NCBI GenBank assembly: GCA_902529105.1
Contig: CABZUW010000001.1
Coordinates: 1-64,000 of the forward strand
DNA: 64,000 bases
Direction: 5' to 3'
Source of the DNA: an uncultured Pelagibacteraceae bacterium
Lineage (GTDB): Bacteria > Pseudomonadota > Alphaproteobacteria > Pelagibacterales > Pelagibacteraceae
In this document: positions 1-64,000 of the stretch, piece by piece
How positions within the stretch are numbered: position 1 is the stretch's first letter
Layout of the letters: the number at the start of each line of letters is the position of its first letter
Position numbers and translations under genes: made by a program
The notes under the pieces: generated by a model
Told to the model about the DNA's origin: nothing
The model's input: only the letters and a program-made list of their open reading frames with translations
Databases searched by the model: none

Positions 1-129
1 AAACCTTCTTTAGTGGTTGTAACTGAAAGTCCAACTTCAGAAGAAATAAAAAAAGAAATATTTTATTTTATAGATAAGCTTTTACAAGAGACAGGTAAAA
101 TTGGTGAATACGATCAAAAAATTATCTAG
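1..129 (+). CDS. C-terminal end of a truncated CDS, product unknown
   Basis: Open frame from base 1 (KPSLVVVTESPTSEEIKKEIFYFIDKLLQETGKIGEYDQKII*) ending at TAG 127-129; convergent overlap with the next gene. Confidence 0.6.
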   Translation, partial: KPSLVVVTESPTSEEIKKEIFYFIDKLLQETGKIGEYDQKII

Positions 130-1162
130 TAAAATTATATTTTACCTGAAAAGGATCAGCTCCTAATTTTAGAGCATTTGTAACATCATTAGCAGCTCCC
201 CAATCAATACTGACTGACTCACTGGTACTAAATAACATTTCGAAAGCTATAACATCCTCATCAATGATTGCTGGAGTATTAAAGTTAATAATATAAGCTA
301 TTCTAGTTGAATTATTTCTATCAGTTCCAACTGTTTCTAAATCGTCTTGAATAAGAACCCCAGCATAACGGCCAGATATGAGGCTACTATCTTGATAACC
401 TATATAAGGTCTAAATGTAGTATCACAATCATTTGACGCATCACAGGTCCCATCTATAGAATCGATGATCTCTGTTGTATAATCGTAGTCCGAAGGTGGA
501 TTGCTAGCGTCAAAGGAGTCTGTACATATTAGACCTAATTGACCACTTTTTCCAGCGTCAGATGAAATTATAGTTTTTCCATGAATTGTTGCGTTACTTT
601 TCCCTGTAAAAGACGTTGTTTTAGCGTGAGTATAACATGTTTTACCATTTGAAAATGCTGCAGCTCCGTATCCATTTATATCTGCATCATTACCTCCAGT
701 ATCTATATAAGTTTCATAGTGTTTAATACCTAATTCATTGTCTACCATTAAAACTGAATATGGGAATGTTCCAATAGGCAATGCAACATTTCCATCAAAT
801 AAATCTGATTTTGAGTTAGGCTGAATTATTAATTCTTTACCCGATGTATTAGTAAAAAATTTTATACAAGATGTTAAATCTGGATTAGAACCAGTATCTC
901 CTGAGCCCTCAACATACGGATCACTAGAACAAAACATTGCCTCATAAATTTTTACTTTATAAAATAATGGAACTTCATTACAATAATCCTTATTCCACGT
1001 TGTTCCATCATGAGATACCACATCAGATCCATCTGCAGATTCGTCATCCACTACAATTTTACCATCTGCATTTCTATGGCAAGTCTCCGCTTTTGCATTT
1101 ATGTCTAATGAAAAAAATATAAATGAAAAAGATAAAAGTAGTAAGAATTTTTTTATACCCAT
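122..1162 (-). CDS. Secreted hypothetical protein with signal peptide
   Basis: N-terminal hydrophobic leader ending in AKA, Cys-containing extracellular-like body; starts 2 nt after the upstream barrel gene. Confidence 0.75.
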   Translation of the reverse strand: MGIKKFLLLLSFSFIFFSLDINAKAETCHRNADGKIVVDDESADGSDVVSHDGTTWNKDYCNEVPLFYKVKIYEAMFCSSDPYVEGSGDTGSNPDLTSCIKFFTNTSGKELIIQPNSKSDLFDGNVALPIGTFPYSVLMVDNELGIKHYETYIDTGGNDADINGYGAAAFSNGKTCYTHAKTTSFTGKSNATIHGKTIISSDAGKSGQLGLICTDSFDASNPPSDYDYTTEIIDSIDGTCDASNDCDTTFRPYIGYQDSSLISGRYAGVLIQDDLETVGTDRNNSTRIAYIINFNTPAIIDEDVIAFEMLFSTSESVSIDWGAANDVTNALKLGADPFQVKYNFTR

Positions 1163-1164
1163 TT

Positions 1165-2064
1165 TTAAAAACCTCCAACTTGAACACCCGAGGAAATTTT
1201 AACTAATTTTATTTTATTCTCTCTTTGTACAGGCATATATAATTTTTTTCTCATACTTAATTGTTCTTTATTATTGTTTTTGCTATTGATCTGAGTATTT
1301 TCTTTTCCTAAAGGAATAACTAATTTAATACTTCCAAAATACCCATCATTATTTTTGTTATCATTCAAATAACCTGCCTTTAATGAAAAATTTCCTATGA
1401 CTGATGTTAAACCGAATTTTTCCCCCGTTTCTTTATAAGTGGAGTCGGGATTTTCCCATTCAAACAATTGAGCAAATAAATCGGTATTTTTAATATTGTT
1501 TAAATGAAAATTCAATTTAACATCATATCCATCTAATGCTCTTTCTTGTCCTTCATCCGTATCTTTTGTATCAGATATTGCATCATAATAATTTCCAATT
1601 AAATCTAACTTACTAGAGACTGCTTCAAATCCTAATCCTTTTCTAAAATGCCCCTCGTCAATTTGGTAATCTAAAAATCCATTATAGCCTGTCATTAAAG
1701 TTTCGTTATTAAATAGTTCTCTCCTTCCTATACCTAGATTAATTGTGGTATCTCCATCGTGAGATAAAATGTTTGTTTGATTAAACCACACACTATTAGT
1801 TTCCTCTCGTAATTTATTTATACTTTGAATTTCAAAGGTGGGTTTTAGTTTTTCTTGTAGCCCAATGGATATATCTAAATATTTTATTCTTTCATGTGTT
1901 CGAAGTTTATTTGCTAAAGCAGAACTTAATTCTTTAGAAAATTTATCCATTTTTGTGTAAAATTCGCTTTGGAATTCTTCTTTTAGATTGTTTTTTAAAT
2001 CATCAGCAAATGCGTTCAGGCATACAATTAGGGCCGAAAATATTAGAGCAAGTTTCTTCATCAA
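1165..2064 (-). CDS. Inverse-autotransporter-type (intimin/invasin-like) beta-barrel outer membrane protein without a passenger
   Basis: Signal peptide; motif succession NLGIGRRELFNNETLMTGYNGFLDYQ..GHFRKGLGFEA..DLIGNYY..ALDGYDVKLNFHL resembles the inverse autotransporter beta-domain. Confidence 0.65.
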   Translation of the reverse strand: MMKKLALIFSALIVCLNAFADDLKNNLKEEFQSEFYTKMDKFSKELSSALANKLRTHERIKYLDISIGLQEKLKPTFEIQSINKLREETNSVWFNQTNILSHDGDTTINLGIGRRELFNNETLMTGYNGFLDYQIDEGHFRKGLGFEAVSSKLDLIGNYYDAISDTKDTDEGQERALDGYDVKLNFHLNNIKNTDLFAQLFEWENPDSTYKETGEKFGLTSVIGNFSLKAGYLNDNKNNDGYFGSIKLVIPLGKENTQINSKNNNKEQLSMRKKLYMPVQRENKIKLVKISSGVQVGGF

Positions 2065-2075
2065 ATAATTTATAC

Positions 2076-2867
2076 TTATAAATTAAAGAAACGATATATA
2101 AATATTGTTCCTACTACATAAAGAAAAACTCCAAAAAGCCTTTGTGCTTTTAATTTATCCATTTTATAAACTGTATTTGCGCCTATCCTTGCCATAAAAC
2201 TTGTAATTGGAACAAATAATATAAATGCAGGAATATTTATAAAACCAATACTGAAAGGTAAATTCACATTGAAATAAAAGCCTGAAACTAAAAAACCTAT
2301 TGACCCTGTAAAAGATATAAAGAAACCAATTGCAGCTGCACTACCGATACATTTACTAATTGGATAACCAAGATATCTAAGAATTGGAACGTTGATCATT
2401 GCACCTGTTATACCCATCGGCGCCGAAACAAAACCAGAAAACAAGCCTAATATTACTCTTGGTGTAATAGAGGAATTAGGCTTAATTTTTTTAACTTTTT
2501 CTTGGGCCATCATTAAATATGCGCCAAAGAAATAAACAACAACTGAGAAAAATAAAACCAACGTTTTTGTTTTCATTGTTGATGCAAAAAAAGTTCCTAC
2601 TAAAACCCCAATAACAACAAAAATACCAAAAGTTTTTACTACACTAAAATCTACGAGTTTATTTTTATTATGTGTCAATACAGATACCGTTGATGTAAAA
2701 ATTGTAATAGTAAAAGCTGTACCTACTGTTAAATGCATTAAAAAATTTTTATCAAAATTTAATGTTTCAAAAATAAAAAATAAGCAAGGGACTGAAATTA
2801 ATCCACCGCCAATTCCGAAGAGACCAGCAAAAAAACCTACAGCGCTGGCAGCAAATATGATTAACAA
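2076..2867 (-). CDS. TauE/SafE family sulfite/sulfonate exporter-like permease
   Basis: Multi-TM, GLFGIGGGLISVP and PMGITGAMINVP repeated motifs. Confidence 0.85.
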   Translation of the reverse strand: MLIIFAASAVGFFAGLFGIGGGLISVPCLFFIFETLNFDKNFLMHLTVGTAFTITIFTSTVSVLTHNKNKLVDFSVVKTFGIFVVIGVLVGTFFASTMKTKTLVLFFSVVVYFFGAYLMMAQEKVKKIKPNSSITPRVILGLFSGFVSAPMGITGAMINVPILRYLGYPISKCIGSAAAIGFFISFTGSIGFLVSGFYFNVNLPFSIGFINIPAFILFVPITSFMARIGANTVYKMDKLKAQRLFGVFLYVVGTIFIYRFFNL

Positions 2868-2923
2868 AAAAAAGTGCCAATATTCATTTATTAAAAACGT
2901 TAAAGACAGATAAACCTACTTAA

Positions 2924-3760
2924 TTAAGTTATGCTAAAATACTCAATGAAGGATCTAACAGAAACAATGAGTAAAAAACAGCCAAATATTCTACTAAGTA
3001 ATTTTTTGTTTATTTTATAAACAACTTTAGCTCCTATTCGTGCCATTATCATTGTTATAGGGACAAATACAATAAAACCTAGGAGATTAATATAACCATA
3101 AGAGAACGGAGATTTTACATTGTCAATTATATTTCCGCCAATGATCATTGTTGTTGTTCCTGTTAAAGCAATTAAAAAACCAACTGCAGCAGCTGTGCCA
3201 ATAGATGTACGGATATCATAACCAAATGTTCTTAAAAACGGAACCATCAACGAACCACCACCTATTCCTAATGGCACCGATATAAATCCAATCAATAAAC
3301 CTGATATATTTTTAACCATTTTTGAAATCTCTTTAGGATTTTCTAATAATTTATCTCTAAAGAATATAAAAAATAGGCCAACGCAAAATGAAAAAAAGGC
3401 AAAAAATAAAACCAAAGCTGGGGTTTTCATATTAACAGCTAAAAATGTACCCGCTAGAACCCCAAGCACAATTAACAAACCAAAAGTTTTAACCATTTTA
3501 AAATTAACAGCTTTATATTCCATATGTGTTTTTGTAGAGATGATTGAAGTTGGAATAATAATTGCGAGTGATGTTCCAACTGATAAATGCATTCTTGTTA
3601 AGATATCAAAATCTAGAACACTAAAAGCATAGTATAAAGCAGGAACCATTATAATTCCTCCACCAACACCCAACAATCCTGCCATAAAACCAGCTACAGT
3701 AGCTGCAATAGCTAAAACTGTAAGTAAATTTATAATTGTACTAGTATCTATGCTTTCCAT
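2924..3760 (-). CDS. TauE/SafE family permease, paralog of the adjacent gene
   Basis: GLLGVGGGIIMVPALYY and PLGIGGGSLMVPFLR motifs. Confidence 0.85.
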   Translation of the reverse strand: MESIDTSTIINLLTVLAIAATVAGFMAGLLGVGGGIIMVPALYYAFSVLDFDILTRMHLSVGTSLAIIIPTSIISTKTHMEYKAVNFKMVKTFGLLIVLGVLAGTFLAVNMKTPALVLFFAFFSFCVGLFFIFFRDKLLENPKEISKMVKNISGLLIGFISVPLGIGGGSLMVPFLRTFGYDIRTSIGTAAAVGFLIALTGTTTMIIGGNIIDNVKSPFSYGYINLLGFIVFVPITMIMARIGAKVVYKINKKLLSRIFGCFLLIVSVRSFIEYFSIT

Positions 3761-4764
3761 TAAATTGAAGCTTGATTTGCTTTTTCATTATTTTGAGCAA
3801 TATCCATGATGTGTTTTGCTTTTTGAAAATCAGAATCTCTTGCCATCATATTATCGCTTAAATATCTTTTCCACTCTTTAGAACCGGGTTGTCCATAATA
3901 TAAACCAACGGTATGTCTCATTATATGATTAACTTTAGTACCATTTTTAACCTCCTCTTCTAAATAACTTAAAAGTTTTTTAACAATATCCTCTCTTGAT
4001 AAAACATTAGTATTGTTAAAAATTTTTTTTTCTATTTCACTTAAAAAGTAAGGGTTTTGATAAATAGCTCTTCCAATCATTACACCATCACAATTTTGTA
4101 AATGATTTTTTATTTGGTGTATGGAGGTAATACCTCCATTTATAATAATTTCTAAATCTGGGTTTGATTTCTTTATTTCATATACCATTTTATAGTTTAG
4201 CTTAGGAATATTAAGGTTTTGCTTCGGCGTTAACCCTTTTAAAATAGCCTTTCTAGCGTGTAAAATGATAGTCGATGATCCGGCATCCTTAATTTTATTA
4301 ATAAACATATTTAGATAATCAAATTCTTCAGTATTATCAAAACCAATTCTTGTTTTTGCAGTAACTGGAATTTTACAAGAATTAGACATTTCATTAATAC
4401 ATTCTGCAACAAGATCTGGTTCTTTCATTAAACAGGCACCAAAAGAATTTTTTTGTACTTTTTTACTTGGACACCCTAGATTAAGATTTATCTCGTCGTA
4501 ACCTAAATCCTCTGAGATTTTTGCTACCTCAGATAGTTCTTTTTTATCAGAGCCACCTACTTGCAGTGCAACAGGTTTCTCTTCCTCTCTAAACCCTAAT
4601 ATTTTTTTTCTATCCCCATGAATTGCCGACTTTGTTGCAACCATTTCTGAATACAGCATTACATTTTTGCTTATAAGTCTTAAAAAAAATCTATCGTGTC
4701 TGTCTGTGCAGTCCATCATAGGTGCAACAGAAATTTTTCTATTGATTTTTTTATTAATATCCAA
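3760..4764 (-). CDS. dusA: tRNA-dihydrouridine(20/20a) synthase DusA
   Basis: SVAPMMDCTDRHDRFFLRL, NLGCPSKKVQKNSFGACLM, MIGRAIYQNPY motifs. Confidence 0.92.
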   Translation of the reverse strand: MDINKKINRKISVAPMMDCTDRHDRFFLRLISKNVMLYSEMVATKSAIHGDRKKILGFREEEKPVALQVGGSDKKELSEVAKISEDLGYDEINLNLGCPSKKVQKNSFGACLMKEPDLVAECINEMSNSCKIPVTAKTRIGFDNTEEFDYLNMFINKIKDAGSSTIILHARKAILKGLTPKQNLNIPKLNYKMVYEIKKSNPDLEIIINGGITSIHQIKNHLQNCDGVMIGRAIYQNPYFLSEIEKKIFNNTNVLSREDIVKKLLSYLEEEVKNGTKVNHIMRHTVGLYYGQPGSKEWKRYLSDNMMARDSDFQKAKHIMDIAQNNEKANQASI

Positions 4765-6085
4765 GTGCTTTACCCATTATTTTATCAGGTAACCAAGTAA
4801 CGATTTCAGGAAAAATACATAAAATTAGTATAGCTAACGCCATTATTATCATAAATGGTATAGATCCTTTTAAAATTTCTGACAAACTTACGTCAGGGGT
4901 AATACCTTTAATTATATAAAGGTTTAATCCAACTGGAGGTGTTATTAATCCTATTTCCATATTGATAGTAAATACTATTGCAAACCAATAAGGATCAAAA
5001 CCTAAAGTTGTTATAACAGGTAGTAATATTGCTGAAGTCATGACAATAACAGCAACAGGGGGTAGAAAAAATCCTGCTATTAAAAGAAATATGTTTATTA
5101 AAATAAACACTACCCATTTATTCGAACTTAACTCTACCATACTTTGTGCAAGCGATTGGGTTACATAAAGTTGAGAAAGGGTAAATGCAAAAAGATATGA
5201 TGCAGCAATAATGAACATTATCATTACACTCTCTTTCATAGAGACTTTAACAATGTTCCATATTTTTTTTGGTTGGTAAATCTTGTAAACGACTGCAATT
5301 AATACAAAAACTAAAAAAGCTCCAACACCAGATGCCTCTGAGGGCGTTGCGACACCTCCATATAATACATATAAAACACCAGCTATGATCGCTAGGAAAG
5401 GAAGTATTCTTGGTAAAACTTCTAGTTTTTCTTTTAGAGTTGGAGGTTTCCTATTTTTTAAAGCTTTTGCAGAGTCCTTATCTATAAAATAACTGTGTAT
5501 TAGTGCCCATATTGCAAACATTCCGGCTAACATAAAACCAGGTATCAAACCACATAAGAACAATCTTCCAATAGATGTACCGGTAGCAATTCCATAAACA
5601 ATTAAAACGATACTAGGTGGAATTAACACTCCTAATGTGCCTCCTGCTGCTATAGTTCCTGTAGCTATTTGATCTGAATATCCTCTTTTTCTCATCTCAG
5701 GAATTCCCATTGTTCCAATAGCAGCACAAGTTGCTGGACTTGATCCACTAAGAGCAGCAAATATTGAACAAGCTCCTATATTTGAAATTACTAACCCGCC
5801 TGGTAATCTCCAAAGCCATCTATCTAATCCAGTGTATAAATCCTTTCCAGCAGGAGAGTTAGCAACTGCCATTCCCATCAAAATAAACATTGGTATTGAA
5901 AGAAGGACGAAAGAATTTAGACCTGCATAAAATGTTTCAGCAAAAACATCCAACATCTGCAAACCTTCAAAAGCAACTAAAAGAGCTATTGATACAAAGC
6001 TTAGACCAAACGCAATCGGGATTCCGGAGAACAAGACTATTAAAGTAAAGACCGCAACTATTATTGCAATTATCAATGGATCCAT
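4754..6085 (-). CDS. dctM: TRAP transporter large permease (DctM)
   Basis: Typical DctM multi-TM sequence: GIPIAFGL, AALSGSSPATCAAIGTMGIPEM, ITPPVGLNLYIIKG. Confidence 0.92.
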   Translation of the reverse strand: MDPLIIAIIVAVFTLIVLFSGIPIAFGLSFVSIALLVAFEGLQMLDVFAETFYAGLNSFVLLSIPMFILMGMAVANSPAGKDLYTGLDRWLWRLPGGLVISNIGACSIFAALSGSSPATCAAIGTMGIPEMRKRGYSDQIATGTIAAGGTLGVLIPPSIVLIVYGIATGTSIGRLFLCGLIPGFMLAGMFAIWALIHSYFIDKDSAKALKNRKPPTLKEKLEVLPRILPFLAIIAGVLYVLYGGVATPSEASGVGAFLVFVLIAVVYKIYQPKKIWNIVKVSMKESVMIMFIIAASYLFAFTLSQLYVTQSLAQSMVELSSNKWVVFILINIFLLIAGFFLPPVAVIVMTSAILLPVITTLGFDPYWFAIVFTINMEIGLITPPVGLNLYIIKGITPDVSLSEILKGSIPFMIIMALAILILCIFPEIVTWLPDKIMGKALGY

Positions 6086-6579
6086 TAGTTTGTATCCTTC
6101 TCATCAGTAAGTTTGATTATTTCAGCAATATACTGCAAAATCATTAAACCTGCGCCAATCATCATTGATGAATATGGAATCCATAAAGGAGGATCCCAAA
6201 CAGTTCCTGTTGAATAATTTTTTGTAAATGCTTCCTCAACCATTAAAAAACCAAAATAAAATAAAATTAAAAAAAATAACAAGCTTACTAACGAAGTAAA
6301 TATTTTAAGTCTTAAAATATTTTTTTTAGATAAAAAATCATATATCCATTCCATACTCACATGTGCCTTTTCACTTAATACATATGCGCTTCCAATGAAA
6401 GTTGAGGCAACTAAAAGCATTGTTACTAATTCTGTTTGCCAAGTGATTGCTCTTTGAAAAAAATATCTTTCAAATACAAGTTCTACAATTACCAAAATTG
6501 ATAAAAGCAAAGCTAAAACAGCAAAAGCACCACATGCTTTTGCAACTAAATCACAAAATTTTAGATATTTTTTTTTCAT
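6085..6579 (-). CDS. dctQ: TRAP transporter small permease (DctQ)
   Basis: 4-TM small protein overlapping dctM start. Confidence 0.88.
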   Translation of the reverse strand: MKKKYLKFCDLVAKACGAFAVLALLLSILVIVELVFERYFFQRAITWQTELVTMLLVASTFIGSAYVLSEKAHVSMEWIYDFLSKKNILRLKIFTSLVSLLFFLILFYFGFLMVEEAFTKNYSTGTVWDPPLWIPYSSMMIGAGLMILQYIAEIIKLTDEKDTN

Positions 6580-6615
6580 AAAAAAACCCCTATTTAATAA
6601 AATTAAACAGGGGTT
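6580..6615 (-). terminator. Intrinsic terminator/attenuator-like hairpin between dctP and dctQ
   Basis: Minus strand AACCCCTGTTTAATTTTATTAAATAGGGGTTTTTTT directly followed by the dctQ ATG. Confidence 0.8.
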
Positions 6616-6629
6616 CTTTATATATTATT

Positions 6630-7640
6630 TTAATCTACTGCTAAAGCCATTTCCATTAGCTTATCGCCACCTGGAACTTTTTCAGCAAATGCTTTATGAG
6701 ATGATTGTTTTGCAATTTCAACCCACGCAGCATGATCTTTGGCATCCATATATACTAATTTAACACCAGCAGCTTTATAAGCTTCCTCAAATTTTTTATC
6801 TAAGTTTTCTACTTGAGCTGTCATGTATTCCTCAGCAACTTTGCCTGCTTTCATTAAAGCTTTTTGTTGCTTAGCATTTAACTTATCAAAACTCATTTTT
6901 GACATTAAAATTGGCTCATACATAAACCATAGACCAAATTTACCTGGAGGTGTTGCACATGTAACTTGTTCATAAATTTTGTAACTTACAAAACTACCAG
7001 AACTTGTATTTGCACCAGTTAGTACACCAGTTTGTAAACCTGTATAAATCTCAGATGAAGGCATACTTTGAATTCCAGCACCAGCTTGTTCTAACATTTG
7101 ATTAAAAGCTTTACCGGCTGCTCTCATTACTTGACCTTTTGCATCACTTGGATTTTTAATACATTTTGTTTTTGATGCAAAACCACCGCCTAACCATGCA
7201 TCTGACAATACAACAACGCCAGCATCATTAATAATTTTTTTAATTTCAGTCATCATTGGACCTTTATTAAATCTTAATGCGTGATCGTGATTTTTTACTG
7301 TTCCTGGCATTAGAGTTGCGTCAAATTCTGGATGAAATTTAGATGCATAAGCTAATGGGAAAGCAGAAATATCCAATTGACCTGTTGTCATTGGTTTCCA
7401 CTGTTCTTTTGGTTTATATAATGATTTAGCTGGATAGATTCTTATATCTACACCAACATTTGCCTTTTTCATTTCATCAGCAATTATTTGAACCATCTCA
7501 TGTCTCGGATCGAATGAACCATCAGCTCTAGGCGTACCTGGCCATTGGTGGCTAGCTTTTAAAGTAACCGCATATGCAGATCCTATAGTGGTTAAAAGAA
7601 ATACTAATGAAGTGAAATATAATGATATTTTTCTAAACAT
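6630..7640 (-). CDS. dctP: TRAP transporter substrate-binding protein (DctP family)
   Basis: Signal peptide; KASHQWPGTP.., VMRAAGKAFNQMLEQAGAGIQSMPSSEIYTGLQTGVLTG. Confidence 0.9.
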   Translation of the reverse strand: MFRKISLYFTSLVFLLTTIGSAYAVTLKASHQWPGTPRADGSFDPRHEMVQIIADEMKKANVGVDIRIYPAKSLYKPKEQWKPMTTGQLDISAFPLAYASKFHPEFDATLMPGTVKNHDHALRFNKGPMMTEIKKIINDAGVVVLSDAWLGGGFASKTKCIKNPSDAKGQVMRAAGKAFNQMLEQAGAGIQSMPSSEIYTGLQTGVLTGANTSSGSFVSYKIYEQVTCATPPGKFGLWFMYEPILMSKMSFDKLNAKQQKALMKAGKVAEEYMTAQVENLDKKFEEAYKAAGVKLVYMDAKDHAAWVEIAKQSSHKAFAEKVPGGDKLMEMALAVD

Positions 7641-7722
7641 TTTTTTCCTTCTGTAGTTATTAAAAAAAGTGTATTAAAGATAACTTAGGCTCAAGAGTCA
7701 AGTTGCCTAAAAGTACAAAAAA

Positions 7723-8871
7723 TTGCATATGAATGGTCCTTTAAAAGATTTATTAGTTGTAGACTTAACAAGAGTATTGGTTGGTCCTTATTGCACAATG
7801 ATATTGTCCGATTTGGGCGCAAGAGTTATTAAAATAGAGGCTCCAGAAATAGGAGACGATTCAAGAAAGTTTGGACCTTTTGTAAAAGATTACTCTGCAT
7901 ATTTTATGTCTTTAAATAGAGGTAAAGAGAGCATTGCTTTAAATTTAAAAAATGAAGATGATAAAAAAATATTCGAAAAAATTTTAGCCAAAGCTGACAT
8001 TCTTGTTGAAAATTTTAAGCCAGGAACTTTAGAAAAATGGGGTTTTGGTTGGAAACAAGTTTCAAAAAAATATCCCAAATTAATTTACGCTTCTGCATCA
8101 GGTTTTGGACAAACAGGTCCGTTGAAAGAATTACCAGCGTATGACATGGTCGTACAAGGTATGGGTGGATTAATGAGCGTAACAGGCCAACCTAATTCAG
8201 AACCAACAAGAGTAGGAACATCAATTGGTGACATTACTGCAGGATTATTTACAGCTATTGGAATAAATGCTGCTTTGTATGATAGACAAAAAACAGGTAA
8301 AGGGATGTACATAGACGTATCTATGTTAGATTGTCAAATTGCAATCCTCGAAAACGCGATTGCAAGATATTTATCTAAAAATGAAATTCCTAAACCAATG
8401 GGATCTCGTCATCCATCCATAGCTCCATTTGAGGCTTTTAAGACAAAAGATAGTTACATAATAATTGCTGCAGGTAACGATAAATTATTTGAAAATTTGT
8501 GTAATGCTTTAGATCTCAAAGATTTGATAATGGATAAAAAATACAAATCAAATTCATCGAGGAGTGAAAATATGAATGAGTTGAAAAAAATTCTAGAACA
8601 GAAACTTATTAATAAAACTACAAATGAATGGGTAAAAAATTTAGAAAGTTTGAAAATTCCATGTGGTCCAATTTTTAATATAAAAGAAGCTGTTGAAAAT
8701 CCTCAGGTAGAGGCAAGAAATATGATCGTTAAAGCTTATCATAAAGTTATTGGAGATTTTAAACTTGCTGGTAATCCAATTAAAATGTCCACATATGAAG
8801 ATGAAAAAACTCGTGGAGACATCCCGGATTTAGATGAGCACAGGGAAAAAATTATGAAAGAATTTAATTAA
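7723..8871 (+). CDS. CaiB/BaiF family CoA transferase
   Basis: GPLKDLLVVDLTRVLVGPYCTMILSDLGARVIKIE, RGKESIALNLK, YDMVVQGMGGLMSVTG; true start probably ATG 7729. Confidence 0.92.
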   Translation: MHMNGPLKDLLVVDLTRVLVGPYCTMILSDLGARVIKIEAPEIGDDSRKFGPFVKDYSAYFMSLNRGKESIALNLKNEDDKKIFEKILAKADILVENFKPGTLEKWGFGWKQVSKKYPKLIYASASGFGQTGPLKELPAYDMVVQGMGGLMSVTGQPNSEPTRVGTSIGDITAGLFTAIGINAALYDRQKTGKGMYIDVSMLDCQIAILENAIARYLSKNEIPKPMGSRHPSIAPFEAFKTKDSYIIIAAGNDKLFENLCNALDLKDLIMDKKYKSNSSRSENMNELKKILEQKLINKTTNEWVKNLESLKIPCGPIFNIKEAVENPQVEARNMIVKAYHKVIGDFKLAGNPIKMSTYEDEKTRGDIPDLDEHREKIMKEFN

Positions 8872-9496
8872 TTTTTTTTTCAATGACATCTGACATTTTT
8901 TTTATCATCATCTTTTTATTTAAAATGTCTGTTCTTATCAAAATTGCATCTTTAGCTTTTTTTAACGGGCTATGCTTTCTTTTTTTATCCATTGAAGTAC
9001 GTTTTCTTAAAGATTTACTAACTTCTTTTAATGGTATTTTTTTTTTTAAATCAACCCATCTCCTATAACTTGCTTTTTTAAGACTACATTTAAAATAAAA
9101 TGCAATATCATATTTAGGATTTTTTTTTAATATTGTGGATGCAATGTCCCTACCCTCAACACAAATTCTCTTATTATTTTTAATCAGTTTTTTTTGTGTT
9201 TTCTTCATAATCAATCTAACATTTTTAATTTTAGCTAATGGCCCCACATGTTCATCAATTTTTTGTGTATGAAGATTTAGTTTTGATATATTTTTATAAT
9301 TAATATTTTTAAATTTTTTTTTTAAAAAAATAATTAAATTTTTAGGGTTGTTCTCAATAATCAATTTACTTGCATATCTATAAAGTAATCCAGAATTTAT
9401 AAGTGATAATTTATATTTTTTTGATATTAATTTTGCTCCAGTGCTTTTTCCACTAGCTGCTTCTCCGTCACATGCGATAATCAATGATTTTTTCAT
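8864..9496 (-). CDS. cmk: Cytidylate kinase-like (d)CMP kinase, divergent
   Basis: DGEAASGKSTGAKLISKKY P-loop, INSGLLYRYA, VEGRDIASTI.. Confidence 0.75.
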   Translation of the reverse strand: MKKSLIIACDGEAASGKSTGAKLISKKYKLSLINSGLLYRYASKLIIENNPKNLIIFLKKKFKNINYKNISKLNLHTQKIDEHVGPLAKIKNVRLIMKKTQKKLIKNNKRICVEGRDIASTILKKNPKYDIAFYFKCSLKKASYRRWVDLKKKIPLKEVSKSLRKRTSMDKKRKHSPLKKAKDAILIRTDILNKKMMIKKMSDVIEKKIN

Positions 9497-9556
9497 AAAC
9501 TATGAACTAGTTTATTATAATTTATTAAGAAATTCTTTAAAAGAAATATAAATTAA

Positions 9557-10078
9557 CTATTGATCGTTTGTGTCGGAAGCATCTGATGTGTCGGCAGTCT
9601 CTTGATCTTTTAATTCGTCAATTGAAACTTCAGCTTCTTCGTTCTCTTCGCTAGGAATTTCTTGTGAAACTTGATCTGTTGAATTTTGTAATTCATTTAA
9701 ATCATCTTTAGACACTTGTATTTTTTCTGGTATTTTTCTAGCTCTTTTAGATGGTAGTATTGGAACACCACTTTTTGAAATTTCACCTTTATATAAATTT
9801 TCGAAATCATCACCTACCTCTTCATCCTCCACAGAAGTTTCATCAACTTGTTCCACATGTTTCCTTAATTTATAAACCGCGCTATCGGTTAAATCTGAAA
9901 CCTTAACGTTTTCGTTGGCGATTTCTCTAAGGGCTATTACAGTATTTTTGTCATTATCTCTATCAACAGTTGCTTCTAGACCCGAATTTAGTTGCGTTGC
10001 TCTTTCTTTAGCAACAAGCACCAGCTCATAAGGACTTTCAACTTTATCTATACAATCTTCTACTGTAACTCTAGCCAT
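9557..10078 (-). CDS. rpoZ: DNA-directed RNA polymerase omega subunit
   Basis: [33 protein letters not shown]; acidic C-terminal extension. Confidence 0.95.
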
Positions 10079-10116
10079 GCAAGGTATTTATACTTGGTAA
10101 AGAAATAAATCAAGTT

Positions 10117-11328
10117 TTAATTAGATAATATAGGATTTAGTTTTCCTCTTATAAAAAATAAAGAAATAAGTGAAATCGATATGTATATCGCTGATATCAC
10201 GCCAATCTGTTCGATAGAAAAATCCCTATCTATTAAATAACCAAACAAAGCAGTTCCAAATGCGGTTGCAAATACCATCAACGCAGTTGTAAGGGCCTTT
10301 ATTGATCCAATATATTTTACACCATAAATTTCTGCCCAAGTTGAGGACCCTAGTACGTTTGCAAATCCATTAGATATTCCGATTAATCCTAAAAAAATAA
10401 AAGCCGTAAAAGACTGATCAAAATAAATGATTATAAAGACTGATATCAATAAAGGTATGTTCATATAAACAATTAATTTTCTGCTAGTAAATTTATCTAT
10501 TAAAATTCCAGATATGATTAAAGTTATAACAGACAAAATTGAGTAAGCCATAAAGGATTGTGCAATTATATAAGGGCCCCAATTTTTTGAGCTTAAAATA
10601 AATGATTGATAAACAAAAGTTCCAGTTGCTATCCAAGGCATAGCCAACATATTTGCACAAATAATATAAAATCTATAATCTTTTAAAACTTCAATTCTTT
10701 TCCAATTTTTAATATTTTTTTCTTTTTGTTTCTCTGTTCCATCGGTTTCTCTAGACTCAAAACTGAGATTCTTTACCAAAAAATAAGAAGCTAAAGGCAA
10801 AATTATTAAAACTATTAGAGAAATAGATTTCCATATAATTTTCCAATCATAAATTGATAAAAGATAAATAATTAATACAGGTAAAATAAATTCAGCTGAG
10901 GACAAGCCAAACCAACTGGTGCTTAAAGCTTTCCCACGAGATTTTGTAAAATACCTCGATACTGTAGTCGTTGCTGTGTGAGACATCATACCTTGGCCAG
11001 AGAATCTCATTAAGAATATAGCTAGGAATAATAATAAAGTAGAGGATATGATTGAAAAGAAAAAACTAGAAAATGATAACAATAAAATTACAAAAAATGC
11101 AAATTTTGATATGTTTATATCATCTATTTTTTTTCCAAACCAAATTAAAACAAAACTACTAAGTAAAGTTGCAGACGCATAAATTGAACCAAATTGTCCA
11201 TGTGTAATTGATAATTCGTCTCTTATACTAGTATTAAATAATCCTAAAAAAAAACTCTGTCCAAAACTTGAAAAAAATGTAAATATAAATCCAAATAAAA
11301 TTACTTTTAAACTTAAATTTTTAAACAT
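10117..11328 (-). CDS. MFS transporter
   Basis: 12-TM pattern, GQSFFLGLFNTSIRDEL, RFSGQGMMSHTATTTVSRYF. Confidence 0.85.
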   Translation of the reverse strand: MFKNLSLKVILFGFIFTFFSSFGQSFFLGLFNTSIRDELSITHGQFGSIYASATLLSSFVLIWFGKKIDDINISKFAFFVILLLSFSSFFFSIISSTLLLFLAIFLMRFSGQGMMSHTATTTVSRYFTKSRGKALSTSWFGLSSAEFILPVLIIYLLSIYDWKIIWKSISLIVLIILPLASYFLVKNLSFESRETDGTEKQKEKNIKNWKRIEVLKDYRFYIICANMLAMPWIATGTFVYQSFILSSKNWGPYIIAQSFMAYSILSVITLIISGILIDKFTSRKLIVYMNIPLLISVFIIIYFDQSFTAFIFLGLIGISNGFANVLGSSTWAEIYGVKYIGSIKALTTALMVFATAFGTALFGYLIDRDFSIEQIGVISAIYISISLISLFFIRGKLNPILSN

Positions 11329-11333
11329 TATAA

Positions 11334-12203
11334 ATGTCTTGTAACGTAGCTTTCATTGGTCTTGGTGTCATGGGATATCCAATGGCTGGTTATATATCAA
11401 AAGGTGGACATAATGTAACTGTTTTTAATAGAACAAAATCAAAAGCAGAAAAATGGATTGGTGAATATAAAGGTAAATTGGCTAATACACCCGAAGAGGC
11501 AGCAAAAGATGCTGAGTATATATTTACCTGCGTTGGAAATGATAACGATTTAAGAGAAGTTACCTTTGGTGATAAAGGAGTTTTTAAAAGTATTAAAAAA
11601 GGATCAATTTATATTGATAATACAACTGCGTCCGCAAAAATAGCAAAAGAAATTTATGACCATGCAAAAAAAAATGGTTTTGGTTCTTTAGATGCTCCTG
11701 TTTCAGGTGGACAAGCTGGAGCAGAAAATGGTGCACTTACTGTAATGATAGGAGGGGATCAAGCTGACTTTGACAAAGCTAAAGACAAAATTGAGTGTTA
11801 CAGTAAGAAAATGAAATTATTGGGTGGACCGGGTAATGGACAATTAGCAAAAATGGTAAATCAAATATGTATTGCTGGTTTAGTACAAGGATTATCAGAA
11901 GGTATTAATTTTGGTATGAAAGCTGGATTAAATATGGAAGATGTGATCGAAGTTATTTCTAAAGGTGCAGCTCAATCTTGGCAGATGGAAAACAGATACA
12001 AGACTATGATAGATGACAAATTTGATTTTGGTTTTGCAGTAGATTGGATGAGAAAAGATCTTAAAATCGCAATGGACGAAGCTAAGAATAATGGTTCATT
12101 GTTGCCTGTAACAGAACTTGTAGATAAATATTACTCAGAATTACAGGATATGGGTGGAAACAGATTAGATACTTCTAGTTTAATCAAGAGATTTAGGAAG
12201 TAA
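11334..12203 (+). CDS. 3-hydroxyisobutyrate dehydrogenase family NAD(P)-dependent oxidoreductase
   Basis: VAFIGLGVMGYPMAGYI, APVSGGQAGAENGALTVMIGGD, GNGQLAKMVNQI. Confidence 0.9.
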   Translation: MSCNVAFIGLGVMGYPMAGYISKGGHNVTVFNRTKSKAEKWIGEYKGKLANTPEEAAKDAEYIFTCVGNDNDLREVTFGDKGVFKSIKKGSIYIDNTTASAKIAKEIYDHAKKNGFGSLDAPVSGGQAGAENGALTVMIGGDQADFDKAKDKIECYSKKMKLLGGPGNGQLAKMVNQICIAGLVQGLSEGINFGMKAGLNMEDVIEVISKGAAQSWQMENRYKTMIDDKFDFGFAVDWMRKDLKIAMDEAKNNGSLLPVTELVDKYYSELQDMGGNRLDTSSLIKRFRK

Positions 12204-12209
12204 TATTGT

Positions 12210-12809
12210 ATGCAGCCAGCATACTATGAAAATTTAAAAGAAATTCAGAATAAGTATTGGTCAATGCTTGATGACGCAATAAAAAATAGAAATTCACCCT
12301 TTAGAATTCCAGTATTTATTTGTTCCGACCAAAACGAAATTGATGGTAGAATAGTTGTGTTAAGAAAATCAGATAGAAGTAATAGTCTTTTACAATTTCA
12401 TACTGATTTAAGATCTTCCAAAATAAATATTTTAAAAAAAAACAAAAATGCGTCACTAGTTTTTTATGATAAAGAAGAAAAAATTCAATTGCGAGTAAAA
12501 GTAGAATGTATAATTAATAATAAAAATTCTATAACTGAAGATTCTTGGAAAAAAACACAACATATAAGTAGAAGGTGTTATTTAACTGATGACCCACCTG
12601 GAACAATTTCAAATTATCCTACCTCAGGAATGATTTCAAAATTAGAAGATTTTGATTACACGATGGAAAAAAGTGAAGAAGGGTATAAAAATTTTACAGT
12701 TATTCAGTGTAGGATTAAATCTGTTGAATGGCTTTATTTAGCAGCAAAAGGACATAGAAGAGCTAAGTTTGATTTTGAAAATAATAAGGAAAGTTGGTTG
12801 GTACCTTGA
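12210..12809 (+). CDS. Pyridoxamine 5'-phosphate oxidase family flavoprotein
   Basis: RIVVLRKSD..LQFHTDLRSSKI pattern typical of PNPOx-like split barrel. Confidence 0.7.
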   Translation: MQPAYYENLKEIQNKYWSMLDDAIKNRNSPFRIPVFICSDQNEIDGRIVVLRKSDRSNSLLQFHTDLRSSKINILKKNKNASLVFYDKEEKIQLRVKVECIINNKNSITEDSWKKTQHISRRCYLTDDPPGTISNYPTSGMISKLEDFDYTMEKSEEGYKNFTVIQCRIKSVEWLYLAAKGHRRAKFDFENNKESWLVP

Positions 12810-13201
12810 CGAAAAAATATAAAGCAATGGTTCTCTCATGTATAGATCCAAGATTTCAGAGGAAGGTATATAATTATTTAAAAAATAAAAAGCTTTCTGG
12901 GAAATATAGTTCATTTACGATAGCGGGTTCTGCCATTGGCGTAACTAATAAAAAATTTAAAAAATGGCACAAAACATTTTGGGATAATCTAGTCATATCA
13001 ATTAAATTACATAAAATATCAAAATTAATCGTTATTAACCATGAAGATTGTGGTGCAGCAAAAATTGCTAATAATAAAAAAAAATTTAATTTATTAATAG
13101 AAAGAAAAATTCACAACGAGTCTTTTAAAAATATAAAGAAAATTATAACTAAAAGATATCCTTATTTGAAAGTAAGTTGTACAACATTATCTCTAAGGTA
13201 A
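12806..13201 (+). CDS. Small beta-carbonic-anhydrase-like protein
   Basis: SCIDPRF (CxDxR) and NHEDCGAAK (HxxC) zinc-ligand motifs; non-ATG start overlapping upstream stop (ORF track extends to 12794). Confidence 0.6.
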   Translation: MTKKYKAMVLSCIDPRFQRKVYNYLKNKKLSGKYSSFTIAGSAIGVTNKKFKKWHKTFWDNLVISIKLHKISKLIVINHEDCGAAKIANNKKKFNLLIERKIHNESFKNIKKIITKRYPYLKVSCTTLSLR

Positions 13202-13202
13202 A

Positions 13203-15173
13203 ATGTCATTAGAAAAACAAGCTGTAGAGGAATTTAGAAATAATAATTTTGATGAGTCATTAAAATTATTAAAAAAATTTATCGAATCAAACCCAAATTC
13301 ATATGAGGCATACAATTTTTTAGGTATCGTTTATTTAAAGTTAAAAAAATATAATTTTGCAAAAAATTCTTGGGAAAAGGCATCTAACATTAACGCAAAT
13401 TATATTGATCCATTAATAAATATTGCAAATTTATTTATTCAGGGGGAAAAACCTGAGATTGCAATAAGTTATTTAAATAAGGCGCTTTTAATTGAACCAG
13501 AGAATTTTAAATTAAGTTTAATGTTAGGCAACACTTATATGGTAATAAATAAATTTGAAAAAGCTATAGAAAATTTAAATTCTGCAATCAAAATTAATCC
13601 GAATTATTTTGAGCCTTATTATTTAAAAGGATTGGTCTATAACTATATGAATAAGTTGGAAGATGCGATTAAAAATTTTAATTTATCTTTAAGATTTAAT
13701 CAATCTCATCAAGATTCGTTGTATTCTCTCGCAGTTTCCTATCGAGAAATTAAAAATTTTATAAAATCAAAAGAAATTTTTTTAAAACTTTATGAGTTAA
13801 ATAATAATTACAATTACCTCTTAGGATCTATATTTTTTATAAATAATAGGATTTGTAATTGGAATAATTATGAAAAAAATTTTGAATTGATTAAAAGGAA
13901 AATTTTAGACAACAAAAAATCTATAACACCATGGGCAGCTTTATCAATTTTTGACTCACCCGAGATACAAATGATTAATACAAAAATCTATACAGATTTT
14001 GAAAATACTCGAAAAAAAGAAATAGATATAAAAAAAAATACTAATGAAAAAATTAATATAGGGTACTTTTCTGGTAATTTTTGTAAGCATGCGGTTGCTT
14101 TTCAAATAAATAAAATGTTGCAGCAACATAATACAAAAAAATTTAATATTTATTTATTTAATTTCAAAAATTCTCATAATAATTTAATTAAAAATGAATT
14201 TAAAAATATTAAAGAAATATTTAATGTTTCGGACTTAAGTGATCATGAAGTAGTTAATGTATCAAAAAAAATCAAGATTGATATTGCAATAGATTTAATG
14301 GGTTTTACTAAAGGAAATCGTTTCAATATTTTTAGAGAAAGGTGTGCCCCACTACAACTAAACTTTTTAGGATATGCGGGAACTTCGGCGATTAGAAATA
14401 TGGATTATTTAATTGCAGATAGCACAGTCGTTAATAGTTCAAATAGGCAATTTTTTACAGAAAATATAATTTATATGCCAAATTCATTTATGGTTAATGA
14501 CGATGATCTATATATTGATAACGTAAAATTTAAAAGATCAGATTTGAAAATAAATGATAGCAACTTAATTTTTTGCTCTCTTAATAGAAATTATAAAATT
14601 AATCCAAAAATTTTTAGTTTATGGATGAAAATTTTAAAAAAAGTAGATAATTCTATTTTATTACTAAATTATACAGATGATATTGCAAAGTATAATATTT
14701 TAGAAAATTGTAAAAATTTTAATGTTCCTAAGCAAAGAATAAAATTTTTAGAATATACAAAAAGCTACAATGAATATTTATCAAAAATTAAAAATGTTGA
14801 TATTTTTTTAGATACATTTCCATATTCTGCTCACTCCACCGGAAGTAGTGCATTATGGTGCGAGATCCCAATTATTACAAAAAGTGGAAATAGTTTTACA
14901 AGCAATGTCGCATCAAGCATGCTCAAAGCGTTAGATCTTGAAGAATTGATAACTACAACCGATGAAGAATATGTTAACTTAGCCGTTAGCATGGCTAAAG
15001 ATAAAGAAATTTTAAAAAAAGTAAAATTAAAGTTAAAAAATAATAAATTATCAAAATTATTATTTAATACAAAAAAATATACTAGTAATATCGAAAGAGC
15101 ATTTGAAAATATTTACTCTTTGAAATGTAATAATAAAAAGCTTGTTGACCTTGAAGTTGATAAATTAATATAA
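13203..15173 (+). CDS. TPR repeat protein with O-GlcNAc-transferase/SPINDLY-like (GT41) catalytic domain
   Basis: N-terminal TPR array; IGYFSGNFCKHAVAF, RCAPLQLNFLGYAGTSAIRNMDYLIAD, DTFPYSAHSTGSSALWCEIPIIT. Confidence 0.88.
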   Translation: MSLEKQAVEEFRNNNFDESLKLLKKFIESNPNSYEAYNFLGIVYLKLKKYNFAKNSWEKASNINANYIDPLINIANLFIQGEKPEIAISYLNKALLIEPENFKLSLMLGNTYMVINKFEKAIENLNSAIKINPNYFEPYYLKGLVYNYMNKLEDAIKNFNLSLRFNQSHQDSLYSLAVSYREIKNFIKSKEIFLKLYELNNNYNYLLGSIFFINNRICNWNNYEKNFELIKRKILDNKKSITPWAALSIFDSPEIQMINTKIYTDFENTRKKEIDIKKNTNEKINIGYFSGNFCKHAVAFQINKMLQQHNTKKFNIYLFNFKNSHNNLIKNEFKNIKEIFNVSDLSDHEVVNVSKKIKIDIAIDLMGFTKGNRFNIFRERCAPLQLNFLGYAGTSAIRNMDYLIADSTVVNSSNRQFFTENIIYMPNSFMVNDDDLYIDNVKFKRSDLKINDSNLIFCSLNRNYKINPKIFSLWMKILKKVDNSILLLNYTDDIAKYNILENCKNFNVPKQRIKFLEYTKSYNEYLSKIKNVDIFLDTFPYSAHSTGSSALWCEIPIITKSGNSFTSNVASSMLKALDLEELITTTDEEYVNLAVSMAKDKEILKKVKLKLKNNKLSKLLFNTKKYTSNIERAFENIYSLKCNNKKLVDLEVDKLI

Positions 15174-15194
15174 TTAAATATTTTTTGATGTATG

Positions 15195-15707
15195 TTAAAA
15201 TACTGACTTTAGATATTTTTTCCAATTATTTTGATATCTAATTGCATTTTGCTTCATTGCTTCAACTTCTTCTTCTGTGACCTGTCTTACAATTTTTCCA
15301 GGAGATCCCATAACTAATGAATTGTCTGGTATTACTTTATTTTCAGTAATTAATGCTCTTGCGCCTATTAGACAATTCTTTCCAATTTTTGATCCATTAA
15401 GTAGAACTGCACCTATTCCAATTAAACTATTATCATCAATTGAACAACCATGAAGCATTACTAAATGACCCACAGTAACATTTTTTCCAACTTTTAAAGG
15501 ATAGCCGGGGTCAGTATGAAGTACGCAACTGTCTTGGACATTTGAACCCTCGCCTATGTGGATATTTTCTATATCTCCCCTTAAAGTAGCATTAAACCAA
15601 ACACTGGTATTTTTTTCTAATGTAACATCACCTATTACAACGGCATTAGGTGCGACCCAATTTTCACCAGAGTTTTTTGGTTTTTTATTTTCCAAATCGT
15701 AAAACAT
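15195..15707 (-). CDS. Gamma-carbonic-anhydrase family hexapeptide-repeat protein
   Basis: WVAPNAVVIGDVTLEKNTSVWFNATLRGD, VGHLVMLHGCSIDDNSLIGIGAVLLNGSKIG. Confidence 0.92.
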   Translation of the reverse strand: MFYDLENKKPKNSGENWVAPNAVVIGDVTLEKNTSVWFNATLRGDIENIHIGEGSNVQDSCVLHTDPGYPLKVGKNVTVGHLVMLHGCSIDDNSLIGIGAVLLNGSKIGKNCLIGARALITENKVIPDNSLVMGSPGKIVRQVTEEEVEAMKQNAIRYQNNWKKYLKSVF

Positions 15708-15727
15708 AAATTATAAATAATCATAAC

Positions 15728-16281
15728 ATGTCACTTACAAAAACACCAATATGCGATTTTGGAAAACAAGCTGACAATTTTAAATTAAAATCAACAGGTG
15801 GTAAATTTTTATCGTTAGAGGATTTAAAAGGTAAAAATGGAACATTAATAATGTTCATCTGCAATCATTGTCCATATGTTAAAGCTATTATATCTGATGT
15901 TGTAAAAGATTGTAATGTACTCTCGAAATTAGGAGTGAATTCTGTAGCAATCTGCTCTAATGATGTTATTAATTATCCAGAGGATTCATTTGAAAATATG
16001 AGTATATTTTCAAAAAAAAATAATTTTAATTTTTCATATTTACATGATGAAACTCAAGAAGTTGCAAAAAAAAATATGGAGCTGTATGTACACCTGATTT
16101 TTTTGGGTATAATGGAAACTTGGAGCTTCAATATAGGGGAAGAGTAAGAGAGCTAAAAAACTTAAAGCCAATAAGGGATGGAGATAGTGATCTTTTATTA
16201 GCAATGACACAAATATCAAAAACAGGTAATGGGCCTAAAGAGCAAATTCCAAGTATGGGCTGTAATATTAAGTGGAAATAA
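15728..16281 (+). pseudogene. Redoxin/thioredoxin-fold (AhpC/TSA-like) gene interrupted by a frameshift at an A9 run
   Basis: Frame 1 encodes ..ICNHCPYVKAI..YLHDETQEVAKK; after A9 (16066-16074) the other frame continues YGAVCTPDFFGYNGNLELQYRGRVREL..SKTGNGPKEQIPSMGCNIKWK* ending 16281. Confidence 0.85.
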
Positions 16282-16285
16282 TATA

Positions 16286-17368
16286 ATGAACTTGATTGTA
16301 ACAAGAACTTTTCCGCCAACTATTGGTGGGATGCAAAATCTTATGTGGGGTTTGGCTAATGCAGTCTCTAAAATTGATTTAGTAAAAGTTTATGCTGATT
16401 ATGAATTAAATCATGACTCTTTTGATGAAAAGGTGTCATTTTCGATAGAGAGAATTAAAGGTTTTAAATTATTTCAAAAATACAGAAAAGCTTATTTAGT
16501 TAATGAATATTTGAAATCAAATAAAAACGTAAAAAATATAATTGCTGATCACTGGAAAAGTTTAGAACATATAAAAACTAATAAAAATAAAATCTGCCTA
16601 ATACATTCTAAGGAAATAAATCATGACAATGGTAGTAATCTTAATAAAAGAGTATTGAAAGTCCTTAACAATGTTAACATAATTATAGCAAATTCAGAGT
16701 TTACAAAAAATTTAGCCATAGAAAGAGGTATTAATTCAAATCTTATAAAAGTTATAAACCCTGGTGTAGATGATATTAAAGAAATCAGTAAACAAAATTT
16801 AAAAAAAGCTGATGATTTGTTAATAAACAAATCGCCTAAACTAATTACAGTCTCACGTTTTGATAAAAGAAAAAATCATGCAAAAGTAATGATGTCTATA
16901 AGAAATTTGAAAACAAAATATCCGAATATAATCTATACTTGTATAGGGTATGGTGAAGAAGAAGAAAAACTTAAAAGACTTTGTAGAGAACTTATTATAG
17001 AGGATCAGGTTTTATTTTTAAAAGGTATTTCTGAGGAGTTAAAAAATGCGCTTATTTCAAAATCTGATATTTTTATTATGCCATCGATTATACACGAAAA
17101 ATCTGTAGAGGGTTTTGGTATTTCTTTTATAGAAGCGGCACAATATGGTATCCCATCAATAGGTGGAAAAGATGGTGGAGCATCAGATGCAATAATTCAC
17201 GAAAAGACTGGTTTAATATGTGATGGCAATAATCTAGATGAAATTTATAATGCAATAAATAAATTGTTAGAAAACAAAACTTATATTGAATATGGTGAAG
17301 CAGCAAAAGAAAACTCTAAGAAGTTTCATTGGAGTAAAATAATTGAAAACTACAAAAGAATCTTATAA
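16286..17368 (+). CDS. Glycosyltransferase family 4/GT-B
   Basis: MNLIVTRTFPPTIGGMQNLMWG; LITVSRFDKRKNHAKVM; SIIHEKSVEGFGISFIEAAQYGIPSIGGKDGGASDAI. Confidence 0.9.
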   Translation: MNLIVTRTFPPTIGGMQNLMWGLANAVSKIDLVKVYADYELNHDSFDEKVSFSIERIKGFKLFQKYRKAYLVNEYLKSNKNVKNIIADHWKSLEHIKTNKNKICLIHSKEINHDNGSNLNKRVLKVLNNVNIIIANSEFTKNLAIERGINSNLIKVINPGVDDIKEISKQNLKKADDLLINKSPKLITVSRFDKRKNHAKVMMSIRNLKTKYPNIIYTCIGYGEEEEKLKRLCRELIIEDQVLFLKGISEELKNALISKSDIFIMPSIIHEKSVEGFGISFIEAAQYGIPSIGGKDGGASDAIIHEKTGLICDGNNLDEIYNAINKLLENKTYIEYGEAAKENSKKFHWSKIIENYKRIL

Positions 17369-17377
17369 TTTAAAAGT

Positions 17378-17800
17378 ATGATCGAAAAATTTAATAATGT
17401 CTGGTATTTAATAATTTTTTTAATACATTTTTTAGGAATTGGCGTTTATGCATTTCAAACAATTTTTCAAACAAGAAAATTTTGTACTAAATTTGAAATA
17501 GATGACAGTGCCTTTACAATGATCAGATTTGTTGGAGCATTTATGCTCGCTAATTTTTTAATGGCAGTTTATATTTTATTTATAAGAAGAAATGGAATAG
17601 TGGCAGCTGGATCTTTTTTTAATTTAGTATTTTTATCAAATTTATGTATCTTTTTAGTAAATTGTTATTCAATACTTATAGATAAAACTGGAATAACAAC
17701 TCCAGAAAAATCAAAAGAGGGTATAATTGCACCTTTAATATTTACTGCCTTGAGTGCTGCTCTATGTTATGGTTTAGCAGATAAAATATATCTCTACTAA
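17378..17800 (+). CDS. Hypothetical 4-TM membrane protein
   Basis: Continuous ORF with four hydrophobic segments. Confidence 0.75.
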   Translation: MIEKFNNVWYLIIFLIHFLGIGVYAFQTIFQTRKFCTKFEIDDSAFTMIRFVGAFMLANFLMAVYILFIRRNGIVAAGSFFNLVFLSNLCIFLVNCYSILIDKTGITTPEKSKEGIIAPLIFTALSAALCYGLADKIYLY

Positions 17801-18738
17801 TTTAGATTTTCGTTCATTCTTTGAAAAACTTTTTCAGCAGACAACTTATTTAAATCATTAACTTGTATAGCTTTGAAATTTTCTCTCTCTATACTTACTT
17901 TTTGAGCTGTTGTATGTTGACCAAATAAAGTTAAACCCTTTACACCCAGATGAGCTGCCATATGTGCTGGTCCAGTATCATTTGCAACTACGAAACTGCT
18001 TGATTTAATTAAAGATCCTAATTCAGAAATATTTAAAGCTTTATTATTATTTAATATTATATTTGCATTAAAATTCTTTGCGTCTGCTATTTCATTTGGT
18101 CCTGGCGCGGTTACAATTTGATATTTATTACCGAACTTGTTGAAGATAAGTTTAATTAGATTATTATAATAGGGCCATTTTTTTAAAACTAAATGTGGTG
18201 AACAAAAAGGAAATAACAAAATATATTTTTCTAGATTAAAATTTTTTTTTATCTTACTTATATCTACACATGCCCAATCAAAATTAGGATATAAAGTGTG
18301 CTTGGTTATTAAACCAGTGTTTTTTAATTGATGCTCAAAACGTTTTAATACAGATATTTTATCAAATTCCTCTTTTTTAGTATTTTTTGGCAAAGATGTA
18401 ATTGAACTAGACCAAATATTATTTTCGGCTTTTGGAAATAAAATTTTTCTATAAAAATTTGTTCTTGATGAATTTTGTAAGTCATAAACTTTTGAAAGAT
18501 TTAATTTTTTTATATGTTTCATTAAAATATATAAATAGAAAATATTAAATCTGGATAATCGTTTATCTAAAATCACATCTTTAATGTTGGGAAATTTTTT
18601 CAATAAATCTAAGTAAGGTTTTGTTGTTAAAATATAGATATTGTCATCTAAATGGTTTTCACAAATATCTTGAATTGCCCCACTAGCTTGGGCTATATCC
18701 CCTAATGAACCATGTTTTATAATTAAAATATTAGACAT
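17797..18738 (-). CDS. Glycosyltransferase family 9 (ADP-heptose:LPS heptosyltransferase-like)
   Basis: NILIIKHGSLGDIAQASGAI; VANDTGPAHMAAHLGVKGLTLFGQ. Confidence 0.88.
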   Translation of the reverse strand: MSNILIIKHGSLGDIAQASGAIQDICENHLDDNIYILTTKPYLDLLKKFPNIKDVILDKRLSRFNIFYLYILMKHIKKLNLSKVYDLQNSSRTNFYRKILFPKAENNIWSSSITSLPKNTKKEEFDKISVLKRFEHQLKNTGLITKHTLYPNFDWACVDISKIKKNFNLEKYILLFPFCSPHLVLKKWPYYNNLIKLIFNKFGNKYQIVTAPGPNEIADAKNFNANIILNNNKALNISELGSLIKSSSFVVANDTGPAHMAAHLGVKGLTLFGQHTTAQKVSIERENFKAIQVNDLNKLSAEKVFQRMNENLN

Positions 18739-18770
18739 ATTTTTAACATGTTATAACAGTAATTAAATTT

Positions 18771-19160
18771 ATGGACAAAATCTTAGTCGAAGTTTCAATT
18801 GGCGAATTACTAGATAAAATTTCTATTTTAGACATTAAAAAAGACAAAATCAAAGATGAAACTAAGCTCGAGCATATTTTGAACGAATACAAAATTTTAA
18901 AAGAAGAATATGACAACAAAGTGAAAAATGATGATGAATTATTAAGACTTTATACATCACTTAAAGAAATTAATTCAAAATTATGGGTAATAGAAGATGA
19001 TAAAAGGTTATGTGAAAAAAATGCAGATTTTGGCGATGAATTTATAAAATTGTCAAGAGAGGTTCATTTTCTTAATGATGAGAGAGCAAAAATCAAACTT
19101 AAAATAAATATTCATACAGGGTCTAAAATTAAAGAAATTAAGGAATACACAAAATATTAA
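18771..19160 (+). CDS. DUF6165-like hypothetical protein
   Basis: MDKILVEVSIGELLDKISILDIKKDKI. Confidence 0.6.
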   Translation: MDKILVEVSIGELLDKISILDIKKDKIKDETKLEHILNEYKILKEEYDNKVKNDDELLRLYTSLKEINSKLWVIEDDKRLCEKNADFGDEFIKLSREVHFLNDERAKIKLKINIHTGSKIKEIKEYTKY

Positions 19161-19831
19161 AAACTATATTTCTTTTCTAAAAATTTAATTACATTATGAA
19201 TAATAAAAGTGAAAAATAAATAAATACTTCCTGCAATAATAAAAACTTCTATAGGCTTGAAGGTAGTTGAAATTATATATTTAGCTACTCCAGTTAGATC
19301 CATTAAAGTTACAGTACTTGCTAAAGAAGTTCCTTTTAACATCAAAATTATTTCATTACCATAAGCAGGAAGAGACTGCCGTATTGCTATAGGAATTTGA
19401 ATTTTATAAAAAATAAGTTTATTAGGTGCTCCTAAACTTTTTCCAGCCTCAATAAAACCAGGTTTAATTGTTTGAAATGCTGATCTCAAAATCTCAGAAG
19501 TGTATGCACCAGTGTTAAGAGCAAAAGCTATTACTGCACACCAGTATGGTTCTTTTAAAATTGACCACAAAAAACTTTCTCTTATTAATTCTACCTGGCC
19601 AAAACCATAATATATTATAAATATTTGAACCAATAATGGTGTTCCCCTGAAAGTATATGAGTAACCATAAGCAATTTTACCTAATATAATATTATTTTTT
19701 ATTCTTAAAATTGCAAAAAATAATCCTATAAATAAACCTATAAATAATGATACAGAAAGTAATTTTAAAGTAGTAATACTTGCAAATAATAATTTTGGAA
19801 AGCTATTTATAATTAAATCAAAATCCATCAA
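19157..19831 (-). CDS. Amino-acid ABC transporter permease (HisM-like)
   Basis: TFRGTPLLVQIFIIYYG, EILRSAFQTIKPGFIEAGKSLG. Confidence 0.88.
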   Translation of the reverse strand: MMDFDLIINSFPKLLFASITTLKLLSVSLFIGLFIGLFFAILRIKNNIILGKIAYGYSYTFRGTPLLVQIFIIYYGFGQVELIRESFLWSILKEPYWCAVIAFALNTGAYTSEILRSAFQTIKPGFIEAGKSLGAPNKLIFYKIQIPIAIRQSLPAYGNEIILMLKGTSLASTVTLMDLTGVAKYIISTTFKPIEVFIIAGSIYLFFTFIIHNVIKFLEKKYSF

Positions 19832-20520
19832 TATCCCTTGTTATATTTTATTTCCAATCGATTAATAATTTTCATACTTAAAAAAGTTAAGATTAAATAC
19901 AAAATCGCCGCTACAGTATAAAATAATAATGGATCTCTAGTAGACCCTGCTGCGATATATGATTGTCTCATTATTTCTACTAAACCAGTTACTGAAATAA
20001 GAGATGTATCTTTAAGGGTTATTTGCCAAACGTTACTTAAATTTGGTATCGATAGTCTTAGCATTTGAGGAAGAATAATTTTATAAAATCTTAATACTTT
20101 ATTAAAACCTAAAACATTTGAAGCTTCAAATTGACCTTTGTCTATAGACTGTATTGCTCCACGAAATACTTCTGTTGAATATGCGCCAGATATAATTCCT
20201 ATTGAAAAAGCTCCGGTTAAAAAAGCGTTAATTTCTATATAATCATTATATCCAAATATTGAAGCAACAAACATGATTGCGCTACTTCCTCCAAAAAAGA
20301 AAAGGTAAATTACTAATAATTCAGGCACGCCTCTTATGATAGTTGTATAAAAATTTGCAATAAGGTTAAAAAATTTATTTCTGGATAGTTTTAAAGGAGT
20401 GAATATTAAAGCAAATATAAAACCAATTAGCATAGCGGCAACAGACACCGCTAATGTCATAATTGTTGCAACGATTAATTCATCGCCCCAACCTGTTTTA
20501 CCAAATGCAAGAAGTTCCAT
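19828..20520 (-). CDS. Amino-acid ABC transporter permease (HisQ-like)
   Basis: TIIRGVPELLVIYLFFFG, EVFRGAIQSIDKGQFEASNVLG. Confidence 0.88.
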   Translation of the reverse strand: MELLAFGKTGWGDELIVATIMTLAVSVAAMLIGFIFALIFTPLKLSRNKFFNLIANFYTTIIRGVPELLVIYLFFFGGSSAIMFVASIFGYNDYIEINAFLTGAFSIGIISGAYSTEVFRGAIQSIDKGQFEASNVLGFNKVLRFYKIILPQMLRLSIPNLSNVWQITLKDTSLISVTGLVEIMRQSYIAAGSTRDPLLFYTVAAILYLILTFLSMKIINRLEIKYNKGY

Positions 20521-20528
20521 ATCGAAAA

Positions 20529-20550
20529 GGCGGTTAATTAATTAACCGCC
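20529..20550 (-). terminator. Perfect 22-nt palindrome hairpin between the binding-protein and permease genes
   Basis: GGCGGTTAATTAATTAACCGCC, followed on the minus strand by TTTT. Confidence 0.75.
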
Positions 20551-20564
20551 AATTCAAATATTTA

Positions 20565-21428
20565 TTACATTGATGCGTCAAAACCAAAGTGTTTAATAGC
20601 TAATCTACTAATTACACCGTCTTTTCTTGCTTGATCTATAGCTTTATTAAAGGCTTTTAAAAGAGCAGCATCTCTTTTTCCTTGAGCGGAGTCTTCACCC
20701 ATCTGAGAAGCTTGTCTTAGTCCAACGCCAACTCCATTTCCAAATGCACCACCTGAAAATGTTGGTCCAACAAGAACAACTGGTTTACCAGATTTTTCCG
20801 CATAATCTGTAAACGCTACTGCAGCTGCCAACGCAACGTCACATCTTCCAGATGCTAAGTCTAAGTTGACATCGTCTTGCGTTTTATAAGTTCTGACATT
20901 TACTTTACCAACATCACCTGATTCTAAAAAGTTTTGGTGAATAGTGCCTGTCTGAGTACAAACTGTCTTACCTGCTAAAGCTCCAGTAATTGTTTTAAGA
21001 GCTTTGTTTACTCCAGAACCACCTAAAGAAAGATTAATTCCCTCTGGTGCTTCCATACCTTCTAAATCTGAACCTTTCATTACAGCAAGAGAGGCTACCT
21101 CATCTGCATAACCTTGAGAAAAAGTAATTACTTTCTTTCTCTCGTCAGTTATGGACATTCCGGCCATAATTGCATCAAACTTTCTCATTTGAAGTGCTGG
21201 TATCATTCCATCCCAGTCCTGCTCGACTATTACACATTGTTGTCCAATGTATCTACATAAAGCCCACGCAAGCTCAACTTCAAATCCAATTAACTTACCT
21301 GAAGCGTCTTTTGAATTCCAAGGGGGATAAGCACCTTCTGTACCTATTCTAATCTTATCGGCATTAGCTGAAATTGTTAGGAATAAACTAATCAATAACC
21401 CTAAGCCAAATTTTTTAAATATATTCAT
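20565..21428 (-). CDS. Basic amino-acid-type periplasmic binding protein (HisJ/ArgT-like)
   Basis: Signal peptide; IRIGTEGAYPPWNSKDASGKLIGFEVELAWALC; WDGMIPALQMRKFDAIMAGMSITDERKKVITFSQGY. Confidence 0.92.
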   Translation of the reverse strand: MNIFKKFGLGLLISLFLTISANADKIRIGTEGAYPPWNSKDASGKLIGFEVELAWALCRYIGQQCVIVEQDWDGMIPALQMRKFDAIMAGMSITDERKKVITFSQGYADEVASLAVMKGSDLEGMEAPEGINLSLGGSGVNKALKTITGALAGKTVCTQTGTIHQNFLESGDVGKVNVRTYKTQDDVNLDLASGRCDVALAAAVAFTDYAEKSGKPVVLVGPTFSGGAFGNGVGVGLRQASQMGEDSAQGKRDAALLKAFNKAIDQARKDGVISRLAIKHFGFDASM

Positions 21429-21487
21429 TTTTCCTCCAAAAATAAAAAAATGATTATTCCATAAAATTTCAGATTTAAAAAGATAAA

Positions 21488-22528
21488 TTAATTATTAATT
21501 GATGATGCAAAATTCCAAGAACAATCAAAACTTGGTATATAAACTCTATCTAGGGTAGCATTACCAAAGTTTTTATTAAATACATTTAGCCAATTTTTAA
21601 CCTGTTTAGGTTTTTTGTCTTGGCTTCCGACCTGAGCAGTAATAGTACCATTTATTTTTAAAATTCTTTTAAGAGATTTCATGTTTTTTGCGGCAAGATC
21701 AATACAATACTGATCATCATTGAGATCAACAAATATTTTATCGTATTTATCGTTCTCGATATTTTTTATACTCTCAAATGCATCACCCCAAAAACACTTA
21801 ACTGAATTTTTTTTTGTAGCTCTATCTCCTACTTTTGCAAGATGTTTTTCGCAAACCTTAACAACCTGTGGGTCTAACTCAAACCAATCAATAAATCCAA
21901 AATTTTTAGAAACACATTCTCTTGCAACACCTCCGTCACCACCTCCTATAATGGCAGCATTGTCTCTGCTTTTATTTAGATTTAATCCTGATTTAACAAA
22001 AGTCGAACTGTATATATGCTCATCTTTTTCAGCTACTTGTATTTCATTATCTATAAAGAGAGCTTTGCCAAATTGCTCTAAATTTAAAATTTCTATATGT
22101 TGGCCTACTTTCGAGGTGAAGTTTTCTAAAACATCTTTCACAATATAATATTTTTTTAATCCTGGAGAGCTATAAATATCATCATATTGACTTAAAGTAC
22201 TTCTATCAAAATTATTTATTGATACTCTTTTTGATTTTATTTCTTTTTTTAAGACATCTAGAGCTATCTTTGGATGTACTTTACCACAAGTGAAGAAATC
22301 GAAACTAACAATTCCTTTCTCAGGAAAAGTATGAAAGCTCATATGACTTTCAGCAAGTAATGCAATAGTTGTAAAACCCTGTGGTTTAAACTTATGACTG
22401 TTAATTCCTAAGATTTCAACTTTTGCAAGTTTAGCAATTTTATAAATTATTTTTTCGTAAAATTTTTGTGAATAATCTTTTTTAACTCCGATAAAATCTA
22501 AAGTTATATGCTCACCTACTTTAGTCAT
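21488..22528 (-). CDS. S-adenosylmethionine decarboxylase-spermidine synthase fusion
   Basis: N-terminal LLAESHMSFHTFPEKGIVSFDFFTCG (AdoMetDC self-processing ESH); C-terminal AIIGGGDGGVAREC (spermidine synthase). Confidence 0.9.
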   Translation of the reverse strand: MTKVGEHITLDFIGVKKDYSQKFYEKIIYKIAKLAKVEILGINSHKFKPQGFTTIALLAESHMSFHTFPEKGIVSFDFFTCGKVHPKIALDVLKKEIKSKRVSINNFDRSTLSQYDDIYSSPGLKKYYIVKDVLENFTSKVGQHIEILNLEQFGKALFIDNEIQVAEKDEHIYSSTFVKSGLNLNKSRDNAAIIGGGDGGVARECVSKNFGFIDWFELDPQVVKVCEKHLAKVGDRATKKNSVKCFWGDAFESIKNIENDKYDKIFVDLNDDQYCIDLAAKNMKSLKRILKINGTITAQVGSQDKKPKQVKNWLNVFNKNFGNATLDRVYIPSFDCSWNFASSINN

Positions 22529-22532
22529 AAAA

Positions 22533-23162
22533 TTACTCTTTTTTATAATTTTTAATCTGTTCTAAAATTTTAATCATTTCGTCGTCAGATAGAATCTTAG
22601 GTTTTCCTATTTTTAATGCATTTATATATTGTTGACAAATATTTTCTATTTCCTGAGCAAGTTCAAAAGCTTTATTTAAATTTTTTTCAAAAGCAACCTG
22701 ACCGTGATTAGACATCAAGCATGCTTTTCTATTTTCAAGCGCTTTAATTATATTTTGTGAGAGTTCTTCAGTGCCAAAAGTTGCATAATCAGCACATTTA
22801 ATATCATTACCACCTGCAAGAGCAACCATGTAATGAAATGCTGGTATTGATTTCCCATGAGTTGAAACTGCTGTAGCATGTGTTGAATGTGCATGAACAA
22901 TTGCATTCGCTTCTATCTTATTTAAATATATGTCTTTATGAAATCTCCATTCTGAAGAGGGTTTCATTTTTTTTTCTTCAAATTTTCCGTCTAAAGAAAC
23001 AAAAACTATGTCTTCATAATTTAAAGATGAATATTTTACTCCAGAAGGGGTTATTAAAAAGCCGTCATCATGTCTTATGGATATATTTCCCGATCTTAAA
23101 GCTGAAAGATTTTCAGTATTGAGCATGTTCGCATATTTAATTACTTCTTCAGCTGGGCTCAT
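22533..23162 (-). CDS. Class II aldolase, FucA-like
   Basis: SGNISIRHDDGFLITPSGVKY..KPSSEWRFHKDIY..AIVHAHSTHATAVS..IPAFHYMVALAGGNDIKCADYATFGTEELS closely follows the E. coli FucA pattern. Confidence 0.85.
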   Translation of the reverse strand: MSPAEEVIKYANMLNTENLSALRSGNISIRHDDGFLITPSGVKYSSLNYEDIVFVSLDGKFEEKKMKPSSEWRFHKDIYLNKIEANAIVHAHSTHATAVSTHGKSIPAFHYMVALAGGNDIKCADYATFGTEELSQNIIKALENRKACLMSNHGQVAFEKNLNKAFELAQEIENICQQYINALKIGKPKILSDDEMIKILEQIKNYKKE

Positions 23163-23484
23163 TATTTTGATTCTCTTTTAATTTTTTTGAAAAAACATAT
23201 CCAAAAATTAATCCAACTAAAATAATTATGTATTGATAAAGTTTAAGTAAAATAAATACTATAGGTAATTCTTTTTCAGATGGATTTTTATTAAAATAAT
23301 TTTTAGAACCATCTTCATATAAATCGATTGGACCAAAAATTAAATAAATACCGTAAATAACAAGATAAATGCATGGAATAGTTGAAATATATAACAAAGT
23401 TTTATTTTCTTTAATTAAACTTAAAAAATTTGCTGAAACAGCAACTAAAATTAAACTTATTAATGAAAAAATTAATGGGTTCAT
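23149..23484 (-). CDS. Hypothetical membrane protein
   Basis: Three hydrophobic segments; overlaps neighbours at both ends. Confidence 0.65.
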   Translation of the reverse strand: MNPLIFSLISLILVAVSANFLSLIKENKTLLYISTIPCIYLVIYGIYLIFGPIDLYEDGSKNYFNKNPSEKELPIVFILLKLYQYIIILVGLIFGYVFSKKLKENQNNEPS

Positions 23485-24551
23485 TTAAATAATTTATTTA
23501 ACCCTTCTTCCGATGCACTGCAAATTCCTTTTTCTGTAATTAATCCTGTAATAAATTTTGAAGGTGTTACATCAAACGCTAAATTTAAGGATTTACTATT
23601 TTCAGGGTAAATTTGTATTTTTTTAATATCCCCGTTCTCATCTAAACCTTCGATAGTCGATAGTTCATTTGAATTTCTCTCCTCAATTGGAATATTTTTA
23701 AAGTCTTTTAAATCCCAATCAATCGTAGAACTTGGCAAAGCCACATAAAATGGAACATTATTATCTTTAGCAGCAATCGCTTTTAAATAAGTTCCTACTT
23801 TGTTACAAACGTCACCATTAGATAATGTGCGGTCAGTGCCAACAATGCACATATCTACCTCGCCTCTTTGCATTAAAATACCACCTGTATTATCTGCTAT
23901 AATTGTGTTTTTAATATTTTCCTCATTTAATTCAAAGGAGGTTAGGTTTGCTCCTTGATTTCTTGGTCTTGTTTCATCTACCCAAACGTGAATTGGAATA
24001 TTTTTTTGATGAGCATGATAAATAGGTGATGTTGCTGTGCCCCAGTTTATTGTTGCAAGCCAACCGGCATTACAATGGGTTAAAATATTTACAGTGTCTT
24101 TTTTTTTTTTATAAATATCCTCTATAATTTTCAGTCCATTTATACCAATATTTTTACAAAAATTTATATCCTCTTCACAAATCTCATTAGCTTCATTAAC
24201 AGCGATATTTAATATTTCATCACTATTAACACCTTTTAATTTTTTATACATTCTATCCACTGCCCACTTTAAATTTATAGCAGTCGGTCTGGATTTAATT
24301 AAGTTTTTACAAGAATTATCTAAAAAAGATTGTTCATTATTTTCCATTAAAGCTAATACTATGCCATATGCTGCGGTTGCTCCAATTAGTGGTGCCCCTC
24401 TGACCTCCATAACCTTTATTGCATTAATAGCATCATCTAATGACTTTAGTTCTTTAATCTGAAATTTATGTGGTAATTTTGTTTGATCAATAATTTTTAC
24501 AATATTATTCTCAAACCAAATTGTTTTATATTCTTGGCCTTTAATTCTCAT
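23481..24551 (-). CDS. mtnA: S-methyl-5-thioribose-1-phosphate isomerase
   Basis: MEVRGAPLIGATAAYGI, THCNAGWLAT, VDETRPRNQGANLTSFEL, DRTLSNGDVCNKVGTY. Confidence 0.93.
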   Translation of the reverse strand: MRIKGQEYKTIWFENNIVKIIDQTKLPHKFQIKELKSLDDAINAIKVMEVRGAPLIGATAAYGIVLALMENNEQSFLDNSCKNLIKSRPTAINLKWAVDRMYKKLKGVNSDEILNIAVNEANEICEEDINFCKNIGINGLKIIEDIYKKKKDTVNILTHCNAGWLATINWGTATSPIYHAHQKNIPIHVWVDETRPRNQGANLTSFELNEENIKNTIIADNTGGILMQRGEVDMCIVGTDRTLSNGDVCNKVGTYLKAIAAKDNNVPFYVALPSSTIDWDLKDFKNIPIEERNSNELSTIEGLDENGDIKKIQIYPENSKSLNLAFDVTPSKFITGLITEKGICSASEEGLNKLFK

Positions 24552-25000
24552 TTAATTCTATCCAGACTGTCCTTTGGCCAAGTTTTTTCTCTATCATACA
24601 TTTCATTATAGCAAATTTTCTTGTCATTAATTTCAATCCAAGGATCTTTACTTTTAATAAAAATATGTGCTTGTGGTTCGATTGGTTTCTCTAATGTCTG
24701 AGTTCTTACTGCTATTCTTCCTTTAGAAATATTATATCTACAAAAAACATATACACCACATATAATACAAAAATACGCATTGTAACCTTTTCCACTTCCA
24801 GTGGGTAAATCTATTGAGGCTACATCTCCACTCATTTTAAAATCTTCCTCCATGACCATTGTATGAATTACAAATGAGGAACCTGTTGATAATTTACAAT
24901 TTTTACAATGACATGCTTGTGTAAATAAAGGATTTCCTTCAATTTTATATTTAACGTTACCACAAGCACAATTACCTTTAATTTCGTTTTTTTTACTCAT
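24548..25000 (-). CDS. GFA (glutathione-dependent formaldehyde-activating)/CENP-V-like zinc protein
   Basis: GNCACGNVKYKIEG, CHCKNCKLSTGSSF; likely start ATG at 25000 (ORF track runs to 25063). Confidence 0.85.
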   Translation of the reverse strand: MSKKNEIKGNCACGNVKYKIEGNPLFTQACHCKNCKLSTGSSFVIHTMVMEEDFKMSGDVASIDLPTGSGKGYNAYFCIICGVYVFCRYNISKGRIAVRTQTLEKPIEPQAHIFIKSKDPWIEINDKKICYNEMYDREKTWPKDSLDRIK

Positions 25001-25037
25001 CTTTTTAAATTTCAACAAATAAACACTAAGATATTTT

Positions 25038-25907
25038 TCATTTATTAAGCACCCTACCTGCAATTGTATTTAATTTATCTAGAGTTTTTTTAGTTCTTTT
25101 TTCTGGAGCTGTTATTATTGCTACATCTAAGCAATTATTAGTTGGGTCATTAGGATCAATATGATTTTCAAAGTTTTCAATTAAATTTTTTATCATATTT
25201 TTTGCTTTTGAAGCATTATCTAATAGTACTTTTATAACTTTTTGAACATCAACATTCTCATGTTCAGGATGCCAACAATCATAATCCGTTACCATAGAAA
25301 CCGAGGCGTATCTTATTTCTGCTTCTCTTGCCAATTTAGACTCTGGCATATTGGTCATTCCGATTACATCTGCATTCCAAGACCGATATAATTTAGATTC
25401 TGCTAATGTAGAAAATTGTGGACCCTCCATAACGACATATGTTCCTCCTCTTTTATAAACTATATTAGACTGATTAATTGCTTCTTCACATGCATTCATT
25501 AAACCATTTGAGGTTGGGCTAGCCATTGAAACATGAGCTACTATTTCATCATCAAAAAATGTTTTATTTCTTGCAAATGTTCTATCAATAAATTGATCAA
25601 CGATTACAAATTTTCCAGGTTCCAGATCTTCTTTAAGAGATCCAACAGCTGAAACTGAAACTAAATCTGTGACGCCTAATTGTTTTAATGCATCAATATT
25701 TGCTCTAAAGTTTATTTTTGAAGGAGATATAAAGTGACCTCTGCCATGTCTTGGAATAAAATATACCTCTTTGTTATTATATTTTATTTTAAGAATTTTA
25801 TCTGATGGTTTTCCCCAAGGAGTGTTTATCTCTAATTCCTCTTTATCCTTAAATTCCTCTATATCGTAAAGTCCACTCCCTCCTATTATTCCCAATTTAT
25901 TTGTCAT
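25038..25907 (-). CDS. mtnP: S-methyl-5'-thioadenosine phosphorylase
   Basis: LGIIGGSGLYDIEEF, FIPRHGRGHFISPSKINFRANIDALK, MEGPQFSTLAESKLYRSW. Confidence 0.93.
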   Translation of the reverse strand: MTNKLGIIGGSGLYDIEEFKDKEELEINTPWGKPSDKILKIKYNNKEVYFIPRHGRGHFISPSKINFRANIDALKQLGVTDLVSVSAVGSLKEDLEPGKFVIVDQFIDRTFARNKTFFDDEIVAHVSMASPTSNGLMNACEEAINQSNIVYKRGGTYVVMEGPQFSTLAESKLYRSWNADVIGMTNMPESKLAREAEIRYASVSMVTDYDCWHPEHENVDVQKVIKVLLDNASKAKNMIKNLIENFENHIDPNDPTNNCLDVAIITAPEKRTKKTLDKLNTIAGRVLNK

Positions 25908-25943
25908 ATTATTTAAAATGAATTATTTATATCTTAAAAAATT

Positions 25944-26471
25944 ATGGAATTAAAAGATTATATTAGGTCAATCCCAGATTATCCAAAAAAGGGTATACTG
26001 TTTAGAGATATTACAACTTTAATAAAAAATGAAAAAGCTTTTTCTGAAACAATAAATTTAATGATTGATAAACTTAAAAAATATGAATTTGAAAAGATTA
26101 CAGCTATTGAGTCTCGAGGATTTATCTTTGCATCTGCAATATCTTATATTTTAAAAAAACCGTTCATATTGCTAAGAAAAAAAAATAAACTTCCAGCTGA
26201 AAGATTCTCAGTAGATTTTGAGTTAGAGTACGGAACAGCCACAATTGAGATGCATAAGGACTCAATAAATAAAAATGAAAAAGTTGTGATTATTGATGAT
26301 TTAATCGCAACAGGAGGTACAGCCGAAGCTGCAGCTAAGATAATTGAAATGTCAGGAGGAAAAGTATCTAATTTTTTATTTGTTATAAATTTATTTGATT
26401 TAGGCGGAAATAAAAATTTAATTAAAAAAGGATATAAGACCGAAAGTTTAATCGAGTTTCCTGGTCATTAA
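25944..26471 (+). CDS. apt: Adenine phosphoribosyltransferase
   Basis: SIPDYPKKGILFRDITTL, AIESRGFIFASAI, VVIIDDLIATGGTAEAAAKI. Confidence 0.95.
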   Translation: MELKDYIRSIPDYPKKGILFRDITTLIKNEKAFSETINLMIDKLKKYEFEKITAIESRGFIFASAISYILKKPFILLRKKNKLPAERFSVDFELEYGTATIEMHKDSINKNEKVVIIDDLIATGGTAEAAAKIIEMSGGKVSNFLFVINLFDLGGNKNLIKKGYKTESLIEFPGH

Positions 26472-27322
26472 TCAATTCTATAAAAAGATTTTTTGCCGAT
26501 AAATGCATTAATTATTCCTAGTAATCTCATTTGATAAATTGTTTTTTTATGTTTTTTAAAAAGTAGTAAATAAAAAATATATTTAATAATAGAGGATATA
26601 AAAGTTGGAAATATTTTTAATGTTGAAACTAAAAAACCTGAATGTTTTTTATTAAAATAAAATTTCGACCACATCCAATGCCAGTTCCTCAAGTAATCAA
26701 ATTCATTAGTATCTTTTATGTTTGATGATGATGCTCCCAAATGATCAATTAGAGAATTCTTAATAATATAAATTTTTTGATTATTTTTTCTAGCCCTCAG
26801 ACAAAAATCATCATTTTCAAGATATAAAAAAAAATTTTCGTCAAAAAAAGAATTATTAAATTTATTTTTATTTATTAACATTGAATAACCATCTATTGTA
26901 TCAACTTCGGTTATTTGATTATTAAAATCATTTTTTTTTTCAAAAATTTTATAGTTAGGAAAATTGTTATTACTACTCAAAGGAGATAGAATAGCGAAAT
27001 CATCTATTTTATCTGCGGCTTCAATTAATTTATCTAATGTTAATTCATTTAACTTGGTATCTGGATTAAGAATATATACAAATTGTGTATTTGATTTTAA
27101 GATTCCTATATTATTTGATGCACCCATACCTAAATTCTGGTTCATCAGAACCTCAATATTCTCATATTTTGATACTAATTCATCTTTTAATTTAGTATTT
27201 TTTGAGTTTTCTATTATAATTTTTTTTGCATTTTGCGGTAATGATTTTAAACAAGTATGAATTACTTTTTCGCTTTTAAAACAAACTATTATAAAAGTTA
27301 TATTGCTAAGATTTAATTTCAT
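26468..27322 (-). CDS. Glycosyltransferase family 2 (rhamnosyltransferase-like)
   Basis: NQNLGMGASNNIGI, YILNPDTKL, FLYLENDDFCLRARK. Confidence 0.88.
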   Translation of the reverse strand: MKLNLSNITFIIVCFKSEKVIHTCLKSLPQNAKKIIIENSKNTKLKDELVSKYENIEVLMNQNLGMGASNNIGILKSNTQFVYILNPDTKLNELTLDKLIEAADKIDDFAILSPLSSNNNFPNYKIFEKKNDFNNQITEVDTIDGYSMLINKNKFNNSFFDENFFLYLENDDFCLRARKNNQKIYIIKNSLIDHLGASSSNIKDTNEFDYLRNWHWMWSKFYFNKKHSGFLVSTLKIFPTFISSIIKYIFYLLLFKKHKKTIYQMRLLGIINAFIGKKSFYRID

Positions 27323-27369
27323 TAAGACAATTAAGTATACTAAATCTATCTATTAATGTAAAAAAAACT

Positions 27370-28395
27370 ATGCAAAAAATTTTGGTAACAGGTGGCCTCG
27401 GTTTTATTGGAAGCAATCTTGTGAGGATGCTCCTAAATAGAAATTATTATGTTATTAACATAGATAAAGTTACTTATGCATCAAATTTTTACAATTTAAA
27501 AGATATTTCGAATTTTAAAAATTATAAGTTCATTAAAACTGACATAGGAAATAAAAGAAAATTAAAAAAAATTCTAAATGATTTTAAGCCTATCTGTATT
27601 TTTAATCTTGCAGCAGAAACACATGTTGATAGGTCTATAGATGGTCCAAAAAATTTTATAGAGACAAATATTATAGGTACATTTAATCTATTAGAATGTT
27701 TTAAAGAATTTTCTTTAAAATTTAAAAACTCAAAATTAATACATATATCGACTGACGAAGTTTTTGGAGATGTTTTGAAAGGAAGATCTAAAGAGACAGA
27801 TCCATACATCCCTAGTTCACCATATGCAGCATCTAAAGCCTCATCGGACCACTTAGTTTATTCTTATGTAAGAACTTATAAGTTAAAAGCTATAATTACT
27901 AATTGTTCAAATAATTATGGCCCAAGGCAACACCCTGAAAAGTTAATTCCTAAATTAATTTATAATGCTATAAACAATAAATCATTACCCATTTATGGCA
28001 AAGGTAAGAATTCTAGGGAATGGATTTATGTAGATGACCATTGTGATGCTCTGATTAAAATTTTTAAAAAAGGAAAAATTGGTCATTTTTATAATATCGG
28101 ATCAAATTTTAATATTAATAACATAAAAGTGATAAAAATACTTCTTTCTATAATTAAAAAAAAAATAAAAATAGGTAAAAAAGTTAAAGTAAAATTTGTT
28201 AAAGATAGGCCTGGACATGATTTGAGGTATGCAATTAATAGTGAAAAAATTAGAAAAGATTTAGGATGGAAACCTAAAACAAGTTTTATTAAAGGAATTG
28301 AGAATACATTTGATTGGTATTTTAAAAATAAATCATATTATTCTCTTTTAAAAAAAAAAGATATAATCAATAGGGTTGGTTTAAAAAGTGATTAA
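27370..28395 (+). CDS. rfbB: dTDP-glucose 4,6-dehydratase
   Basis: VTGGLGFIGSNLVR, AAETHVDRSI, STDEVFGD, YAASKASSDHLV, GPRQHPEKLIP. Confidence 0.95.
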   Translation: MQKILVTGGLGFIGSNLVRMLLNRNYYVINIDKVTYASNFYNLKDISNFKNYKFIKTDIGNKRKLKKILNDFKPICIFNLAAETHVDRSIDGPKNFIETNIIGTFNLLECFKEFSLKFKNSKLIHISTDEVFGDVLKGRSKETDPYIPSSPYAASKASSDHLVYSYVRTYKLKAIITNCSNNYGPRQHPEKLIPKLIYNAINNKSLPIYGKGKNSREWIYVDDHCDALIKIFKKGKIGHFYNIGSNFNINNIKVIKILLSIIKKKIKIGKKVKVKFVKDRPGHDLRYAINSEKIRKDLGWKPKTSFIKGIENTFDWYFKNKSYYSLLKKKDIINRVGLKSD

Positions 28396-29254
28396 AAAAG
28401 GAATTATACTATCTGGGGGTAAAGGGACAAGAATGAGTCCTCTAACAAAGGCTGTCAACAAACAGCTTTTGCCCATATATGATAAACCTTTAATTTATTA
28501 TCCACTATCAGTTTTGATGTTGGCTAAAATACGAGATGTTTTAATTGTAGTAAACAAAGGACAATTAGATCAATATAAAAAAATATTACCAGATGGAAAA
28601 AATTTGGGCATAAAAATTTCTTATGTTGAACAAGATAAACCAAGGGGTTTGCCAGACGCTTTTATTTTAGGTGAAAACTTTATAGGTAAAAGTAGTGTTT
28701 CTCTCATATTAGGTGACAACTTTTTTTATGGTCAATATTTGACAGAAAAGTTAAAATCTTCAGTAAAGATTAAAAATGGTGCAAAAGTATTTTTGCACCG
28801 GGTTAGGAAACCAGAGAGATATGGAGTTGCCAAAGTTAAAAATAACAAAATTATTTCTATAAAGGAAAAGCCAAAAAAGTTTTTTTCTGACTATGCTATA
28901 ACAGGTCTTTACTTCTTTGATAATAAAGTAGTAGATTATTCAAAAAAATTAAAACCCTCAAAAAGAGGGGAATTAGAAATAACTGACCTTTTAAAAAAAT
29001 ACAAAGCAAAAGGTAAATTATCAGCAGATTTTATCGGTAGAGGTGGTGCTTGGCTAGATACAGGCTCTATAAGCGATTATTATAAAACAAGTAATTTTGT
29101 TTCAGCAGTTGAGAACCGTCAAGGATTTAAAGTTGCTTGTTTAGAAGAAATTGCATTTTTAAATAATTGGATAACAAAAAAAAATATAAAAGATGCAGTG
29201 AAATTTTATGGTAATTGTGAATACTCAATATATTTAAAAAGACTTATTAAATAA
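28388..29254 (+). CDS. rfbA: Glucose-1-phosphate thymidylyltransferase
   Basis: KGIILSGGKGTRMSPLTKAVNKQLLPIYDKPLIYYPLSVLM; GTG start. Confidence 0.95.
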   Translation: MIKKGIILSGGKGTRMSPLTKAVNKQLLPIYDKPLIYYPLSVLMLAKIRDVLIVVNKGQLDQYKKILPDGKNLGIKISYVEQDKPRGLPDAFILGENFIGKSSVSLILGDNFFYGQYLTEKLKSSVKIKNGAKVFLHRVRKPERYGVAKVKNNKIISIKEKPKKFFSDYAITGLYFFDNKVVDYSKKLKPSKRGELEITDLLKKYKAKGKLSADFIGRGGAWLDTGSISDYYKTSNFVSAVENRQGFKVACLEEIAFLNNWITKKNIKDAVKFYGNCEYSIYLKRLIK

Positions 29255-29778
29255 TGATTAAAAAAACAAAATTTAAAGGTTTAATTATTATTAAAAATAA
29301 AACTTTTAAGGATAGAAGAGGTTATTTTAAAGAACTTTTCAGAGAAAAGGAAATTAATAAAAAATTTCCTTTTATTGTTATGTCTCAATCAAAAAAAAAT
29401 GTGATTAGAGGGCTACATATTCAAACGAGTGCTAAGCAGGGAAAATTTATTTCAGTCATAAAAGGCAAAATTTTTGACGTAGCTTTAGATTTAAGAAAAG
29501 GCTCAAAAACTTTTGGTAAATATTTTTCAATTTATCTTAGCGAAAAAAATTCTTTGTCAATATACATACCACCGGGGTTTGCCCATGGCTTCTGTGGAAT
29601 TGAAAAAGAGAATTATATGCTTTACAGTTGCACAAATTACAGACATAAAAATTCAGAAATTGGTATTCGATTCAATGACGAGACTCTTAAAATAAAATGG
29701 CCAACAAAAAATCCAATACTATCCAAAAAAGATAAATATAATATATCTTTTAAAGAATTTAAAAAAAATTTTATATGA
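29254..29778 (+). CDS. rfbC: dTDP-4-dehydrorhamnose 3,5-epimerase
   Basis: DRRGYFKELFRE, IRGLHIQTSAKQGKFISVIKGKIFDVALDLRKGSKTFGK, IPPGFAHGF. Confidence 0.93.
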   Translation: MIKKTKFKGLIIIKNKTFKDRRGYFKELFREKEINKKFPFIVMSQSKKNVIRGLHIQTSAKQGKFISVIKGKIFDVALDLRKGSKTFGKYFSIYLSEKNSLSIYIPPGFAHGFCGIEKENYMLYSCTNYRHKNSEIGIRFNDETLKIKWPTKNPILSKKDKYNISFKEFKKNFI

Positions 29779-29836
29779 TAAAATTAGAAAGAATTTATAT
29801 TTTAATAATTAAATATAGTTGTTAGCTATATATTTG

Positions 29837-29911
29837 GTAGCGGGAAGTGGGATCGAACCACTGACCTCGGGCTTATGAGTCCCGCGCTCTAACCAACTGA
29901 GCTACCCCGCC
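29837..29911 (-). tRNA. tRNA with CAU anticodon (Met or Ile2), CCA encoded
   Basis: GGCGGGGTAGCTCAGTTGGTTAGAGCGCGGGACTCATAAGCCCGAGGTCAGTGGTTCGATCCCACTTCCCGCTACCA; acceptor and T stems pair. Confidence 0.93.
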
Positions 29912-30057
29912 ATTAAATTGTCATTGATTTATACTACTTATTTTTTTTCATTCAAACAAGAAATTAAGAAATTGCGTTTGATAAGGGTTTCTCTGTGGAC
30001 CACCAGTGGACCAAAATTGGACCAAAAAATTTGTTCCAGTGGAAGCCCGCGCGTTAT

Positions 30058-30225
30058 TTATTTTTTTATTGTCCAACCGTTTTTTTCTAATGCTTTAATT
30101 AAATTTATAAGCATCTCATCTCTTGGTGTTTTTTTATCACCTATCTTTTCAAAAAATACAGGTTCTAATCCTCTGTCCTTCTTTGATTTAAAATAGTTTT
30201 TTATTGATTGTATTATTATTTTCAT
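30058..30225 (-). CDS. 55-aa hypothetical protein, absent from the ORF track
   Basis: MKIIIQSIKNYFKSKKDRGLEPVFFEKIGDKKTPRDEMLINLIKALEKNGWTIKK; strong AAAGGAGG upstream of the ATG. Confidence 0.65.
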   Translation of the reverse strand: MKIIIQSIKNYFKSKKDRGLEPVFFEKIGDKKTPRDEMLINLIKALEKNGWTIKK

Positions 30226-30340
30226 TTGCCTCCTTTAGCGTTGTGTTTAAAGTCCCAGCAAGTAGAGTTATTTTCTAAATCAGGACAATTTATTTATACC
30301 AAAAAAAATTATTTTGAAAGTTTTTGGTAAAAAGTCTACG

Positions 30341-30502
30341 TTACAATTCAGTATTATCTGAAATTTTTGGTCTGTATATATTTCCTTTATGAGCTACCAA
30401 AACTAAATATTCATAAAAAAAAGTATTTTTAGCAAATTTTTTTTCTTTTTGTGGTAACTTATTAATGTTTTGTAATTCTTTTTGAGCATCTTCAGATGTC
30501 AT
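30341..30502 (-). CDS. 53-aa hypothetical protein, absent from the ORF track
   Basis: MTSEDAQKELQNINKLPQKEKKFAKNTFFYEYLVLVAHKGNIYRPKISDNTEL. Confidence 0.5.
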   Translation of the reverse strand: MTSEDAQKELQNINKLPQKEKKFAKNTFFYEYLVLVAHKGNIYRPKISDNTEL

Positions 30503-30520
30503 ATTAAATTATACACTAAA

Positions 30521-30739
30521 TTACAGAATATTTGCAATGATAATTAAAGATACAATTATTATTATGTAAATAACGGTATCACCTGTAATTTCTAAGATTT
30601 TTCCTCCAGTTTTTTCTACTGCATCTGCTGCATCATCTTCTTTTAAATATCTAAGATATAAAACCACTGCACCCAGTATTAATATTAAGATTGCGACTGC
30701 TTTTAAAATTAAAAATATTGATAAGCCGAATATAATCAT
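30521..30739 (-). CDS. Small hypothetical membrane protein
   Basis: 72-aa ORF with two hydrophobic segments. Confidence 0.6.
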   Translation of the reverse strand: MIIFGLSIFLILKAVAILILILGAVVLYLRYLKEDDAADAVEKTGGKILEITGDTVIYIIIIVSLIIIANIL

Positions 30740-30861
30740 AAACCTAGAACCAAGATCGCTAAAATTTTATTATTAAGTTATTTTTCATTATAATAACATA
30801 TTATCAGTGGACCACTAGTGGACCAATATTTATGTTTGCTTAAATTAATTAGGAAATATAG

Positions 30862-30924
30862 GGGATCGAACCACTGACCTCGGGCTTATGAGTCCCGCGC
30901 TCTAACCAACTGAGCTACCCTGCC
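30862..30924 (-). pseudogene. Truncated duplicate of the CAU tRNA, lacking the 3' acceptor strand
   Basis: Near-identical to 29851-29911 (one C/T change) but the T-stem 3' side becomes CCCTA and no acceptor 3' strand or CCA follows. Confidence 0.9.
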
Positions 30925-30958
30925 ATTAAATTAAAATTGATATATACTACTTTGGTCT

Positions 30959-31171
30959 TTATGAAGAAATATGCTTTATAAGATAATATAATATGCCAGT
31001 AATAATTGTTGCAATTATAAAACCCTCTGCAAATAAAATTAAAATTTTTTTTTTGTCATTATAATTTGTTCTTAAATAAACATGCACTAGCGTATAAATG
31101 CCTACAATCGCAATACTTAATAGAATATCTGTTGATAACATAATTTTATTTACCACCCACAGTAATACCAT
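30959..31171 (-). CDS. Small hypothetical membrane protein
   Basis: 70-aa ORF, two TM segments, overlaps the pmbA start region. Confidence 0.55.
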   Translation of the reverse strand: MVLLWVVNKIMLSTDILLSIAIVGIYTLVHVYLRTNYNDKKKILILFAEGFIIATIITGILYYLIKHISS

Positions 31172-32465
31172 TAACTAACATTGTGGGCGAATTTGTAGAA
31201 TATTTAAACTCCAAATCATCTGCCAAGATAATGTTTTTAAACATTTCATTAAAGTTCCCTGCTATAGTTATCTCACTCACTGGGAATGTAAATTTTCCAT
31301 TTTCAATCATTATACCTGAGGCCCCGACAGAATAATCTCCTGTAATAATATTTGCACCTCTTCCAATTGTTTCCTTTATATATAGTAATTTTTTATCTAA
31401 ATTTATTAATTGGTCAAATGATTGATCTCCATTTTCAAAGTATAAATTTGTTGTACCGCTAGAACGGCCATTAGATTTTCTGTTAATTTTTTTTCCGCTG
31501 TAAGTCTCAACAAGATAATCACTTAAAATTCCATTTTTAACAAGTTGTAAGTCTTCAATCCTAACCCCCTCACTGTCAAAATATCTTGATCCATTCGCTT
31601 TTTTAATATTAGCTTTATCAATTATATTAATTTGATCATTAAAGACTTTTTTATTTAAACAGTCTTTCAAAAAAGTTGTTCCTTTAGAAATGGTATTAGA
31701 TGATATTGCGCTCGCAAATGTTGATAGTAAATTTTGTGCTATCCTTTTATCAAATACAATTCCCATTTTATTGCTCTCAATTTTTTTTGGATTTAGTTTG
31801 CTTATTGCCAATTTTGCAGCACTCTCTCCTATTTGTTTAGGAGTAAGAAGATCTTTATAATGCCTTTTACTACTATACTCATAGTCCCTTTCCATGCTGC
31901 CATTACTTTTAGATACGACTTCACAATAGGCTGTAAATTGAGAAGTTTTATAGCCATCTGAAAAACCATTTGAGTTTGCAAGTATAAAATTGGATTTAGT
32001 TTCACTGAAGCCCGATCCATTTGTATTAACTATTTTATCATGGGAAAATGCAACTTCTTCTGCTTCTTTTATAAAATTTATTTTTTCGTCATTACTTAAG
32101 TGCGTATTGTCATATAACTCCAAATTTTTTTCACCTTTAAAATGTAATTCTTGATCTGGTAAAGAATTATATTCATCTTCTGGGGTGACTTTTGTGGAGT
32201 CTATACATCTTGTTACAAGTTCAATTAGATTATTTTCAGACAAGTTAGTCGAAGATATTGATGCTTTTTTTTTACCAATGTAGGTCGTCAAAGTAACACC
32301 AAGATTTTCTGATCTCTCTGAGCCATCTAATTTTTTGTTCCGAATATTCACATTTTCGGAAATTGTATTCATCACCAAAACGTTTGAACTTGTTGATCCA
32401 AGATCTTTTGATTTAGAAATACAAAAATCCGCAATTTTTTCTAAAAATCTATCTTCTTTGATCAT
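31146..32465 (-). CDS. pmbA: TldE/PmbA metalloprotease-family protein
   Basis: GVTLTTYIGKKKASISSTNLSE; GASGIMIENGKFTFPVSEITIAGN. Confidence 0.9.
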   Translation of the reverse strand: MIKEDRFLEKIADFCISKSKDLGSTSSNVLVMNTISENVNIRNKKLDGSERSENLGVTLTTYIGKKKASISSTNLSENNLIELVTRCIDSTKVTPEDEYNSLPDQELHFKGEKNLELYDNTHLSNDEKINFIKEAEEVAFSHDKIVNTNGSGFSETKSNFILANSNGFSDGYKTSQFTAYCEVVSKSNGSMERDYEYSSKRHYKDLLTPKQIGESAAKLAISKLNPKKIESNKMGIVFDKRIAQNLLSTFASAISSNTISKGTTFLKDCLNKKVFNDQINIIDKANIKKANGSRYFDSEGVRIEDLQLVKNGILSDYLVETYSGKKINRKSNGRSSGTTNLYFENGDQSFDQLINLDKKLLYIKETIGRGANIITGDYSVGASGIMIENGKFTFPVSEITIAGNFNEMFKNIILADDLEFKYSTNSPTMLVNGITVGGK

Positions 32466-32470
32466 TTAAA

Positions 32471-33886
32471 TTATATTTGAGTGCCACCAACTGTCATTTT
32501 GTCAATTAGTAGTGATGGTTGACCAACACCGACTGGCACACCTTGACCAGCTTTACCACAGGTTCCGATCCCGGGATCTAACATCATATCGTTACCTACC
32601 ATAAGAACTTCTTTAAGAGATGAAGGACCGTCCCCAATTAATGTTGCACCTTTGATGGGCGATCCAATTTTTCCATTTATAATCTCGTAGGCCTCTGTGC
32701 AACTGAACACAAATTTTCCTGAAGTTATATCTACCTGCCCACCTCCAAAACTTACAGCAAAAATACCTTTGTCTACAGATTTTATCATTTCGTCTTGAGT
32801 GTTGTTGCCATTTAACATTATAGTATTTCTCATTCTTGGCATTACTATATGTTTGTAGCTTTCTCTTCTTCCATTTCCTGTGGATTTAGTATTCATTAAT
32901 CTTGCATTTAACCTATCCTGCATGAAATTTTTTAATATACCATTTTCTATCAAAACTGTTTTTTCTGTTGGTGTTCCCTCGTCATCAATGTTCAAACTTC
33001 CTCTTCTTTTATCAATTGTTCCGTCATCAATAATTGTAACACCATCACTTGCAACTTTCTTTCCTACCAAATCGTGAAATACCGAAGTTTTTTTTCTATT
33101 AAAATCACCTTCTAGTCCATGTCCAACAGCTTCATGAATTAAAATTGCAGGCCATCCTGGTCCTAAAACTACCTTCATTTCACCTGCTGGTGAGGCCTTA
33201 CTTTCTAAATTTGTTGTAGCAATTCTATAGGCTTCGTCACAAATTTTTTTCCAATCATCATTTTTTAGAAACTCATCGTAAGATTGTCTGCCTCCTACAC
33301 CGTAAACACCAGTTTCTTTTCTTCCATTCTTCTCCACCATCACTGAAACATTAATCCTCACTAAAGGCCTCGAGTCTTTAAGTAATTCCCCACCACACCT
33401 TAAAATTTCTATATTTTTTCTCTCTCCTAAAAAATTAGCAGTTACTTGTTTTACAGATCCGCTTATTGATCTAGAATATTCGTTAATTTCGTTCAAAATT
33501 TTAATTTTATCAGCTAAATTTTTTTCATCCACAGGGTCTAAATCATTATAAAATTTTTGATTTGTTTTTTTAATTTCTGAATTATATATGCCTTCGCTAT
33601 TTTTTAGTGTAGATTTAAGACTTCTGCTTGAATTTTTTAAAGATTTTTCAGAAATTTCGTTAGAATGAGAATAAGCAACTACGTCACCATTGATTGCTCT
33701 AAACCCATAACCAGAGTCCTTGGTATAGTTTGAACTTTTAATTTTATTGTCATCTAATACTATTGATTCAGACTTTGTATCTTCTAAATATAATTCCCCA
33801 TCGTCACACTTTGAGAGTGTTTCAGATACAATTTTTTCAGCTTTATTAAGATCCAAATCAGTATTTTTAAAAAATGATGACATCAA
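32471..33886 (-). CDS. tldD: TldD metalloprotease
   Basis: PAILIHEAVGHGLEGDFNRKKTS (HExxxH) ; FGGGQVDITSGKFVFSCTEAYEI. Confidence 0.93.
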   Translation of the reverse strand: MMSSFFKNTDLDLNKAEKIVSETLSKCDDGELYLEDTKSESIVLDDNKIKSSNYTKDSGYGFRAINGDVVAYSHSNEISEKSLKNSSRSLKSTLKNSEGIYNSEIKKTNQKFYNDLDPVDEKNLADKIKILNEINEYSRSISGSVKQVTANFLGERKNIEILRCGGELLKDSRPLVRINVSVMVEKNGRKETGVYGVGGRQSYDEFLKNDDWKKICDEAYRIATTNLESKASPAGEMKVVLGPGWPAILIHEAVGHGLEGDFNRKKTSVFHDLVGKKVASDGVTIIDDGTIDKRRGSLNIDDEGTPTEKTVLIENGILKNFMQDRLNARLMNTKSTGNGRRESYKHIVMPRMRNTIMLNGNNTQDEMIKSVDKGIFAVSFGGGQVDITSGKFVFSCTEAYEIINGKIGSPIKGATLIGDGPSSLKEVLMVGNDMMLDPGIGTCGKAGQGVPVGVGQPSLLIDKMTVGGTQI

Positions 33887-34011
33887 AATAATTTAATAAT
33901 GATTTATAATATATCAACTGAAAATTTAACACATGTATGAAGGCACGTATTATTAAATCATATATATAAATGGTTGAAATAACTTACTAAAATCTTATAA
34001 AATTAGTTTTA

Positions 34012-35337
34012 ATGGATAACGTTGTTAAGAACCAAAAAATTAAAGAGGCAATTGAACTAATAAACAAAAAGTCATATAAAAAAGCTTTAGAGTGTCTAAA
34101 AATTATCATTAACGAAAAAAATGATAATCCAAAAATATTGAATTTGTACGGGATAGTCCAATTACAATTAAATCAATTGACAGAGGCTATTAATTCTTTT
34201 GAAAGAACTATCCTATTAGATAAAAAATTTATTCAAGGATATAATAATTTAGGGAATGTTTATGTAAAATCAGGAAAGTTTCAGAAAGCTGTTGAAATGT
34301 ATAACAAGGTCTTGACTTTAAAACCTGATTATCCCGCTGGATTTAATAATCTAGCAAGTGCTCAAAGTGATTTGGGCGAACTTGAAGACTCGATTAAAAA
34401 TTATGAAAACGCACTTAAACATGATCCAAATTATGTTTCAGCAAAAAATAACATAATTCAAGTACTAACTTTTTACAGCCCAAAAAACGCAAGCAAAAAT
34501 ATTTTCACAAAGTCAAATGCTGAACTTCAGCAAATTGAAATTCCTTATAGAGAAAGTAACGAAATATCAGATGAAGACGTAATATTTTTTTACAAAAAAT
34601 GTAAGGAAATAGTTGATAGAAATTTTAAAGATTTTGATTTTCATTTATCTCAGATATGGAGAAGTAATACAATTAATTTGGGATGTAATAGACATTTTGA
34701 AATATTTAATAAGTTCAAAGTCATTCCTGAGTATTGTTTTGGATGCTTTAAAGTTCAAATAGAACTTGAAACTATAATCGACCTAATTAAACTTTATTTT
34801 ATATTCGATAAATTAAATTTGAAAAAAAATAATTCGAGAAAATGCATGATAGAACTTAGAGAAATTGCAACCGGTACTTATAAAGGATTAATATATTGTT
34901 CCGGCATCGATGAAGCAAATCTAATTTGTGAACAGTTATCAAGAATACTTGACGAAAAAATTAAAAGACAAATTAAAGTTGATGTTAAAAGAGGATGTAC
35001 AGAATTCGGAATTGAGCATCCAGAATATAAAATAATTGATAAAGATTCTAAAGATTTTATGATTTATAATAAAGATTGGAAAGAAAAAGAAAATATTATT
35101 GATAGCAATACTCTAAAATATGCAAGAGAAAACAGCGTTAATAGAAAACCTACTATTAATGGTGTTACATTAAATGATATTTTAATTATAAAGAATTGGA
35201 TTTACTACGCAAAAAAAATTGGAGACTTGGATTACAAAAAATTGGATGAAAATATTTTTGCTTCAAGTCATATAGAAAATCAAACATCTAAAAAATTAAA
35301 ATATGTTAAAAAAGGAATCTCTTATAATTTGTCTTAA
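34012..35337 (+). CDS. TPR repeat protein with uncharacterised C-terminal domain
   Basis: N-terminal TPRs (YNNLGNVYVKSGKFQKAVEMYNKVLTLKPDYPAGFNNLA). Confidence 0.85.
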   Translation: MDNVVKNQKIKEAIELINKKSYKKALECLKIIINEKNDNPKILNLYGIVQLQLNQLTEAINSFERTILLDKKFIQGYNNLGNVYVKSGKFQKAVEMYNKVLTLKPDYPAGFNNLASAQSDLGELEDSIKNYENALKHDPNYVSAKNNIIQVLTFYSPKNASKNIFTKSNAELQQIEIPYRESNEISDEDVIFFYKKCKEIVDRNFKDFDFHLSQIWRSNTINLGCNRHFEIFNKFKVIPEYCFGCFKVQIELETIIDLIKLYFIFDKLNLKKNNSRKCMIELREIATGTYKGLIYCSGIDEANLICEQLSRILDEKIKRQIKVDVKRGCTEFGIEHPEYKIIDKDSKDFMIYNKDWKEKENIIDSNTLKYARENSVNRKPTINGVTLNDILIIKNWIYYAKKIGDLDYKKLDENIFASSHIENQTSKKLKYVKKGISYNLS

Positions 35338-35541
35338 CTAAAGGGACACTATAAGACCTGTTGCTAAAACGCTTAAAGAAACTAAAGATATTATTACGAA
35401 AGTTTCAAATTTTTCTTTTTTTTTATCTGCTCGAACTCTATTAAGCAAAATATTAATATTAACTCTATTTTTTTTATAAAACTTTTTATCTTGAGAAGTG
35501 CTTAGTTCTGAATTTTGCATTACTTGGTTTCTGTTTAGCAT
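35338..35541 (-). CDS. Small single-TM hypothetical protein
   Basis: 67 aa; C-terminal 41 residues align ungapped with the protein at 48373-48567. Confidence 0.65.
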   Translation of the reverse strand: MLNRNQVMQNSELSTSQDKKFYKKNRVNINILLNRVRADKKKEKFETFVIISLVSLSVLATGLIVSL

Positions 35542-35631
35542 TTTTTATATCTATAATTTAACTATAGATTCAGAATATTTACAAACATTATCAGGCTCAA
35601 TTTAGAATGAATATAAACTATAAAATTTCAC

Positions 35632-38073
35632 TTAAACTTTTTTATAATTGTTTTTGTTTAAAGGGCTATCTAATAACTCAGCCACATATTTAGACTTTTC
35701 TACCTCAATATAAATATTTTTACCTTTTAAAGCCTCTTTAGTATTACCAGAATTTACATAACCAAATGCTAAGTTTGTTTTAAAATTAAACGAATAATTG
35801 CCAGATGTTGTTCTTCCGATTATTTTTTTATCTAAATAGATAGGTTCGTCATGTAACAGAAGTGGCTCGCCCGGCTTTGTATCTTTTAACCTAAACATCA
35901 TTAATCTTTTATTAATTTTGCTGTCCTTTATTTTCAGTAAAGAGTCTTTTCCAATGAAATCTACATTTTTTTTAAAACTAATAGCAAATTCTAACCCTGC
36001 CTGATATTGATTTTCCTCTGGTGAAATATCATGCCCCCAATGTAAAAAACCATTTTCCATTCTCATAATGTCAAGAGAATGCATCCCACAGTTACTAATA
36101 TTATATTTTTTTCCTTCATTAATAAGTAAGCTATATATTTCTACTGCCTTATCAAATTCTACATATATCTCATAACCAAGTTCTCCTACGTATGACAATC
36201 TTTGCACCCATGTTTCTACATTATTGATTTTGATTTTTTTTCCAGTTGCAAATTTAAAATTTTTATTTGAAAAATCCTCTTTACTTATGCTGCTAATTAA
36301 TTCTCTACTTTTAGGTCCAAACAGACCAAATACACAATATTTATCTGTTACATCTGTTAATTTTATGTTTGTAGTTAAATTTTTATTTATATGAAATTTA
36401 TCTCTCTCTCTTGTTGCCGCAGAGCTAATTATTCTAAAATAATTTCTTTCTAGGCAAACTATAGTCACATCAGCTTCTATACCACCATCATTGTTAAGCA
36501 TTTGTGTATAAACACATTTTCCAGGGTCATTTTTTATATTTGCAGTACAAATTCTTTGCAATTCCTCAAAAGCTTTATCGCCTTTTAGCTCAAATTTTGA
36601 AAAAGGCGTAAGATCGAATAATCCAACATTTTTTCTACAGTTTTTTGTTTCAAATTCTACCGATGGATACCAATTTTGATATCTGTAACTGTAATTATAT
36701 TTCGGCTCTTGATTATCCATCGAAAACCACATTGGTCTTTCATATCCACCGGACACACCAAAACATGCACCACTTTTTTTTAATATTTCGTGGTGAGGGA
36801 AAATTTTTATATTTCTTGCGGTCTGATGTTGTTTAAATGGCCAATGCATTCCATATAAGTCACCAAGAGTTTCTGTAACTCTTTCCTTAATAAACTTTAT
36901 TTCTGAATGAAATTTTTGAAATCTTTTAATATCATAACTAAAAATATCTTCATTAATATGTCCATTCATCATCCACTCAGCAGTAACTTTTCCAACTCCA
37001 CCAGCACTGGCTATTCCGATACTATTTAAACCACAACAAACAAAAAAATTTTTAACTTCTGGGACTTCACCTAATAAAGTATTTGTATCTGGTGTAAAAG
37101 ACTCAGGACCTGCAAAAAATTTTCTAATCCCTGTTTGCGCTAATATAGGAAACCTTTTCATGCATGCGTTTAAATATGGTTCAAAATGCTCTAGATTTTC
37201 TGGAAATTCACCAAATGAAAAATCTTCTGGAACTTCATTAGTTTTGTCAAATGCAGGAATGGATTTTCCCTCAAATATACCAAGTAACAATTTTCCAGCG
37301 TCCTCTTTAAAATAAGTTCTACTGTCAAAATCTCTAACAACAGGTAAATCTTTTGGTAAATTATTAATTGGTTCCGTTATTACATAAAAATGCTCAGCAG
37401 GATATAATGGTATACTTACATTTAATTTTTCACCAATTTGTCTTGACCACATACCTGTCGCCAAAACTATGTATTCGCATTCAATTTTTTGGCCATTAAC
37501 AATAACACCTTCAATTTTTTTATTTTTAACTAAAATTTTTTCTACAGGTAAGTCTTCAAAGATTTTTGCACCTTCGGCTCTAGCACCTTTTGCAAGAAGT
37601 TGTGTAATTCCAGAGGGATCTCCTGATCCGTCACCTGGCATTAGAATACCGCCAAACAAATCCTCATTTTTAATAAGTGGAATTTTTTCTTTAATATCCT
37701 CTTTATTTAAAATTTGGACATCAAAATTGTAAAGTTGTGCTGTAGTTGCTTGTCTTTTTAATTCCTGCCACCTACCTTCCTCTTGTGCAATAGATAATGC
37801 TCCATTTAATCTCAACCCAGCTGAATGATCAATTTTTTTTTCAAGTTCTTTATATAAATCTAAAGAATATTTCCTTATTTTAGTTATAGTTGCAGATGGA
37901 CCAATTTGACTTACTAAACCTGCGGCGTGCCAAGTTGTACCTGAGGTTAGTTTATCTCTCTCTAAAAGAATAACATCTTTCCATCCAAACTTCGCTAAAT
38001 GATATGCACAAGAACATCCTACAACACCTCCACCAACAACTATTGCTTTTGCTGAACTTGGTATCTTTTTCAT
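35632..38073 (-). CDS. FAD-dependent dimethylglycine/sarcosine dehydrogenase-like with C-terminal GcvT domain
   Basis: AIVVGGGVVGCSCAYHLAKFGWKDVILLERDKLTSGTTWHAAGLV; YVGELGYEIYV, GLEFAI. Confidence 0.92.
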   Translation of the reverse strand: MKKIPSSAKAIVVGGGVVGCSCAYHLAKFGWKDVILLERDKLTSGTTWHAAGLVSQIGPSATITKIRKYSLDLYKELEKKIDHSAGLRLNGALSIAQEEGRWQELKRQATTAQLYNFDVQILNKEDIKEKIPLIKNEDLFGGILMPGDGSGDPSGITQLLAKGARAEGAKIFEDLPVEKILVKNKKIEGVIVNGQKIECEYIVLATGMWSRQIGEKLNVSIPLYPAEHFYVITEPINNLPKDLPVVRDFDSRTYFKEDAGKLLLGIFEGKSIPAFDKTNEVPEDFSFGEFPENLEHFEPYLNACMKRFPILAQTGIRKFFAGPESFTPDTNTLLGEVPEVKNFFVCCGLNSIGIASAGGVGKVTAEWMMNGHINEDIFSYDIKRFQKFHSEIKFIKERVTETLGDLYGMHWPFKQHQTARNIKIFPHHEILKKSGACFGVSGGYERPMWFSMDNQEPKYNYSYRYQNWYPSVEFETKNCRKNVGLFDLTPFSKFELKGDKAFEELQRICTANIKNDPGKCVYTQMLNNDGGIEADVTIVCLERNYFRIISSAATRERDKFHINKNLTTNIKLTDVTDKYCVFGLFGPKSRELISSISKEDFSNKNFKFATGKKIKINNVETWVQRLSYVGELGYEIYVEFDKAVEIYSLLINEGKKYNISNCGMHSLDIMRMENGFLHWGHDISPEENQYQAGLEFAISFKKNVDFIGKDSLLKIKDSKINKRLMMFRLKDTKPGEPLLLHDEPIYLDKKIIGRTTSGNYSFNFKTNLAFGYVNSGNTKEALKGKNIYIEVEKSKYVAELLDSPLNKNNYKKV

Positions 38074-38076
38074 ACT

Positions 38077-39192
38077 TTAGATTAAAGCTTCTGCAGGAGA
38101 CAGAAATTTATGTCCAAAAGTATCTGCAACAGCCTTGTATGTTACATTGCCTTTACAAATATTTAATCCAGCTAAAAAGTTAGGGTCATCTTTTAATGCT
38201 TTTTGATATCCATCTTTAGCTAATTTATTTAAAAATGGTAATGTTACTTTATTTAAAGCTAAAGTTGATGTCCTAGGAACACCTCCGGGCATATTAGATA
38301 CACAATAATGAACTATATCATCTACTATATAAGTTGGATTAGCATGAGTAGTTGGTTTACTCGTTTCCACACATCCACCTTGGTCTATAGCGACATCAAC
38401 AATAACGGACCCTCTTTTCATTAATTTTAACATATCTTTTGTGACCAACTTTGGTGCTTCAGCACCAGGAATTAATACTCCACCAACCAAAAGATCCGCA
38501 TCTGATATTAGTTTTTTTAAATCAATATTATCTGTTTGTTGAGGAATTATTTTATCTCCAAATTTTTTAGTTAGTTCTTTCAGTCTTTCTTCAGATTTAT
38601 CAACAATATGAACTTTTGCTTGCATACCAGTTGCAATATCAGCCGCATTTTCTCCTACAACCCCTCCTCCTAAAATTACTACTGTGCCACCTTCTACACC
38701 TGGTGCTCCTCCAAGCAAAACACCTCTACCTTTTTGATTTTTTTCTAAACAATGAGCGCCTGCTTGCACCGACATTCTTCCAGCAACAGCACTCATAGGA
38801 GCCAAAAGTGGCAATCTTCCATTTTGGTCTGTTACCGTTTCGTATGCTATGCAAACACCTTTAGATTTAATTAATCCTTGTGTTAATTCTTTTGCAGCTG
38901 CCAAATGAAGATAGGTAAAAACAATTTGATTTTCTCTAATCATTTGCACCTCATTTGAAATAGGTTCTTTTACTTTAACAATAATTTCTGAGTCATTAAA
39001 TATGTCTTCAGCTTTATCAATTATTTTTGCACCTGCAGAGGTATAATGTGAGTTATCAAATCCAGCTTCTGATCCCCCATTATTTTCGATCAAAACCTGA
39101 TGTCCATTAGATACTAAATCTTTAACACTATCAGGGGTCAATCCTATTCGAGTTTCTTGGGGCTTTATCTCTTTTGGAACACCAATTTTCAT
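38077..39192 (-). CDS. ald: Alanine dehydrogenase
   Basis: MKIGVPKEIKPQETRIGLTPDSVKDLVSNGHQVLIE; VDVAIDQGGCVETSKPTTHANPTY. Confidence 0.95.
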   Translation of the reverse strand: MKIGVPKEIKPQETRIGLTPDSVKDLVSNGHQVLIENNGGSEAGFDNSHYTSAGAKIIDKAEDIFNDSEIIVKVKEPISNEVQMIRENQIVFTYLHLAAAKELTQGLIKSKGVCIAYETVTDQNGRLPLLAPMSAVAGRMSVQAGAHCLEKNQKGRGVLLGGAPGVEGGTVVILGGGVVGENAADIATGMQAKVHIVDKSEERLKELTKKFGDKIIPQQTDNIDLKKLISDADLLVGGVLIPGAEAPKLVTKDMLKLMKRGSVIVDVAIDQGGCVETSKPTTHANPTYIVDDIVHYCVSNMPGGVPRTSTLALNKVTLPFLNKLAKDGYQKALKDDPNFLAGLNICKGNVTYKAVADTFGHKFLSPAEALI

Positions 39193-39201
39193 ATATGAAA
39201 A

Positions 39202-40545
39202 TTAATTTTTTTTACTTTTGCTATAATTAGTAATCCCTGTTCTTAACTTTTCAATAATTTCATCAATATGTTTTTTTTCACAAATAAACATTGGAGCAAT
39301 AATAAGTGCATCACCTGTTGCTTTAAAGTTAACACCAGCTTCGTAACAATGTTTAAAAGTTGCAAGTCCTGCTTTACCAGGTCTACCATCCATTTTAATA
39401 TCAATTCCACCCATCATTCCATATCCTCTAATATTTTCTACTACATCAATATCTTTTAGTGAAAATAAGCCTTCTTGGAAATATGGACTCAATTCTTTAG
39501 CTCTATTAAATATATCTTCTTTTTCAAATATATCTTGTACTGCCAATGCTGCTGCAACGGAAATTGGAATTCCAGAATATGTATAGCCATGGAAAAGTTC
39601 GATTACCCCTTTAGGCGAGTTGTCCATTACTGCATCATAAATTTCTTCTTTACACGCAACAACACCGAAAGGAACAATTCCGTTCGTTGTTGCTTTCGCC
39701 ATTGTCATAATATCTGGTGTTACTCCAAATTCCTGTGCACCAAATGCTGATCCTGTTCTCCCCCATCCTGTTATTACTTCATCAAAAATTAACAAAATAT
39801 TATGCTTATCACAAAGCTCTCTTAATCTTTGTAAATATCCAACGGGTGGTACTAATGTTCCAGTTGATCCTGCGATTGGCTCAACAATGCAAGCTGCGAT
39901 ATTTTCAGCTCCAAAGTTTGTACAAATTCTCTCTAAATCATTTGCAATTTCTGCTCCAGTTTCGGGTTGACCAGAAACAAATTTATGTTCGTCTAAATGA
40001 GTATGTCTCATGTGAACTACGCCTGGCATTAAAACACTTGCGTAAGCTTTTACATTATTGATCATTCCGCCAACAGATGTAGCACCGATATTCATTCCAT
40101 GGTAAGCTCTTTCACGACCTACAAATCTGAATCTTTGACCTTCTCCTCTAGCTTTATGATATGCAACACTGATTTTAATTGCTGTCTCTACTGCTGTGGA
40201 TCCACAAATTGTGTAAAAAATTCTGTTTAAATTTCCTGGCGTGTGTTTTGCTATTTTTGTTGCTAATTCAAATGAACCCCCAAAACCTTGTTGAAATGGT
40301 TGGGCATAATCTAAAGTTTTTAATTGATTTGTAATAGCATCTATAATTTCAGTTCTTCCATGTCCTAAAGGATTGCAAAATAATCCTGAACTTGCATCAA
40401 TTTGAGTTTGTCCCTCATGGTTTTTTAAGTAAACGCCTTTTGCACTTGTTATAAGTCTTGGTCTTTCTTTAAAATCTTTATTGGATGTAAATGGCATCCA
40501 ATGTTCATTTAAAGAATTTGGTATTGGGTTTTTTTCTGAACTCAT
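39202..40545 (-). CDS. Class III omega-amino-acid:pyruvate-type aminotransferase (taurine or beta-alanine candidate)
   Basis: LNEHWMPFTSNKDF.., LLIFDEVITGWGRTG, AKATTNG; divergent from tauABC. Confidence 0.88.
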   Translation of the reverse strand: MSSEKNPIPNSLNEHWMPFTSNKDFKERPRLITSAKGVYLKNHEGQTQIDASSGLFCNPLGHGRTEIIDAITNQLKTLDYAQPFQQGFGGSFELATKIAKHTPGNLNRIFYTICGSTAVETAIKISVAYHKARGEGQRFRFVGRERAYHGMNIGATSVGGMINNVKAYASVLMPGVVHMRHTHLDEHKFVSGQPETGAEIANDLERICTNFGAENIAACIVEPIAGSTGTLVPPVGYLQRLRELCDKHNILLIFDEVITGWGRTGSAFGAQEFGVTPDIMTMAKATTNGIVPFGVVACKEEIYDAVMDNSPKGVIELFHGYTYSGIPISVAAALAVQDIFEKEDIFNRAKELSPYFQEGLFSLKDIDVVENIRGYGMMGGIDIKMDGRPGKAGLATFKHCYEAGVNFKATGDALIIAPMFICEKKHIDEIIEKLRTGITNYSKSKKN

Positions 40546-40745
40546 ATTTTTATTTTAAGTATAATTAAATTTTTAGACTAAAATTTTTGTTAAGACTACA
40601 CAATTTTAATTTATAAAGTGTGTAATAGTAACACAACTTAGACGTGTAATCTTTAATAGGCATATCTGGTCTTACTAATTCATCATTTACATGGATCGAT
40701 TTATGAATTTAAATGCTGCTATTAAATTTAATTAATGGAGACAAA

Positions 40746-41687
40746 ATGAAAAAAATAATAAGTTTCATTTTAGGAAGTTTAGTTGCTCTAACTATGTCTA
40801 TAACAGTTGCAAATGCAGCTGCTAAAGAGGTAAGAGTTGCTTACTTTTTAGAATGGCCAAGTCCAAATTTGGAAGACATGCAAAAAAAAGCGTTTGCTAA
40901 AGCTCTTGGAGTACCTGTCAAATGGACTAACTTCACAAATGGTGGAGCAATGACAGATGCAATGTTAGCAGGAGATATTGATATTTCTTATTCTCAAGGA
41001 TTAGTACCTTTTATTAATGCTGTTAAATCAAAAGCGCCAATTAAGTTAGTTGATATTGCTATGGAATATGGAATGGGAGGAACAACATGTGTTACTTCTA
41101 ATGCTTCAGGAATAACAAAAGCAAATGCAACTGAATTAGAGGGTAAGAAAGTTGCTGTACCATTAGGAACAATGGCGGAGTATGTTTTTGATGAAAGTAT
41201 GAAAGTTGTAGGCGCTGACAGAGGTAAAATGGATATTATTCAAATGGACCCTGAAGAAGGAGCTGCTGCGTTAGTTAGTGGTGATGTTGTAATGGCATGT
41301 TTATTTGGTGGTAATTCAATTAAAGCTGCAACAGCTGTTGGAACGAGATTGTTAACAGTTGATGAAGCAAGAGCAGCTGGAATACTTGGTATAGATATTA
41401 CTTCAGTAACTGACAAATTTATGAAGGAAAATCCAGGTATGCTTAGAACTTTTATTGAAGTAACTCACGAAGCAAATGATAGATACAGAGCTGGTAAAAG
41501 CGATATGAATTCAATGTCAAAAGCTTCTGAAATGAAAGTGGCTGATATGAAAGAAACGCTAAGTGGCTTCAAGTTTCTAACCCCTGAAGAGACAAAAAAA
41601 TCTATGGAGAGTGGAAACTTAGATGCGTTCCTAAAAGGAATGGGAACACCATCTGGTAATGTAGATACAAGTTTCCTACCTTTGTAA
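40746..41687 (+). CDS. tauA: Taurine-type ABC transporter substrate-binding protein
   Basis: Signal peptide ending ANAA; RVAYFLEWPSPN; GGAMTDAMLAGDIDISYSQGLVP; GGAG ribosome site; ORF track extends to 40713. Confidence 0.88.
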   Translation: MKKIISFILGSLVALTMSITVANAAAKEVRVAYFLEWPSPNLEDMQKKAFAKALGVPVKWTNFTNGGAMTDAMLAGDIDISYSQGLVPFINAVKSKAPIKLVDIAMEYGMGGTTCVTSNASGITKANATELEGKKVAVPLGTMAEYVFDESMKVVGADRGKMDIIQMDPEEGAAALVSGDVVMACLFGGNSIKAATAVGTRLLTVDEARAAGILGIDITSVTDKFMKENPGMLRTFIEVTHEANDRYRAGKSDMNSMSKASEMKVADMKETLSGFKFLTPEETKKSMESGNLDAFLKGMGTPSGNVDTSFLPL

Positions 41688-41700
41688 AAGGAAAAAATAG

Positions 41701-41739
41701 ATAGGCGCCAATTACAATTTAATTGGTGCCTATTTTTTT
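41701..41739 (+). terminator. Intrinsic terminator/attenuator between tauA and tauB
   Basis: ATAGGCGCCAATTA-caatt-TAATTGGTGCCTAT followed by T7. Confidence 0.92.
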
Positions 41740-41767
41740 ACAAAAATTTCTAATATAGTAAAGTTAT

Positions 41768-42565
41768 ATGAGTGATTTAGTTTCTCAAAATCTTAATATG
41801 ATTTTTAAATCTCCAAGGGGAGAAACAGTCCACGCTTTAAAAGACTTAAACTTTACAATAAAGAAGGGTGAACTTTTAACTGTTTTAGGACCATCAGGTT
41901 GTGGAAAAACAACCTTACTGAATATTGCTGCAGGGTTTATAAGGCCCACTTCAGGAACAATAACTTTGGGCAATAATGAAATAAATGGTCCTGGAGTTGA
42001 CCGTGGAATGGTATTTCAGCAGGGTGCATTATTTGAATGGTTGACTGTTTCTGAAAATGTAAATTTTGGATTAAGGATGAAAAAACAAGACCCAATGTCC
42101 ACACAAGAAAGAGTAGATGAATGGTTGGATATTGTTGGTCTAAAAGGCTTTGGTAATACTCCAACTTATCAATTGTCAGGTGGTATGCAGCAAAGAGTTG
42201 CCCTTGCTAGATGTTTAATAAACAACCCTGATTTAATTCTTATGGATGAGCCTCTAGGTGCTTTAGATGCATTAACAAGAGAAAAAATGCAGTCTTTAGT
42301 ATTAAAGATTTGGAAAGAGACCGGTAAAACAATTATTTTAATTACTCACTCTGTTGAGGAGGCATTATTATTAGGTGAAAGATTATACGTAATGGCTCCA
42401 AGGCCAGGAAGAATACACAAAGAGTATAATCTTCCCTTTGCTGAAATGGGATTAAAAGAAGATTTAAGGGAAATTAAAAAAAATAAAGAATTTTCTTCAA
42501 AGAGAGAAGAAATTCTTTCTATGATTTGGAATATGGAAGAGGAAATCATGGGGAAGGACAATTAG
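41768..42565 (+). CDS. tauB: Taurine-type ABC transporter ATP-binding protein
   Basis: GPSGCGKTTLL, YQLSGGMQQRVALAR, LILMDEPLGALD. Confidence 0.93.
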   Translation: MSDLVSQNLNMIFKSPRGETVHALKDLNFTIKKGELLTVLGPSGCGKTTLLNIAAGFIRPTSGTITLGNNEINGPGVDRGMVFQQGALFEWLTVSENVNFGLRMKKQDPMSTQERVDEWLDIVGLKGFGNTPTYQLSGGMQQRVALARCLINNPDLILMDEPLGALDALTREKMQSLVLKIWKETGKTIILITHSVEEALLLGERLYVMAPRPGRIHKEYNLPFAEMGLKEDLREIKKNKEFSSKREEILSMIWNMEEEIMGKDN

Positions 42566-44491
42566 ATGTTTACGCAGATCGTTACAATTCTAATTCTTGT
42601 ATCCATTGTGGGATGTATTCTTTATGGCAGAAAACTTATAAAGACTGAAAAAGTTGATGCTGTTTTTGGAAATCCTGAAAGAGCTAAAGGAGGTACTCAT
42701 TGGATAATTGTGGGTAGTAGTGCAATTTTATTAATTTGGTTATATTATTCTTGGGATATTGCCAAAGGGTTTTATCCAAAATCTGCGAATGAATTATGTC
42801 AAGTAGCCAAAATAAACGAGTCATTATTAGGATTAAAATATCAATTTCCTATAGAAGAAAGAGAATTCAAAAGCACATCTATTATAAAGATTGAAAATGA
42901 AAATCTAAAAAAAATCAATCTTGAAATAACTAATTCACAAGATATCAGCGATCAACAAAAAATAGTACTTTCTAGTTTTATAAAAAAAACATCTCAGCTT
43001 ATTCCTTTGCTTACAAATGATGAATTAATGGAGATGGAAACAAAAATACAGATAAAAGAAATGACTGAGGATTTAAAATTACTGAGTTCAAATTTTCAGA
43101 AACAAGATTATCCATTTGAAACTGAGTCAGAACGAAATGAACGTCAAAAAGCCATTTTAAAAGAAGGTGGATGGGGAATCACAACTGTGCAATCAGGAAC
43201 AGGTTCTATCGAAAATACTTTAGAAGTTCCGTTAATACCCGCAACAAATAGAGGTTTAAAGTTTCATGCAGCTGCTCAAGAACTAAAAATTATTGATGAT
43301 AAATTTTTTAAATTAAAAAATCACAACCCACAATTTAAGAATTCGATTAAAAATTTAAAAGATGAAATAAAAACCTACAGAAAAAATTTAGATGATAATG
43401 AGGAGATAGCTTCCACTTATGCAAAAAATATTGTTAAAATTGCGAGAAGAATTGAATTTGCAAGTATTTACCCCCCAGGTGCTCTAAATGAAATGCAAAA
43501 TGCGATTGTAGAATTTGATAACTTACAAAAAAAGGAGCAAGGTGGATTAAGATTAATAGATATACTTCTATTCCCCGCTGGAACAATTGTTGCAAGTGGT
43601 CCTAGTTGTTCCGAGCAAGGATCAGGTAGATGGCTACCTAAACCATCTGATACTTTTAATAAATTTATTTTAATGTCTAAGCCAAGTGTTGGTTATAAAA
43701 ATATACCACTTCTTTGGATTGATATGATGGATGTAAGTAAAATAATTGGATTTATCCTTCCAGACTGGATTGCAGATATATTGCCTGGAGATTATCCTGT
43801 TCATAATAAAAACGGTATAGTTGAACAAAATTTTAAAGGTCAAGTATTAAAAATTGTAACTGGCGACTTTAAATTGTTTAGAATTCCTGTTCCATACGGG
43901 CATATTTGGGATTCGTTCATGAGAGTATTTTTAGGTTTAATATTTGGAATATTAATTGGTGTTCCCTTAGGACTATTTATGGGTCTTAATAGATTTGCAA
44001 AAGGTTTTTTTGATCCCTTGATTGAACTTTATAGACCTGTGCCTCCTTTAGCCTGGGCACCACTTATAATTTCTGTACTAGGAATTGATAATACAGGTAA
44101 AGTATTTTTACTTTTTATGGTCTCTTTATCAATAATGATTATTTCTGCACGAGCTGGGGCTTCAGGAACACAACTTTCAAAAATTCATGCTGCTCATTCA
44201 CTAGGCGCATCAAAAAAACAAATATTAAGATATGTTATTTTTCCAAATTCACTTCCTGAAATACTAACAGGTATTAGGGTTGCTGTAGGAATGTGTTGGG
44301 GTACTTTGGTTGCTGCTGAATTTTTAGCTGGTACAACTGGCATAGGATTTGTTGAGAACGTTGCAAAAAAATATTTCCAATACGAGGTTATTTGGATAAC
44401 AATTTTTATAATGGGTATGCTCGGATTATTATTTGATGTTACGTTAAGAAAAATCATTGATAAAACAATACCTTGGAGAGGTAAAGGATAG
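42566..44491 (+). CDS. tauC: ABC permease (TauC/SsuC-like core) with a very large N-terminal insertion
   Basis: C-terminal permease signature EILTGIRVAVGMCWGTLVAAEFLAGTTGIGF; 641 aa. Confidence 0.88.
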   Translation: MFTQIVTILILVSIVGCILYGRKLIKTEKVDAVFGNPERAKGGTHWIIVGSSAILLIWLYYSWDIAKGFYPKSANELCQVAKINESLLGLKYQFPIEEREFKSTSIIKIENENLKKINLEITNSQDISDQQKIVLSSFIKKTSQLIPLLTNDELMEMETKIQIKEMTEDLKLLSSNFQKQDYPFETESERNERQKAILKEGGWGITTVQSGTGSIENTLEVPLIPATNRGLKFHAAAQELKIIDDKFFKLKNHNPQFKNSIKNLKDEIKTYRKNLDDNEEIASTYAKNIVKIARRIEFASIYPPGALNEMQNAIVEFDNLQKKEQGGLRLIDILLFPAGTIVASGPSCSEQGSGRWLPKPSDTFNKFILMSKPSVGYKNIPLLWIDMMDVSKIIGFILPDWIADILPGDYPVHNKNGIVEQNFKGQVLKIVTGDFKLFRIPVPYGHIWDSFMRVFLGLIFGILIGVPLGLFMGLNRFAKGFFDPLIELYRPVPPLAWAPLIISVLGIDNTGKVFLLFMVSLSIMIISARAGASGTQLSKIHAAHSLGASKKQILRYVIFPNSLPEILTGIRVAVGMCWGTLVAAEFLAGTTGIGFVENVAKKYFQYEVIWITIFIMGMLGLLFDVTLRKIIDKTIPWRGKG

Positions 44492-44509
44492 TTAAATTTT
44501 TGATATCTA

Positions 44510-45451
44510 ATGATTAATTGGGGTATTTTAGGATATGGTAGAATGGGTTTATCCTTTTCTAAAGTGATTAAAGAAACTTCGAATTCAAAGCTAATTTATA
44601 TAGGAAGTAAAACTGCGAACAATAAATCAGAAAATATATTGAAAGGTTACGATGATGTGATAAAGGATAAAAATATTGATGCAATATACATAGCAACTTT
44701 AAATAACACCCACAAAGATTTAATATTACAAATTTTAAAATCTGACAAACATATTTTATGCGAAAAGCCGTTTGTAATTGATTTAGAGCAAGCATTAAAA
44801 ATAAATCAAAATGTTATTTCATCTAGTAAAAAATTCTTTGAAGCAATTGCATATTATTCTCATCCTCAAACTTTAAAATTACTAGAAATTATTAATAACA
44901 ACGAAATAGGAGATATTATACAAATCGATAGCAGTTTTGGATATAAATCAAAAGAAAATATTAAAAAAAGAATTTACAACAAAGAATTTGGAGGAGGAGC
45001 AATATTAGACTTAGCTTGTTATCCTATTAGTTTTGCAATGTTGTTTTGTAAAGAATTTAATAATTATAAGTTTTTATCAAAAAAAATTGAAATGGCAAAG
45101 ACAGGTGTCGACAAACATGCTGAGGCTAAAATTTTATATGACAATAAAATTCAATTAAATATATCTGTAAGTATTAGTTCTCACTTAGATAACAAATGCA
45201 TTGTTTACGGTACAAAAGGTAAAATCACAATTTTGAATCCTTGGATGCCAAGTAATAAGTCTGCTTTAGAGATTGAAAATGAAAAAAGATATTATAAAAA
45301 ATTTATTGAATCCCCAATGTCAACTTATGCAAATCAAATACAAAACGTTTCAGATTATTTTTTAGGAAAAACAAAAAATGATTTCAATTTATTTGATATT
45401 AATAAATCTGTAATGTGTATGAAAATAATTGATAAATGGATAGAAAAATAA
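44510..45451 (+). CDS. Gfo/Idh/MocA family oxidoreductase
   Basis: INWGILGYGRMGLSFSKVI; DAIYIATLNNTHKDLILQIL; HILCEKPFVIDLEQAL. Confidence 0.92.
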   Translation: MINWGILGYGRMGLSFSKVIKETSNSKLIYIGSKTANNKSENILKGYDDVIKDKNIDAIYIATLNNTHKDLILQILKSDKHILCEKPFVIDLEQALKINQNVISSSKKFFEAIAYYSHPQTLKLLEIINNNEIGDIIQIDSSFGYKSKENIKKRIYNKEFGGGAILDLACYPISFAMLFCKEFNNYKFLSKKIEMAKTGVDKHAEAKILYDNKIQLNISVSISSHLDNKCIVYGTKGKITILNPWMPSNKSALEIENEKRYYKKFIESPMSTYANQIQNVSDYFLGKTKNDFNLFDINKSVMCMKIIDKWIEK

Positions 45452-45452
45452 A

Positions 45453-46295
45453 ATGATTATATGGTTAGCGTCTTATCCAAAGAGCGGGAACACATGGGTA
45501 AGATCATTCATTTCAACTTTAATGGAAACAGAAGATGGAAATTCTGATTTAAGGAATTTAAAATCAATTCCGCAATACCCTACAAGATCTTTTTTTAGTG
45601 GAATTTTAAAAAACTATGAGGATATGCATGAAATTAAGAAAAAATGGATACCGTCGCAAGATATTATAAATATAGATAATAAAGTAAAATTTTTTAAAAC
45701 CCATCACCTAAATTGTAAAGTCGATGAGTATGAATTTACAAATTTACAAAATACGCAAGGCGTTATCCACATCGTAAGAGATCCAAGAAATGTTATTACA
45801 TCAATTAAAAATCACTATCACATTAATGATTTTGATGATGCGTTGAAATTTATACTTAATGAAAAAAATTGTATAGGTTTTGCAAAAAATAACAAAATAA
45901 CGGAAAATGTTTTCCCAACAATAATTAGCTCTTGGAAAAGTCATTATAATTCTTGGAAGAAAGTTAACAAGAATTATCTATTAATCAAATATGAAAATTT
46001 GTTAAACAATCCTGAGACTGAATTTAAAAAAATATCAAGTTATGTATCGAAATTTTTAGATTTAAGTTTTGATGAAAATAAAATTTTAAACAGCATAAAA
46101 ACTAATTCCTTTGAAAATTTAAAAATACAGGAAGAAGAAGGTAAATTTAATGAGAAAGTTGCAGATGACACGTCAAAAAAGGATTTTTTTTATTTAGGTA
46201 AAAGGAATAATTGGAGAGAGTTATTAAATAAAAACTATATTGATGAAATAAATAGCGAATTTAATACTGAAATGAAGGAACTTGGTTATATTTAA
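45453..46295 (+). CDS. Sulfotransferase domain protein
   Basis: WLASYPKSGNTWVRSFIS (PAPS-binding) ; VIHIVRDPRNVITSIKNHY. Confidence 0.9.
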   Translation: MIIWLASYPKSGNTWVRSFISTLMETEDGNSDLRNLKSIPQYPTRSFFSGILKNYEDMHEIKKKWIPSQDIINIDNKVKFFKTHHLNCKVDEYEFTNLQNTQGVIHIVRDPRNVITSIKNHYHINDFDDALKFILNEKNCIGFAKNNKITENVFPTIISSWKSHYNSWKKVNKNYLLIKYENLLNNPETEFKKISSYVSKFLDLSFDENKILNSIKTNSFENLKIQEEEGKFNEKVADDTSKKDFFYLGKRNNWRELLNKNYIDEINSEFNTEMKELGYI

Positions 46296-46302
46296 ATTTT
46301 TG

Positions 46303-47310
46303 ATGAAAAAAAACGAACTAAAAAAAATAATATTTAAAATTTTTAAAAAACATAAATTGGTTCACAAACATTCAAATATATGTGCTGATGCAATAATTAA
46401 CGCAGAAATAGTCGGTGCACATTCTCATGGATTATCAAGATTAAAAATGTACTGTGATAGAATTAAAAAAAATTTAATCAATCCTAAACCTAAATTTAAA
46501 ATAAAAAAATATTCTAATTCAATTTTGCATTTAGATGCTAATGACTCTATAGGTTTTGTGGCTGCTGACTTTGCCATAAAACAAGCAATTAAACTTGCAA
46601 AAAGGACCGGCATAGGAATTGTTGGAGTTAAAAATAGCGGACACTACGGGCTTTCTGGATATTATATAGAGCAAGCTGTTAAGAAAAACCTTTTAGCCTT
46701 GTGTTTTACAAATGCTCCTCCAGCTATAGCGCCTTATGGAGCAAAAAAAAGTTTATTTGGAACAAATCCAATTTCTTTTGGAACCCCATCTGGATCCACA
46801 GCTCCATTTATATTTGACTCCTCAATGTCTAAAATCAATAGGGGTAAAATAAGAGTTGCAGCAAAAATGAATAAAAAAATTCCTTTTGATGTAGCATTAG
46901 ATAAAAATGGAAATATTACAAGTGATCCAAAAAAAGCTTTGGAGGGTGTGCAATTGCCTATTGCCGATTTTAGAGGTTCGGGTTTAGCCTGGATGGTAGA
47001 TATTTTAAGCGGAGTGTTGACAGGATCTGCCCACTCAGGAAAAGTAAAAGATCCTTTTGACGATTTTACTGGTCCTCAAAACGTTGGTCATTTTTTTTTG
47101 GTTTTAAAACATAATATATTTATAAATAACTACTTAAATAGAATTAAGGAAAATATTAAAAATGTTAAAAAACTCCCTAAAATAAAAGGTGTTCAAGAGA
47201 TTTTTTATCCAGGACAAAGAAAATTTAAAAAATATAAAATAAATTTAAATAAAGATATACTAATTTCTAATAAGATTAAAAATGAATTATTTGAACTATT
47301 AAATGATTAA
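46303..47310 (+). CDS. Malate/L-lactate dehydrogenase (Ldh/YlbC) family
   Basis: VGAHSHGLSRLKMYCDRIK, GIGIVGVKNSGHYGLSGYYIEQA, LFGTNPISFGTPS; likely start 46303. Confidence 0.85.
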   Translation: MKKNELKKIIFKIFKKHKLVHKHSNICADAIINAEIVGAHSHGLSRLKMYCDRIKKNLINPKPKFKIKKYSNSILHLDANDSIGFVAADFAIKQAIKLAKRTGIGIVGVKNSGHYGLSGYYIEQAVKKNLLALCFTNAPPAIAPYGAKKSLFGTNPISFGTPSGSTAPFIFDSSMSKINRGKIRVAAKMNKKIPFDVALDKNGNITSDPKKALEGVQLPIADFRGSGLAWMVDILSGVLTGSAHSGKVKDPFDDFTGPQNVGHFFLVLKHNIFINNYLNRIKENIKNVKKLPKIKGVQEIFYPGQRKFKKYKINLNKDILISNKIKNELFELLND

Positions 47311-48376
47311 ATTTCTGTTTTTTTTATTTAACTTTTTTATTTTAACAAATTATTCAACCGCTTATGAATTTTCTTTAAAAAAAATAGCAGATTTCAACGC
47401 TCCATGGGGTTCAGCTTTTATAAACAAAGATGAATTGATTTTAACTGAAAAAAAAGGTGAAATAAAAGTTATAAATTTAATTTCTAAGAAAATAACTAAA
47501 ATAAAACATAATCTTGATATTTTGGTTTATGGACAAGGTGGTTTATTAGATATCATTTACAATGACAATCATGTTTGGGTTTCCTATAGTGAAAACAGAG
47601 GAAACTGGGAAACAAGTACATCAATAGCAAAAGGTAAATTTGATAAAAAACAAATTAATTTTGAAAATATTTTTCAAGCAGAGCCCCCTATAGACTCAGG
47701 CTACCATTTTGGATCTAGATTAGTAATAAAAAACGATCATTTATATGCATCTGTTGGAGAAAGGGGAATGGGGATGATTGCCCAGGATCCAAGTAAACAC
47801 CCTGGAAGCATTATTAGAATAAATCTTGATGGTACAGTTCCAAGAGACAATCCACATTTTGAAGATCAAAAAGATTGGTTGCCTGAAATTTATCAAATTG
47901 GAATTAGAAATCCGCAAGGTATGGCGCTTTCAGATTTTGATAACAAAGTTTATATGAGTAACCATGGAGCAAAAGGCGGCGACTGGTTTGGGGAAGTTAA
48001 AAAATCTGAAAATTATGGATGGAAAATTTTAGGTTGGGGCGGGACAAATTATAGTGGCTCTGAGATTGGACCTAAATGGAAACCAGGATACACAAAAGCA
48101 ATTAAATATTGGGTACCATCTATAGCTACAAGCGCAATCGCTATTTATAATGGAGAAGAATTCTCTGCCTGGAATGGACATGCATTGATCACATCATTAA
48201 AAGATATGTCATTAAGAAAACTAGATTTTAAAGATAAAAAAGAAAACAAAGTTTTAGAAGAAATCATATTCCAAAATGAAATCGGGAGGATTAGAGATAT
48301 TCAAATCCAACCTATAACAGGTAAAATATTTATTTTAACAACTAAAGCTCTTTGGAAAATGGAAAGAAGTTATTAA
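47303..48376 (+). CDS. PQQ-dependent sugar dehydrogenase-like beta-propeller
   Basis: APWGSAFINKDELILTEKKGEI; ASVGERGMGMIAQDPSKHPGSIIRINLDGTVPRDNP; IYQIGIRNPQGMAL. Confidence 0.9.
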   Translation: MIKFLFFLFNFFILTNYSTAYEFSLKKIADFNAPWGSAFINKDELILTEKKGEIKVINLISKKITKIKHNLDILVYGQGGLLDIIYNDNHVWVSYSENRGNWETSTSIAKGKFDKKQINFENIFQAEPPIDSGYHFGSRLVIKNDHLYASVGERGMGMIAQDPSKHPGSIIRINLDGTVPRDNPHFEDQKDWLPEIYQIGIRNPQGMALSDFDNKVYMSNHGAKGGDWFGEVKKSENYGWKILGWGGTNYSGSEIGPKWKPGYTKAIKYWVPSIATSAIAIYNGEEFSAWNGHALITSLKDMSLRKLDFKDKKENKVLEEIIFQNEIGRIRDIQIQPITGKIFILTTKALWKMERSY

Positions 48377-48567
48377 GCTGAAATTATAAAACCTATAACG
48401 CAAATAAAACTAAAAAAAGTAAATATAGCTATTCTTCCAACCATCTTCTCTTTTTTTTGTTGCTCATAAATTTTACGTTTAAGAACATCTATATTTACCT
48501 TTTTTGGGGTCTTCTTTGATATATAGTTTTCAGCTATAGATGTTTTATTAAGGCTTTCTGTACTCAT
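48373..48567 (-). CDS. Small single-TM hypothetical protein
   Basis: 64 aa; related to 35338-35541 over the C-terminal 41 aa. Confidence 0.65.
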   Translation of the reverse strand: MSTESLNKTSIAENYISKKTPKKVNIDVLKRKIYEQQKKEKMVGRIAIFTFFSFICVIGFIISA

Positions 48568-48663
48568 GCTTAATTAAATCACACTCAAATTTTTTAACCA
48601 TGAGACAAATGTTCAAATTGGGTTGATTTTATTTTGAATTGTGTTCAATTTGGGTTTTATATA

Positions 48664-49626
48664 ATGGAAAAAATACCAAGTATAAGTTCTGAAATTAACA
48701 AAGTAGAGGTAAACAAATTTATTTTTAATAATTTCAATTCAATAAGCCCATATTTTTACAAATTAATTTCGGAGTGGATGTCTGATGCGTATAAAATTTT
48801 TAAAGATTTAGACAAATTTTTAATATTAATTTATTTAATAAATACTGACTTCGAGTTTTTTAGAAGAAATAATTTAAATATAACTTACGAAAGTTTTTAT
48901 AAAGATAAAACATTAGAAATTAATAAAATTAATCTTATACAAATTTCAAAAGATTTAAATATACCTAAAGAAAGCGTTAGAAGAAAAATTTCTGAACTTG
49001 AAAAAAAGGGCGTTATTAAAAAAAAAGGAAAAAAAATTTTTTTAGATAGATCAGCTTATGAGTCTCAAGAGCCTATTAATACTTTAAAAAATGTATCTGT
49101 ATTACTAAGTAAATTTTCAGAAATATCAAAAAAAAAAAATTTAACAATAAAATCATTGGATAGAACTGAAGTATCGAAATTAATTAAAAACAATTTTTCT
49201 TTTTGTTGGTATCAATTTTTTAAATTTATATTTTCATATTGTTACAGATGGCGAAAATACTTTGGAGATTTAGAAATAATGTTAATAGGTATTACCATAG
49301 CCTTTAACTCAGTTACAACAGCATCTATAAAGCTTAAGGGTATAGAATCATATATTGACAAATGGAGGGAAGATATTCTTCAAAATAATATTCGTGGTAT
49401 CAATGCAATGTCTATATCTGAAATTACAGGTATACCAAGACCAACAGTTATAAGAAAGATTAATTCTTTAATTAAATTAAACATGATTGAAATGGACAAA
49501 AATAAACTTCTTAATGTTAAGTTTAATAATAAATCTTATAAAGAGACTTCTGAATTACAAAATGAAACGATTAATGATTTGGGTATATTCATTACTAGAA
49601 CTTTCAATCAGATCAATATTAATTAG
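48664..49626 (+). CDS. Transcriptional regulator with two tandem winged-helix units
   Basis: INLIQISKDLNIPKESVRRKISELEKKGVIKKKGKKIFLD and INAMSISEITGIPRPTVIRKINSLIKLNMIEMDKNKL each preceded by a similar helical segment; likely ATG 48664. Confidence 0.75.
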   Translation: MEKIPSISSEINKVEVNKFIFNNFNSISPYFYKLISEWMSDAYKIFKDLDKFLILIYLINTDFEFFRRNNLNITYESFYKDKTLEINKINLIQISKDLNIPKESVRRKISELEKKGVIKKKGKKIFLDRSAYESQEPINTLKNVSVLLSKFSEISKKKNLTIKSLDRTEVSKLIKNNFSFCWYQFFKFIFSYCYRWRKYFGDLEIMLIGITIAFNSVTTASIKLKGIESYIDKWREDILQNNIRGINAMSISEITGIPRPTVIRKINSLIKLNMIEMDKNKLLNVKFNNKSYKETSELQNETINDLGIFITRTFNQININ

Positions 49627-50467
49627 AATTTCTTAACAAGTACATAAATATAAATGCAGTTATATACATTATTAATGCATATGCTGCGGTAGGTATTACA
49701 TAAATAATGTCATTAAAAATTTGTGTTGCAACAAAGACTGCCAATGTACCATTTTGTAAACCACATTCAATTGCTATACATCTTCTTTGTTCTATATTGG
49801 ATGAAAAAACCTTAGCCAAATAATATGCAAATATCATCATGACTATATTAAGAGTTAATACAATAACGCCCGCTTGAGATAAATAAGACAAAATATTATT
49901 TCTCTCTTCTATCCAAATCGCTGCAAATACAATTAAAAATAAAAATCCGGTTGTTCTTTCTATAAATTTTATATTGTTTGAAATAAAATTTTCAGAAAAT
50001 TTTCTAATTACCATTCCAATAAAAACTGGTAAAGTGACTACACCTGCCATTTTTAAAGCTATTCCGGTCATAGTGATTTCTTCAGATATGTTTGAAACTC
50101 CAATAAGTTTTGCGGATGAAAAGACAATTAATGGAACAGATATTATGCTAATTAAACTACAAACAGCAGTTAATGAAATAGATAACGCTACATCCCCTTT
50201 AGCAAATTTTGTCATTACATTTGAGGTTACTCCCCCGGGTGCTGCAGCAATAATCATTACTCCTAATGCTATAGCCGTTGGTACTTTAATTGCTAAAATT
50301 AAAATATAAGCAATGATTGGTAAAAGAACTATTTGGGAAAAAATTCCAACAAAGAAAATTTTCGGGTTTTGTAAAACTCTTTTGAAATCGTTTACACCAA
50401 GGCCTAACCCCAAGCCAAGCATTATTAATGCAAGTGCTAAAGGAGCTATTTTAGTAACTATGTCCAT
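49619..50467 (-). CDS. Bile acid:sodium symporter (BASS) family transporter
   Basis: APLALALIMLGLGLGLGVNDF; AAPGGVTSNVMTKFAKGDVALSISLTA; IAIECGLQNGTLA. Confidence 0.92.
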   Translation of the reverse strand: MDIVTKIAPLALALIMLGLGLGLGVNDFKRVLQNPKIFFVGIFSQIVLLPIIAYILILAIKVPTAIALGVMIIAAAPGGVTSNVMTKFAKGDVALSISLTAVCSLISIISVPLIVFSSAKLIGVSNISEEITMTGIALKMAGVVTLPVFIGMVIRKFSENFISNNIKFIERTTGFLFLIVFAAIWIEERNNILSYLSQAGVIVLTLNIVMMIFAYYLAKVFSSNIEQRRCIAIECGLQNGTLAVFVATQIFNDIIYVIPTAAYALIMYITAFIFMYLLRNSN

Positions 50468-50516
50468 ACAATACCTTAAAGGTCTAAGATATTTTAGGCA
50501 AGTTTACTAAGGTAAA

Positions 50517-50699
50517 TTATTTGTGAGACGAAGCGCAAATATCCTTAATAACTGGTGTATTAGCACAATCTCCACATTTCGTTACTTGAACTATACAGCC
50601 ATCATCTAGTTTTTTTACATCCACAACTCTATGACATTTTGAACAAGTCGACGAAATTGTTAATCCACATTTTCTGCAATTATAAGTTTCGAGTTCCAT
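50517..50699 (-). CDS. 60-aa cysteine-rich zinc-ribbon/metal-binding protein
   Basis: Eight Cys including three CxxC pairs in 60 aa. Confidence 0.75.
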   Translation of the reverse strand: MELETYNCRKCGLTISSTCSKCHRVVDVKKLDDGCIVQVTKCGDCANTPVIKDICASSHK

Positions 50700-50750
50700 G
50701 GTAAAATATTTAATTAGAAAAAATTTTATTTCAATTACTTTTGTTAAAAA

Positions 50751-50765
50751 TGATAATCATTATCA
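50751..50765. promoter_or_regulatory. Fur-type 7-1-7 box
   Basis: TGATAATCATTATCA, exact palindrome. Confidence 0.8.
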
Positions 50766-50805
50766 AAAAAAATTCAGTAAAAAAAAAAATATTTTTAAAT
50801 TTTAC

Positions 50806-50820
50806 TGAGAATGATTTTCA
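50806..50820. promoter_or_regulatory. Second, imperfect Fur-type 7-1-7 box
   Basis: TGAGAATGATTTTCA. Confidence 0.6.
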
Positions 50821-50839
50821 TTACTACGAATTAATGAAT

Positions 50840-51217
50840 TTATTTTTTTCTTTTAGATATTCCAAGTTTTTCGCTATGCCTTAGTCTTAAAACAACTATT
50901 GCTGCAGCAATTAATAAAATAGCACCTGCCTCATATAATAATGCTGATGGATCCATTGATTTACCTTGAAGTATAATAAATCGGCTAAGTGCAGTAATTG
51001 CAATTAATAGAGGCAACGAAATAGATATAGATTGCTGTTCCCAAAATACTCGAACCATAGCCATCACCTCTAAATACAGAAACATTAAGAGTAGATCCGC
51101 TAATGTAACACTTTGGTTCAAGAACATGACTCTTATTTCAATCCCAACAGCAATTACTGTACTTACTAAAATTACGCCAAGTAAAACCAGTTGTAAAGTT
51201 TTAGTAATGTTATCCAT
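50840..51217 (-). CDS. PsiE-like phosphate-starvation-inducible membrane protein
   Basis: 4-TM; LLMFLYLEVMAMVRVFWEQQSISISLPLLIAITALSRFIILQ. Confidence 0.85.
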   Translation of the reverse strand: MDNITKTLQLVLLGVILVSTVIAVGIEIRVMFLNQSVTLADLLLMFLYLEVMAMVRVFWEQQSISISLPLLIAITALSRFIILQGKSMDPSALLYEAGAILLIAAAIVVLRLRHSEKLGISKRKK

Positions 51218-51258
51218 ATAGGTTTAGAGTTATCATTTTTAAATTATAATTCAATTTA

Positions 51259-51816
51259 TTAATTTATTTCCAAATTACCCAATATCTTAAGTTTTTTGTC
51301 TGTTATAACCATCTCACCAGAGGAAGTGCCCTTATTAAGCAATTCTGAAATTACCACAAAATGGGTAACAATTATTAAATTAGAATCACTGTCCCAACTA
51401 TTAATAAAATTTTTTAAATCCTCAATTTGTTGAGACTTATTTTTAGAAAACCTAGCCTCATAAAAAGAGTTTAAAGCATTAAACGTTTGAAAATTTTCAA
51501 AAGCTATCTCTGCAGTTTCTTTACATCTGCACCATTCACTTGATAAAACTTTATCAATTTTAATTTTATTTATTTTAAAAAAATCTCCAATCATTTTTGA
51601 TTGCTGTCTTCCTTTTGAACTTAAATTTCTTTGGGTTTTGCAGTCATTTATATCAAAATTATATGGGTCACCATTACCTGGAGCTAAAGCATGTCTTAAA
51701 AAAACTATTTTTTTTCCTAGTTTTAAATCTTGTACTAATGAGTTTTCGGAATGTGATAAATTTGTATTTAATACCAGTAAGAATATAAAAAATATTTTAT
51801 AAAATTTATATTTCAA
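51259..51816 (-). CDS. Histidine phosphatase (phosphoglycerate-mutase-like) family protein, secreted
   Basis: Signal peptide; IVFLRHALAPGNGDP, SSEWCRCKETAEIAF, NLIIVTHFVVI. Confidence 0.85.
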   Translation of the reverse strand: MKYKFYKIFFIFLLVLNTNLSHSENSLVQDLKLGKKIVFLRHALAPGNGDPYNFDINDCKTQRNLSSKGRQQSKMIGDFFKINKIKIDKVLSSEWCRCKETAEIAFENFQTFNALNSFYEARFSKNKSQQIEDLKNFINSWDSDSNLIIVTHFVVISELLNKGTSSGEMVITDKKLKILGNLEIN

Positions 51817-51855
51817 TTTATTTCATCTTTCTTTACTTTTGAATGTCTTTATTTT

Positions 51856-54800
51856 TTAACTATTCTTTTTTTTAATTATTAGTTTCTTTTCATATTTTTT
51901 TTTATTTTCTTCTTTTTCTAGATCTAAATACATAGACTCTAAGCTATACCAATCCCATTCATTCGTATTAATATGTTCCATTCTGTTCCAATTTTTTCGG
52001 TAATCACTATCTTCCTCATAATCCTCTATATATTCATCATAAAATTTAGGATTATCATATTTCTCATTTTTAAATGCTACTCTCGCTTTTCTAAATTCAG
52101 GAAAATTCACCGATTTCCAGAAGATATCTATATTCTTAATCACTTTTAGATTAACTAACTCATCAAAATTTATTGACTTAAATGGAATGTATAATGACTC
52201 TCCAGATTGTTGGATATTAAGATTTTCAAGTTTCTTTAATTTAGCAATTTTCTTAAAATCTAAAATTTGCGTATCAAGTTTTTGGGTATACCCTTTTTCA
52301 TAATCAAAATATTCACGTCTAGCAGCAATACTAAAACTTAAATCAAGTTTCTCTAACGATAAAAATCTATTGGTAATATTATTTATTATATCTTGAATAG
52401 TAGTTTGATTTTTTATATCAACATTTACAATCAAACTTAGTTTTTTGATTTTATGATTTATAAAATTTATAAATTCACCACTTCCTTTATAACTAGATGA
52501 TATATTTCCATGATGATCACCTTCTGAATTTAGATCTCCTAATCTTAAATTAATATCTTCAATTTTTTTGCAATTTTTAAAAAAAGATAAGTCTTGATCA
52601 CATATTTCTTTATGGGGCTCATAAGCAGTTAAATGATCATCCTTATTAAAATGCATAACCCCAAGATTAATCTTTTTTAAATTTTCAATAGATTTTAGTT
52701 CTTTTAAATCAGAGGCTATTATGTCAGGGATATTTATCTCCTCTAACTTTTTTAAATGATGAAGTTTTGAAAGGTCTACATTTATATAAGACCAAGTATC
52801 TGTGTAATATAAATTGGTCGAATATCCTGTATAACCTAAAGTGTATTTGAATAATCCTTTATTATAAAAATTACCCAAATTTCTAATTTCAATTTTTTGA
52901 AGATTGGGGCAGTTCTCAAATTTTGATAAAGTTACCTTATCCAAAGATTTTCTATGATGATTTTGAAAAAAATTCATTTTTAGAATTTTTAACTTCGGAA
53001 AATGAGGTAAGTCTAAATTCTCACTTTGTAAACAATCACTCAATTTTAAATACTCTAAATTTTCAGTCGGTATAAATTTATCAAATTCATTTAATTTGAT
53101 ATATTTTTCTTGCCATGGATTTACGCCCTCAATCCAACAATGGGTAAGGTTTTTAATTTTTTCATCTTTAATTTCTATGTTATCTACTATCTGAGTGAAA
53201 TCTGTAGGTTTTAAAAAATCTTCTTTAGATAAATTACTATCTTTAAAATCATTTGATAAAACAAATTTTTCACTGATATTTGTTGCAACAGAAAATAACT
53301 TATCTTTAATCTTATTTATCCCCTCTTCATTATTATTAACTAACACTCCTACAATTTTTTTGGCATTCCAATCTTTTTCTGTATAAGACATTTGATGAGA
53401 AACATGATGCAAAGAAGCACCAAAATAAATATATATCTTTTTAAAATTTATATTTGGAATTTTGTCTATTGCGGTTTTCTTGATTACTAAGATTAAGCTA
53501 TCTTTATCTGGCTTAAAGTCACTATCTGAAAAGCCAATAATTCTAATTATCTCTTCATATACATGTTTAAACAAATGGTTTAATTTTGACCATTTTTTTT
53601 CATCATCATTAATGTATTTTGGGTAATGACTTTTTAGATCATCTAGTTGATCACTATTAATAAATGTTTGATCTGGAAAGTAGTTGGATCCATTATAAAA
53701 AATATCATCCACAACAACTACCTGACTAACATTTTCATTTATAAATTTATCGGTCAGTAAATCTAATTTTTTATCACTTGCGCCTAATATTGTGAGGTTA
53801 TCTTTTAGGTTATTAATCTTAATTGAATTATAAAGGTAAATTAAATGAATTTTGAAATTATCTTTACTATCTTTACCATTTATTAACTTTTTAATTTCAG
53901 GGTGATAAATGAATATTTGAGTATCTTTATTATTTAATCTGAGTTCGTATATAAATTTTACTAAAAAACTTATTTGATCTGCACTCCAATCTTCATTGCT
54001 GTCATATTTATCATTTTTGGATAAATCAAAAATAATTGTTTCTAATTTATTTTGATTTTTAAAAAGATGTTCCATTACATCCAATTTTTTTCCTCTATCA
54101 GATCCATAATTATTAATATTTAAAAATCTAAAACACGATTTAAAAATGAAACAAGTTGGATTTGATTTAATTACTTCTTCATAACTTTTGTTTTTTTTGA
54201 TTATAAAAGGTCTGCTATATTTATAAGTGTTATTGTAATAATCAAATTCACTGATATTATAAACATTCTTGTCTATTATAATATTATTCTCTTTTAATAT
54301 AATTAAAAATTCATTATCTAACTGTTGACAAACATTAGTTTTCTCACCTTTAAATCCACAAAAAAAATTTACAGTTTTAAATTCAAGATTTAATTTTGAT
54401 ACGTTGTTAATATTATTAATAGTGAAATTAGTCTTTTGTTTTTCTAAAATTTTTACGAAATGATCTAATCCATTTATATATAAATCACTCAGATTACCGT
54501 TATCAATGATAATATTTTTTAACTTTTTAAAGCGCTTAAGATCATCTATTTTTGTATTCCAATAAATTTCTTTAAATATTTTTTTATTATATTTATCATC
54601 TTCGATTATTCTTTGTTTATAAGTTTGATAATTTATCAATTTAATAACTTCTAAGTTTGGAAATACGATGTGACTATCGGGAACATCAGTTATTGAATTG
54701 TGCTTATTTTTGTAACTTTTTTGAAAATAAGTATTTATTTCAAAATTTGGCTCATCTGGATTTGGAAATTCTAGACAAAATTCTTTTAAAGAAGAAAGTT

Positions 54801-55077
54801 TCAAGTTTTTTTCAAATTTATCGTTCTTTTGCTTATTAAAATAACAATAATGATTTAGTTTTAATTTATTTAATTTTTTAAGTGAAAAAATTGCATTATA
54901 AAATTTCTTAAAATCTAAATAACTGTCTTTTAATATTAATGTTTCTAAATGTTTAAGTTTAGATAATTTTGATAAATCATCATCTAAACTTATGCCCTCT
55001 AATTCTAGTATTTTAAAATTATTTTTAATGTCTAATATGTCTAAATTTGATATTTTGTTTGTATCTTCAATATTCAT
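51856..55077 (-). CDS. 1073-aa leucine-rich-repeat-like protein with a non-LRR central domain
   Basis: LRR-like strands at N-terminus (HLETLILKDSYLDF..KLNKLKLNHY) and C-terminus (LEYLKLSDC..KLKILKMNFF..NLQKIEIRNLG..LEKLDLSFS..LENLNIQQSG). Confidence 0.75.
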   Translation of the reverse strand: MNIEDTNKISNLDILDIKNNFKILELEGISLDDDLSKLSKLKHLETLILKDSYLDFKKFYNAIFSLKKLNKLKLNHYCYFNKQKNDKFEKNLKLSSLKEFCLEFPNPDEPNFEINTYFQKSYKNKHNSITDVPDSHIVFPNLEVIKLINYQTYKQRIIEDDKYNKKIFKEIYWNTKIDDLKRFKKLKNIIIDNGNLSDLYINGLDHFVKILEKQKTNFTINNINNVSKLNLEFKTVNFFCGFKGEKTNVCQQLDNEFLIILKENNIIIDKNVYNISEFDYYNNTYKYSRPFIIKKNKSYEEVIKSNPTCFIFKSCFRFLNINNYGSDRGKKLDVMEHLFKNQNKLETIIFDLSKNDKYDSNEDWSADQISFLVKFIYELRLNNKDTQIFIYHPEIKKLINGKDSKDNFKIHLIYLYNSIKINNLKDNLTILGASDKKLDLLTDKFINENVSQVVVVDDIFYNGSNYFPDQTFINSDQLDDLKSHYPKYINDDEKKWSKLNHLFKHVYEEIIRIIGFSDSDFKPDKDSLILVIKKTAIDKIPNINFKKIYIYFGASLHHVSHQMSYTEKDWNAKKIVGVLVNNNEEGINKIKDKLFSVATNISEKFVLSNDFKDSNLSKEDFLKPTDFTQIVDNIEIKDEKIKNLTHCWIEGVNPWQEKYIKLNEFDKFIPTENLEYLKLSDCLQSENLDLPHFPKLKILKMNFFQNHHRKSLDKVTLSKFENCPNLQKIEIRNLGNFYNKGLFKYTLGYTGYSTNLYYTDTWSYINVDLSKLHHLKKLEEINIPDIIASDLKELKSIENLKKINLGVMHFNKDDHLTAYEPHKEICDQDLSFFKNCKKIEDINLRLGDLNSEGDHHGNISSSYKGSGEFINFINHKIKKLSLIVNVDIKNQTTIQDIINNITNRFLSLEKLDLSFSIAARREYFDYEKGYTQKLDTQILDFKKIAKLKKLENLNIQQSGESLYIPFKSINFDELVNLKVIKNIDIFWKSVNFPEFRKARVAFKNEKYDNPKFYDEYIEDYEEDSDYRKNWNRMEHINTNEWDWYSLESMYLDLEKEENKKKYEKKLIIKKKNS

Positions 55078-55085
55078 CGGTTAAT

Positions 55086-55118
55086 TTATATCAGAAGATT
55101 ATTATTATTTTGATATAA
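55086..55118. promoter_or_regulatory. Inverted repeat in divergent LRR/Hsp70 promoter region
   Basis: TTATATCA-N17-TGATATAA. Confidence 0.5.
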
Positions 55119-55131
55119 TTAAAAATATAAA

Positions 55132-56679
55132 ATGAGTAAAATTATTGGTATAGACTTAGGAACTACTTATAGTGCAATAGCACAATTAGATGATTTGGGA
55201 ACACCTGAGGTATTAGCATCTACAGATAATAATAAAAAAATCACAGCAAGTTCTGTTTATATTAAAGATCAAAATGTTATTGTTGGTGACAAGGCTCTTG
55301 ATGCTCTAGAAACAGCTCCAAAACAAGTTATTACTGAGACCAAAAGACAAATGGAAAATGATGTAGTGTACTCTGTTGATGAAGGAAAATGGATAGATAA
55401 AGATGAAAAAAATAAAGATTATTATTCTCCAGCTCAAATATCTTCTTTTATATTGTCTAAACTTAAAGGTTATGCATCTGATGTTAAGAAAGCAGTAATA
55501 ACTGTTCCAGCATTATTTGCTGAAAAAGCAAGGGTAGCTACATTAGATGCTGCAAAAATGGCAGGGATAGAGGTTATAAGTTTAATCAATGAGCCGACTG
55601 CAGCTGCTTGTTATTATGCGAGTCTGCCAAATGTAAAAAAAATTACAGGAAAAATTTTGGTGTTTGATTTGGGGGGTGGAACATTTGATGTAACTGTTTG
55701 TGAAGTAAGAGGTGAAGAGGTTGAGGTTATAACTAGTAGAGGTGATAAATGGCTTGGTGGTAAAGATTTCGACAAAGAATTAATAAATTTAATAAATGAA
55801 AAATATAAAAAAATAAGTGGAAAAGAGTTAGATATCGAAAATCATTATTCTAAGTATATGGAAGTAGCTGAACAAATAAAAAGAGTTTTATCAGTTAGAG
55901 ATAAACAAACAGAAAAAATTGATGGACCAGATGGTGTAAAGGAAATAGAAATTACAAGAGCAGAATTTGAACAATCAATTCAAACTCACATAGAAAAACT
56001 CAAAATGCTAATGGAAGAGGCTCTTGATGGCAGTGGATTAAAAGCTGAAAACGTTAGTCATACATTACTTGTTGGTGGGTCAACTAGAATTCCAATAATA
56101 ACGAAGACTATTGAACAAGTGATGAAAAAACCTCCATTAAAAGGTGTAAACGTTGATGAGGCTGTGGCTGCTGGAGCTGCAATTTACGCAGGTTTAAAAT
56201 CTAAGAAAAATTTAAATGACGCACAAAAAAAAGCAATTTCTAATGTTAAACTACAAGATGTTTGTAATTTTTATCTAGGAACATTAGTCCAAGAAGATGA
56301 CCCGGTTTTAAATAGAAAAGTTACGAGTAATTTAATTTTAATTGATCGAGATACTCCTTTACCAGCTACAAAAAGTTCAAGATTAGTAACAATTTATGAT
56401 GATCAAGAAGCTATCTCAATTGATATTACTCAAAGTGAAGGAAGAGAAAAAAATAGAGAATTTGTAAATATTATCCACCAAGGCGAATTAAAATTTCCTG
56501 ACAAAAAACCAAAAGGTAGACCTATCGATGTAACCTACACCTATGACACTTCTGGCAAACTTCATTGCATTTTTGAGGATGAAGCAACTAAAGAAAAATA
56601 CGAAGTATCAATAAGACCAGAGTCTGCAGAAGATTTAAGAAAAAACTATGAAGCTATTGAACACATAATGATTGAATAA
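55132..56679 (+). CDS. Hsp70/DnaK-family chaperone, short (lidless) form
   Basis: IIGIDLGTTYSAIAQLD, VITVPALFAEKAR, INEPTAAACYYA, VFDLGGGTFDVTV, LLVGGSTRIPII; ends after the substrate-binding beta region. Confidence 0.93.
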   Translation: MSKIIGIDLGTTYSAIAQLDDLGTPEVLASTDNNKKITASSVYIKDQNVIVGDKALDALETAPKQVITETKRQMENDVVYSVDEGKWIDKDEKNKDYYSPAQISSFILSKLKGYASDVKKAVITVPALFAEKARVATLDAAKMAGIEVISLINEPTAAACYYASLPNVKKITGKILVFDLGGGTFDVTVCEVRGEEVEVITSRGDKWLGGKDFDKELINLINEKYKKISGKELDIENHYSKYMEVAEQIKRVLSVRDKQTEKIDGPDGVKEIEITRAEFEQSIQTHIEKLKMLMEEALDGSGLKAENVSHTLLVGGSTRIPIITKTIEQVMKKPPLKGVNVDEAVAAGAAIYAGLKSKKNLNDAQKKAISNVKLQDVCNFYLGTLVQEDDPVLNRKVTSNLILIDRDTPLPATKSSRLVTIYDDQEAISIDITQSEGREKNREFVNIIHQGELKFPDKKPKGRPIDVTYTYDTSGKLHCIFEDEATKEKYEVSIRPESAEDLRKNYEAIEHIMIE

Positions 56680-56684
56680 TTTTT

Positions 56685-59300
56685 GTGATTAAAAAACAAA
56701 ATATTAAAAGAAACCCTCAAAGACTAAAACATAAAGTTAGACTTGATATAGAATTCTATGAAGATCCAAAAAATAAAAAAATCGAATTATTGATAGTTTT
56801 CATACAAAAAGGAGGTGTCTCTGATGGAAAATTATTACTCGGTGACATTATCAAATCTATAAATGGTATTGCGGTAAACAATAAAGAGATTCAATTCGAT
56901 AATGAAATAAACAAAATAAACTGGGGGGATGAAATTATATTGGAAGTAGAAAGAAAAAATAAAATTCAAAATATAAAAATCAAAACATTATCTTTTGAAA
57001 ATTATAAAAAAACGCATGCTGTTTGGGGAATCGATATAAAAGAGGAAAAAAAACAAATGGTCATTAAAAGTTATGGTATTGAGTATAACTACAGTAATTA
57101 TATTGAACCAGGAGACATTTTATTAGAAATCAATTCTGTAAAGATTAATTCTCTTAATGATTTAAACAAAGAAAAATCTAAGTATAAAGTTGGAGATACT
57201 ATTGAATTTAAAATAGAAAGAAAAAAAATTTCTCAGATAAAAAAATTTAAAATCAAATTAATAAATTTTCAAAAAGCGATATTATTAAACAAAAAGTCGT
57301 GTGATAACTATTGGATAAAAAAAGCAGGTACACTAATGTTTAAAGAGTGGGTGGACTCAGACTATGGTTACAACCATAAAGATTGGCTAGGAAGACGTGA
57401 GGAAATTTTAAAGTTAGAAACTATTGCAGAACGTTTTTCTGATGCAAGACATACTGAAAATTCTGATTATATAAAAGATTGGAAAAACAAGGATGCTAAA
57501 CTTCTTACTAAATTATTAAAGCCCGAATATAGAGATATTAATTTTAAACTAAATTTTTTTAGTTTGGTTTTTAATTCAAAAATTATTACAAAATTAAAAA
57601 GTCTTAATTTAAAAAAAGAGTGTTGCTACTCGTATATTTTAACAGGAAAAGTTATTGGTGGAGATTGGGATAAAGATGTTCCTGCAAATATAAAAAACTT
57701 TGAAAAGTTAATTTCCGTCAAAGATAAAAAAAAAGAAATATTTGTTGATGAAATTTCAGATGTATCCTTGAACTTTTTTTTTAATGAAATGGTAGATAAA
57801 AAAAAAGATATTTTTATCAAATATAAATCAGATAATAAGTTTTGGAAATTTTCAAATAAAAAACAAACAAAACTGTCTACTATTCAATCCCTTGGATTTG
57901 AAGATATTGCGACAAATTTAGGATATTGGTTTGAATCAAAATATAAATTTAATAAAGCAAAAATAAAATTAGCAGTAGATGATTTTTGTAGAAGCTTTTT
58001 TTTAGAATATCCTGATTTTGATCTTGAGAGAATAAAGGAAATTGAAAAAATGGATCTTCAAGATGAGCCAGAATATGATGAAAATGATTATAGTTCCGAT
58101 CATCAAAATAAAATTTATATTTCAACAAGTGTTAGTAAAAAAAAAGTAGCCGGAAAAGAATCATTTTTGGTTAAATTAAATAATTTACCTACTGATGAAG
58201 AAATAGAAGATTATAATATTGGAAAAAAAATTTATCTAAAAATTTATATTTATGATATCACAGATTTAGATGAAGATAGTTTCTTCAAGATTCAAGAAAA
58301 TGGTGAGGATACAAGGCAGTATTTTCTCAACAATTGTCATGTAATTAAAACAGAAGATTTATCTTGGTCCGAAGGTAATGGAATATTAGTTCAAACTGTT
58401 GAATTAAACCTTTATGAATATAAACCTACAGAGTTAGCTTTTCCTTACTCAAAATTACAATTACCAAAATATGGAAAAAGAAAACTATCTTTTAGAACTT
58501 TTATCTGCACCGAAGATCAAAAATTTGATGAAAACGATGGAAGATTTATTACTAATGATAGTCCAACATTCAGGTCAGAAGAGTATCTTTTAGAAAGTTA
58601 TTCAGAAGGATTTGATGAATATGGTGATTACACAGATATTTTATCTTACTCATCCTCTGAAATAGAAGTTGAATATAAACAGCCTGGTTATCTAGAAATT
58701 AATAGACGAAAATATAATGATCTTAAAATTGCTTTGAGTTTAGCTTTAAACCAGGATGATAAGAATGATCAGAAAGCTAATTTAGAAAAAATTAAAGACT
58801 CAGTGAGATACGGTGATTTTACCGTTGAGGGAAATATCCATAAAATTCTTAGTTTGAAAAAAAATTATGAAAAATCTCTAAATAGAAAATTAAATTTAGA
58901 TAATATTCTTAAAGACTTAAAGAAAAATTCTGTAATACACGAAAGATATGAAATAATAGATTTTTTACTTAATCTCGCAACAAAAGATGAAACTTTTAAT
59001 AGTAAAGAAAATAAGTTCATCGACAAAGTTTCTCATGAACTAGAACTAAATAAGGAGAAATATCAAGAAATTAAAAAACAAAAAACTTCGTCTGTAAAAT
59101 TTGTAGATTTTGGTGAAGAGGTTGAGGAAAGTGTTTTTGGGATTAACAAAGATATGACTAAAGATGAAAAGCTTAAAATTTTAAGAAAAGAATATAGTAG
59201 ATGGAATGCTTTAACAAATAATACCGACAAAATGATTAGGGAAAGAGCTAAAGAAATGAGAGATTTAGCAGCGAATTTGAGAACTCAATACAGCAAATAA
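56685..59300 (+). CDS. 871-aa PDZ-PDZ protein with TerB-like and degenerate J-like C-terminus
   Basis: LLGDIIKSINGIAV and EPGDILLEINSVKI (two PDZ-like units); HERYEIIDFLLNLATKDETFNSKENKFIDKVSHEL (TerB-like); MTKDEKLKILRKEYSRW (J-like, no HPD); GTG start. Confidence 0.65.
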   Translation: MIKKQNIKRNPQRLKHKVRLDIEFYEDPKNKKIELLIVFIQKGGVSDGKLLLGDIIKSINGIAVNNKEIQFDNEINKINWGDEIILEVERKNKIQNIKIKTLSFENYKKTHAVWGIDIKEEKKQMVIKSYGIEYNYSNYIEPGDILLEINSVKINSLNDLNKEKSKYKVGDTIEFKIERKKISQIKKFKIKLINFQKAILLNKKSCDNYWIKKAGTLMFKEWVDSDYGYNHKDWLGRREEILKLETIAERFSDARHTENSDYIKDWKNKDAKLLTKLLKPEYRDINFKLNFFSLVFNSKIITKLKSLNLKKECCYSYILTGKVIGGDWDKDVPANIKNFEKLISVKDKKKEIFVDEISDVSLNFFFNEMVDKKKDIFIKYKSDNKFWKFSNKKQTKLSTIQSLGFEDIATNLGYWFESKYKFNKAKIKLAVDDFCRSFFLEYPDFDLERIKEIEKMDLQDEPEYDENDYSSDHQNKIYISTSVSKKKVAGKESFLVKLNNLPTDEEIEDYNIGKKIYLKIYIYDITDLDEDSFFKIQENGEDTRQYFLNNCHVIKTEDLSWSEGNGILVQTVELNLYEYKPTELAFPYSKLQLPKYGKRKLSFRTFICTEDQKFDENDGRFITNDSPTFRSEEYLLESYSEGFDEYGDYTDILSYSSSEIEVEYKQPGYLEINRRKYNDLKIALSLALNQDDKNDQKANLEKIKDSVRYGDFTVEGNIHKILSLKKNYEKSLNRKLNLDNILKDLKKNSVIHERYEIIDFLLNLATKDETFNSKENKFIDKVSHELELNKEKYQEIKKQKTSSVKFVDFGEEVEESVFGINKDMTKDEKLKILRKEYSRWNALTNNTDKMIRERAKEMRDLAANLRTQYSK

Positions 59301-59307
59301 TTTGTCA

Positions 59308-60435
59308 CTATTTTATCTTATCAATTAATTTTTTTAAAACAGAACCTGCATCTTTATTATGGTTATCAGATTCTGCAAATATTTCTTTTAAAGTCGATAT
59401 TATCTTTTGTTTATCGGATTTCATTAAAATTTTTGCCTCATTAAATGCATTTTCGATTCTTTTTTCTACTACAGACATTTTTGATATGTTCAAAAGACTC
59501 TTAATGCTTATTGCTGCTTTTTCTCCAAATCTTTTTTTGAATTTTTCTTGTTCATCTTTAGAAAACTTTTTATCTGCGAGATAGATACTTAATGATCCCC
59601 ATAGTAAAGCTTTATTAATTATTTCCTTGTTAGAGTTATCTAATTCGTTTCCCGTTACTTTTTTTATACTTTCATTAATCTTCCTATCAACCACTTTTAG
59701 GTCATAGACACCTTTTTTATCTGTTTTGAAAAATTCGTTATATTCATGGCTCATTGAAAACCATATCAAGGCCTGCATTCTATTAAGGAATGTCGGATGA
59801 GTATCATACAGTAGATTATTGTTTCCTTGTAACTTTTTTAATTCTCTCAGTTGATCTAAATAAGAACTAAAATTAAAAGATATATGTTCATCACTAAGAC
59901 CAGTAGATATTTTTAACATTGCTCTTAAAGAGTTCTCGATACTTCCTGACCCTAATAAACCAGCGCGATCAGCCGAAATTTCTGCAGCTCTACTTAAATT
60001 AAGAAAATTGAGATATTCGTTTCTTGTCCTTGCTTTTTCAATAGGTGGATAAAGACTATGCTGATAATAAAAATGGGAAATCTCGTGGGCAATAACACTC
60101 TCTAACTCGCCAGGATTTAATAATTCAACCATCTTTGATGTAATAATTATTTCAGCATTCAAACTTTGAGGCATCATGGCACAAGCTGCTTGAGTTTGAA
60201 TATGATTTGCAGTTACAAAAAAATTAAAGTTATTTTTAACACCAAGTCTTTTAAAAACTTTATCTATGGAACTAGCAATTTTTGGAAATAAGTTTTCGCT
60301 TACTTTAACTGAACTTGATAATAAATTTCTTAAGTTTTGATTATTATAATTTTTTGTATCATTTTTATTGTCTTGAACGATTCCTAATTCATTCAAATCG
60401 TCGTATGTATATCTAAATCTATCCAAAAAATTCAT
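59308..60435 (-). CDS. M48-family metallopeptidase with TerB-like C-terminal domain
   Basis: ESVIAHEISHFYYQHS (HExxH) and AAEISADRAGLLG (third ligand); C-terminal ALLWGSLSIYLADKKFSKDEQEKFKKRFG. Confidence 0.8.
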   Translation of the reverse strand: MNFLDRFRYTYDDLNELGIVQDNKNDTKNYNNQNLRNLLSSSVKVSENLFPKIASSIDKVFKRLGVKNNFNFFVTANHIQTQAACAMMPQSLNAEIIITSKMVELLNPGELESVIAHEISHFYYQHSLYPPIEKARTRNEYLNFLNLSRAAEISADRAGLLGSGSIENSLRAMLKISTGLSDEHISFNFSSYLDQLRELKKLQGNNNLLYDTHPTFLNRMQALIWFSMSHEYNEFFKTDKKGVYDLKVVDRKINESIKKVTGNELDNSNKEIINKALLWGSLSIYLADKKFSKDEQEKFKKRFGEKAAISIKSLLNISKMSVVEKRIENAFNEAKILMKSDKQKIISTLKEIFAESDNHNKDAGSVLKKLIDKIK

Positions 60436-61037
60436 TTATTTTTTATCTTATTAATAATTTTTTTAATTTCCTTTATACTATCTTCATGTGGTGGAAATGA
60501 ATTGTTAAAGTTGCCATAATTTTCACTTGTTTTAAATCTTATTGTTTTACTCCCTCTAGAAGTTTCTTCTATACTTAAATAAATTCCTTGCTCCCTCAGA
60601 TTAAAAACCTTTTCAAGAAATCTATTTGACAATTTAACATCATAATCCTTGAATTTAGATACTTGATTATCTATTGTTTGTCCCTTTAGATTATTTTTAT
60701 TAAATTTAGGATCATTTAACCGACTATAAATAAGTGTAGTACTAACTTTTCCTTTTGGTTTTTCAGTAATGTTTTTTGGAAGATTTTCGTTAATAATTTT
60801 TTTTGCACCCTCAACGCTTATGAAGCTATTTTTAGGTTGTTTGCTAAAATATTTTAAAATTTCTTGGTCCTTTATTTTTTGAACTGAACCAAATTTAAAT
60901 TTTTTTTCATAGATTTTTAATATTTTAATATTATTTCCATTAACCTTTTCACCTGCGGCTTTAATTAATTGACTTTTGTTATCCCATACTATCTCTTTAT
61001 TATTAATTTTATTCTCTAAAAATTCTTTTAATCTCAT
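60432..61037 (-). CDS. Hypothetical basic protein
   Basis: 201-aa ORF overlapping the M48 gene start by 4 nt. Confidence 0.6.
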   Translation of the reverse strand: MRLKEFLENKINNKEIVWDNKSQLIKAAGEKVNGNNIKILKIYEKKFKFGSVQKIKDQEILKYFSKQPKNSFISVEGAKKIINENLPKNITEKPKGKVSTTLIYSRLNDPKFNKNNLKGQTIDNQVSKFKDYDVKLSNRFLEKVFNLREQGIYLSIEETSRGSKTIRFKTSENYGNFNNSFPPHEDSIKEIKKIINKIKNK

Positions 61038-61462
61038 TTCGATTTATTCCTATAATAATATTCTCTATCTCTTTTTCTTTTTTTAATTAATTGTTCCTCA
61101 GTGAGATTCCGATGTCTTTCTTTATAATGCTTCTTTTTTTTATTTAACGGCATTAAATCTCTGTATCTTTTTGATTTGTATCTTTTTCTTAAAGTTTTTT
61201 CAGAAATATTTTTTGTTTTAAAATCATCGATTGATTGATCCGATGAGTGGTTAAAAATTTTAGATAATGGCAGTTTGTTGCCATGATGACCAAAAATTAA
61301 ACCCGGTCTTTCAGTTTCTTTTCTTGTTAATATTTTTTTATTTCTAAAAGTTTTTTTTGTCCAAAAACTGGGTTTTAAATTAATTATTTTTTGAATTTCC
61401 TCATTGCTTCGTAATATCCACTGATTATGACCTTCTGGGTTCCTGTTAAAAATTTTTTTCAA
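61034..61462 (-). CDS. Hypothetical highly basic protein
   Basis: 142-aa ORF, 4-nt overlap with the next gene, Lys/Arg-rich tail. Confidence 0.6.
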   Translation of the reverse strand: MKKIFNRNPEGHNQWILRSNEEIQKIINLKPSFWTKKTFRNKKILTRKETERPGLIFGHHGNKLPLSKIFNHSSDQSIDDFKTKNISEKTLRKRYKSKRYRDLMPLNKKKKHYKERHRNLTEEQLIKKRKRDREYYYRNKSK

Positions 61463-61463
61463 A

Positions 61464-61643
61464 TTATTCTATTAAATCTTTCCAACTTTTTTCAGTTTCA
61501 GATTTAGGGCTGCTATTGTTTTTATTATTGTCTTTTTCTTTTTTCATTTCTTTGTAAAGATTAATAAAATCTTGTCTGGAACCTTTTTTCTTTCCCATTT
61601 CCCTAAATTTATTTGTCCACTTGTTTCTGTTCTTTTTATCCAT
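61464..61643 (-). CDS. 59-aa hypothetical protein, absent from the ORF track
   Basis: MDKKNRNKWTNKFREMGKKKGSRQDFINLYKEMKKEKDNNKNNSSPKSETEKSWKDLIE; fills the gap between flanking same-strand genes. Confidence 0.6.
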   Translation of the reverse strand: MDKKNRNKWTNKFREMGKKKGSRQDFINLYKEMKKEKDNNKNNSSPKSETEKSWKDLIE

Positions 61644-61645
61644 TT

Positions 61646-62737
61646 TTATTTCAACTTCATGTCCCTGTGTTTGTCTAAAAATGCTGAAAGCCCTATTTTT
61701 TCTATTTCAGAATAAAGTTCCTCTAAATTAATGTCCATAGAATCTAATTTTGTTATTGCATCTTCAATGTTTTTTTTTGCAGATTTTAATTTTTTTCTTG
61801 TGTCAGATTTATCCTCTATTGATTTAAAAGTTGCGTTTTTAACTTTTGGATTTTCCCAAAACTTTAATGCAGAAAGTTCATTTTCTTTACCCGATTTTCT
61901 TTCTTTTGAGAGTTGAGTAAGTAAATATCTTTGCGTTTGTGCCAATGTCTTTAAAACGTCATAGTCATATTTACATAAAAAAATATTACCTTTGTGATCA
62001 AATTGTACATCTTTAGGAAAATCTTTAGGTAGCGTTCTAGAAAATATTATTCCAATATCAGATCCTGACTCCTTCATATCTTCTTGCAACTTACCTATCC
62101 ATTTATTACTCCAGGCCTTAGTTTTTTTTCTTTCATAAAGAATTTTGCTAATTACTGATCCTTGTTCAATAACTTCTTGTATCCAATCTCCACCTGACTC
62201 GCCTTTTTCATATTCTTGAATTTTATCATTCTTATCTTTGAATATTTTTTTTAAATATTCCCCTAGTGAAATTTCTGCACCAGATCCTTGATCTACAGTA
62301 GTTCCTTGATTTGCAGTTTGACTTAAGGTCTGTATTTGTTTTTTTAATCTAGTCTTATCTAAATCCCATTGATTTTTTTCCTCATTATGTTTATTAAGTT
62401 GATCTTCTCGATCTTTTTTGATCGCATTTTCTATTAGTGCTTCGTAGTGCTCTTTATTCGAAGCTCTGTCAGCTTCAATAGCTTTTTTAATCTCAGCTTT
62501 TTTATCTGCATCAATTTTTTTATTTTTTTCTTCAAGTTCTTGGATTTTGTCGAGATTAGCTTTATTTTTTTTTTCTTCTTCATCTCTTATTGTTTGTTTA
62601 AATTTTTCAAGATTATCTTTATTTTTTTGTCTTTCTTCGTCTCCAATTTTTTTTTTATGTTTTTCAAGATTTTGCTTAATAGCATCCTCCATTGGAAACT
62701 CTGCTTTACATACTGGACACGTTACTTTTTCAATCAT
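61646..62737 (-). CDS. DUF2130-like coiled-coil protein
   Basis: N-terminal CPVC; long coiled coil; GGDWIQEVIEQGSVISKILYERKKTKAWSNKWIGKLQEDMKESGSDIGIIFS. Confidence 0.75.
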   Translation of the reverse strand: MIEKVTCPVCKAEFPMEDAIKQNLEKHKKKIGDEERQKNKDNLEKFKQTIRDEEEKKNKANLDKIQELEEKNKKIDADKKAEIKKAIEADRASNKEHYEALIENAIKKDREDQLNKHNEEKNQWDLDKTRLKKQIQTLSQTANQGTTVDQGSGAEISLGEYLKKIFKDKNDKIQEYEKGESGGDWIQEVIEQGSVISKILYERKKTKAWSNKWIGKLQEDMKESGSDIGIIFSRTLPKDFPKDVQFDHKGNIFLCKYDYDVLKTLAQTQRYLLTQLSKERKSGKENELSALKFWENPKVKNATFKSIEDKSDTRKKLKSAKKNIEDAITKLDSMDINLEELYSEIEKIGLSAFLDKHRDMKLK

Positions 62738-62762
62738 TTGGATCCTCTAGTTTTTAGCTTTA

Positions 62763-63638
62763 TCAATTTATTTTCATTTTTTTCATTTTTTTTATAAGCT
62801 CTTCAAATTCTTTTGAATAAAGCTCTAAAGAATTTTTTGCATTTATTCTCATTTCTAATATTTCTACTAAAGAAGGTAGAACTTTATTAATCAGTTCAAT
62901 GATTTTAATATTTTCCTTAATATCCCCCTTTTTCAAAATAAGTTTTTCATTATACCATCGACAATTATCACAATCACTACCTGAATTTGGCATTTTTTCA
63001 GATTCTAAGCAATTTTTTAAACCAACTAAAGTATCTTCAATATAATCTGTTTTTAATTTGTAAGGTAATAGTGTTGTTTTAAAATTGACTGTTTTGTTAA
63101 ATGTTTTTTGACTTTCGTCTTGAGCATTACAAATCAACCAATAACCAGTATCATGAACTTTAAAGTCATTTATCTTTAAAAGATAAGCATAAAAATCAAG
63201 CTGTCTTAAATAAGATTTATGATAATGTTTATCTGATGAAGTAAAGTCTACTAATTTTTTATTAGACGTAGCTTTATAATCTAAAACAACTATTTCATCG
63301 GTATCTTTGTTTAACCACAAATCGTCTAAAGCACCAAATATTTCTATACCTGTTTTTTTTGATTTGGCTCTAACACCACTTCTATTAAATCTATATTTTT
63401 TTAAAGTTTCTGGATCAAGACCATTATAAGGAACAAAGTTTAAATTATAATCTTTGAATATTGGATGAGGTTCACCTTTTGCTCGTAATTCATCAAATTC
63501 TTCTTTTAATAAGGCGTCTACTCTAGAATTAATTGGATGACCTGGAGTTCCTGGAGGTTTGATTTGATGTTTTTCTAAAAGATAAAAACACAAAGGACAT
63601 TTTATAAAATTATCCCACTTAGTTCTACTTATTTCCAT
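62763..63638 (-). CDS. PD-(D/E)XK nuclease-superfamily (Cas4/RecB-like) protein
   Basis: FIKCPLCFYL, FGALDDLWLNKDTDEIVVLDYKATS, C-terminal SDCDNCRWYNEK. Confidence 0.75.
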   Translation of the reverse strand: MEISRTKWDNFIKCPLCFYLLEKHQIKPPGTPGHPINSRVDALLKEEFDELRAKGEPHPIFKDYNLNFVPYNGLDPETLKKYRFNRSGVRAKSKKTGIEIFGALDDLWLNKDTDEIVVLDYKATSNKKLVDFTSSDKHYHKSYLRQLDFYAYLLKINDFKVHDTGYWLICNAQDESQKTFNKTVNFKTTLLPYKLKTDYIEDTLVGLKNCLESEKMPNSGSDCDNCRWYNEKLILKKGDIKENIKIIELINKVLPSLVEILEMRINAKNSLELYSKEFEELIKKMKKMKIN

Positions 63639-63981
63639 AAGTTCTCCAATTTTTATTCTCTTTTAATTTTTTTGATAAAACTACTTCTTTTAACTTTTCT
63701 GATAAAACTAACATCTCTATCTCATTTTTTTTATACTCATGTCTTATCCTCAAGTACCTAGCTAATCTCAATAGATTATATGGTAAAAAATATATGTTTA
63801 AAACAAGTTTTAATACAGGCCTTGTTTTATAAAATTCTTTATTAGCTTGTTTTCTAATTTCCCTGCTAGCTAAATACATGTCAATATCATGTTTCCAGCT
63901 TTTACAGTAAGTTAGACGATCCTTAAGTTTATTTTTAAAATAGTTATTCATTTTACGTACCTCGCAATTTGTCTGTAACAT
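63625..63981 (-). CDS. Hypothetical protein
   Basis: 118-aa ORF overlapping the nuclease gene start. Confidence 0.5.
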   Translation of the reverse strand: MLQTNCEVRKMNNYFKNKLKDRLTYCKSWKHDIDMYLASREIRKQANKEFYKTRPVLKLVLNIYFLPYNLLRLARYLRIRHEYKKNEIEMLVLSEKLKEVVLSKKLKENKNWRTYGNK

Positions 63982-64000
63982 TGTGGTTTTACTGAGGATT

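Follow-up and report, generated by a model that had tools for sequence, protein, structure and literature searches.

The genomes of SAR11 bacteria are among the smallest of free-living bacteria, and these organisms are under constant attack by pelagiphages. With so small a genome and such phage pressure, the retention of a gene core exceeding 8 kb, together with nuclease genes, implies a strong benefit, which raises the question of what the genes at positions 51856 to 63981 of the window (the whole stretch of 64,000 nucleotides analysed here) do together. Hsp70 proteins, M48 proteases and LRR proteins are each familiar on their own. In a sequence-only reading, the combination was interpreted as a conflict or proteostasis system. 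All genes named in that reading were located at their positions by a check of the open reading frames, and the tight overlaps it described were measured as 4 bp for M48/P201 and for P201/P142, and as 14 bp for Cas4-like/P118. The window proteins were searched against Pfam, and the PADLOC-DB version of 2023 was used for defence models. The locus has the following composition:

51856..55077, minus strand: giant LRR protein, 1073 aa (open reading frame; weak LRR_14 match)
55078..55131, no strand: 54-bp spacer between the divergent LRR and Hsp70 genes (equal spacing, conserved sequence in aligned window-type loci)
55132..56679, plus strand: lidless Hsp70, 515 aa (HSP70, 2.9e-88)
56685..59300, plus strand: co-chaperone-like partner, 871 aa (PDZ_2, TerB)
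59308..60435, minus strand: M48 metallopeptidase, 375 aa (Peptidase_M48, 2.3e-14)
60432..61037, minus strand: P201, small basic protein belonging to the nuclease module (conserved with the module genes)
61034..61462, minus strand: P142, small basic protein (conserved motif; homologues in the same neighbourhood)
61646..62737, minus strand: DUF2130 protein (DUF2130, 1.1e-22)
62763..63638, minus strand: Cas4/RecB-like PD-(D/E)XK nuclease (PDDEXK_1, 2.7e-8; Cas4 model, 4e-6)
63625..63981, minus strand: P118, small basic protein (conserved across loci)
contig 64109-64498, outside the window: P129, following P118

The LRR protein, the lidless Hsp70, the PDZ/TerB/J-like partner and the M48 peptidase form the four-gene core. 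The partner gene follows the Hsp70 gene after 5 bp, P142 and DUF2130 are separated by 183 bp, and in the window-type layout the M48 and nuclease genes lie on the strand opposite to Hsp70. The spacer, constant in length and well conserved, is a probable shared promoter region. Promoter-like sites occurred at no more than chance level in a scan for sigma-70 promoters and terminators, and no RNA families were identified at 48-64 kb. As had been noted from the sequence, the block extends beyond the window edge; it belongs to an island of about 24 kb (contig 51.8-75.5 kb), whose cargo also includes a gene for a C5 methyltransferase and, at contig 67665-75512, the four genes of a Mza-type defence system, with matches to the MzaB, MzaC, MzaD and MzaE models at 8e-29, 5e-111, 2e-15 and 4e-82.

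The nucleotide-binding motifs of the Hsp70 are complete (GIDLGTT, DLGGGTFD, EPTAA and GGSTR), and the protein contains the beta substrate-binding region and ends at 515 aa, the lid being missing, which makes it a true Hsp70 and bears out its description as lidless. It is separate from the DnaK of the genome, where housekeeping dnaK and dnaJ are encoded elsewhere. The 871-aa partner comprises two PDZ domains (PDZ_2, 4e-14), a middle part without assignment, a TerB domain (1.7e-5) and a J-like C-terminus. TerB was matched in nine of nine members, with 25.5 bits against a cut-off of 24.4 in the window and 51 bits in a short homologue. The PDZ and TerB parts of the original assignment thus stood by Pfam. 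The J-like end did not stand as a J domain, since HPD is absent from every homologue and no Pfam DnaJ match was obtained; what is left is a weak resemblance to J domains in a profile comparison (E 0.0015 versus a best of 0.07 in 60 column shuffles, with partly approximate reference J domains). The N-terminal PDZ part is 56-68% identical among loci and the C-terminal part 93-98%. Hydrophobic segments, probably membrane segments, occur in all GrpE proteins and in most of the short-form partners.

In the M48 protein, H117-E118-H121, E152, D156 and H213 are invariant in nine homologues, and the same motifs are invariant in 11. The protein thus has the HExxH motif and downstream Glu ligand of M48 metallopeptidases, with an intact third-ligand region, and lacks a membrane segment; the TerB-like tail once ascribed to it had no Pfam support. 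The giant LRR protein contains LRR-like stretches at its N- and C-terminus, with a middle part lacking assignment; its LRR_14 match (6.6e-5) is below the Pfam cut-off, and no NACHT or STAND NTPase model was matched. AlphaFold models from shallow alignments reached a pLDDT of 45 for the LRR protein and 40 for the partner, too low for use. Foldseek with the low-confidence LRR model returned nothing at E<=0.001, and in profile searches of the PDB the matches, to TerB, M48-type and LRR entries, were all weak.

The DUF2130 protein has an N-terminal zinc ribbon (C7, C10) and a PD-(D/E)XK-like set, E155...D184...E202xK204, invariant in eight homologues. For the Cas4-like nuclease, four cysteines (C14, C17, C223, C226) and D105 and D120-Y-K122 were invariant. 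P142 has the conserved motif NRNPEGHNQW...LTRKETER and homologues of 45-54% identity in the same neighbourhood, and P201 is kept with P142, DUF2130 and RecB-type genes in L019, L096, L097 and L099. Alleles of the nuclease genes are swapped between loci, and the core is under strong purifying selection: DUF2130 is 25-91% identical between loci, and the Cas4-like gene is replaced by a DUF2779 protein in L020 and L021, while dN/dS is 0.02-0.06 for Hsp70 and 0.03-0.05 for M48. L042 has SbcB and RmuC as its nuclease set and L041 has SbcB (PADLOC matches RTasSbcB and RTasRmuC). The M48, DUF2130, Cas4-like and SbcB proteins have all retained their catalytic residues.

The sequence-only reading would have failed had the homologues never co-occurred or been scattered core genes; instead, many genomes have them together in a fixed order, as accessory, mobile genes. 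The order of the core is the same in the window and seven other SAR11 loci, and the core recurs with altered strands in three further divergent loci; the 11 loci lie at several chromosomal sites. Nuclease genes lie beside it in all 11 of these LRR-bearing loci. In L042, RmuC-SbcB-p144-DUF2130-GrpE-Hsp70-TerB/J-M48-LRR share one strand, and no gap or overlap between them exceeds 25 bp. Strong carriers comprised eight of 297 genomes of the order, and no strong carrier except the window's own genome was found in a phylum sample of 399. Distance matrices of the partners were correlated (Mantel r 0.84-0.97). These data show that the core is passed on as a unit and that the nucleases next to it are interchangeable.

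Between SAR11 lineages, identity is 66-88% for the flanking ftsZ and 96-99% for Hsp70. Among pairs of L015-L021, pS was 0.13-0.49 for the core versus 0.46-0.75 for flanking ftsZ, mraZ and mlaA and an amidase, which indicates transfer of the cassette between SAR11 lineages. In relatives, the same genomic spot is occupied by other defence-like modules. The DUF4396 flank was rejected as a conserved insertion site, its neighbours varying in six relatives with no island there, and the argument for mobility thus rests on the mraZ/ftsZ-rpoD site. A phage origin was also rejected: in phage and plasmid records TerB/J had no match and M48 one weak plasmid match, phage Hsp70 hits were at most 36% identical, and the M48 and TerB/J profiles found no relative in IMG/VR.

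The locus is horizontally mobile and lies in a defence island, with neighbours that include a methyltransferase and, in L019, DrmB. Mza (GHKL, Z1, DUF4420 and AIPR proteins) shares the island but is separate, without any gene in common with the cassette. In GAP1-N2 GTPase conflict systems, an Hsp70 with GrpE and a J-domain protein is part of a multi-gene system (Kaur et al. 2020, PMC7159879). The Hsp70/GrpE/J-type set is similar, but no GAP1-N2 GTPase or FNIII protein was identified among the cassette core genes, and M48, TerB, LRR and nucleases are present instead. CoCoNuT Type III and Hsp70-McrB systems combine an Hsp70-like NBD/SBD unit with nucleases in defence; LRR is named as one of the domains of Type III-A operons, and CnuD is probably a poor ATPase (PMC11090510). 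Unlike CnuD, the cassette Hsp70 has motifs that look intact; TerB, M48 and GrpE are absent from the text of that paper, and no McrB or McrC was found in the window, the island or the companion proteins scanned. For bNACHT25, phage sensing by an innate-immunity-type protein depends on the chaperone DnaJ (PMC12169576); here, the LRR protein lacks a NACHT/STAND match and the chaperone is encoded within the cassette. SbcB and RmuC of L042 and SbcB of L041 match DRT-associated models, but DRT membership was rejected, because the reverse transcriptase family PF00078 is absent from the draft genomes G000, G725, G746, G649 and G047, that of the window included. The partner resembles DjlA in that a J-like segment follows TerB at the C-terminus, with weak DjlA model hits, and differs in lacking HPD and a Pfam DnaJ match. 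The cassette is not described in the models of PADLOC-DB 2023 or in searchable papers, which cover few subscription journals, so that a recent description could be missed.

We give about even chances to the explanation that this is a modular, horizontally exchanged SAR11 system, most likely for defence against phages or mobile elements, in which the chaperone/protease module gates the nucleases. The genetic arrangement is observed directly, and from the sequences we infer the immunity and the gating. The LRR protein, together with the co-chaperone's variable PDZ end, would sense an infection-derived or exposed polypeptide, which the TerB/J-like end may load onto Hsp70. GrpE, where present, would reset the Hsp70 cycle. 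Hsp70 would then hand the client to the M48 protease, whose cut might release or activate the nucleases (DUF2130 with Cas4, DUF2779 or RecB-helicase, or SbcB with RmuC) that would destroy DNA. More tentatively, and with somewhat less than even likelihood, the cassette may represent a new class of immunity, in which infection is read by a dedicated Hsp70 cycle in place of a nucleotide messenger or STAND ATPase, and this cycle gates the M48 protease, which in turn activates exchangeable nucleases, with an LRR sensor and spread by cassette exchange in SAR11.

Two independent accessory systems in one island, a chaperone-protease quality control system and an LRR/nuclease defence, would be an unlikely though serious alternative, as islands collect cargo. 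It is favoured by the compact GrpE-Hsp70-TerB/J-M48 operon of several other alphaproteobacterial families, which in L014, L040, L054 and L056-L059 lacks both LRR and nucleases, mostly in no defence setting, and by L096, L097 and L099, where LRRb, P201, a nuclease and P118/P129 occur without chaperones. The coupling is thus not obligatory, and the locus is composed of three separable modules: chaperone-protease operon, LRR gene and nuclease set. The original interpretation pointed to the right neighbourhood and is partly supported; neither the three modules nor the Mza system just beyond the window edge could have been seen from the sequence alone. LRRb is, however, a different LRR protein. The chaperone-linked type, 966-1079 aa and 83-90% identical between the window and six other SAR11 loci, was found in full length only beside chaperones: strong full-length matches in four of 297 order genomes all accompanied the chaperone core in the profile search, which was used because a single-sequence search was too insensitive and missed the divergent LRR of G649. 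LRR distances also follow the Hsp70 and M48 distances, the Hsp70s of LRR-bearing loci group in a single clade (support 91/96, just under the tool's star), and the constant spacer of the window type and the single operon of L042 argue likewise for a linked system.

Still less probable is a role in proteostasis or envelope stress rather than immunity, in which the Hsp70/GrpE/J-like/M48 machine clears damaged proteins and the nucleases are incidental. The peptidase weakly matches the models of HtpX and LoiP, quality-control proteases of the M48 family, and the hydrophobic segments and very low dN/dS would fit this role; yet the cassette is rare, patchy and mobile, and its LRR form always adjoins nucleases and often known defence genes. 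Chance assembly of unrelated genes is scarcely credible. It would fit a region that is hypervariable and holds other cargo, but conservation at several sites, operon overlaps and correlated divergence already refute it for the four-gene core.

Located among known anti-virus genes, the modular cassette looks like an undescribed defence system. If this is true, a mobile cassette with swappable nucleases would make chaperone- and protease-gated immunity directly testable. The analysis also brings to attention an uncharacterised GrpE-Hsp70-TerB/J-M48 operon, which stands alone in other Alphaproteobacteria.

The open reading frames and domain calls claimed for the locus were borne out by an ORF check and by Pfam. 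Its Hsp70 is a second, lidless Hsp70, with the genomic dnaK and dnaJ located elsewhere, and the M48 protein retains HExxH and the ligand residues. The 871-aa partner protein comprises two PDZ domains, a middle part without domain assignment, TerB and a C-terminal segment, which had been called J-like. This segment indeed resembles a J-domain, but HPD is missing in all homologues, and since the comparison relied on a hand-entered set of four J-domain references, the likeness is a lead and not proof.

When 84,980 species genomes were scanned, the 871-aa protein was identified in seven further loci, all from SAR11. The synteny check showed that the order LRR (-), Hsp70 (+), partner (+), M48 (-) is kept in all seven (one of them, L018, ends inside the LRR gene), with a constant LRR-Hsp70 spacer of 54 bp. 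Three loci of greater divergence (L041, L042 and L043) also retain the core; two of the three have altered strand orientations, and L041 and L042 carry an additional GrpE-like gene. In L042, genes for RmuC, an SbcB-type exonuclease, p144, DUF2130, GrpE, Hsp70, TerB/J, M48 and LRR lie in a row on a single strand, adjacent genes being separated or overlapping by no more than 25 bp. Among 399 sampled Pseudomonadota genomes, the window's own was the only one to match a TerB/J profile. Pairwise distances among Hsp70, TerB/J, M48, GrpE and LRR are correlated (Mantel r 0.84-0.97; the GrpE-LRR value, from two loci only, is void).

GrpE-Hsp70-TerB/J-M48 operons for which no LRR or nuclease gene was identified alongside were located with an M48 profile, after which the neighbourhoods were read out. 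They are present both in SAR11 (L014 and L040; the L012 contig, of the same group, breaks off within Hsp70) and outside it, in further families of Alphaproteobacteria (L054, L056-L059). In L055, a further hit of the M48 profile, no genes other than M48 and TerB/J were recognised, and the L044 locus is truncated by the end of its contig. A tree of the Hsp70s groups the LRR-bearing loci in a single clade (91/96, just below the tool's star), with the bare SAR11 operons outside. The operon in L054 and L056-L059 is an uncharacterised four-gene unit of membrane GrpE, lidless Hsp70, membrane TerB-J-like protein and M48; it lies close to recombinase genes in L057 and is flanked by transposase-like genes in L058.

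Nuclease genes adjoin the core in 11 of 11 LRR-bearing loci, the visible nuclease in L018 being the end of one helicase-nuclease gene. Set A consists of the small proteins P201, P142, P118 and P129 and DUF2130, together with a Cas4-like or DUF2779 nuclease or a Cas4/RNaseH/AAA helicase protein, and is incomplete in some loci. Set B consists of RmuC, SbcB, p144 and a small PD-(D/E)XK protein, with the helicase-nuclease in two of three LRR loci. The DUF2130, Cas4-like and SbcB proteins all have invariant active-site residues. DUF2130 identity between loci is 25-91%, compared to 95-99% for Hsp70 of the same loci; the nuclease is thus exchanged inside a fixed frame.

Set A was also identified in L096, L097 and L099 beside a different LRR protein (691-1431 aa), two of these three loci occupying the mraZ/ftsZ-rpoD spot.

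Sister arrangement (other LRR, P201, P142, nuclease, P118, P129; no chaperone genes)
L096:9163-16480
L097:9170-16467
L099:8524-13037, P142 absent

The nuclease here is DUF2130, a RecB-helicase or PD-(D/E)XK. Mainly because of these chaperone-free sets, we retain the alternative that a chaperone-protease operon and a separate LRR/nuclease defence system share one island.

Between L016 and L021, FtsZ is 73% identical (pS 0.64) and Hsp70 98.8% (pS 0.23); between L015 and L016, MlaA is 54% identical (pS 0.69) and LRR 95.5% (pS 0.13). The core is far closer than the flanking FtsZ and MlaA, and therefore the cassette has moved between lineages at that site. The SAR11 interval from mraZ/ftsZ-mlaA to rpoD/dnaG (L015-L017, L020, L021, L096, L098, L099) is a hypervariable hotspot, the cargo of which differs by genome, with defence-like or sugar gene sets. 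The dN/dS values are 0.02-0.06 for Hsp70 and M48 and 0.11-0.16 for LRR. For the partner they are 0.15-0.25, its PDZ half being variable (56-68% identical) and its TerB/J half stable (93-98%). From these sequences we infer a fast-changing sensor end and a fixed effector end, as would be expected for a recognition protein.

The window covers the initial 64 kb of a contig of 139 kb, which belongs to a 1.12-Mb draft genome. The named relatives nearest to the locus are six uncultured Pelagibacteraceae AG- genomes (one labelled MAG), names which we take to follow a single-cell convention, and Pelagibacterales MAG MED-G40. At 13203-15173, this small SAR11 genome encodes a family 41 glycosyltransferase (O-GlcNAc-transferase-like) domain fused to TPR repeats. 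The following genes lie right of the window.

Contig features
64109-64498, P129
65938-67606 (L004:5938-7606), 205-aa protein and C5 DNA methyltransferase, head to head
66467-67606, C5 DNA methyltransferase
67665-69707, AIPR (PADLOC: MzaE)
69704-70699, DUF4420 (PADLOC: MzaD)
70715-73993, Z1 (PADLOC: MzaC)
73986-75170, GHKL ATPase (PADLOC: MzaB)
75174-75512, 112-aa TerB protein

Ordinary genes resume right of the 112-aa TerB gene. By the PADLOC calls, the locus is the left half of an island of ~24 kb, with a known defence system as the right half. This MzaB-E-type system (67665-75512; L004:7665-15512) has the 112-aa TerB protein at its start, which PADLOC did not recognise as an Mza gene. The 205-aa protein has no Pfam match and may represent an undescribed family of type II restriction enzymes; a homologue adjoins the methyltransferase in L019 as well. 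The long form of P129 (also L099:12651-13037) has an N-terminal stretch, by eye similar to a ribbon-helix-helix DNA-binding domain, which is absent from the other copies.

None of the four core proteins (LRR, Hsp70, partner, M48) had a convincing PADLOC match, no NCBIfam model names them, and the literature searched contained no description of the gene set. Compared to CoCoNuT, STAND/NLR, DRT and J-domain families, the defining feature was absent wherever tested. Genes for Hsp70, GrpE and DnaJ occur in GAP1-N2 conflict systems (PMC7159879), CoCoNuTs contain Hsp70 units (PMC11090510), and sensing by bNACHT25 depends on DnaJ (PMC12169576). Since Hsp70/GrpE/J modules have already been described in conflict systems, albeit with a different core, the SAR11 locus is counted as a variation on a known theme. 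On the basis of domain chemistry and these three precedents, we propose that the cassette may function in defence: the LRR protein and the PDZ part would act as sensors, Hsp70 would perform the hand-off, and cleavage would turn on the nucleases.
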